Shown here piece by piece: positions 1-32,559 of a stretch of DNA of 32,559 nucleotides (position 1 is its first letter; every line of letters starts with the position of its first letter). The DNA comes from Deltaproteobacteria bacterium. GTDB lineage: Bacteria; Desulfobacterota; Binatia; DP-6. Both the position numbers and the translations under genes were made by a program. A model generated the notes under the pieces. That model saw only the letters and a list, made by a program, of their open reading frames with translations. It ran no database searches and was not told the origin of the DNA. Where the stretch lies: NCBI GenBank assembly GCA_005879795.1, contig VBKJ01000148.1, positions 1 to 32,559 of the forward strand, read 5' to 3'.

Positions 1-1370
1 TTACTCTTGGCGGCGAAGACCAGTGAAAGGGTGGAGGGTTTCTGGGAGGATGCCGCGTCACTCTCCTGGCGGTGTGCCACAGAGATGACGCTCGCTCGCG
101 GGTCGACGTCTCCCAGCGCGGAGCGCTGCTGCGTTCCCGGTACGGACACTCGCCCGCCCGCTGCGAGCGGCGGTTTTCTCGCGGCGTGTGGCGGGGCTCG
201 CCTGAGGCGGGCGATGGCCCTCGCGATGGCCAGCCGGTGCGGGGCGGGCGTGAGCGAGCCGTCCAGGGCCTCGGCCACCCGCCCCGGATCGAGGGAGGCG
301 AGCGCGCCCGGGTCGGCGGCCAGGTCCGCAGCCCGGGCCACGATCTGCTCCGAGATGCGCGCGAGGGCCGGACGGGCCTCGCGCTCGAGGTCGAGGCCGT
401 CGACTTCTTCGGGATGCGCCAGGAACTCGCGCTCCAAGGCGCGTGCCGCCTCGATCTGGGCGCGGAAGAGGGCCTCGATCGCCGCCGGGTCGAGGCCCCG
501 CTCGGCGGCCCGCGCACGGACCGCGCCGAGGACGCGCGCCTCCTGCTCCGGATCCTCCACCGGCCGGCCCGTCTTCTGCTTGGCCGCGGCGACGGCCGGC
601 ATGAAGGCGAGCCGCAGGTCGACGAGCGCCAGGAGCGCTTCCAGATCCGACGCGAAGGCGGAGCGGGCGGCCGCGCGTGGCGCGCCGAGCCAGCGGGCGC
701 GGAGCGCGGCGAGCGTCCCGTCGGCCTCGCGAGCGCGGAGCCAGGCATCGAGCTCGGCGACGAGCGCCGGATCGCGCCCGAGGTAGGCCTTCCGATCGCG
801 GGTGAACGGCCCCAGACGGACGGCGCCGGGGAGCGCGAGCGCGTCCGCCTCGGCCTCGTCGGTCAGGATGGCATCCGCGGCCCCGCTCGCGAGCAGCTCC
901 GCGAGCGCGCGGTTGTCGTTCGTCCGCACCAGCAGCGCGTGCGGGAAGAGGCGCGCGGCGACCCGCTCGAGGTGCCCGCCCGCGTTCACCCCGAGTCGGA
1001 GCCAGGAGCTGCGCGGGTCGAGCCGCTGGTGGGCGAGCACGACCGCCCCCGCCTCCGCGACCGGGCGCGTGAATACGCCCGCCACGGCCCGCTCCGGGCG
1101 GGCCGTGACGCCGCCCATCGCGAGGTCGAAGCGCCCCGCCGCGAGGTCCCGCGTCAGCTCCGGCCAGCGGAAGCGGACGAGCTCGAGGCGGCGGCCGCTG
1201 TCGCGCGCGAAGCGGCGTGCGACCTCGACGTCGAGCCCCTCGAGCGTGCCGTCGCGCGTGAGCGAGAAGGGCGAATAGTCGCCGCTCGTGCCGACACGGA
1301 GCGGCGGCAGCGCGGGCGGCGCGTGGAGGCACGCCGCGGCGAGGACGGCCAGCGCCGCCGCGCGCCTCAC
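1..1370 (-). CDS. Exported cyclohexadienyl dehydratase (PheC-like) fused to secreted-type AroQ chorismate mutase, 3' end outside window
   Basis: The frame opens with GTG at 1370, inside the dapB stop (GTGA overlap), and stays open to base 1. After a short hydrophobic leader (about residues 1-20), residues 23-230 read as a periplasmic binding-protein-like PheC domain: VGTSGDYSPFS, EGLDVEVARRFA, AGRFDLAMGG, NAGGHLERVA and TDEAEA all match cyclohexadienyl dehydratases. From about residue 240 comes a second domain with DLRLAFMPAVAAAKQKTGRP and VEDPEQEA, the signature of exported (gamma-class) AroQ chorismate mutases. Together the two domains would convert chorismate to prephenate and then to phenylpyruvate outside the cytoplasm. 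The order is dehydratase-mutase, the reverse of cytosolic mutase-dehydratase P-proteins. Downstream of about position 200 the sequence looks unlike the family, so a frameshift or an extra tail is possible. The leader contains a Cys (AAAC), so a lipoprotein cannot be excluded. Confidence 0.8.
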   Translation of the reverse strand, partial: MRRAAALAVLAAACLHAPPALPPLRVGTSGDYSPFSLTRDGTLEGLDVEVARRFARDSGRRLELVRFRWPELTRDLAAGRFDLAMGGVTARPERAVAGVFTRPVAEAGAVVLAHQRLDPRSSWLRLGVNAGGHLERVAARLFPHALLVRTNDNRALAELLASGAADAILTDEAEADALALPGAVRLGPFTRDRKAYLGRDPALVAELDAWLRAREADGTLAALRARWLGAPRAAARSAFASDLEALLALVDLRLAFMPAVAAAKQKTGRPVEDPEQEARVLGAVRARAAERGLDPAAIEALFRAQIEAARALEREFLAHPEEVDGLDLEREARPALARISEQIVARAADLAADPGALASLDPGRVAEALDGSLTPAPHRLAIARAIARLRRAPPHAARKPPLAAGGRVSVPGTQQRSALGDVDPRASVISVAHRQESDAASSQKPSTLSLVFAAKS

Positions 1371-2164
1371 AGCCCGAGCACGTCGCGCATCGAGTAGAGG
1401 CCGGGAGGCCGTCCCGCCACCCAGCGCGCGGCGCGCAACGCGCCGCGCGCGAGGCAGTCGCGGCTCTGGGCACGGTGGACGAGCTCGAGGCGCTCGCCGA
1501 GGCCGCCGAAGACGACCGTATGGTCGCCGACGGCGTCGCCGGCGCGCAGCCCCACGATGCCGATCTCGTCGCGTGGCCGCTCGCCCACCAGCCCCTCCCG
1601 TGCGAGCCGCTTCGCCCGCTCGAAGTCCTGGCCGCGCGCCGCCGCCACCGCGCGCGCGAGCGCGAGGGCCGTGCCGCTCGGCGCGTCTGTCTTCGCGTGG
1701 TGGTGCAGCTCGACGATCTCGGCCTCGAAGCTCGTGTCGAGGAGGCGCGCGGCGAGGCTCACCAGCGCGGTCAGCACGGTCACCCCCACGCTCATGTTGG
1801 GCGCGAGCACGGTCCGGGTGCGGGCGGCGAGCGCGGCGAGCTCGCGCTGCTGGCCGGCGTCGAGGCCGGTGGTCCCGATCACCAACCCCGCGCCGCGCTC
1901 GGCCGCGAGGCGCGTGTGCGCGAGGGTCGCCGCGGGCGCCGTGAAGTCGAGGACCACCTGCTCCGCCCGGCAGACGGCGCCGAGGTCGTCGCCGACGCGC
2001 ACGCCGACCGCCGCGCCGCCGGCCGCCTCGCCCGCGTCCCGTCCGACCGCCGGGTGGCCGGCCGCCTCGATCGCGCCCGCGACCCGCAGGCGCGGGTCCT
2101 CGCGCGCGAGCGCGACCAGGAGCCGGCCCATGCGCCCCGCCACGCCGCAGACGACGATGGGCAG
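1367..2164 (-). CDS. dapB: 4-hydroxy-tetrahydrodipicolinate reductase
   Basis: This enzyme catalyses the NAD(P)H-dependent reduction step of diaminopimelate/lysine synthesis in the cytoplasm. Visible signatures are the N-terminal nucleotide-binding glycine motif VCGVAGRMGR, the central APNMSVGV loop, and the substrate/catalytic segment ELHHHAKTDAPSGTA. Length is about 265 residues, normal for the family (about 270). The start is odd. The first ATG or GTG in frame (GTG at 2143) would cut the beta strand leading into the glycine motif. The only reasonable upstream start after the dapA stop is CTG at 2164, giving M-P-I-V-V-C-G. The stop overlaps the GTG start of the dehydratase-mutase gene. It is the third gene of dapF-dapA-dapB. 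Confidence 0.93.
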   Translation of the reverse strand: MPIVVCGVAGRMGRLLVALAREDPRLRVAGAIEAAGHPAVGRDAGEAAGGAAVGVRVGDDLGAVCRAEQVVLDFTAPAATLAHTRLAAERGAGLVIGTTGLDAGQQRELAALAARTRTVLAPNMSVGVTVLTALVSLAARLLDTSFEAEIVELHHHAKTDAPSGTALALARAVAAARGQDFERAKRLAREGLVGERPRDEIGIVGLRAGDAVGDHTVVFGGLGERLELVHRAQSRDCLARGALRAARWVAGRPPGLYSMRDVLGL

Positions 2165-2183
2165 CGCCCTCGGCGCGCTCGGC

Positions 2184-3056
2184 TCAGACGAGCTCGTACT
2201 CGTGCAGCACCGCCTCGAGCCTGATGCGCGCCCCCGGGCTCATGGACATGAGCGGGAGGCGGAACTCGTCGGCGCACCGGCCCATCATGCCGAGCGCGGT
2301 CTTCACCGGGATCGGGTTCACCTCGAGCGTGAGCGCCTGCATGAGGGGGAGCAGGCGGTGGTTCAGCATCCGGCTGCGCTCCAGGTCGCCCGCGAGGAGC
2401 GCGTCGGTCAGCTCGACGTAGGCGCGCGGCATCAGGTTGGCACCCACCGAGATCACGCCGTGGCCGCCCGCGGCCATGATGGGGAGCGTCAGGATGTCGT
2501 CGCCCGCGTAGACCCCGAAGTCCGGCCCCGACTCGTCGATGATCTCGAGCACCTGCGCCAGGTTCCCGCTCGCCTCCTTCACGCCCGCGATGTTCGGGAT
2601 GTCCGCGAGGCGCGCGATCGTCTCGGGCGTGATGTTCGAGCCGGTGCGGCCCGGGATGTTGTAGAGGATGAGCGGCAGCCTGGTCGCGTCGGCGACCGCG
2701 GCATAGTGGCGGTAGATGCCGTCCTGCGTCGGCCTGTTGTAGTAGGGCGAGATCAGGAGGGCGGCGGCCGCGCCCGCCTCCTCCGCGCCGCGCGTGAGCC
2801 GGATGGCCTCCGCCGTCGAGTTGGAGCCGGTGCCCGCGATGACCGGCACGCGCCCGCGTGCGACGCGCACCACCTCGCGCACGACCGCGACGTGCTCCTC
2901 GTGCGTCAGGGTCGCGGCCTCGCCCGTCGACCCGCAGGGGACGAGGGCGTTGATGCCGCCCGCGATCTGCGCCTCGACCAGCGCGTCGAGGGCCTCGATG
3001 TCGACCTCGCCGGCGCGGAAGGGGGTGACCAGGGCCGTCATGGCGCCGGTGAGCAT
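2184..3056 (-). CDS. dapA: 4-hydroxy-tetrahydrodipicolinate synthase
   Basis: This TIM-barrel class I aldolase condenses pyruvate with aspartate semialdehyde, the first committed step to diaminopimelate and lysine. The 290-residue protein shows the pyruvate-binding CGSTGE loop near residue 45, the catalytic Tyr in LYNIPGRTG, and the Schiff-base Lys in IAGVKEASG. The ATG at 3056 is chosen because it begins the canonical MLTGAMTALVTPF and has a GGAGG ribosome-binding site 7 bases upstream. A much longer open frame exists upstream but lies over dapF in another frame and is not coding. It starts 2 bases after the dapF stop, so translation is probably coupled, and dapB follows within about 20 bases. 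Confidence 0.97.
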   Translation of the reverse strand: MLTGAMTALVTPFRAGEVDIEALDALVEAQIAGGINALVPCGSTGEAATLTHEEHVAVVREVVRVARGRVPVIAGTGSNSTAEAIRLTRGAEEAGAAAALLISPYYNRPTQDGIYRHYAAVADATRLPLILYNIPGRTGSNITPETIARLADIPNIAGVKEASGNLAQVLEIIDESGPDFGVYAGDDILTLPIMAAGGHGVISVGANLMPRAYVELTDALLAGDLERSRMLNHRLLPLMQALTLEVNPIPVKTALGMMGRCADEFRLPLMSMSPGARIRLEAVLHEYELV

Positions 3057-3058
3057 CG

Positions 3059-3901
3059 CTACACCTCCACCTGCCCCTCGAAGACCTCGACCGCGTCCCC
3101 GGTCATGAGAACCCGATCGTCGGGGCGCCAGTCGATCTCGAGCTCGCCGCCCCGGAGCGCCACGACCACCCGCCGGCCGCCTCGCCCCGTGCGCGCGGCG
3201 GCGACGGCGGCGGCGCACGCGCCCGTGCCGCACGCCATGGTCTCGCCCGCACCGCGCTCCCACACCCGCATCTCGAGCCGCTCCGGACCGAGGGCACGGA
3301 CGAACTCGGTGTTCACGCCGCGCGGGAAGAACGGGTGGCGCGCGAAGCGGGGCCCCAGGTCGGCGAGGGGCAGGCCCGCGACGTCGCCATCCACGAACAC
3401 GACGCAGTGCGGGTTCCCCATCGAGACGCAGGTGACGACGTAGCGGTGCCCGTCCACCTCGAGCGGGCGGTCGACGACCTCGCCGTCCGCGGCGACGGGA
3501 ATCTGCCGGCCGTCCCACAGCGGCCGCCCCATGTCGACGCTGACGCGCGCCACGCGGCCGTCGCCGTTCAGTTCCGTCCGGACCGTCTTCACGCCCGCGT
3601 CGGTCTCGACGCGGAGCGGGTCGGCGGTGACGAGCCCCCGGTCGTGCACGAACTTGGCGAGCCCGCGGATGCCGTTGCCGCACATCTCGGCGCGGCTGCC
3701 GTCGGCGTTGTAGATGGTCATGCGGCAGTCGGCGGCTGCGGAGCTCTCGAGCAGGATGAGGCCGTCGGCGCCGATGCCGCGGCGGCGGTCGCAGAGGCGG
3801 GGCGCGAGCGCCGCGGGATCGCCCGGGAAGCCCGCGCGCGCATCGACGTAGACGAAATCGTTCGCCGTGCCGTGCAGCTTCGCGAAGCGGAGAATGGCCA
3901 T
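3059..3901 (-). CDS. dapF: Diaminopimelate epimerase
   Basis: It interconverts LL- and meso-diaminopimelate, supplying peptidoglycan and the LysA substrate. The 280-residue protein has both catalytic cysteines in their usual settings: SRAEMCGNGIRG in the N-terminal half and ETMACGTGACAAAV in the C-terminal half. It opens with MAILRFAKLHGTANDFVYVD, typical of the family. It is the first gene of the minus-strand operon dapF-dapA-dapB-(pheC/aroQ) and is divergent from lysA, with 116 bases between. A sigma-70-like promoter about 17-45 bases upstream implies a very short 5' leader. No strong ribosome-binding site is seen directly before the ATG. Confidence 0.97.
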   Translation of the reverse strand: MAILRFAKLHGTANDFVYVDARAGFPGDPAALAPRLCDRRRGIGADGLILLESSAAADCRMTIYNADGSRAEMCGNGIRGLAKFVHDRGLVTADPLRVETDAGVKTVRTELNGDGRVARVSVDMGRPLWDGRQIPVAADGEVVDRPLEVDGHRYVVTCVSMGNPHCVVFVDGDVAGLPLADLGPRFARHPFFPRGVNTEFVRALGPERLEMRVWERGAGETMACGTGACAAAVAAARTGRGGRRVVVALRGGELEIDWRPDDRVLMTGDAVEVFEGQVEV

Positions 3902-3917
3902 GGCGCCGCGCCGAACC

Positions 3918-3945
3918 CTTACAATGCGCTGCGTTGCAGCGTCAA
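3918..3945 (-). promoter_or_regulatory. Putative sigma-70-type promoter of dapF with palindromic spacer
   Basis: Read on the minus strand there is TTGACG (3945-3940), a 16-base spacer, and TGTAAG (3923-3918). These match 5/6 and 4/6 of the consensus boxes. Transcription would begin about 10 bases before the dapF ATG. A perfect 6-base palindrome with a 3-base centre (3927-3941) fills the spacer and touches the -35 box, which is a plausible repressor site. Inferred from sequence alone. Confidence 0.4.
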
Positions 3946-4017
3946 CCGCGGTCGCCTCGACGCTCGTGGGACGCGCCCCGTTGCATTCGTCCGCCCGCGG
4001 ATGATTCTCTGCGCCCC

Positions 4018-5250
4018 ATGCTCTTGACGCCTGCCGACGCCGCGCTGGTGCGCGAGCGCTTCGGGACGCCGTGCTTCGTCTACGACCGCGCGGCGCTCGA
4101 GGCCGCTGCCCGCACCGCGCTCGCCTTCCCGCACGCCTTCGGGTTCACGCTGCGCTACGCGATGAAGGCGAACTCGAGCCACGCCGTGCTGGCGATCTTC
4201 CGCGACCTCGGCCTGCACATCGACGCGTCGAGCGATCCCGAGGTCGAGCGCGCACTGCGCGCCGGCTTCGCCCCCGGGCACATCCAGCTCACCGCGCAGG
4301 TGCCCTCGCGCCGGCTCGAGGAGTTCGTGGCTCTGGGCGTCCTCTACAACGCCTGCTCGCTCCACCAGCTCGACCGCTATGGCCGGGTGCTCCCCGGCCG
4401 CGACGTGACCATCCGGGTGAACCCGGGCCTCGGCAGCGGCTCGACCAACCGCACCAACACCGGCGGCCCCGCCGCGAGCTTCGGCATCTGGCACGCGCAT
4501 TTGGACGAGGCGAAGGCGCTCGCCGCCCGCCACCGGCTCGTGGTCCGCGGGCTCCACACCCACATCGGCTCGGGCAGCGATCCGGCGGTGTGGATGCGCG
4601 TGGCGGGCCTGGTGCTCGAGATCGCGGAGCGGCTGCCCGCCGTCATCACGGTCAGCCTCGGCGGCGGCTTCAAGGTGGCGCGCGTCCCGGGCGAGCAGGC
4701 GACGGACCTCGCCGCCGTCGGGTCGGTCGTGCGGCAGGCGTTCGTCGGCTTCCATCGCCGCACCGGCCGCAGGCTCCATCTCGAGATCGAGCCGGGGACC
4801 TACCTCGTCGCCAACGCCGGCGTCGTGGTCGCCACCTGCGTCGACGTGGTCGACACCGGGCAGGACGGCTACCTCTTCGCCAAGCTCGACGCCGGCATGA
4901 CGGAGGTGACCCGCGCCTCGCTCTACGGCGCGCAGCACCCGATCGCGGTGCTCGCGGAGGGGCGCCCGGCGGCGCGCGTCGTGTTCGTCGGCCCGTGCTG
5001 CGAGTCGGGCGACATCCTGACGCCCGCGCCGGGTGATCCCGAGGCGCTGGCGCCGCGCGAGGTGGCGCGGCCCGAGATCGGCGACCTCGTCGTCGTCGGC
5101 GGCGCGGGCGCGTACTGCGCCGCCATGAGCACCGGCAACTACAACTCCTATCCGCTCGCACCCGAGGTGCTGCGCGAGCCGGACGGAAGCCTCCGGCTGG
5201 TGCGGCGGCGGCAGAGCCTCGAGCAGATGCTCGCGAACGAGGTCGAGTAG
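4018..5250 (+). CDS. lysA: Diaminopimelate decarboxylase-like PLP enzyme
   Basis: This fold-type III PLP decarboxylase is predicted to convert meso-diaminopimelate to lysine. Key features of the 410-residue protein are the PLP-binding lysine in RYAMKANSS (about residue 50), HTHIGSGSDP, the phosphate-binding SLGGGFKV, EPGTYLVANAG, the catalytic-type cysteine in GPCCESGDIL (about residue 327), and GAYCAAMSTGNYNSYP near the C-terminus. ATG 4018 is chosen because it gives the normal N-terminus; the open frame extends upstream without homology. No clear ribosome-binding site precedes it. The gene sits on the opposite strand from the dap and arg genes around it. Other group IV decarboxylases share the fold; the dap neighbours favour LysA. 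Confidence 0.88.
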   Translation: MLLTPADAALVRERFGTPCFVYDRAALEAAARTALAFPHAFGFTLRYAMKANSSHAVLAIFRDLGLHIDASSDPEVERALRAGFAPGHIQLTAQVPSRRLEEFVALGVLYNACSLHQLDRYGRVLPGRDVTIRVNPGLGSGSTNRTNTGGPAASFGIWHAHLDEAKALAARHRLVVRGLHTHIGSGSDPAVWMRVAGLVLEIAERLPAVITVSLGGGFKVARVPGEQATDLAAVGSVVRQAFVGFHRRTGRRLHLEIEPGTYLVANAGVVVATCVDVVDTGQDGYLFAKLDAGMTEVTRASLYGAQHPIAVLAEGRPAARVVFVGPCCESGDILTPAPGDPEALAPREVARPEIGDLVVVGGAGAYCAAMSTGNYNSYPLAPEVLREPDGSLRLVRRRQSLEQMLANEVE

Positions 5251-5281
5251 CAGCGATCGGAAAGCGGCAGCCGCCGGGGCG

Positions 5282-5746
5282 CTACGGGGTCGCCGGCTCG
5301 GCGGCCGGCGCGCCCGGCGGATTCCCGTAGCGCACGTTCACCGGCCCCGCCGGCGCGCTCCGGTAGCCGTCGAGCGTCACGGCCGTGACCCGGTAGCGGT
5401 AGCGCTCGCCGGGGCGCACGTCCTTGTCGACCCATTCGAGGTGACGCTCCTTGCGGAAGCGCTGCTGGTCCTCGAGCATGACGGTGCCGATCTTCGCGAA
5501 CCCGGGCGGCGCGCCCTCGCCCGCGGCGCGCTCGATCTCGAAGCCGCCCAGGTCGTTCATGCGGCCCCCGCCCGTGTAGTGCGTCGGCCGGAGCCAGGAG
5601 AGACGCACGCCCTCCGGGGTCACGATCGCGGCCAGGTTCTCGACCGCCTCGGGTTCGACCAGCTGGGGCGGGACGGGCCGCCCCTTGCGGCCGCAGGCCC
5701 CGAGCGCGCCGGCCAGCACGAGTAGCACGACCGCGGCGCGCCTCAC
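5282..5746 (-). CDS. Small lipoprotein with fibronectin type III-like domain
   Basis: The 154-residue protein starts at GTG 5746, overlapping the argH stop by GTGA. Its leader [18 protein letters not shown] ends in a lipobox (LGAC), so the mature protein should be lipid-anchored at Cys18. The next residues, GRKGRPVPP, resemble the start of LptM/YifL-type small lipoproteins encoded beside lysA/argH in other proteobacteria. Residues about 35-140 look like one fibronectin III beta sandwich (RLSWLRP, YRYRVTAVTLDGYRSAP). It is the last gene of argG-argH-lipoprotein and converges with lysA, 31 bases away. Function is unknown; a role in envelope assembly is inference from context. Confidence 0.8.
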   Translation of the reverse strand: MRRAAVVLLVLAGALGACGRKGRPVPPQLVEPEAVENLAAIVTPEGVRLSWLRPTHYTGGGRMNDLGGFEIERAAGEGAPPGFAKIGTVMLEDQQRFRKERHLEWVDKDVRPGERYRYRVTAVTLDGYRSAPAGPVNVRYGNPPGAPAAEPATP

Positions 5747-7139
5747 GAGGCGTCCTCCCGTGCCGCGCGGGCGAGCTGGCGTGCGACCTCGCGCGGTGCG
5801 GTCCCGCCGACGACGCGGCGGCGCGCCACGGAGCGCGCGGGCGTCAGGCGCCGGACCAGCTCCGGGGTGAGATGCGGCGAGTGCCTGCGCAGGAGGTCCG
5901 CGTCCAGCTCCCGCAGCGACGTCCCGGTCGCGAGGCAGTGCCGCACGAGGCCGCCCACGATCGCGTGCGCGCGCCGGAAGGGAACGCCGCGCTCGACCAG
6001 CAGGTCGGCCAGGTCGGTGGCGAGGAGGAGGCCGTCGGCCGCGGCCGCCATGCGCGCGGTGCGGAAGCGCAGGTGCGGCAGCATCGCGGCCATCACGTCG
6101 AGCGACTGCCCGAGCGTGTCGGCGGCGTCGAAGAGCGGCGGCTTGTCCTCCTGCAGGTCCTTGTTGTACGCGAGCGGCAGCCCCTTCAGCGTGGTCAAGA
6201 GCGCCACCAGCGCGCCCGTCACGCGCCCCGTCTTGCCGCGCACCAGCTCGGCCACGTCCGGGTTCTTCTTCTGCGGCATCATCGAGCTGCCGGTCGCGAA
6301 GGCGTCGGGCAGCTCGATGAAGCCGAACTCCTCGCTCGCCCACAGGACGATCTCCTCGGCCAGGCGCGAGAGGTGCACGGCGCAGATCGCCGCGGCGGCG
6401 AGGAACTCCGCGGCCGCGTCGCGGTCGGCGACCGCGTCGACGCTGTTGGCGGTGACGCGCGCGAAGCCGAGCTGGCGCGCGACGAACCGCCGGTCGAGCG
6501 GGAAGCCCGCGCCCGCGAGCGCGCCGGCGCCGAGCGGCAGCTCGTCGGCGCGCGCGCGGCAGTCGCGGAGGCGGGTGCGGTCGCGCGCCAGCATCTCGCG
6601 ATAGGCGAGGAGGTGGTGCGCCAGCAGGATCGGCTGCGCGCGCTGGAGGTGCGTGTAGCCGGGGAGGAGCGCATCGCGATGCCGCCGGGCGAGCGTGGCG
6701 AGCGCGCGCTGCACGCGCGCGAGCGCGGCGTCGAGGGCAGCGCACTCGGCGCGCAGCCAGAGGCGCAGATCGAGCGCCACCTGGTCGTTGCGGCTCCGGC
6801 CGGTGTGGAGCTTCCCGCCGACGGGCCCGACCAGCTCGGTGAGCCGCCGCTCGATCGCCATGTGGATGTCCTCGTCGGAGGGGAGGAAGCGGAAGCGCCC
6901 CGCGTCGAGCTCGCGGCGCACGCGCGCGAGCCCGCCCTCGAGGCGCGCGCCCTCGCGCCGGGTGAGCAGCCGCGCGCGCACCAGCGCGCGCACGTGGGCC
7001 ACGCTCCCCGCGACGTCGTGCGGGTAGAGGCGGCGGTCGAAGGGCAGGGAGGTGGTGAAGGCCTCGGCCACGGAGGCCGCCGGCGCGGCGAAGCGTCCCG
7101 CCCACGCCTTCGGCGCCCGCGCCCTGGCGCGGCGGCGGG

Positions 7140-7143
<4 letters not shown>
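5743..7143 (-). CDS. argH: Argininosuccinate lyase
   Basis: It catalyses the last step of arginine synthesis, cleaving argininosuccinate to arginine and fumarate. The 466-residue protein has the fumarase/aspartase superfamily signature [30 protein letters not shown] in the N-terminal half, and [11 protein letters not shown]. The ATG at 7143 overlaps the argG stop (ATGA), giving the normal WAGRFA start about a dozen residues in. A basic stretch ([12 protein letters not shown]) precedes it. The stop overlaps the GTG of the following lipoprotein, so argG, argH and the lipoprotein gene are probably translationally coupled. Confidence 0.97.
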
Positions 7144-8351
<1,208 letters not shown>

Positions 8352-8439
8352 GGCCGCATGACCTACCACACGCCTCCCCGGGGGACCAACGCGGTTTCGA
8401 CATTCAAGCCTCGTCGACAATCGGCCGAGACTCCGGGTG

Positions 8440-9336
8440 ATGTCCGCCACCTCGCCCGCGCCCGTGGAGCGTCCCCTCTGGCTGACGGTTGCGGGCGCCT
8501 CGGCGGTGCTCCCGCTCGGCTGGGTCGCGTGGCTCGCCCTGGCCGCACTCGCGCCGTCGTTGCTTGCGGCGTACCTCGGGTCCGCGGGCGCCATGCTCGC
8601 GGTCGTCACCGTGGGCTGGCTCCTCGCGCGCTCGGCACCCGAGCCGAGCGAGGGGCTGCGCCGCTATCACCTCGACGAGGCGGAGGTGATCGCGATGGGA
8701 CCGGGCAGGGCGGTGCGACGGCTCCCGTGGTCCCAGGTCGTGACGCTCACCGAGGCGCGGCACGCGCTCGTGCTCGAGGGCGGCGGCAGGCGCCTTCGTC
8801 TGCCGCTCGCCGCCCCGGTGCGCAGCGCGCTGCTCGGCCGGGTGGCCGCCGGCCTCGCCGCGGAGCTGTGGGCGCTCCTCGACGAGGGCGAGACCGTGCG
8901 CCTCGGCCCGCCGACCGATCCCCTGCCGCGCGCGCTCGCGTGGTGGGTCTACGCGCCGGCGCTGGCCGCCGGGCTCGGCGGGGCGGGGAGCGCCGGCCTC
9001 GCCGTGGCCCTCGTGGTGGCGCTCGCGGAACGTGGGGTGGCGAGCGCCAGGCGCCGCGCCGGCGCCGTCACCCTCGATGGGGGCGGCGTGCGCGTGGGCC
9101 GCGTCGTTGCGCCCTGGTCGGACGCCGAGGTGCGGCGCGCCGAGGGCGGGCTCCTGGTCCGGGCGCAGGACGGCGCGTGCGCGCTCGTGCCGGCCCGGGT
9201 CGCCAACTTCTGGGCGGCCGTGCCGGTGATCGAGACCAAGGCACAGCTCGGCCCCTACTCCGCCAGGGTGCGCTTCCGGGTGCGGCACGGCGACCGCGGG
9301 CTCGCGCTCGTGGGCGAGGTCGAGCCCACGGCGTAA
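8440..9336 (+). CDS. Membrane protein, unknown function (possible PH-like domains)
   Basis: A 298-residue protein from ATG 8440 (a GTG lies immediately before it). Two hydrophobic segments occur near residues 15-38 and 42-63, and another pair near residues 165-205. Between them, and again at the C-terminus, are short beta-rich stretches ([50 protein letters not shown]). These resemble the bacterial PH/YcxB-like pattern of membrane-anchored beta domains, but the similarity is weak. I do not recognise the family. It lies between argG and argF on the opposite strand, ending 3 bases before the argF stop, so it looks like an insertion into an arg gene cluster. Confidence 0.65.
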
Positions 9337-9339
9337 CTC

Positions 9340-10245
9340 TCAGCCGGCGCCGACGAGCCAGCACATGATCGCCTTCTGGACGTGGAGGCGGTTCTCGGCC
9401 TGGTCGAGGACCACCGACTGCGGGCCGTCGAGGACGGCGTCGGTGATCTCCTCGCCGCGGTGGGCGGGGAGGCAGTGCATGACGAGCGCGCGCGGGCCGG
9501 CGAGCGCGACCACGCGTTCGTTCACCTGGTAGGGGCGGAAGGCGTGGCGCCGGGCCTTCGCCTGGGCCTCCTGGCCCATGCTCGTCCACACGTCGGTGTA
9601 GACCACGTCGGCGCCCCGCGCCGCGCTCTCCACTTCGTGCGTGACGGTCGCGTGCGGCCCGGCTTCGGCGACGATCCTCGGGTCGGGCTCGTAGCCGGCC
9701 GGGCAGGCGAGAACGAAGTCGAAGCCCAGGCGCGCGGCGGCGTCCATCCACGAGTGGACCATGTTGTTGCCGTCGCCGATGAAGGCGACGCGCAGGCCGG
9801 CCAGCCGGCCACGGCGCTCGAGGAGCGTGAAGCAGTCGGAGAGGACCTGGCAGGGATGGTGCAGGTCGGAGAGGCCGTTGATGACCGGCACGCGCGCGCC
9901 GGCCGCGAGGTCGACCACGCTCTGGTGGAGGAACGTGCGCGCCATGACGAGGTCGACCCACCGTTCGAGGTTCCGGGCGATGTCGCGCGCCGACTCGCGC
10001 TCGCCGAGGCGGATGTCGCCGGGCGCGAGATGGATGGCGGCGCCGCCCAGCTGCACCATGCCGACCTCGAAGGTGACGCGCGTGCGCAGGCTCGGTTTCT
10101 CGAAGATCATGGCGAGCGTCCGTCCCGCGAGCAGCGGATGCGGCTTCCCGTCGCGCAGATCGGCCTTCAGACGCCCGGCGAGGGCGAGGATCGCCTCGAT
10201 CTCCCCGGTGGCGAGGTCGGCGATGCGCAGGACGTCTCGCTTCAT
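9340..10245 (-). CDS. argF: Ornithine carbamoyltransferase
   Basis: It makes citrulline from ornithine and carbamoyl phosphate. The 301-residue protein carries the carbamoyl-phosphate loop as EKPSLRTRVTFEVG (SLRTR where STRTR is common), the ARTF segment, the HPCQVLSD motif, FIGDGNNMVHSW and the ornithine-binding HCLPAHRGEE. Length is normal. ATG 10245 has an AGGA ribosome-binding site 7-8 bases upstream, which lies in a tandemly duplicated 23-base unit that also carries the end of argD. It is the third gene of argB-argD-argF. Confidence 0.96.
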   Translation of the reverse strand: MKRDVLRIADLATGEIEAILALAGRLKADLRDGKPHPLLAGRTLAMIFEKPSLRTRVTFEVGMVQLGGAAIHLAPGDIRLGERESARDIARNLERWVDLVMARTFLHQSVVDLAAGARVPVINGLSDLHHPCQVLSDCFTLLERRGRLAGLRVAFIGDGNNMVHSWMDAAARLGFDFVLACPAGYEPDPRIVAEAGPHATVTHEVESAARGADVVYTDVWTSMGQEAQAKARRHAFRPYQVNERVVALAGPRALVMHCLPAHRGEEITDAVLDGPQSVVLDQAENRLHVQKAIMCWLVGAG

Positions 10246-10248
10246 CAG

Positions 10249-10281
10249 TATTCCTCGCTCACGCTCGCGAATATTCCTCGC

Positions 10282-10292
<11 letters not shown>
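10249..10292 (-). repeat. Tandem duplication of argD stop / argF ribosome-binding region
   Basis: Two copies of a 21-base sequence (10249-10269 and 10272-10292) repeat with a 23-base period. On the minus strand each copy contains GCGTGAGCGAGGAATA, that is, a TGA and an AGGA Shine-Dalgarno core. The upstream copy supplies the argD stop; the downstream copy supplies the argF ribosome-binding site just before its ATG. The duplication moved argF about 23 bases away from argD. Confidence 0.85.
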
Positions 10293-12542
<2,250 letters not shown>

Positions 12543-12559
12543 CTAAGCATCACCAGCCG

Positions 12560-12892
12560 ATGGGCCATGTGACTGTCGACGCAGAACTCGCCGGCGCGAG
12601 AAGAGCGCGGGTTCGCATTCTCGTCGATAGCGGCGCTACGTACACCGTGCTTCCTGCCGACCTCGCCCAGCGGCTGAAGATCACGGAGGCGCCGAGACGG
12701 CTGAAGGGACGGCTCGCGGACGGCCGTCGTAAGTCCATGCGGGCGGTGACCGTGTTCATCCGGCTTCTCGGACGTGAAGCGGCGGATACGGCTCTCATCG
12801 GCCCGCGGGGTATCGAGCCGCTGCTTGGCGCCGAGGCCCTCGAAGCCCTCGGCCTAGCGGTCGATCCGACGTCGCGCAAACTGAAGCCGTGA
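12560..12892 (+). CDS. Retropepsin-like (clan AA) aspartic protease family protein
   Basis: A 110-residue cytosolic protein. The active-site motif VDSGATYTVLP (Asp23-Ser-Gly-Ala) matches the D-[ST]-G-A of retroviral-type aspartic proteases, and LLGAEALEALGL near the C-terminus matches the second conserved motif of small bacterial members. Such proteins hold half of the active site and are expected to dimerise. ATG 12560 is preferred because homologues start with a short MG-x-V-x-V strand; TTG 12506 in the same frame would add 18 residues. No clear ribosome-binding site. It stands alone downstream of the arg cluster, so no substrate can be proposed. Confidence 0.72.
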   Translation: MGHVTVDAELAGARRARVRILVDSGATYTVLPADLAQRLKITEAPRRLKGRLADGRRKSMRAVTVFIRLLGREAADTALIGPRGIEPLLGAEALEALGLAVDPTSRKLKP

Positions 12893-13013
12893 GCTTCGGG
12901 TTGGCGAGGCGATGCAGCTCGGTCTGGTCGGCGAGAAACCCTGATCGGCCCGCGCGTGAAGGAGCTTCGGCCAAGCGGGGGGCGGGACTCCTGGGCCTCG
13001 TGACGGGGCGCCG

Positions 13014-14792
13014 TCAGGGGTTCCGCACGCAGTCGTACGTGAGCGGGATCGTCGCCCCCATGCCGACGACCTCCATGTCAGTCACCTGGAGGGCCGTGAG
13101 CGAGTGGCTGTCGACGCCGACCTCGGTCCACTTGTGCGTGGTGAACCGATCGCTCTGCGCGGTGAGGGCGATGTTGCCGCCGTCGGAGAGAATCATCCCG
13201 TAGCGCTGCATCGCGCGAGCGATCACACGCGCGCCCTCGGAAGGCAGCGAGGCCAGCGGGAAATCGGATCGCAAGCGGAAGCGCACGCCATAGGGTGGCA
13301 GGTTCGCCCCGCCGGTCGGGCCGCCCGCGTGCGTGGCCGGCCGCACGTACACGCCGCTCCGCATACGACTGTTCGGCAGGATGAAGCGGATCGCGTGGTT
13401 GATGGCGCCGCTCGCCACCTCGTCCGCCGAAAAGAGCATGGCCGCCATCGGGAAGCCGGCGGCGTCGGCCGAGGTGCACTGATCGCCGCGCAGGGTCGCC
13501 GGGTACGAGCGCGTCAGGTCCCAGACCGCCGCGCAGCCGCCCGTGAAGGTCGAGCCGACGATGTTCGCGCGCCACATCTCGTACAGGGTTTTCGTCGGCC
13601 GGTGCACCACGATGAGGTGGCAGTCGCCGTTGCTCACGCACTGGTAGCCGGTCTCGCCCTCGATCGCACCGCCCGGAGGGACTGGGAACGGCACGTGGTC
13701 GCAGTCGGGTGTGTAGAAGTCGGCCGTCGGCGTGAAGGTGCGGAAGGGCGTCGTGGCGTCGGCTTGGAGCACCTCGATGCTGAAGTCGATCCGCATCGAG
13801 CCGAAACCCCAGCCGCCGGCGGCGGCGAGCGCCTCGATGATGCCGTCGGAGGTCGCGCTCTTGAGCAGCGTCGAGACGTCGGTGTTCCACGGGTTCGGGG
13901 CCTCGAAGAGCTGCCCGGGGGCGGTCGTGGTCGTCGTCGAGCCGCTGGTCGAGGTCGACGTACTCGAGGACGACGAGGTCGAAGTCGAGCTGGTGGTCGG
14001 AATCACGGTTGACGTCGAGGAGCTCGTGCTCGGACGCGATGTGCTCGAGCTGGAGGCAGTGGATGACGACGTCGTGCTCGAGATCGTCGTCGCCGAGGTC
14101 GAGGTGGAGGTAGAGGTGGTCGTCGGTTTCGTCGTCGATGTCGACGAGGTAGTGGAGGTCGAGCTGCTCGAGCTGGCGCTCGAGGACGTGCTCAACGAGG
14201 TGCTCGTCGTCGACGTCGAGGTCGTGGTGGCCTTCTTCCGGCCCGCCGCGCTCACGGTGGACGACCCGCTCCCGCACACGCATGCGTCGCAGGCCTGGCC
14301 CTCGGCGCAGTCGGCGACGGTCTCGCACTGCTCGCCGCCCTCCGCATCGAGCCGGCCGTCGCCGCAGGTGGACCTCGGAGCCTGGAAGCGTCGGCGTTTG
14401 GTCGCGCGGGCGCTGAACGTACCGATCAACGATGCGCAGGACACATCATCGACTATCGCGCGCATCCGTACGCTGCGGAGCGCGCCGCACGCGTGCCACC
14501 GTGCCTGCAGCGTGCTGCGTCCGCCCCGCCGGCGGACGTGCGCCGGCACGGGCGGGCAGCCACTCGTGATCGTCGCCATGCCGTCCGCGTCGATGACGAT
14601 CGCGTCGAATGGCAGCTCAGTCCTCGGTACGAGGGCCGGGGCGACGAGGAAGCGAATGCCCGGGCAGGGCGGGGAAGCCACGGCCGTTGCCGGCGGTGCT
14701 GCAACGAGCGCGAGGGCGAGCAGCACGAGGCAGCGCCTGACGATCGTCGCAGGCGCGACGGCAGCCGGTCCGAGTTGTGCCACTCCGGGCAC
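13014..14792 (-). CDS. Secreted protein: Cys-rich N-terminal region, Ser/Thr linker, conserved C-terminal domain of unknown function
   Basis: About 592 residues from GTG 14792; the start is uncertain (GTG 14783, and ATG 14876 or 14909, are in frame). A hydrophobic segment, RRCLVLLALALVAAPPATA, is a signal peptide. Next come a region with scattered cysteines and a Cys-rich motif (CGDGRLDAEGGEQC, then CDACVC) like those of surface proteins in myxobacteria and related groups. About 100 residues of almost pure Ser/Thr follow, then a domain of about 290 residues beginning NPWNTDVS and containing HLIVVHRPTKTLYEMW, AAVWDLTRSYP, TSADAAGFPMAA, INHAIRFILP, YGVRFRLRSDF and QRYGMILSDGG. This resembles a conserved domain of extracellular bacterial proteins that I cannot name. 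Activity is unknown; substrate binding or carbohydrate processing is only a guess. Confidence 0.75.
   Translation of the reverse strand: MPGVAQLGPAAVAPATIVRRCLVLLALALVAAPPATAVASPPCPGIRFLVAPALVPRTELPFDAIVIDADGMATITSGCPPVPAHVRRRGGRSTLQARWHACGALRSVRMRAIVDDVSCASLIGTFSARATKRRRFQAPRSTCGDGRLDAEGGEQCETVADCAEGQACDACVCGSGSSTVSAAGRKKATTTSTSTTSTSLSTSSSASSSSSTSTTSSTSTTKPTTTSTSTSTSATTISSTTSSSTASSSSTSRPSTSSSTSTVIPTTSSTSTSSSSSTSTSTSGSTTTTTAPGQLFEAPNPWNTDVSTLLKSATSDGIIEALAAAGGWGFGSMRIDFSIEVLQADATTPFRTFTPTADFYTPDCDHVPFPVPPGGAIEGETGYQCVSNGDCHLIVVHRPTKTLYEMWRANIVGSTFTGGCAAVWDLTRSYPATLRGDQCTSADAAGFPMAAMLFSADEVASGAINHAIRFILPNSRMRSGVYVRPATHAGGPTGGANLPPYGVRFRLRSDFPLASLPSEGARVIARAMQRYGMILSDGGNIALTAQSDRFTTHKWTEVGVDSHSLTALQVTDMEVVGMGATIPLTYDCVRNP
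13920..14229 (-). repeat. Low-complexity Ser/Thr-coding tract
   Basis: About 100 codons specify almost only Ser and Thr. The DNA is a degenerate repeat of GAC/GTC-type trinucleotides on the plus strand. It encodes an extended, probably flexible linker between the Cys-rich region and the C-terminal domain of the secreted protein. Such tracts expand and contract by replication slippage. Confidence 0.85.
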
Positions 14793-15187
14793 GGTGGCAT
14801 GGCGCGGACGACCGGTTGTATCGTGCGTCGCCCACGGACTCGTGGCCGGCCGTCTCGTGCTTGCCGTGCGCAGCATGGCCGGCCGGAAGCGGGGCAAACG
14901 GCAGGCCAACCGAGCGCCCGCCGTGAGGACCTCAGCAGCGCCTCACCGCGGTTGACCGGATGGCTTGCGCTCGCGCCACACCGGGGAAGAGCAGGAAGGC
15001 GCGCCAGAGGGGGGGCGGGGCAGCGTCTGATATCGCAGATTCGGTCAGCTTCCCTTTTGAGTTTCTCACGCAGTGGACGAGTCGGGGTTGTCGGGGTTGA
15101 TGTGGTGCCGGACTCGGCGCAGGTGCGGTGAGCCCGACCCCACTTGAGTCCGCGCGCGACGTGATGCTACCCCTGGGCGCGGATCCG
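14793..15187 (+). other. Gene-free divergent region with an inverted repeat
   Basis: About 395 bases between two divergent secreted-protein genes. I see no supported gene. GTCGGGGTT occurs twice in tandem at about 15081-15099. A perfect 7-base inverted repeat, CGGACTC (15109-15115) and GAGTCCG (15146-15152), precedes the propeller gene. It probably holds promoters for both flanking genes, but no clear -35/-10 pair was found. Confidence 0.4.
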
Positions 15188-16639
15188 ATGGTCGAACGCG
15201 CAACGCTCACGGGGCTCGCTTCCGTCGTCGCTCTCGTCGTCGCGACGGGTAGTGCGGAAGCGCAATGCGACTCTCGGTTGCGACAGCTGAGCAGCGATCC
15301 GTTTACGAATTCCACCAGCCAGCACGGAACCGAGGTCGAGCCGGACACGTTCGTGTTCGGCTCGACGATCGCGACGACCTTCCAGGTCGGCCGCTTCTTC
15401 GACGGAGGAGCCTCCGACATCGGCTGGGCGACGTCCACCGACGGAGGCGCGAACTGGTCGAAGGGTTTCCTGCCCGGGATCACCAAGCTCCAGGGTGCCG
15501 GCCCCTACGATCGGGTGAGCGACCCGTCGGTCGCGTACGACGTCCGCCACGCCGTGTGGCTCATCTCCTCGCTGGCGCTCGTCGAGCACGGGACAAACGT
15601 CAACTCCCCCGCGGTGGTGGTGAGCCGCTCGGTCGACGGTGGCCTCACCTGGGCCAACCCCGTGACGGTCGGGACGGGAGCCGACCTGGACAAGAACTGG
15701 ACCGTCTGCGACACCACCGCCGCGAGCCCCTTCTACGGGAATTGCTACACCGAGTACGACGACGCGGGCGCCAACAACCAGCTTCGCATGGCCACGTCCA
15801 CGAACGGGGGCCTCACGTGGACCCAAGCCAGTGTGCCGACCACGAGCGTCATCGGCGGCCAGCCGGTCGTGCAGCCGAACGGCACCGTCATCGTGCCCCT
15901 GAACAACGGCAGCCAGTCGAGGGTGCAGGCCGTCACGTCGACCGACGGCGGCGCGAGCTACGCCGGCCCGGTCACGATCGCGATCATCGCGGCGCACCCC
16001 GTGAGCGGCAACCTGCGAACCAGTCCGTTGCCGTCCGCCGAGATCGACGGCGCCGGGCGGGTGTACGTGGCGTGGCAGGACTGCCGCTTCCGCTCTGGCT
16101 GCGCCTCGAACGACATCGTGTTCAGCACCTCGTCCGACGGAACGACGTGGTTCGCGCCAAGCCGGGTTCCGATCGATCCCACGACGAGCACCGTTGACCA
16201 TTTCATCCCGGGCCTGGCCGTCGACAAGACGACCGCCGGCGCGTCGGCGCATCTGGGCCTCACCTATTACTACTATCCCAACGCCGCCTGCTCGGCCGCG
16301 TCGTGTCAGCTCTCGGTGGGATTCATTTCCTCGACCAACGGAGGCGCCAGCTGGAGCGCCCCCACCCAGCTCGGCAGCCCGATGTCGCTGGGGTGGCTCC
16401 CGAGCACCACCCAAGGCGTCATGGTCGGGGATTACATCTCGACGTCGTTCGCGGGTGGTCTCGCCTACCCCGTATTTGCGCTGGCCACCGCTCCCAGCGG
16501 CAGCACCTTCCACGAGGCGATGTACACCGCCAGCGCCGGCTTCGCCGTATCGGGTGGCAGCGCGACCGCGAGCGCCGAGGGCGCGGCGGTGAGTCCGCGT
16601 GTCGGACTCGAAAGCGAAGCGCCCCGGACGGCCCGATAG
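15188..16639 (+). CDS. Secreted sialidase-like (BNR/Asp-box) beta-propeller protein
   Basis: A 483-residue protein from ATG 15188, which gives a signal peptide MVERATLTGLASVVALVVA followed by an AEA|QC cleavage site. Upstream starts (GTG 15128, ATG 15164) would place acidic residues before the hydrophobic core. At least five Asp-box motifs are visible: STDGGANW, SVDGGLTW, STNGGLTW, STDGGASY and STNGGASW. They mark successive blades of a sialidase-type propeller. Catalytic arginines or the Tyr/Glu pair of true sialidases could not be confirmed, so a glycan-binding or hydrolase role is unproved. No anchoring domain is seen, so it is probably released or periplasmic. It is divergent from the secreted Ser/Thr-linker protein. 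Confidence 0.8.
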   Translation: MVERATLTGLASVVALVVATGSAEAQCDSRLRQLSSDPFTNSTSQHGTEVEPDTFVFGSTIATTFQVGRFFDGGASDIGWATSTDGGANWSKGFLPGITKLQGAGPYDRVSDPSVAYDVRHAVWLISSLALVEHGTNVNSPAVVVSRSVDGGLTWANPVTVGTGADLDKNWTVCDTTAASPFYGNCYTEYDDAGANNQLRMATSTNGGLTWTQASVPTTSVIGGQPVVQPNGTVIVPLNNGSQSRVQAVTSTDGGASYAGPVTIAIIAAHPVSGNLRTSPLPSAEIDGAGRVYVAWQDCRFRSGCASNDIVFSTSSDGTTWFAPSRVPIDPTTSTVDHFIPGLAVDKTTAGASAHLGLTYYYYPNAACSAASCQLSVGFISSTNGGASWSAPTQLGSPMSLGWLPSTTQGVMVGDYISTSFAGGLAYPVFALATAPSGSTFHEAMYTASAGFAVSGGSATASAEGAAVSPRVGLESEAPRTAR

Positions 16640-16731
16640 CGAGGCTGGACGCTCTGGGCAGGGCGCTCGGACCGCTCGACGACTATGTCGCATCTGGGAA
16701 ATGTCGCTAATGTCTAGGTAGACACCGCTCA

Positions 16732-18240
16732 ATGGCCGACGAAACCGAGAGCCGCGCGCTCCGTACCCTCGCCGACATCGTCGAATCGGGGCGACCGCTG
16801 GCATACATTCATTCCGCGGAAGAGCAGCGCGTGATGGCGCTGCTGCGCGACACCGCAGGCGCATGTTTCTCGGCGGCGGTCCCGCTCTGGATATGGAGCC
16901 TCACCGAGGGCATGCGCCGCGACGATGGTAGCGGCGGCGAGCTGCTCAGCCCGCGTGCGGCTCTCGATTTCGTCGCCACGTACGATGGCCCGGCGCTCTT
17001 TCTCTTCAAGGACTTCCACGAACCGCTGCGCGAGGCGCCGGACATCCGGCGGCGACTGCGCGACCTGTACGAGCTCTGCCTTGACCGTGGCAAGTTTGTG
17101 ATGATCTGCTCGCCGGTCAAGTTCATCCCCGAGGAGCTCGCGCGCAGCATCGTCTACGTAGAGCTGGCAGTTCCCGATCTGCGCGAGCTCGTCGGGTTTC
17201 TGCGGCACGAGGCCGCGGCGATCACGGCAACCGGCGGCCGCCTCGATGCCGACGAGGCTACTCTCCTCCAGCTCGCACGGGCGCTCCAGGGCCTGACGCT
17301 CGACGAGGCGCGCCATGCGATTCGCCGCGCGCTGAGCTCGCGCAAGGTCTTGGATCAGGAATCGGTTCCCGTGCTGCTCGAAGAGAAACGCCTGCTGGTG
17401 AATCGCACCGGGATGATCGAGTACATCCCCGCCGAGACCAGCATCGAACACGTCGGCGGACTGGAGATCATGAAGAAATGGCTGATGGAGCGGCGCAAGT
17501 TATTCCAGATGCGGGACCGCATCAGCGCCGAGATCGTGCCCAAAGGAGTACTGGTCATGGGTGTCTCGGGCTGTGGCAAGAGTCTGTCCATCAAGGCAGT
17601 CGCGTCCTGTTTCGAGCTGCCCCTTTATCGCATCGATATGATTGCCATCTTCTCCGGACGTCACGGAACACCGGAAAGCGCGTTCGCGCAGGCCTGCCAT
17701 ATGCTTGAGTCGATGGCTCCGGCAGTGGTCTGGTTCGACGAGATCGAGGCTGGCATCAACACGCAAGCCAAGGAAGGCGAGTTGGCTCGCATATTCGGCT
17801 TCTTCTTGACGTGGATGCAGGAGAAGACACGCGGACTGTTCGTGGGCGCCACCGCCAACCGCATAGACCTCCTGCCCGCCGAGATGATCCGCAAAGGGCG
17901 CTTCGACGAAGTGTTCTTCGTCGATCTGCCCCTCGAAGACGAGCGGCTCGACATCTTCCGAGTGCATCTGCGGCGGCGCGGGGTCGATTTTGAGGGGTTC
18001 AATTTCGAGCCGCTCAAGACCTTCACGAAAGGCTGGACAGGCGCCGAGATCGAGCAGTGCGTGGTGTCGGCACTGACAAGCGCCCGTCTCGAGGAGCGCG
18101 GATTGACGGATGCGGATCTGTTCAATGCGACCGCCAACGTCGTGCCGCTCTCGAAGACCATGAAGGAACAGGTCGATCAGATCCGGAAATGGGCCTTCGC
18201 CCGCGCGGTGCGGGCCTCGCCGCGTGAACGCTATTCATAG
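16732..18240 (+). CDS. Ycf46-like AAA ATPase
   Basis: A 502-residue cytosolic AAA+ protein. Residues 1-250 form the Ycf46-type N-terminal region (GPALFLFKDFHEPL, CSPVKFIPEEL, ELAVPDLRELVGFL). The AAA module carries Walker A GVSGCGKS at about residue 277, Walker B VVWFDEIEAG at about 332, sensor-1 GATANRIDLLP, and the arginine-finger region RKGRFDEVFFVDLP, the last being characteristic of Ycf46. Members occur in cyanobacteria, plastids and scattered bacteria; roles in inorganic carbon use have been proposed in cyanobacteria, but biochemical function is unsettled. ATG 16732 fits the family length. Codon use looks less GC-rich than the arg/dap genes, consistent with transfer. No partner is encoded next to it. 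Confidence 0.88.
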   Translation: MADETESRALRTLADIVESGRPLAYIHSAEEQRVMALLRDTAGACFSAAVPLWIWSLTEGMRRDDGSGGELLSPRAALDFVATYDGPALFLFKDFHEPLREAPDIRRRLRDLYELCLDRGKFVMICSPVKFIPEELARSIVYVELAVPDLRELVGFLRHEAAAITATGGRLDADEATLLQLARALQGLTLDEARHAIRRALSSRKVLDQESVPVLLEEKRLLVNRTGMIEYIPAETSIEHVGGLEIMKKWLMERRKLFQMRDRISAEIVPKGVLVMGVSGCGKSLSIKAVASCFELPLYRIDMIAIFSGRHGTPESAFAQACHMLESMAPAVVWFDEIEAGINTQAKEGELARIFGFFLTWMQEKTRGLFVGATANRIDLLPAEMIRKGRFDEVFFVDLPLEDERLDIFRVHLRRRGVDFEGFNFEPLKTFTKGWTGAEIEQCVVSALTSARLEERGLTDADLFNATANVVPLSKTMKEQVDQIRKWAFARAVRASPRERYS

Positions 18241-18463
18241 CTGCGGCAGCCTGCCGCGACCGTCGCCGACCGGCGGCGGTCCCAGAGCCGTTCGGAGGCG
18301 GCGACTTCACCGGACACGGGCCAGCGCCACGGCGCCCGTGAGCCCGAAGGCTGCGGCACAGCCGAATCCCGCGGGCGGGGACGGCGCGGGTCTTGGGTAA
18401 ACTTCGCGCGACACAATCGATATCCCCGTAAGCTGCGCGCCGGGGACCTGGAGGAGACGTGAA

Positions 18464-19117
18464 ATGCGGAGAATGGGGCTATTTCTCTCGGTGGTGATGC
18501 TGGCGGGATGCGTCCATCTTGTCGTGCGACCGTACCAGCGCAAGGTAGATGCCCAAACCGGCCACGTTGTAGACGATACGGACAAGGACGCACATGGCGT
18601 TCGCTTCTACCGCCCAGCCCCGTACCTGTGGCTAGCTTCTGACAAGGACGGCAAGTGTGTCCCGACCGTGCTCTACTTACCCGACCCGACCCAGGAGTAC
18701 ATCATGCAGGTATCGCCGTGGGACGGCGCGCTGGGGATCGGCACGGTCAGCATGAAGCCGACGCTTCAGGACGGCTGGAACCTCACCGGCCTGGACTCTT
18801 CTGTAGACACGAAGGTGCCAGAGACTCTGACCGCGATCACCGGGCTCGCGAAGGCGGCGATGGGGGTGACAGCCGAAGCCGTCGAAGTAGGACGCCCCGT
18901 AGGGAAGGCTACCAAAGTCAGAGATCAGACGACGATGGGGCCGGGCCTCTATCGAATCGTCCTTCGTCCGAATGAGGCATATCCGCTCGACTTCGAGCCA
19001 GTTCTTCAAGTGAAGGATGGCGACAAGGTGGTGCCGTGTACGACGTTCGGCTCGCCCGCTTCTGCTTCGAAGAAGGACGGCGGTGGGGAGGAAGGAAAGC
19101 GTAAGAGGAAGAAGTAA
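18464..19117 (+). CDS. Lipoprotein, unknown family
   Basis: The 217-residue protein begins MRRMGLFLSVVMLAGC, a clean lipoprotein signal with lipobox LAGC (Cys16). A strong ribosome-binding site (GGAGGAG) lies 8 bases before the ATG. The mature part has VLYLPDPTQEYIMQVSPWDG and a central MKPTLQDGWNLTGLDSSVD, and ends in a lysine-rich, low-complexity tail (EEGKRKRKK). The middle (residues about 115-150) may be helical. I do not recognise the family. It stands alone between the AAA ATPase and the convergent Kazal-type gene. Its base composition is milder than that of the biosynthetic genes, in keeping with the accessory block. Confidence 0.72.
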   Translation: MRRMGLFLSVVMLAGCVHLVVRPYQRKVDAQTGHVVDDTDKDAHGVRFYRPAPYLWLASDKDGKCVPTVLYLPDPTQEYIMQVSPWDGALGIGTVSMKPTLQDGWNLTGLDSSVDTKVPETLTAITGLAKAAMGVTAEAVEVGRPVGKATKVRDQTTMGPGLYRIVLRPNEAYPLDFEPVLQVKDGDKVVPCTTFGSPASASKKDGGGEEGKRKRKK

Positions 19118-19171
19118 CTACGCCCGACGGGGGTGGTCCTGCATGGCAGAGATGACGGAGTCGGCGGGCGG

Positions 19172-19711
19172 CTAGCGACGTGGGGCAAACCCGTCCGATG
19201 CTTTGACCGCCGGCGCGGCATCGCACGGGCCCGTGTGTGCCAGCGCCACGCCGGCGTCGAGTAGCAGGCACCAGTTCGCGTAGGTGACGCTATCGCAGCC
19301 ACAGACCGGCGCTCCGCCCCGCGCGCACGGACCCGGGCTGACGCAGTATCCTAGCTGGATCCCCGTGCACTGGGGATCGTTCACCTCGCACGAGTTCCGC
19401 CCCCGGCACCGGCGGTGCCCGGAGCTGCCACAGGTGTAGCGGCGCGTGAACGCCCGCCGGCCGCACGGGGACTCTCTCGCGATGCGCGCGTGCCGGGCGC
19501 CCTCCCGCCTGGTGATCTGGCCGCTGTCCACGGCGAAGCGAATCACCTCCGTCGCGCACTGCACGCGTTCACGGTGGTTCGTCCACTCGACGCCGTCGGC
19601 CCGCCAGTAACAGGGGCACTGCTCCGCGAAGATCGGCAGGACCTTCGCTCCGGCGACGCTGACGAGCCCAAGGGCGAGACCCACCGTGCCGGCACCGATA
19701 CGTAGACGCAT
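19172..19711 (-). CDS. Secreted Kazal-type protease inhibitor-like protein
   Basis: A 179-residue protein with an N-terminal signal peptide (MRLRIGAGTVGLALGLVSVAGA) and a GGAGG ribosome-binding site 4 bases before the ATG. The C-terminal part (residues 123-163) has the Kazal pattern: C-x7-C-x10-C-x14-C with GGAPVCGCDSVTYANWC and LDAGVALAHTGPC. Kazal domains block serine proteases by a surface loop. Residues 30-110 form a separate cysteine-containing region (QCPCYW, VQCATEVIRFAV, ESPCGRR, YTCGSSGHRRC) that I do not recognise. Whether it truly inhibits a protease cannot be judged from sequence, since loop residues vary. Its leader overlaps a group II intron maturase remnant on the other strand. 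Confidence 0.78.
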   Translation of the reverse strand: MRLRIGAGTVGLALGLVSVAGAKVLPIFAEQCPCYWRADGVEWTNHRERVQCATEVIRFAVDSGQITRREGARHARIARESPCGRRAFTRRYTCGSSGHRRCRGRNSCEVNDPQCTGIQLGYCVSPGPCARGGAPVCGCDSVTYANWCLLLDAGVALAHTGPCDAAPAVKASDGFAPRR

Positions 19712-19716
19712 TGCGC

Positions 19717-19920
19717 CTCCCGGACCTTCCAGGCCACTACAGCTACTGTGGGATCACCGGGAACTCGGTGGCGATCACGCGCTTCCGCCACGAAGTGCGC
19801 AGCGGGTGGCGGAAGTGGTTGAATCGCCGACGAGGACGGCCATCGCCGTCCACTCCAGCTACCGTTGGGCAGCGAACCCATGAGGCAGTAAAGCCATCTC
19901 GTGGAGAGCGCATTGGCTAG
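19717..19920 (+). pseudogene. C-terminal remnant of a group II intron reverse transcriptase/maturase
   Basis: The plus-strand frame reads LPGHYSYCGITGNSVAITRF and then RHEVRSGWRKWLNRR. It closely matches the maturase-specific (GIIM) C-terminal segment of group II intron LtrA-type proteins (GHYxYYGxTGN...F...V...W..WLxRR). Nothing of the polymerase domain lies upstream, where the Kazal gene begins on the other strand, and the tail to TAG 19920 is not maturase-like. The usual stem of intron domain V was not found. This is a decayed fragment of a mobile intron, at most about 200 bases. Confidence 0.75.
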
Positions 19921-20411
19921 CGCGGTCGCCGCACCACCTCGCCTACGTAGATGTAGTCGAGGTCCTGCGAGGTGAGGGGGCGGTCGTCGGCGCGGACGGT
20001 GACGCGCTCGACTCGGGCGACGAAGAGGGTGTGATCGCCGGCCTCGACGGACTGCTGCACCAGGCACTCGAGGCTGAGCATCGCGTCGCGCAGGAGCGGA
20101 AGGGCGTCGGGCGAGTCGTCCCAGGCGACCTGGTCGAGGTTGTCGGGGCGGTGTGACGCGGCCGAGAAGAAGTAGTCCTCCAACTGGCGGCCGCGCTTGC
20201 CGACGACGTTCAGAGCGAAGCGCCGGGTGCGCGCGAGGATGTCGTGCGTGAAGTGGCGCCGGTCGACCGACGCCAGGACGAGCGGCGGGTCGCCCGAGAC
20301 CTGCACCACCCACGACGACGACATGCCGTGGCGGCGGTCGCCATCGCGCACGGTGAGGACGTAGATGCCGGTGGTGAGCGCGGCGAGCGCGCGGGCGAGC
20401 GGGGGCTCCAT
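19917..20411 (-). CDS. Flavin reductase-like FMN-binding split-barrel protein
   Basis: A 164-residue cytosolic protein of the flavin reductase-like family (the reductase partners of two-component monooxygenases). It shows the typical TTGIYVLTVRDGDRRHGMSSSW start, SGDPPLVLASVD, FALNVVGKRGRQLEDYF, and the late GDHTLFVARVERV strand. ATG 20411 is chosen as the start of the barrel (MEPPLARALAALTTG), with GGGG close upstream; an in-frame TTG at 20447 would add 12 residues. It is divergent from the ECF sigma gene. Its oxygenase partner is not obvious, though an LLM-type oxidoreductase lies 3 kb away. Its stop overlaps the end of the intron remnant's open frame. Confidence 0.85.
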   Translation of the reverse strand: MEPPLARALAALTTGIYVLTVRDGDRRHGMSSSWVVQVSGDPPLVLASVDRRHFTHDILARTRRFALNVVGKRGRQLEDYFFSAASHRPDNLDQVAWDDSPDALPLLRDAMLSLECLVQQSVEAGDHTLFVARVERVTVRADDRPLTSQDLDYIYVGEVVRRPR

Positions 20412-20464
20412 GCCCCTGCACTTGCCCTTGCGGCCAGCCCGCCGCAAGCTGGGCCCCTGGAGGC

Positions 20465-20491
20465 GTCAACCACGGCCGGGGTCGTTTCGTC
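20465..20491 (+). promoter_or_regulatory. Putative ECF sigma-dependent autoregulatory promoter
   Basis: GTCAACC (20465-20471) and CGTC (20488-20491) are separated by 16 bases. An AAC core at -35 and CGTC at -10 with 16-17 bases between is a common layout of promoters read by extracytoplasmic-function sigma factors. It sits 29 bases before the GTG of the ECF sigma gene, so self-activation of the sigma/anti-sigma/Spy operon is a reasonable inference. Confidence 0.42.
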
Positions 20492-20519
20492 AGGACGGGT
20501 GGGGGCGGAAGGGCAGCAC

Positions 20520-21035
20520 GTGAAGCCAGCCGCGGCCGGCCAGCTCGACCACGACGCGCTCTACCGCGCCCAGCACGGACGGGTGCTGTCGCTCTGCCGC
20601 CTGCTGCTCGCCGACCGCCACGAGGCCGAGGAGGTCTGCCACGAGGCCTTCGTGAAGCTCTTCGAGCAGCGCGAGCTGCCGCCCGCGCCGGAACGCTGGC
20701 TCACGCGCGTCGCCGTCAACGCTTGCCGGGACCGGCGGAGGGCCGGGTGGTGGCGGCGGTGGCGGGAGCACGGTGAGGAGCTCGTGGAGGCCGATCATCC
20801 CGCCCGTGGACCGACGCCCGAGGAGGCGGCCCTCGGCCTGGAGGAGCGCCGTCGCATCTGGCACGTCTTTCGCCGCCTCTCTCCCCGGCAGCAGGAGGTC
20901 TTCGCGCTGCGCCAGATCGAGGGCTGGTCAACCGACGAGGTGGCCGAAACGTTGGGACTGAGCGGTGGCAGCGTGAAGCGGCACCTCTTCCGGGCGATTC
21001 ACCAGCTGCGCGCGGGCCTCAGAGGCACACGATGA
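20520..21035 (+). CDS. ECF-family RNA polymerase sigma factor
   Basis: A 171-residue sigma-70 family protein with only regions 2 and 4, as in extracytoplasmic-function sigma factors. Region 2 is YRAQHGRVLSLCRLLLADRH followed by EAEEVCHEAFVKLFEQ; region 4 is RLSPRQQEVFALRQIEGWST then DEVAETLGLSGGSVKRHLFR, a helix-turn-helix for the -35 element. GTG 20520 has a GGAAGGG ribosome-binding site 6 bases upstream. Its stop overlaps the next gene's start (ATGA), tying it to a predicted membrane anti-sigma factor and a Spy/CpxP-like protein. The set looks like an envelope or metal stress module. Confidence 0.92.
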   Translation: MKPAAAGQLDHDALYRAQHGRVLSLCRLLLADRHEAEEVCHEAFVKLFEQRELPPAPERWLTRVAVNACRDRRRAGWWRRWREHGEELVEADHPARGPTPEEAALGLEERRRIWHVFRRLSPRQQEVFALRQIEGWSTDEVAETLGLSGGSVKRHLFRAIHQLRAGLRGTR

Positions 21036-21475
21036 GCCGATGTCTCACGGACCGGACGCTGATGCTCCTCCAGGCGGGCGAGGGTGGCGCCGGAGCGCGC
21101 GCACACCTGCGTGCGTGTCCGCCGTGCGCGACGCGCTATCGCGCGCTCGAGGACGATCTCGGCGTGGTTGCGGGCGCGCTGCGTGCGGGCCCGCCGCCCG
21201 CCGCGGAGCGCCCGCGGCTCCGCTGGCGGGCGGTCGGCGCGCTCGCCGCGACCGTGGCCCTGGCCGTGGGTGGGGCGTGGATGTGGCGCGCCGCGCGTGT
21301 CGCGCCGCCCGCGGGCGGGGGCGACGTCGGCGTGCTGGTCGAGGATCTCGCCGGCACGCTCTTCGCCACACCCGAGGCCGTCGCGACAGGGGAGCAGTCT
21401 GCTACCGACGTCGCCGACGACGTGGCGGCATTCGACGAGGACGACGAGCTGGCCCTTCTCTTCGAGGGGCCGTGA
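21032..21475 (+). CDS. Predicted membrane-anchored anti-sigma factor (zinc-finger type)
   Basis: A 147-residue protein overlapping the ECF sigma stop by ATGA. The N-terminal part has H25-x3-C29-x2-C32 (AHLRACPPCATRY), the zinc-binding pattern of ZAS-type anti-sigma domains. One transmembrane helix follows at about residues 68-90 (WRAVGALAATVALAVGGAWM). The outer part is short and acidic, ending in DDVAAFDEDDELALLFEG. The layout suggests that it holds the sigma factor at the membrane until a periplasmic signal arrives. The function is inferred from the motif and operon position. Confidence 0.8.
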   Translation: MSRCLTDRTLMLLQAGEGGAGARAHLRACPPCATRYRALEDDLGVVAGALRAGPPPAAERPRLRWRAVGALAATVALAVGGAWMWRAARVAPPAGGGDVGVLVEDLAGTLFATPEAVATGEQSATDVADDVAAFDEDDELALLFEGP

Positions 21476-21486
21476 AGGGGGTCTCG

Positions 21487-21975
21487 ATGAAGAAGCGTAC
21501 GCTCATCCTGGCGACGGTCACCGTGAGCGCCCTGGGGCTCGCCACCGTGCACGCCCGGCCGCGGTTTGGGATGGGACCGGGGCCGATGATGATGGGGCCC
21601 GGGGGCGACGGTCCGGCCCTGATGCTGCCTCTGCTGCTGCGGAGCGCGAATCTCACCGAGGAGCAGGAGGCGCAGGTGCAGAAGATCATGGCCGATCGGC
21701 GCGCGCAGACGCGCGCGCTCGTGCGCGAGATGCGCGCGGGGCAGGCCGCGCTCCTCGACAAGCTCTTCGCGGCCGGCGACCTGAAGGCCGACGACCTGAG
21801 ACCCGAGCTGGACCGGCTCGCGCGCGCCCGACAGCAGCTCATGGATCATGCCTTGACCACGGCGCTCGACGTCCGCAAAGTTCTCACCCCCGAGCAGCTC
21901 GCGCACACGGCGAAGATCAAGGACCGGATGCGGGCGCTGCACGATCAGATGCGGGACCTGGTGGACGAGGAGTAA
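21487..21975 (+). CDS. Spy/CpxP-like periplasmic protein
   Basis: A 162-residue exported protein with a signal peptide MKKRTLILATVTVSALGLAT ending VHA|R. A Met/Gly-rich stretch (MGPGPMMMGPGG) follows, then an all-helical region with LTEEQEAQVQKIMADRRAQT and VLTPEQLAHTAKIKDRM, the LTxxQ-type motifs of the Spy/CpxP/ZraP family. Those proteins act as periplasmic chaperones or metal-stress sensors. ATG 21487 has GGGGG 5-6 bases upstream; an in-frame GTG at 21472 overlaps the anti-sigma stop. It may feed information to the neighbouring anti-sigma factor, as in sigma/anti-sigma/sensor modules for metals. Its end overlaps the convergent endonuclease V gene by 59 bases. Confidence 0.83.
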   Translation: MKKRTLILATVTVSALGLATVHARPRFGMGPGPMMMGPGGDGPALMLPLLLRSANLTEEQEAQVQKIMADRRAQTRALVREMRAGQAALLDKLFAAGDLKADDLRPELDRLARARQQLMDHALTTALDVRKVLTPEQLAHTAKIKDRMRALHDQMRDLVDEE

Positions 21976-22648
21976 GCTCACCCCGGCGGAGCGCGTTGAC
22001 GAGCAGGTTGGCTCGTCGGGTCGGCTCGGGGAGGCGGTAGCCGGCGCACGTGCGGAGCACCAACGCGCGTGCGTCGCGGAGGCCGATCGCGTACCCGGGC
22101 GAGACGTAGACGGGCCGCACGCCGTCCCGCGTGCGCAGCGCCACCCCCAGCCGCTCCCTCCCGTCGCGCAACCAGGACCAGCTCCCGCGCCACGCTCCCA
22201 CCGCCCCGTGCTCGCCCGCGAGCCGGCTCTTGGCGCAGCCGATGGTCGGCAGGTCGAGGCAGTAGCCGATGTGACAGGCGAGGCCGAAGCGGCGGGGGTG
22301 AGCGATGCCCTGGCCGTCGCACACGAGCACGTCGGGCCGCGCGCGAAGCCGCGCGCAGGCGCCGAGCACGATCGGCGCCTCGCGGAAGCCGAGCAGGCCG
22401 GGCACGTACGGGAACGTGACCCGTCCCTCCATCCAGGCCTCCTCGACCACCTCGAGCCCCTGCAGGGCGACCACGACGACCGCCGCCACCAGTCGTTCGC
22501 CGTCCGGGTGATAGGCGGCGTCCGCGCCGGCGACGAGGCGCACCCGCCCGAGGCGAGCGCCCGTGTCGACTGCGGCCGCGAGGCGGCGTTGGAGGCGGAG
22601 CGCCTCCTCGACCGGCAGATCCCAGCGGTGCGGTCGCGCAATGCGCAC
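21917..22648 (-). CDS. nfi: Endonuclease V
   Basis: It cleaves DNA near deoxyinosine, a repair function against adenine deamination. The 243-residue protein has the metal-binding aspartate in GADAAYHPDG, the PYVPGLLGFRE motif with catalytic-type Glu, DGQGIAHPRRFGLACHIG with the second Asp, PTIGCAKSRL, and YRLPEPTRRAN near the end, matching bacterial Nfi. No ATG is available; GTG 22648 gives a normal N-terminus. The frame closes only at 21917, inside the convergent Spy/CpxP-like gene, adding a Pro/Ala-rich tail of about 20 residues not needed for the fold. A divergent SIMPL-domain gene starts 31 bases away. Confidence 0.92.
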   Translation of the reverse strand: MRIARPHRWDLPVEEALRLQRRLAAAVDTGARLGRVRLVAGADAAYHPDGERLVAAVVVVALQGLEVVEEAWMEGRVTFPYVPGLLGFREAPIVLGACARLRARPDVLVCDGQGIAHPRRFGLACHIGYCLDLPTIGCAKSRLAGEHGAVGAWRGSWSWLRDGRERLGVALRTRDGVRPVYVSPGYAIGLRDARALVLRTCAGYRLPEPTRRANLLVNALRRGELTPRPPGPASDRAAPASGP

Positions 22649-22679
22649 GGGGAGCCAGGGCCGTGCTACGGTGCCTGCG

Positions 22680-23411
22680 ATGAGAGAGCAACACCGCTTC
22701 GAGACGCCGCGCGTCGCGTTCCTCCTGCTCGCCCTCGGCCTCGCCCCGGCCGTCCTCGCCGGCGAAGGGACGGAGGAGCGGAAGCGGACGATCGCGGTCA
22801 CGGGCCGCGGCGAGGTGAAGGCGACGCCGGACCGCGCGCTCCTGTCGTTCACCGTCGAGACGACCGCCGGACGTGCCACCGAGGCCGCCGCCGAGAACGC
22901 GAAGCGCAGCGCGGCGGTTGTTGCAGCGCTCAAGTCGCTGCTCGGCTCCGACGGCACTGTCGGCACCACGCACTACACGATCGAGCCGCGCTACGAGAGC
23001 ACCCGCCCGGGCGAGACGCACGAGCCGCGCATCACCGGGTACGTCGCGCGCAACGAGGTGCAGGTGGAGTGCGGGCGGGTCGACAAGCTGGGTGGCCTCA
23101 TCGACGCCGCCACGACGGCGGGCGCGAACGGCGCCCGCGGCCTGCAGTTCTCGTTCTCGAAGGAGGACGAGCTGCTGCGCGCCGCGCTCGAAAAAGCGGG
23201 GGCCGACGCGCGGGCCCAGGCCGAGGGTGCCGCGCGCGGGCTCGGCGTGCGCTTGAAGCGCGTCCTGTCGGCCGACACGGGAGCCCGGCCGGTTCCCGTC
23301 CGCTTTGCGGCCATGGAAGCCTCCGCGCCCGGGCGCGGCGCCGCGACGCCGATCGAGCCTGGCGAGGGGACCGTCTCGGCCAGCTTGCAGGTGACGTACG
23401 AGATCGAGTGA
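22680..23411 (+). CDS. SIMPL (DUF541) domain periplasmic protein
   Basis: The 243-residue protein begins with a signal peptide (hydrophobic VAFLLLALGLAPAVLAG). RTIAVTGRGEVKATPDRALL follows, the conserved start of SIMPL/DUF541 proteins such as the E. coli YggE group, and the fold continues with TTAGRATEAAAENA, GYVARNEVQVECGRVDKLG, a second helical half with ALEKAGADARAQAEG, and a final strand SASLQVTYEIE. Members are envelope proteins linked to oxidative stress or outer-membrane assembly, but no reaction is known. ATG 22680 is the natural start. It is divergent from endonuclease V and separate from the ECF operon. Confidence 0.88.
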   Translation: MREQHRFETPRVAFLLLALGLAPAVLAGEGTEERKRTIAVTGRGEVKATPDRALLSFTVETTAGRATEAAAENAKRSAAVVAALKSLLGSDGTVGTTHYTIEPRYESTRPGETHEPRITGYVARNEVQVECGRVDKLGGLIDAATTAGANGARGLQFSFSKEDELLRAALEKAGADARAQAEGAARGLGVRLKRVLSADTGARPVPVRFAAMEASAPGRGAATPIEPGEGTVSASLQVTYEIE

Positions 23412-23452
23412 CGCTCGTCGTCCCGGTCGCAAAAGGTAACGGCCGGGCGGCC

Positions 23453-24451
23453 CTACAGGACCGCCTCCGCCAGCAGCCGCACCGCTGCCACGTCCCGCGT
23501 CCCGGCGAGGAGCGTCGTGACCGGGCTCTCCTTCCACGCCGCGAGGCGGTCGCGAATCCGCGCCGCACTCCCCGCGAGCGAGATCTCGTCCGCCAGCCGA
23601 TCCGGCACCGCAGCCACCGCCTCCGCCCGCTTCCCGGCCAGGAAGAGGTCCTGCACCCGCCGCGCCTCCGCCTCGAACCCGAGCCGCGCGATCAGGTTCA
23701 GGTGGAAGTTCTTCGCCGCCGCGCCCATGCCGCCGATGTAGAAGGCGAGCATGAACTTGATGGGGAGGAGCGCCTGCTCGAGGTCGTCGTTCAGCGAGAC
23801 GGTGGCGGGGCAGGCGATCTCGAAGCCCGGGCGGGCGCCGCGCAGCGACTCCGCGTAGACGTGCCTCCGGTACGGCGAGTAGAAGAGCGGCAGCCAGCCG
23901 TCGGCGATCTCGGTCGCGAGCGCGACGTTCTTCGGCCCTTCCGCGCCAAGGTAGATCGGGATGTCGGCGCGGAGCGGGCGCACGATCAGCTTGAGCGGCT
24001 TCCCGAGCCGCGCGCCGCCGGGGTGCGGCAGCCGGTAGTGCTCGCCCCGGAACGTGACCGGGCCCTCGCGGCGGAGCATCTCGCGCAGCAGCCGGACGAA
24101 CTCGCGCGTCCGGCCCATCGGCTTCGGGAAGGGCTGGCCGTACCAGCCCTCGACCACCTGCGGGCCCGAGACCCCGATGCCGAGGACGAGCCGCCCGCCC
24201 GAGAGATGGTCGATGGTCGCGGCCGTCATCGCGGCGCAGGCCGGGGTGCGCGCGGAGATCTGCATGATCGCCGTGCCGAGCTTGATGCGCTTGGTGCGCG
24301 CGCCCACCCAGCAGAGGGGCGAGAAGACGTCGGAGCCGTACGCCTCCGCGGTCCACACCGACTCGTAGCCGAGGCGCTCGGCCTCCTGCACCAGGTCGGT
24401 CGGGTCCCAGGGATCGGGCATCCAGTAGCCGAGCATCAGGCCGAGGCGCAT
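23453..24451 (-). CDS. LLM-class (F420- or flavin-dependent) oxidoreductase
   Basis: A 332-residue bacterial-luciferase-like TIM barrel. Evidence includes MRLGLMLGYW, EAERLGYESVWTAEAYGSD, KLGTAIMQISARTP, TIDHLSGGRLVLGIGVSGPQ, a late IPIYLGAEGPKNVALATEIA and ADGWLPLFYSP. The pattern fits the F420-dependent branch, though cofactor choice cannot be settled by eye. Family members reduce or oxygenate many substrates, including aromatics and alkanes. A very strong ribosome-binding site (GGGAGGGAGG) precedes ATG 24451. It lies 15 bases after an SDR gene and likely forms an operon with it; a VOC protein gene is upstream of both. Confidence 0.92.
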   Translation of the reverse strand: MRLGLMLGYWMPDPWDPTDLVQEAERLGYESVWTAEAYGSDVFSPLCWVGARTKRIKLGTAIMQISARTPACAAMTAATIDHLSGGRLVLGIGVSGPQVVEGWYGQPFPKPMGRTREFVRLLREMLRREGPVTFRGEHYRLPHPGGARLGKPLKLIVRPLRADIPIYLGAEGPKNVALATEIADGWLPLFYSPYRRHVYAESLRGARPGFEIACPATVSLNDDLEQALLPIKFMLAFYIGGMGAAAKNFHLNLIARLGFEAEARRVQDLFLAGKRAEAVAAVPDRLADEISLAGSAARIRDRLAAWKESPVTTLLAGTRDVAAVRLLAEAVL

Positions 24452-24466
24452 GCCGTCCTCCCTCCC

Positions 24467-25303
24467 TCAATCGAAGCGCACGAGCGCATGCTCGGCGTGG
24501 AAGTCCGGGCCGTAGATGTCCTTGCCCGAGAAGTGCATGGGGTCCTTCGCGGTCGCGAGCATGGCGCACACCCGGCCCGGGTTCTCGACCGGGAGCGCCC
24601 TGGACGCGTCGAAGCCGAACTCGCCCAGCTCGGCGGCCATCCGCTCCGTGCCAACGAAGCCCGGCATGAGCCCGATGACGGCGATGTTGTAGGGGCGGAG
24701 CTCCTTCGCGAGCCCGGGCACCATGCGATTGAAGGCCGCCTTGGAGAGCGAGTAGCCGAGGCCCCAGCCGCCCTGGCCGATCGGCGCCGGCGTCTCCCGC
24801 TCCCCCGCGCTCGAGGTGATGTTGATGACGATGCCGCCGCCCTGGCGCTTCATCACGGGCAGGCAGAGCCTGATCAGGTGCAGCGGCGCGATCACGTTGC
24901 ACAGCATCATCTGCTCGATCAGCTCCACCGGCGTGTCCTCGAAGGGGTCCATGTGCCCCGGGCCGACGTAGCGGCCGTTGTTGATCAGCACGTCGATGCG
25001 CCCGAAGCGCTCGAGGGCGGCGTCGACCGCCGCCGGCCAGTCCGCGCGCGCGGCAAGGTCGAGCTTCACGACCAGGGCCTCCGCGCCGAACCCGCGCGCC
25101 TCGCGCGCCGTCGCCTCGAGGCTGCCCGGGAGCGGGTCGGTGAGCGACTTCCGTACGGTCGAGGAGTGCTCGAGGCGTTCGTGTCCGGTGACCGTTCGCG
25201 CGCTGAGCACGAGGTCGAAGCCACGCCGGGCGAGCTCGAGCGCGCAGCCCCGGCCGATCCCGCGGCTCGCGCCGGTGATGAACGCGACCTTTTTCGCGGC
25301 CAT
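24467..25303 (-). CDS. Short-chain dehydrogenase/reductase
   Basis: The 278-residue SDR has the NAD(P)-binding TGASRGIGRG, the catalytic serine in NITSSAGE and the Tyr/Lys pair in GYSLSKAAF. Where classical SDRs have NNAG it reads NNGRYVGPG, a variant seen in some subfamilies. An insert of about 20 residues follows the first beta-alpha unit (RTVTGHERLEHSSTVRKSL). The C-terminus (KDIYGPDFHAEHAL) ends in the usual substrate-loop region. The substrate is unknown. It is followed 15 bases later by an LLM oxidoreductase, suggesting consecutive redox steps in one pathway. Confidence 0.92.
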   Translation of the reverse strand: MAAKKVAFITGASRGIGRGCALELARRGFDLVLSARTVTGHERLEHSSTVRKSLTDPLPGSLEATAREARGFGAEALVVKLDLAARADWPAAVDAALERFGRIDVLINNGRYVGPGHMDPFEDTPVELIEQMMLCNVIAPLHLIRLCLPVMKRQGGGIVINITSSAGERETPAPIGQGGWGLGYSLSKAAFNRMVPGLAKELRPYNIAVIGLMPGFVGTERMAAELGEFGFDASRALPVENPGRVCAMLATAKDPMHFSGKDIYGPDFHAEHALVRFD

Positions 25304-25399
25304 GCGGGGTACCTAGCGCCGGGCGCGGGACGCGGTCAATGCGCGCAGCGGAGCGGTCGGGCCGACCTGCTAGGATCGTCCTACGGCCGCCTGAGCGGC

Positions 25400-25855
25400 T
25401 CAGCCGGGGATGTGCACCAGCTCGAGCTTGATGCCGTCGGGGTCGGCGAAGAAGACCGCATAGTAGCCGGGGACGTACTCGGGGTACTCGCGCGGCGGAT
25501 CGAGGATCGTGCCGCCCCATGCCGTGACGTCCCTTGCCAGCGCGTCGACCTGCACGCGGCTCTCGGCGCGGAACGCGACCTCGCAGAGACCCACGCGGTC
25601 CTTCGAGAAGGTGTCGCCGCGGAAGCGCGGGTCCGCCTGCTTCAGCCAGATGCTGCCGCCCGGGCCGAGGAACCCGAGCACGGCCCCGGCGTCGCACAGG
25701 CCGGGGTAGCCGAGACGCGGCATGAGCGCGTCGTAGAACGACCGCGACCGCCGCAGGTCGTTGACGGTCAGGAAGACATGGTGCACGCCGCCGGTCGCCG
25801 GGACCGGGGTCGTCGTGGGCGGACAGCCACAGCCACCTGGTGTCTCGCTCGCCAT
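25400..25855 (-). CDS. VOC (glyoxalase/dioxygenase) superfamily protein
   Basis: A 151-residue cytosolic protein of the vicinal oxygen chelate fold. It begins with a Thr/Pro-rich leader, then GVHHVFLTVNDLRRSRSFYD with the first metal-type His, and ends with AVFFADPDGIKLELVHIPG with the distal Glu, the typical paired beta-alpha-beta-beta-beta layout. Such proteins include glyoxalase I, ring-cleaving dioxygenases and antibiotic-binding proteins; the substrate cannot be told from sequence. It lies 96 bases before the SDR gene on the same strand and is divergent from dinB. Confidence 0.85.
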   Translation of the reverse strand: MASETPGGCGCPPTTTPVPATGGVHHVFLTVNDLRRSRSFYDALMPRLGYPGLCDAGAVLGFLGPGGSIWLKQADPRFRGDTFSKDRVGLCEVAFRAESRVQVDALARDVTAWGGTILDPPREYPEYVPGYYAVFFADPDGIKLELVHIPG

Positions 25856-25932
25856 CGCCGGCTACCATACGGGCGCCGCGCGGCTCAGTCGAGTACGTTG
25901 CGGGTCCGGTGCCGACGGGCTATCGCCAGGGC

Positions 25933-27144
25933 GTGCCGGTCATCCTCCACGCCGACATGGACGCGTTCTACGCGGCGGTCGAGCAGCGCGACCGTCCCGA
26001 GCTGCGCGGGCGGCCGGTCATCGTCGGCGGGACGTCGAGCCGCGGCGTGGTGACGGCCGCCTCCTACGAGGCGCGCCGCTTCGGCGTCCGCTCGGCCATG
26101 CCGACGGTCCAGGCGCGCGCGCTCTGCCCCGCCGCCGTCTTCCTGCGCGGCGACATGGCCAAGTACCGGCGCGTCAGCGCACAGCTGCGGGCCATCTTCA
26201 CGACCATCAGCCCCGACGTGGAGCCGCTCTCGCTCGACGAGGCGTTCATCGACATCACCGCCTCGCAGCGCCTGCTCGGCCCGCCGCTCGCGATCGGCCG
26301 GCTGCTCAGGGATCGCGTGCGCGCCGCGACCGCACTCGCCGTCTCGGTCGGGATCGGGCCGGGCAAGATGGTCGCGAAGATCGCGAGCGACCTCGCGAAG
26401 CCCGACGGGCTCCTCGAGGTGCCGGCCGACCGGGTCGCCGCGTTCCTGCACCCGCTGCCGGCGTGGCGCCTGTGGGGCGTCGGCCCGGTCACCGAGGCCG
26501 CGCTCGCCCGCGCCGGGATCACGACCATCGGCCAGCTCGCGGCGCGGCCGGCGGCCGAGCTCGCGCCGTTCGTCGGGGGAGCCGCTGCCGATCACCTCGT
26601 CCGGCTGGCCCACGGGGAGGACGCACGCATCGTCGAGCCGGACCTCGCGGCCAAGTCCTACGGCGAGGAGGGCACGTTCGCGGCCGACGCGCGGGATGAC
26701 CGCAGCGTGCGCGAGGCGATCATCGGCCACGCCGACGCCATAGGGCGCCGTCTGCGCCGCGACCGCGTGCGGAGTCGCGTCGTGGTGCTGAAGCTCAAGC
26801 TCGCCGAGCGCCTCGGCCCGGGCAAGTTCCGCCTCCTCACCCGGCGCGCGACGCTCCCCGAGCCGACCGACGACGGGAAGACGATCTCCGATGCGGCGCT
26901 GCGGCTCTGGGAGCGGCACCGGCCGCGGCTGCCGGTCCGGCTGGTCGGCGTGTCGGCGGCCGGCATCGTCGGCGACGCGTCCGAGCAGTTCGCCCTCTTC
27001 GCCGCGGACGCCCACCGCCGGCGCGCGGCGCTCAACCAGGCGCTCGACGCCATCGTCGCGCGCTTCGGCATGGAGAGCATCGCGCGGGGCGGCGCCGGTC
27101 GCAGCGAGAAGGGGCTCACGACGCGCCTCAAGCGCGGCGAGTAG
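25933..27144 (+). CDS. dinB: DNA polymerase IV (Y-family)
   Basis: A 403-residue translesion DNA polymerase. The metal-binding carboxylates are in ILHADMDAFYAAVEQ and PLSLDEAFIDIT; VSVGIGPGKMVAKIASD and KPDGL mark the palm; LWGVGPVTE is the thumb helix-hairpin-helix. The little-finger domain follows. EQFALF near the C-terminus resembles a beta-clamp binding motif. GTG 25933 gives the family's normal N-terminus (VPVILHADMD); GTG 25909 in frame would add 8 residues. No LexA-type operator was recognised upstream. It is divergent from the VOC gene. Confidence 0.95.
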   Translation: MPVILHADMDAFYAAVEQRDRPELRGRPVIVGGTSSRGVVTAASYEARRFGVRSAMPTVQARALCPAAVFLRGDMAKYRRVSAQLRAIFTTISPDVEPLSLDEAFIDITASQRLLGPPLAIGRLLRDRVRAATALAVSVGIGPGKMVAKIASDLAKPDGLLEVPADRVAAFLHPLPAWRLWGVGPVTEAALARAGITTIGQLAARPAAELAPFVGGAAADHLVRLAHGEDARIVEPDLAAKSYGEEGTFAADARDDRSVREAIIGHADAIGRRLRRDRVRSRVVVLKLKLAERLGPGKFRLLTRRATLPEPTDDGKTISDAALRLWERHRPRLPVRLVGVSAAGIVGDASEQFALFAADAHRRRAALNQALDAIVARFGMESIARGGAGRSEKGLTTRLKRGE

Positions 27145-27337
27145 CGGGCGGGACCCGGCGCGAGCGGCTCCGTGCGGCCCTCGCCGCGGCCCCGGTTGCG
27201 TGCGCGCGCCTCCAGCGATGTCTCAGTCGTCACTTCCGATTCGGTCGGGGTCCATGTCGAGCGGGCAGTGCGGGGACGCGACGTCCGGCCGAGGTGCGCG
27301 GCTTTGGCGGGCCCCGCCGACGTGCTAAGAGCCCGCG

Positions 27338-27913
27338 ATGCTGAGCCTCGCCTCCACGTCGGATCGGGCGTGGGTCCAACGTGCGTGCGCGCACCTCGAC
27401 GAGATCCTCCTCGACCACGCCCACTGCGAGAAGAAGGCAGCCTCCACCGCGGTGAGCCTCCTCTTCAAGTATGCCGAGCGGCGGGAGCTGCTGGTGACGC
27501 TCTCGCAGCTCGCGCGCGAGGAGCTGGAGCACTTCGAGGCGGTGCTGGCGCAGCTCGCGGTGCGCGGGGTCACGTTCCGTCATCAGGTGCCGAGCCCGTA
27601 CGCGGGCCAGCTCGGGAAGGCGATCCGCGCGCGCGAGCCCGAGCGCCTGCTCGACACGCTCCTCTGCGCGGCGCTCATCGAGGCGCGGAGCTGCGAGCGC
27701 ATGCGGCTCCTCGCCGAGACGCTCGACGATCCCGCGCTGGCGGGCCTCTACCGCGGGCTCCTCGCCGCCGAGGCGCGGCACCATCAGGCCTACGTCGAGC
27801 TCGCGACCGCGGTCGCGCCGCGCGCGCACGTGCGCACGCGTCTCCGCGAGCTCGCCCTGCATGAAGCGGCCGTGCTTGCGTCCGCGCCGCCCATCGCGAG
27901 GCTCCATGCCTGA
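27338..27913 (+). CDS. miaE: MiaE-type tRNA-modifying diiron hydroxylase
   Basis: The 191-residue protein has the ferritin-like diiron ligand pattern of MiaE: ILLDHAHCEKKAAS, AREELEHFEAV, IEARSCER and AEARHHQAY, with four Glu and two His in order. MiaE hydroxylates 2-methylthio-N6-isopentenyladenosine at tRNA position 37, using O2. ATG 27338 fits the family start (LASTSDRAWV). The stop overlaps the start of a small cupin by 8 bases, so both are probably one transcription unit. The name rests on motif similarity; related diiron proteins of unknown role exist. Confidence 0.85.
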   Translation: MLSLASTSDRAWVQRACAHLDEILLDHAHCEKKAASTAVSLLFKYAERRELLVTLSQLAREELEHFEAVLAQLAVRGVTFRHQVPSPYAGQLGKAIRAREPERLLDTLLCAALIEARSCERMRLLAETLDDPALAGLYRGLLAAEARHHQAYVELATAVAPRAHVRTRLRELALHEAAVLASAPPIARLHA

Positions 27914-28268
27914 GCACATCATCCAGCCCACGCGCATCGTCGCCGCGGGCAAGCCGCCGAAGCAGATCGACGAGTACGTCGGCCGCGCGAGCGCGAAGAC
28001 GGCCGCCGTGAGCGTCGCGCACATGCGGAGCCCCGCCGGCTGGGTCGAGCCCGGGCAGACACCCGAGTTCGACGAGTACACGGTCGTGCTGAAGGGCCTG
28101 CTCCGCGTGAAGCACGCCGGCGGGACGATCGACGTACGTGCGGGACAGGCCGTCATCGCACGCCGCGGCGAGTGGGTGCAGTACAGCTCGCCCGAGCCGG
28201 AGGGCGCCGAGTACGTCGCGGTGTGCGTGCCGGCGTTCTCGCCGGAGACGGTGCACCGGGACGGCTAG
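27906..28268 (+). CDS. Small cupin-domain protein
   Basis: A 120-residue single-domain cupin. The fold is indicated by EFDEYTVVLKGLLRVKHAGG, IDVRAGQAVIARRGEWVQYS and EYVAVCVPAFSPETVHRD, matching the beta strands and turn glycines of cupin_2-type proteins. The classical metal-binding histidines of the first motif (HxHxxxE) are replaced (EFDEYTVV), so metal binding is doubtful. ATG 27906 overlaps the miaE stop region. The function is unknown; the overlap suggests expression with miaE. Confidence 0.82.
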   Translation: MPEHIIQPTRIVAAGKPPKQIDEYVGRASAKTAAVSVAHMRSPAGWVEPGQTPEFDEYTVVLKGLLRVKHAGGTIDVRAGQAVIARRGEWVQYSSPEPEGAEYVAVCVPAFSPETVHRDG

Positions 28269-28269
28269 G

Positions 28270-28419
28270 GTGTCGACCGAGGACCTGGCTCGCACCGGCA
28301 TGCCGGTCGCCATCGCAGCCAAAGTGACCACCCGGATCGGCGGGTCGCCTGCGCCGCGGGCCGCGGACGCCGAGAAGAAGCGGGTACAGATGCCCTACTA
28401 CCGCGACCTCGAAGGTTGA
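28270..28419 (+). CDS. Small open frame (49 aa), unknown
   Basis: GTG 28270 starts 1 base after the cupin stop. It encodes 49 residues, alkaline in the C-terminal half, ending EKKRVQMPYYRDLEG. No family is recognised. Its direct continuation from the cupin stop and the non-random end hint at a real small protein, but there is no clear ribosome-binding site. It may equally be random open frame in GC-rich DNA. Confidence 0.3.
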   Translation: MSTEDLARTGMPVAIAAKVTTRIGGSPAPRAADAEKKRVQMPYYRDLEG

Positions 28420-28483
28420 GCGCGAGCACCGCGTCACCGCCTCGGCGCGACAACGCGATTGACGGCGAGCCGAGGCCTCTACT

Positions 28484-28900
28484 ATGGTTGGAGCGCACGG
28501 CGGTCGCATGGTGGAAATCGTGCCTCCCAACGCTCTCGAGAGCCGGCGGCGCGTCCGTACCGTGCGGTGGCCGATGGGGCCGCTCTTGGGCTCATGCCTT
28601 TCCTTGAGCCTGTCGCTGTCTGGGATCGGTGCGGGCGTCGCGGAGGCGATCCACATCTCCACCGCAGAATCGGTCGTCTTCGTCTGCCGCCGCGACCCAC
28701 CCGAGGTGCTCAATTCGAGCAGCAGCGCGGGCGCGCCCGTCGTGACCGCGGGGACTGCCTGCGCTCAGGCGCTCGCCGACGCTCTGGTTGCGGGCTTCCG
28801 CCTCCAATCCGTGATCGCTTCGTTCGCTAGCGGAGATATCGCGTTCCCGCGTTACACCCTGATTAGGGTGCCCAACGCAGAGGATGATGGAGCCGGTTAG
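28484..28900 (+). CDS. Secreted seven-repeat cysteine protein, N-terminal part before in-frame TAG
   Basis: ATG 28484 (also ATG 28508 and 28574 in frame) leads to a signal peptide, MGPLLGSCLSLSLSLSGIGA, then the first copy of a repeat: VVFVC, SSSSAGAPVV, CAQALADALVAGFRL and YTLIRVP. The frame meets TAG at 28898-28900 and then continues without shift for 443 codons that hold six more copies. The part alone is 138 residues and would be a single-repeat exported protein. The shorter start at 28574 gives the most typical signal peptide. The family is not recognised. Confidence 0.7.
   Translation: MVGAHGGRMVEIVPPNALESRRRVRTVRWPMGPLLGSCLSLSLSLSGIGAGVAEAIHISTAESVVFVCRRDPPEVLNSSSSAGAPVVTAGTACAQALADALVAGFRLQSVIASFASGDIAFPRYTLIRVPNAEDDGAG
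28898..28900 (+). other. In-frame amber codon interrupting the repeat protein
   Basis: TAG lies at the junction between repeats 1 and 2 (G-TAG-A-A-I-I-F). In repeats 3 and 5 the same position is a CAG glutamine codon (GQKAV and QQAAI), so the TAG is one C-to-T change from a plausible ancestor. The reading frame is otherwise intact on both sides. It may be a recent nonsense mutation, an assembly error, or a readthrough site. Confidence 0.85.
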
Positions 28901-28930
28901 GCCGCGATCATCTTCTCCTGCGACCTCTCT

Positions 28931-30232
28931 TTGAAGACTTCCATCGCCAGCAACAGCTCGGGTGCGCCCGTCGTGACCGCCGGGACTCCCTGCGCCCAGG
29001 CTCTCGCGGATGCCATGGTCGCTGGCTTCAGCCTGGAATCGGTCATCCGTGCATTTCAAAATCTGGATTTGAACAATGGGAACCGCGTCACTGGCGGCGT
29101 CCCGACCTACACCCTCGTCAGGACGCCAACGGGAAGGTGCCCTGCGTGCGGCGAGAACGCGGTTGTCTTGACCTGCGGCCAAGACCCGCACGGCCCGCTC
29201 CTCGGCTCGAGCAGCAGCGCGGGGGCGCCCGTGGTGGGTGCCGGCGTCCGCTGCGCTCAGGCGCTCGCAGACGTTCTCGGCGCGGGCTTCCGTCTCGAGT
29301 CTGTCATCCCGGCATTCACGTCAGGGTTCCCGACCTACACCTTGATCGAGCGGCCGGGTGCAATGCGGGACGCGTTCGGTCAGAAGGCGGTCATCTTCAC
29401 CTGCGGGCGGCAGGGGCTCGAGGTGCTCGGGGGTTCCGACAGCAGCACGGGTGCGCCCGTGGTCGCCGACGGAGCCCCGTGCGCTCAGACGCTCGCACAT
29501 CTCCTCGCTGCCGGTCTGCGCGTCGTTTCTGCGATCCCGACAAGTGTCTCGAATCTTCCAACCTACACCATGGTCACAGAGCCGGGCGGGAACCCGGAGA
29601 CCTCTCACGCGGAAGCGGTCATCTTCGTCTGCCTCGGCGGCGGTGGATTCGACGTGCTCAGTTCGAGCAGCAGTATGGGGGCGCCGGTTGTGGCTGCGGG
29701 AGTTCCCTGCGGGCAGGCGCTCGCGGACGGTCTCGATGCGGGTTTCAGGATCGAGTCCATCATCCCAGGATTCGCCTCGAACGCCTCGCACGAGCTGATC
29801 TACACCTTGATCAAGCCAAGGAGAAGGAGCGACACCTCCGATCAGCAGGCTGCCATTTTCGCCTGCGACGCATCCAACGTCGTCGCTTCGGGTAGCAGCA
29901 CAGGCGCGCCTCCCGTCGCTGGTAAGTCCTGCGCTCAGGCGCTCGCGGACGTCCTCACTGAGTGCTTCGACGTCGCGGCGATCCTCCCCGGTTTGGGCTT
30001 CCCGACCTACACCCTGGTGAAGCGGCCCGCGGGAAGGTGTCGTCGACCGGGTCGCGAGGCGGTCATCACGTGCGGGGGCTTTTCGAGCAGCAGCGCAGGT
30101 GCGCCGGTCGTGGCTGCCGGCACGCCCTGTGCCCAGGCCTTGGCGGACGTTCTGAGCGCGGGCTTCAGGATAGAGCCCACGGAACCGCTCTTCAGCGGGA
30201 GTCTCCCGTATACGTTGACCGGCAAGCCGTAG
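28931..30232 (+). CDS. Secreted seven-repeat cysteine protein, main part after in-frame TAG (six repeats)
   Basis: The frame is the same as in the upstream part and is really open from 28901; TTG 28931 is only the first possible start codon and has no ribosome-binding site, so independent translation is unlikely. About 434 residues hold six copies of a unit of 66-87 residues. The core is SSSSxGAPVVxAG, CAQALADxL, AGFRxESVIPxF, PTYTLIxxP and then AVIFxC. Each unit has two near-invariant cysteines (in VIFxC and CAQALAD), which suggests one disulfide per unit outside the cytoplasm. Key Cys codons fall at 28760, 28991, 29252, 29480, 29708, 29930 and 30128, all spaced by multiples of three. No C-terminal anchor is seen. 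The fold and function are unknown. Confidence 0.72.
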   Translation: MKTSIASNSSGAPVVTAGTPCAQALADAMVAGFSLESVIRAFQNLDLNNGNRVTGGVPTYTLVRTPTGRCPACGENAVVLTCGQDPHGPLLGSSSSAGAPVVGAGVRCAQALADVLGAGFRLESVIPAFTSGFPTYTLIERPGAMRDAFGQKAVIFTCGRQGLEVLGGSDSSTGAPVVADGAPCAQTLAHLLAAGLRVVSAIPTSVSNLPTYTMVTEPGGNPETSHAEAVIFVCLGGGGFDVLSSSSSMGAPVVAAGVPCGQALADGLDAGFRIESIIPGFASNASHELIYTLIKPRRRSDTSDQQAAIFACDASNVVASGSSTGAPPVAGKSCAQALADVLTECFDVAAILPGLGFPTYTLVKRPAGRCRRPGREAVITCGGFSSSSAGAPVVAAGTPCAQALADVLSAGFRIEPTEPLFSGSLPYTLTGKP

Positions 30233-30430
30233 GGGACGGGCCCGACTCCTCGAAGACTCTCGTACGATTGGGAGATCGTCCTCGACGGCATGCGCCTGAC
30301 ATTCAACGGGACGCCCGACGGAGGCCCAGATCAACAACGCCGCCGAGGTCGCATGGGCCGCCAGTTACGTCCGCTCTCCCCTGGCATCTCCGGCGGCGCT
30401 GAGCCGTTCCGAGCGCCCGCGCCGCGTGGG

Positions 30431-30961
30431 TCACACCGCCGGCCGCACCGACGCGCTCGTCATCTGCCGATAGCGCCATACGATGGCCTTGCCGTACGCC
30501 ATCGTGCGCGGGCCGTGCATCGCGAGGTTCGGGCCGCCGTGGTAGAGCCGCGCCGCCGCCTCCACGTTGCCGTGCGTCCGCCGGAGCGCATCGCGGTAAT
30601 AGAACGCCCCCATGAGGAGGTTGTCGAGCGCGCTCCGCGCGTTGACGGGGCGGCCGAGCAGCCGCGCCGCTTCACGCGCGTACTGGCGAATCGCGACGGG
30701 CATCAGCTGGGTCAGGCCGACGGCTCCGGCTTCGCTGACCGCGTTCGGATTGCCACTCGATTCCTGCATGACCACGGCGCGGAGCAACGCCGGGTCGATA
30801 CCGACGAGGCGGCCTACGGCGTTCATCTCTCGGGCGAAGGGTTGGCCGTGCGACACACTCCTGATCACGCGGGCATCGGCGAACATCTCGCCCGCATGCG
30901 CCGGCAGCACACCGGAGAGCAGGAGCGCGAGCATCAGCGACCTGCCTAGGCGTTTGAGCAT
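30431..30961 (-). CDS. Lytic transglycosylase (SLT domain)
   Basis: The 176-residue exported protein has a signal peptide (MLKRLGRSLMLALLLSGVLPAHA) from ATG 30961; in-frame ATGs at 31015 and 31045 would add a basic extension without homology. The goose-lysozyme-like SLT domain is shown by VVMQESSGNPNAVSEAGAVG with the catalytic Glu, LTQLMP, and RLYHGGPNLAM near the end. It would cleave peptidoglycan glycan strands in the periplasm. It lies between the repeat protein and the RlpA-like lipoprotein gene, on the opposite strand from both. Confidence 0.88.
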   Translation of the reverse strand: MLKRLGRSLMLALLLSGVLPAHAGEMFADARVIRSVSHGQPFAREMNAVGRLVGIDPALLRAVVMQESSGNPNAVSEAGAVGLTQLMPVAIRQYAREAARLLGRPVNARSALDNLLMGAFYYRDALRRTHGNVEAAARLYHGGPNLAMHGPRTMAYGKAIVWRYRQMTSASVRPAV

Positions 30962-31346
30962 GCCGCCCAGAGCAGCCCTCGTGCCGAAGCGGTAATTCCG
31001 GGATCGGCCCGTCATTCGGCGGCCACCCCGTGCCGTGCGCGCCACGTGCCCGTGCCCGTCCTGGCACGCGAGTGCTGAGTGCCACAGGGCGACCTACGCC
31101 CGATCCGCCTGCGAAAGCCCGCGACGTCGGCAGACAGCGCGCTGCAGCCGAGTCCCTACGGAACGAGAGGAGGTGCGCGCCCCAGCCCGCGGGTACACGG
31201 AGGCGGATCGCGCGCTGAGATGAACGACCAGCGTTGGGTGGCCGCAGGCGGCGGCTGGGGTCGCCGGGGTCCCGAGCCGCAGCCCGTTCCACGGCCCTCA
31301 AGAACCCGTAGCGGTCTGCCGAAGTACCGCGTGAGGGAGAGCAAGC
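30962..31346. other. Gene-free stretch
   Basis: About 385 bases upstream of the transglycosylase gene on one side and of a possible small lipoprotein on the other. Several open frames cross it on both strands, but none has motifs, a ribosome-binding site or biased third positions that I can support. It probably holds promoters for the flanking genes; no clear box pair was found. Confidence 0.4.
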
Positions 31347-31538
31347 ATGCGCGAGCTCGTCGTGGTGGGTATCGCTCGTACGGTTCTCGTCGGGTGCGCG
31401 GGTCGGACCAAGCCCGGCGCCCCGTATGACGAGTTCTGCACACCTACGCTGCGGGCCGCGATGGCGCGAGCGTGGGAGACGAGTGACGCGAGCTCGGGTT
31501 GCAGATGGCGGCTCATCGTGATTGGCCCCTCTGCATGA
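31347..31538 (+). CDS. Possible small lipoprotein (63 aa)
   Basis: ATG 31347 is preceded by GGGAGAG at a good distance. The start MRELVVVGIARTVLVGC resembles a lipoprotein signal with lipobox LVGC, though the hydrophobic core is broken by an Arg. The remaining residues (GRTKPGAPYDEFCTPTLRAA) show no family. It stands alone 59 bases before the RlpA-like gene. Confidence 0.35.
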   Translation: MRELVVVGIARTVLVGCAGRTKPGAPYDEFCTPTLRAAMARAWETSDASSGCRWRLIVIGPSA

Positions 31539-31596
31539 AGCTCAACGGCTGGCGCCGTGTTCGCAGCGGCGAGCGTCATCGGCCGCAGCGCATCCG

Positions 31597-32097
31597 ATGG
31601 CCGATGGTGTAAGAGTGGAGCGCCGTCTTTGCTTGGTCGCCGTTCTCGCGGCGGGTCTTCCAGTAGCGGGCTGCTCGCTCTGGCAGCATCGTCCGCCTAC
31701 TCCGGCGCCGGCTGGAGGAGCGGTCCAAGTCGGGACGGCGTCGTGGTATGGCGCTGAGCTACAAGGAAGCCGGACGGCCAGCGGCGAGCGATTCGACCAG
31801 CGCGCCTTTACCGCCGCCTCGCGCTCGTTCCCCATCGGCACCCGGGTGCGGGTAACGAACCTTGCCAACGGGCGCTCGGTCGTGGTCCGCGTCAACGACC
31901 GTGGGCCGTTCGCGCCCGGTCGCGTGATCGACGTGTCGCGCGCCGCGGCGCAGGTGCTCGGCATGATCGAGCGTGGAACGACGCGTGTGCAGATCGAGTC
32001 GCTCGGGGAGGGTCCGCCCGGGACCGTGACAGACCGCGCACGACCAAAGAAGTCACGACGCCGAGGCGGGCGGACCCGTCGCGCTCCGCAAGGCTAG
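31597..32097 (+). CDS. rlpA: RlpA-like septal ring lipoprotein (double-psi beta barrel)
   Basis: A 166-residue lipoprotein whose leader RRLCLVAVLAAGLPVAGC ends in a VAGC lipobox. The DPBB domain carries GTASWYGAELQGSRTASGER, VRVTNLANGRSVVVRVNDRG and the PGRVIDVSRAAAQVLGM motif of RlpA. In RlpA the AAH histidine after the first strand is catalytic or needed; here it reads FTAASRSFPIG, so Ser replaces His, while the Glu of SGERF and Asp of NDRGPF are kept. It has no SPOR domain and ends in a basic tail. ATG 31597 or GTG 31615 could start it. Peptidoglycan cleavage is uncertain; a binding role is possible. Confidence 0.85.
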   Translation: MADGVRVERRLCLVAVLAAGLPVAGCSLWQHRPPTPAPAGGAVQVGTASWYGAELQGSRTASGERFDQRAFTAASRSFPIGTRVRVTNLANGRSVVVRVNDRGPFAPGRVIDVSRAAAQVLGMIERGTTRVQIESLGEGPPGTVTDRARPKKSRRRGGRTRRAPQG

Positions 32098-32114
32098 CGT
32101 TTCGCCTCTTCGCT

Positions 32115-32168
32115 CTCCCGTCGCTCACCCGAAAGGACGGGGGAAAGGCGAGCCCGCAGGTGGCGGGC
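32115..32168 (+). terminator. Hairpins after the RlpA gene (possible terminator)
   Basis: Two stem-loops follow the stop: one of 9 pairs with one G-U (32115-32123 with 32136-32144), and one of 6 perfect GC pairs (GCCCGC 32152-32157 with GCGGGC 32163-32168, loop 5). No T-run follows, so an intrinsic terminator is doubtful. The position between convergent genes fits transcription ending here. Confidence 0.3.
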
Positions 32169-32213
32169 GAGGTGTTGCGGAAGGCGCTCGCGAGATAGGC
32201 CGGCGCGCGCGGC

Positions 32214-32559
32214 TCAGAGGCTGCGCCCGTCGAACGGCACCACCTTCAGGGCCGAGAGATCCAGGCCATCCAGGCAGCGCACGTTGATGGCCGCTCTAGC
32301 GACGCCCTTCTTGTCGGATCCGACGCCGAACGGAGCGCACCCGCAGTGCGGGCAGAAGTGGTGCCGAACTCTTCCGGTGTTGAAGGTGTAGGTCGCGAGG
32401 TCGGCCTGCGGCGTGGCGAGGCGCAGCTGCTCTTGCGGCACGAACCAGAGGAGGTAGCCGCGCTTGCTGCAGATCGAGCAGTTGCACTCGACGACCTGCT
32501 CGATGTCCCCTTCCACCTCGAACCCGATCCGTCCGCAATGACATCCGCCCTTGAAGGTC
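32214..32559 (-). CDS. GFA/CENP-V-type zinc protein, 5' end outside window
   Basis: The frame is open to the window edge, so the first residues are missing. Visible are GGCHCGRIGFEVEGD, VECNCSICSKRG and HHFCPHCGCAPFGVGSD, the cysteine pattern of the Gfa/CENP-V family that binds two zinc ions. The family includes enzymes linked to glutathione-dependent formaldehyde handling, but most members have no proven reaction. The C-terminus (SALKVVPFDGRSL) is typical. It converges with the RlpA-like gene. Confidence 0.88.
   Translation of the reverse strand, partial: TFKGGCHCGRIGFEVEGDIEQVVECNCSICSKRGYLLWFVPQEQLRLATPQADLATYTFNTGRVRHHFCPHCGCAPFGVGSDKKGVARAAINVRCLDGLDLSALKVVPFDGRSL

Follow-up and report, generated by a model that had tools for sequence, protein, structure and literature searches.

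Seven units in one coding frame

What kind of protein is encoded by a frame of seven cysteine-containing repeats that is broken by a stop codon and belongs to no catalogued family? The question is raised by a locus in a 32,559-nucleotide stretch of DNA from a Deltaproteobacteria bacterium (contig VBKJ01000148.1, here called the window). Translation of 28574-30232 yielded seven homologous units that share one frame (28574-30229), interrupted by one TAG (Table 1). A sequence-only reading of the window had described this frame both as uninterrupted and as split by a TAG. The single frame with its seven units holds, whereas the two descriptions contradict each other, and one stop lies within the frame. 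Forward frame +1 has two stops, the TAG inside the frame and the one at its end; the other forward frames have 6 and 15.

All 21 pairs of units scored z = 11 to 29 against shuffled units, and the unit 1 region matched the rest of the protein with E = 2.4e-19. Changes between units were distributed as 454/354/618 over the three codon positions, favoring position 3, and pS exceeded pN in 21 of 21 pairs, including those downstream of the TAG. The excess at position 3, together with pS > pN in all pairs, indicates that the frame evolved as a coding sequence. Its codon bias is weaker than that of the neighboring genes for MiaE, DNA polymerase IV (Pol IV) and a cupin (GC3 of 0.79 versus 0.92-0.95). 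Two open frames run antisense over the repeat gene on the minus strand, at 29321-30337 (338 aa) and 28592-29191 (199 aa); such frames are as expected in GC-rich DNA, and nothing supports their status as genes.

The C-terminus of the protein reads LPYTLTGKP, which fixes the phase of the unit. Each unit therefore starts with the strand AVIFTC, followed in order by the segment SSSxGAPVVxAGxxC, the helix CAQALADxL, the strand FRxESVIP and, as its last element, the strand PTYTLIxRP. With the phase corrected in this way, seven complete units of 57-75 residues span the protein from just past the signal peptide to the C-terminus. Two cysteines are invariant in 7/7 units, which bears out the earlier proposal of two conserved cysteines per unit; the codon spacings given there are exact for the helix cysteine (231, 261, 228, 228, 222 and 198 bases).

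Table 1. Coordinates of the repeat gene, its parts and the genes that follow it (positions in the window, except for the last row, which lies in genome G012)
Feature	Position	Strand	Remarks
Whole seven-unit gene, as frame	28484..30232	+	ATG 28484; one internal TAG; terminal TAG 30230-30232
Alternative starts of the repeat gene	ATG 28508, ATG 28574	+	
Signal peptide (predicted)	28484..28648	+	n-region with RRRVRTVR, hydrophobic LLGSCLSLSLSLSGI, AEA cleavage-like site; basis hydropathy
Unit 1	28673..28873	+	
In-frame TAG	28898-28900	+	In linker between units 1 and 2, eight residues past the end of unit 1
Unit 2	28904..29128	+	11-residue loop insertion
CPAC (CxxC) motif	29138..29149	+	In linker after unit 2; frame residues Cys 189 and Cys 192
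Unit 3	29159..29356	+	Used for structure prediction
Unit 4	29387..29584	+	
Unit 5	29615..29815	+	
Unit 6	29849..30028	+	One extra Cys inside and one in the next linker
Unit 7	30059..30229	+	Ends YTLTGKP, then terminal TAG
Lytic transglycosylase SLT gene	30431-31045	-	After the repeat gene
RlpA-like DPBB gene	31522-32097	+	After the repeat gene
L015 (G012)	1114-1917	-	Unit joined to collagen-like stretch

The internal stop codon

As assembled, the TAG would end translation, and the exported product would consist of the signal peptide and unit 1 only. This one-unit product has the architecture of the single-unit relatives described below. Recoding of the TAG was ruled out; TAG also ends the cupin and RlpA-like neighbor frames and the repeat frame itself.

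All six downstream units are intact, and the TAG is therefore either recent or an error. We give about even odds to the reading that covers both cases, a gene broken recently or misassembled in the metagenome-derived genome, such that the seven-unit protein was, or still is, the real product; this would be compatible with the explanation that we favor below. The six units past the TAG remain in frame with no further stop, and the pS > pN pattern extends to them. Among the genomes searched, the seven-unit gene was found in the source genome only.

The N-terminus carries a predicted signal peptide

The n-region is uncharged if translation starts at 28574, whereas the start at 28484 gives it a charge of +4; the start at 28508 also takes in RRRVRTVR. 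A GAGG sequence is present at 28472-28475, 8 bases upstream of ATG 28484. The lone promoter-like match (TTGACG-18-TATGGT) overlaps ATG 28484 and, if real, would favor 28508 or 28574. The true start is probably upstream of 28574, at 28484 or 28508, which adds a positive n-region.

Signal peptides were judged by hydropathy and charge in six leaders of the family. By these measures, the family members carried an N-terminal signal peptide, and leader hydropathy thus predicts that every member is exported. The predicted signal peptide and the lack of a catalogued family support the sequence-only reading in its view of the protein as an extracellular string of small two-cysteine domains.

Relatives of the unit

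Searches of Pfam and NCBIfam gave no match above noise for the whole protein or for any unit, and the PDB sequences contained no relative of the unit. A profile built from the window units alone did find homologues: within the class, it matched three genomes besides the source genome (E of 9.5e-7, 8.8e-8 and 2.7e-7 per genome). Two of these proteins (L006/L016 and L004/L039) consist of a signal peptide, one unit and a stop. In the third (L005/L015), the signal peptide and single unit precede a collagen-like Gly-x-x stretch, and the C-terminus beyond it contains cysteine. Hence the unit occurs in other genomes at another copy number, namely as single copies, a point that the earlier reading had proposed to check.

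Scanning 84,980 species genomes with a DNA pattern returned five places, two of them true: L039 and a new relative, L040. The latter matched, with E = 7.4e-12, a profile built without it and is 40% identical to unit 3. It comes from a different group: its genome (G527) did not appear in the samples of the source genome's class and phylum and shares a phylum sample with the genome of L038. Across the family rows, the first cysteine, at the end of strand 1, is present in 11/12 and the second, at the start of the helix, in 12/12. The unit is a real domain family, sparse in what was searched and mostly single-unit. An exported bacterial domain absent from the Pfam and NCBIfam copies searched is thus newly described here; it adds a small extracellular domain to those known, and the seven-copy chain is unusual.

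A second profile brought up a weaker fifth relative, L017 (E = 1.6e-4). In L017 (minus strand, 1501-1614 and downstream), the strand with the cysteine, VAILAC, comes after the YTL strand and not ahead of the GxP segment; it seems to lie C-terminally instead of N-terminally, the order that a circular permutation of the unit would give.

No match was obtained in phage and plasmid records (tblastn), and no relative was found in viral contigs (two scans) or in genome contigs scanned with near-consensus peptides. Several hundred further genomes, including the phylum samples, gave chance matches only and no further true relatives. The profile or pattern matches put down to chance on reading were L013, L018, L020-L023, L026, L028, L029, L031, L038, L041, L042, L044, L045, L048 (racemase-like), L054, L055 and L056. 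L019, a Cys-rich secreted protein, looks unrelated. The matches read and judged were those other than L024, L025, L027 and L033.

Predicted fold of the unit

AlphaFold2 models were calculated for unit 3 and L040 from a shallow alignment of 9 rows. Unit 3 was predicted as beta-beta-alpha-beta-beta (pLDDT 80.8), and L040 gave the same order of strands and helix (pLDDT 90.0, pTM 0.74). The structure of one unit, which the earlier reading had recommended predicting, is therefore modeled as a self-contained domain. That reading had also allowed for a solenoid, an idea that we rejected because the unit is predicted to be self-contained and occurs alone in nature.

GFRP was the best Foldseek hit in the PDB for both models (E 0.1-1.6, probability 0.44-0.98). 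In VIA-align comparisons, where a Z below 8 can mean no more than a common arrangement, unit 3 aligned with GFRP at Z 6.8-7.2 (61-63 residues, rmsd 2.3-2.4 A) and with KCTD1 at Z 6.0-6.2, the next fold scoring 4.5. With L040, KCTD1/8/12/16 and GFRP filled 14 consecutive rows at Z 6.1-7.5, and the next fold scored 4.9. The GFRP and KCTD matches represent one fold, because the KCTD1 C-terminal domain and GFRP have been reported to have a common fold and to form a pentameric ring with no discernible sequence similarity (PMC7618933), and the H1 domain of KCTD8 fits GFRP well (PMC6851490).

The sequences gave no significant link: hhalign of the unit with GFRP returned E = 0.16, a score that 8 of 100 column shuffles also attained, and the GFRP profile (PF06399), with hits accepted up to E = 10, matched none of the 12 members. 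DUF4177 and GFRP models likewise found nothing in the sampled genomes of relatives; for GFRP the absence carries little weight, since the GFRP control matched nowhere. It is credible but unproven that the unit shares its predicted fold with GFRP and the KCTD C-terminal domains; we claim neither kinship nor membership of the GFRP family. The earlier statement that the unit has no recognized family stands for its sequence, but its predicted fold is that of GFRP and the KCTD C-terminal domains.

The length of the unit and its helix-GF-strand-YTLxRP pattern (Gly-aromatic, strand-Arg-Pro) resemble DUF4177 (PF13783). Pfam gave no DUF4177 match in 12/12 family members, and none was found in 38 genomes of relatives. 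The DUF4177 protein PEG 446 has been described with three strands and a single helix (PMC11322243), whereas four strands are predicted in the unit. Such similarities raise the alternative that the units have a different or generic alpha/beta fold (ACT-like, PAS/GAF-core-like or DUF4177-like) and that the GFRP match reflects only a widespread way of arranging one helix and four strands. Aspartokinase (ACT) regulatory domains do appear lower down the Foldseek list, one family member weakly matched an NCBIfam aspartate kinase model (E = 0.053), and in the VIA comparisons the rows at Z 3-5 are taken up by PAS/GAF/LOV domains. However, two models whose sequences are 40% identical both gave only the GFRP fold in their top rows, with a gap of 1.2-1.5 Z to the next fold, and no member matches the DUF4177 or ACT models in Pfam. 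On balance we regard a different or generic fold as unlikely, though it deserves some weight.

Comparison with GFRP and KCTD proteins

The predicted fold resembles GFRP (PDB 1JG5, 7ACC) at Z 6.4-7.2, with 61-63 of 66-69 residues aligned at an rmsd of 2.3-2.5 A. GFRP differs in being a soluble protein of 83-84 residues with no leader in the solved sequence, in the greater length of the segment that connects strand 2 to the helix, and in having neither tandem repeats nor a matching cysteine pair. GFRP binds GTP cyclohydrolase I (PMC7618933). Given the predicted export, it is unlikely that the unit binds GTP cyclohydrolase I and phenylalanine/BH4.

The L040 model likewise resembles the C-terminal/H1 domains of KCTD1 (6S4L), KCTD8 (6G57), KCTD12 (6QZL) and KCTD16 (6QB7), at Z 6.1-7.5 over 63-69 residues. 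These human proteins differ in that they have an N-terminal BTB domain and one C-terminal/H1 domain per chain, with no signal peptide or tandem array. No BTB domain was detected by Pfam in the window protein.

Proposed function of the chain

We lean modestly towards the following explanation: the gene encodes an exported seven-copy chain of a two-cysteine domain with the GFRP/KCTD fold, probably a multivalent scaffold or binder, and the TAG leaves a one-unit product. The usual form of the family, a signal peptide and a single unit, would have been multiplied here into one chain. Each unit would most likely be held by one disulfide, from the end of strand 1 to the start of the helix. The units may pack against one another like the GFRP-fold domains in rings, although a count of seven does not match the five-fold ring of GFRP. 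Outside the cytoplasm, the chain could then act as a multivalent scaffold or as a binding protein.

Packing of this kind might go further: the family could be an exported, disulfide-bonded bacterial branch of the GFRP/KCTD-CTD superfamily, with the seven fused copies closing into a single-chain ring. We consider this reading improbable. If there were a single-chain ring, it would hold in one covalent chain the kind of ring that separate subunits form in GFRP and KCTD proteins; a true superfamily branch would give this fold, known among the matches here only from solved animal proteins, a relative in bacteria.

It is very doubtful that the TAG is functional, with a one-unit protein exported and the downstream units silent or made through readthrough or internal starts: a stop eight residues past unit 1 leaves the architecture of the single-unit relatives L016, L039 and L040, but chance alone would fairly often place a stop between units, and no signal peptide comes after TTG 28931, the in-frame start downstream of the stop.

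The KCTD1 structure paper asked, without answering, whether the KCTD C-terminal domains and GFRP have a common ancestor, a question prompted by their common fold and ring in the face of no discernible sequence similarity (PMC7618933). If the predicted fold is true, the exported bacterial family would be a third, independent set of sequences for this question, and its single-unit and seven-unit forms would be a natural test of ring formation.

Finally, neither the neighbors of the repeat gene (MiaE, cupin, SLT transglycosylase and RlpA-like) nor the frames around the relatives, inspected by eye, revealed a common partner from which a ligand could be named, and no conserved neighbor genes point to a function. 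Between the cupin and repeat genes, at 28271-28420, lies a short GTG frame of about 50 codons that ends in YYRDLEG; it is either a remnant or a small gene.

Follow-up and report, generated by a model that had tools for sequence, protein, structure and literature searches.

An amber codon behind the first domain of a seven-domain array: probably a young or tolerated nonsense allele

An amber codon that splits a long repetitive reading frame may be a nonsense mutation, a point at which ribosomes read on, the ordinary end of a small gene, or an error in the consensus. This question is raised by a locus in the window, by which we mean the whole analysed stretch of 32,559 nucleotides. The frame at 28484-30232 is split by TAG at 28898-28900 with no frame change across it, and the 443 codons behind it (28901-30229) are open up to a second TAG at 30230-30232. 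The original prediction had placed this stop between repeats 1 and 2 of an array with an open frame downstream, and re-reading the frame confirmed both points. Its further statement that the array has seven repeats, of which termination leaves one, agreed with an alignment that places one copy before the TAG and six after it. As set out below, the stop is probably an amber nonsense allele, young or tolerated, within a seven-domain array specific to this lineage.

Layout and coding history of the array

The features of the locus are the following.

28459..28488, plus strand: promoter-like site (TTGACG, spacing 18, TATGGT) from a consensus scan, which is not in itself evidence of function
28484..28900, plus strand: one-domain open reading frame ending in TAG, start uncertain (ATG at 28484, 28508 or 28574)
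28664..28897, plus strand: repeat 1 (R1) with linker
28898..28900, plus strand: in-frame TAG where linker 1 ends
28901..29152, plus strand: repeat 2 (R2)
29153..29383, plus strand: repeat 3 (R3)
29384..29617, plus strand: repeat 4 (R4)
29618..29851, plus strand: repeat 5 (R5)
29852..30055, plus strand: repeat 6 (R6)
30056..30229, plus strand: repeat 7 (R7), which stops soon past the YTL strand, as do the related loci L041 and L043
30230..30232, plus strand: TAG terminating the array

The consensus scan covered 28260-30500 and gave a single promoter-like site, located before R1, where 0.2 were expected in shuffled sequences. By eye, the N-terminus of the array protein is probably signal-peptide-like, which would make it a secreted protein. 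Within the first half, hydrophobicity over 16 residues peaks in a stretch that begins at residue 38, and the highest such stretch of the whole array sits within the later repeats, so hydrophobicity by itself does not pick out a signal peptide. The window also encodes an AAA ATPase (16732-18237), an IMS-type polymerase (25840-27141), an SLT transglycosylase (30431-31045) and a DPBB lytic transglycosylase (31522-32094).

The seven aligned domain copies measure 58-84 residues each with linker. Two conserved cysteines are kept in every copy, and R2 and R6 each have two extra ones. The residue aligned with the TAG was found by eye, by counting back seven positions from the first conserved cysteine. 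It is Gln, encoded by CAG, in R4 and R6, in agreement with the CAG that the original prediction noted for two other repeats. R1 and R5 have Ala at this place and R3 has Glu; R7 has Gly or Arg, a gap leaving its assignment uncertain.

Since one base decides between a stop and a sense codon here, and the codons after the TAG are intact, the stop could be a consensus error or a minor-allele artefact; the main allele of the organism would then carry a sense codon at 28898, and all seven domains would be translated as one protein. The sequence is indeed one consensus of a 280-contig assembly. However, repeat collapse during assembly is improbable with repeats that are just 52-67% identical in DNA, and the rest of the array is unbroken. 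We consider such an error unlikely, though it ranks first among the alternatives.

The copies on both sides of the stop look like coding sequence. Over 51 gap-free codon columns, the repeats differed pairwise at rates of 0.303 for codon position 1, 0.219 for position 2 and 0.475 for position 3, and with R2-R7 alone these rates were 0.305, 0.239 and 0.501. Values of dN/dS were finite in 20 of 21 repeat pairs, R4-R7 being saturated, and ranged from 0.24 to 1.0; they are rough because dS is high (0.54-1.75). The codon score was higher in frame than in the other two forward frames for all seven repeats, and not always higher than in the best antisense frame, so that the forward and antisense frames were told apart by the codon-position mismatch and by relatives rather than by codon score alone. 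The excess of mismatches at position 3, the dN/dS values, the in-frame codon scores and the presence of the domain in the same frame in relatives together indicate, at the level of sequence, that repeats 1-7 have one common coding history, including those past the TAG. One coding unit thus lies in one frame on both sides of the stop, as in a nonsense-interrupted gene.

The part behind the stop showed no clear extra decay relative to the part in front of it, which is a point against the nonsense interpretation. GC3 was 0.76 in R1 and 0.79 in R2-R7, the codon scores were 0.03 and −0.04, and all six downstream copies keep both cysteines. Departures from strong consensus positions numbered 1 of 28 in R1, 7 of 29 in R4 and 8 of 32 in R6; the excess in R4 and R6 may reflect old divergence or relaxation. 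For comparison, the genome median of the codon score is 0.56 (80-codon windows) and two neighbouring genes score 0.37 and 0.52. Because R1 and R2-R7 both fall well under the genome score, the unusual codon use belongs to the whole array and not just to the part after the TAG. GC3 across 28652-30229 (0.76-0.79) is likewise atypical for the genome when set against the 0.93-0.95 of the neighbouring cupin and IMS-type polymerase genes.

Reading of the TAG codon

The intact downstream frame had been taken by the original prediction to mean that the stop is either recent or read through. The intactness itself is real, but it supports that conclusion only weakly, because few single substitutions make stops. 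In the 443 codons the stop-creating share of single substitutions is 1.6-2.2%. Without selection, one further stop would be expected only at about 3.5-4.8% neutral divergence, and the absence of a second stop fits a neutral divergence of up to 10-14%; these estimates leave out insertions and deletions, which would tighten the bound. Many ordinary nonsense mutations would leave an equally intact frame behind them.

A search of the genome for amber suppressor or pyrrolysine tRNA genes had been proposed, and it came back negative. In the assembly of this organism (280 contigs totalling 4.1 Mb, with an estimated completeness of 99.56%) Rfam RF00005 located 36 tRNA genes. ARAGORN read an anticodon for every one of them and CTA was not among these, in a scan that would miss near-cognate decoding by ordinary tRNAs or an unusual tRNA that the Rfam model does not recognise. 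The best match to PylS (TIGR02367) reached 22.1 bits against a cut-off of 178.15, and matches below the cut-off were also seen in controls, where 13 of 14 genomes matched and one exceeded it. The amber release factor RF1 was found above cut-off at C82:5-883 (model positions 65-357), with a second piece at C139:4-297 (positions 3-100). Both pieces lie at contig ends and probably belong to one gene split by the assembly. Selenocysteine uses TGA, and decoding as selenocysteine was set aside since TAG is the wrong codon.

Stop codon use was sampled over 432,559 bases, made up of the window and 20 stretches of 20 kb each. Coding-like segments (n = 328) ended in TGA 213 times, in TAG 99 times and in TAA 16 times. 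Coding neighbours in the same frame and parted by one stop (n = 39) were separated by TAG in 21 cases, TGA in 16 and TAA in 2, so that TAG is over-represented in such pairs relative to TGA (21/99 vs 16/213, Fisher p = 0.001). Taken alone this excess would favour readthrough, but perhaps it is most simply explained by TGA ends sitting in out-of-frame ATGA overlaps. A Pfam domain crossing the TAG was found in none of the 20 pairs scanned (out of the 21 TAG pairs), 15 of which contain a domain. Several of the TAG pairs are plainly separate genes, such as a Clp protease followed by a ClpX zinc finger and an FtsX permease ahead of an ABC ATPase. The 120 nucleotides at 28898-29017 fold no better than shuffled sequences (z = 0.72), and so show no stimulatory structure of the sort that some readthrough sites have. 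Because TAG is a frequent coding end, RF1 is present, a CTA tRNA and a PylS above cut-off were not found, and 0 of 20 pairs show a crossing domain, TAG is by these genomic criteria an ordinary stop in this organism; low-level near-cognate misreading remains compatible with the sequence. Ordinary use of TAG speaks against reassignment of the codon, whereas readthrough confined to one site would not require TAG to have lost that use.

These data bear on the possibility that low-level or regulated near-cognate readthrough yields a minor seven-domain product beside the one-domain form. The 443 open codons and the two cysteines conserved in all six downstream copies are in its favour, and Belinky et al. 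2021 (PMC7918605) report dN/dS below 1 for genes bearing in-frame stops. Against it stand the tRNA, PylS, RF1 and stop-use results, the missing crossing domains, the unremarkable RNA structure, and the fact that intactness fits considerable neutral divergence. Readthrough of this kind appears less probable still than a consensus error; these two are the main alternatives, and each is less likely than a nonsense allele. A stronger version, in which readthrough at a low rate is maintained at this TAG, so that near-cognate decoding under the standard code gives one-domain and low-level seven-domain secreted protein, is the least probable reading considered. Systems for pyrrolysine or other amber suppression would also give a full-length product past the TAG; unlike the genomes that have them, this one has no PylS above cut-off, no CTA tRNA that was found, and TAG as a frequent ordinary stop. 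Of the two options in the original prediction the nonsense mutation is therefore retained as the favoured one, whereas the genome gave no support for a system dedicated to readthrough or suppression.

Relatives and predicted fold of the domain

The 443-residue protein matched its own genome only and none of 57 other genomes, none of which is of the same genus. A profile built from the seven repeats of the window alone (A1) was run on 147 other genomes of the class and had matches with E-values up to 0.001 in three of them (L041, 6.8e-8; L042, 3.8e-7; L043, 1.6e-6). With the profile widened by these relatives, a phylum-wide draw of 395 genomes returned our genome and G012 only; the first pass of such profile searches scores limited candidates per genome, so misses are possible. 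Neither the 57 genomes nor the class and phylum-wide profile searches gave an orthologue of the array, and no other multi-copy array was seen in the class and phylum searches, the seven-copy form being seen in its own genome only.

In the three other genomes the domain lies in the same frame behind signal-peptide-like starts. L041 and L043 each have one domain and a TAG two or three residues past a YTL or YTM motif, and in L042 (minus strand, 1030-1863) the single domain leads into a collagen-like stretch of Gly-X-Y repeats and a cysteine-containing tail. In alignment A3 the two cysteines, the P and the YT are conserved in all three loci, as expected for one family of single domains.

Weak matches in the class (E up to 0.05) came from 28 of 148 genomes, our own included, and eight weak loci were inspected. 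In genome G011 two neighbouring genes (L104 and L081; E = 4.3e-4 and 2.4e-4) each have a signal-like start and one probable copy, and both are, judged by their sequences, probably real copies of the domain. In these genes (G011:C9:240229-240635) the YTL strand is followed by a cysteine-bearing strand (AILxC), as though the domain had undergone permutation. The other six loci (L080, L082, L084, L085, L086 and L087) were dropped as chance matches or unclear cases. The one-domain relatives, with L081 and L104 probably among them, share a GAP-like motif, a CAQ-like helix, the YT strand and a signal-peptide-like start with the array, and L041-L043 also share its two cysteines. They differ in having a single domain per gene (with the collagen-like tail in L042) rather than seven copies. 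Since the distant relatives are one-domain proteins and no other array was seen, one domain per gene is, as far as these sequences indicate, the usual form of the family, and the stop at 28898 would give that form plus a linker tail.

The relatives raise the possibility that a complete one-domain gene natively ends at this TAG, with repeats 2-7 as a separate array or gene behind it. L041 and L043 do stop directly after one domain, and G011 has two adjacent one-domain genes. Yet repeats 2-7 lack a separate signal-peptide-like start, and the in-frame start candidates TTG 28931, GTG 28973 and ATG 29015 have no clear ribosome-binding site and would all cut into repeat 2. The TAG comes only where the linker ends, beyond the point at which the domain usually stops, and the reading frame continues across it without any shift. 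On this sequence evidence a gene of their own for repeats 2-7 is unlikely, and we rate separate genes as a whole below the two main alternatives and above the maintained readthrough point.

Database searches with both halves of the array gave no Pfam match and one chance match in NCBIfam (E = 0.085), and a Pfam search with the 10 members of A3 brought up two chance matches (best E = 0.17). The domain had no sequence match among PDB chains, and tblastn found no match in phage and plasmid collections. Pattern searches produced 201 and 180 matches in a genome contig collection and 21 and 35 in a viral contig collection, of which none was confirmed. A 32-residue match in PHROGs (E = 2.2e-5), in which no stretch passed alone, was set aside, together with another at E = 0.36. 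Conservation of the SLT neighbour was tried as a marker of an empty site and discarded as too unspecific, with matches in 18 of 19 genomes (own included) at 29-48% identity in the others.

An AlphaFold2 model of R3 (window 29153-29395), computed with the seven repeats of the window, has the order strand-strand-helix-strand-strand at a mean pLDDT of 68.6. The best Foldseek hit had E = 0.73. In VIA-align the top seven rows were chains of GFRP, the GTP cyclohydrolase I feedback regulatory protein (best Z 7.7, rmsd 2.3, 65 residues aligned), a Z value within the range common for models without a clear match and here obtained with a low-confidence model. GFRP has the same order of strands and helix, but identity is only about 11%, Foldseek E is 0.7 or worse, and sequence matches to PDB chains are lacking. 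The modelled likeness would amount to no more than a shared arrangement; it hints at a fold and says nothing of function.

Origin and meaning of the stop

The position of the codon bears on its origin. In R7, L041 and L043 the usual domain end comes directly after the YTL strand, while the TAG at 28898 is at the far end of the linker. Because of this position, and because R2-R7 are joined without stops, the TAG looks gained after the array was built and not inherited. We suppose that a single small two-cysteine domain of a secreted protein was duplicated in frame to seven copies, and that an amber nonsense mutation then arose where the first linker ends, so that translation stops after domain 1. 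The cell would then most likely make mainly a one-domain secreted form, which matches the usual architecture of the family and is perhaps tolerated. Domains 2-7 would be silent or nearly so, with too little time for decay. In an alternative within the same explanation the TAG is one allele in a population. The stop would accordingly be young or polymorphic, and the short one-domain form may be tolerated.

Published cases resemble this situation. Belinky et al. 2021 (PMC7918605) describe in-frame stops as common in bacterial genes and as tending to be short-lived, on the scale of population polymorphism, and their worked example is TAG/CAG at one position. Like this locus, those cases have a single in-frame stop, TAG against CAG, and coding sequence on both sides. 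The stop in those cases is common to orthologues of several strains, whereas here one genome was available and repeats of one gene were compared. The interrupted array is of this published kind.

The small domain, with no match in Pfam or to the sequences of PDB chains, is a fair target for a family description. If readthrough were shown, the locus would provide a bacterial example of a secreted protein whose domain number is set by a stop codon. An ordinary nonsense allele would be of little consequence beyond annotation, where the two open reading frames should be treated as one stop-interrupted array and not as two genes.
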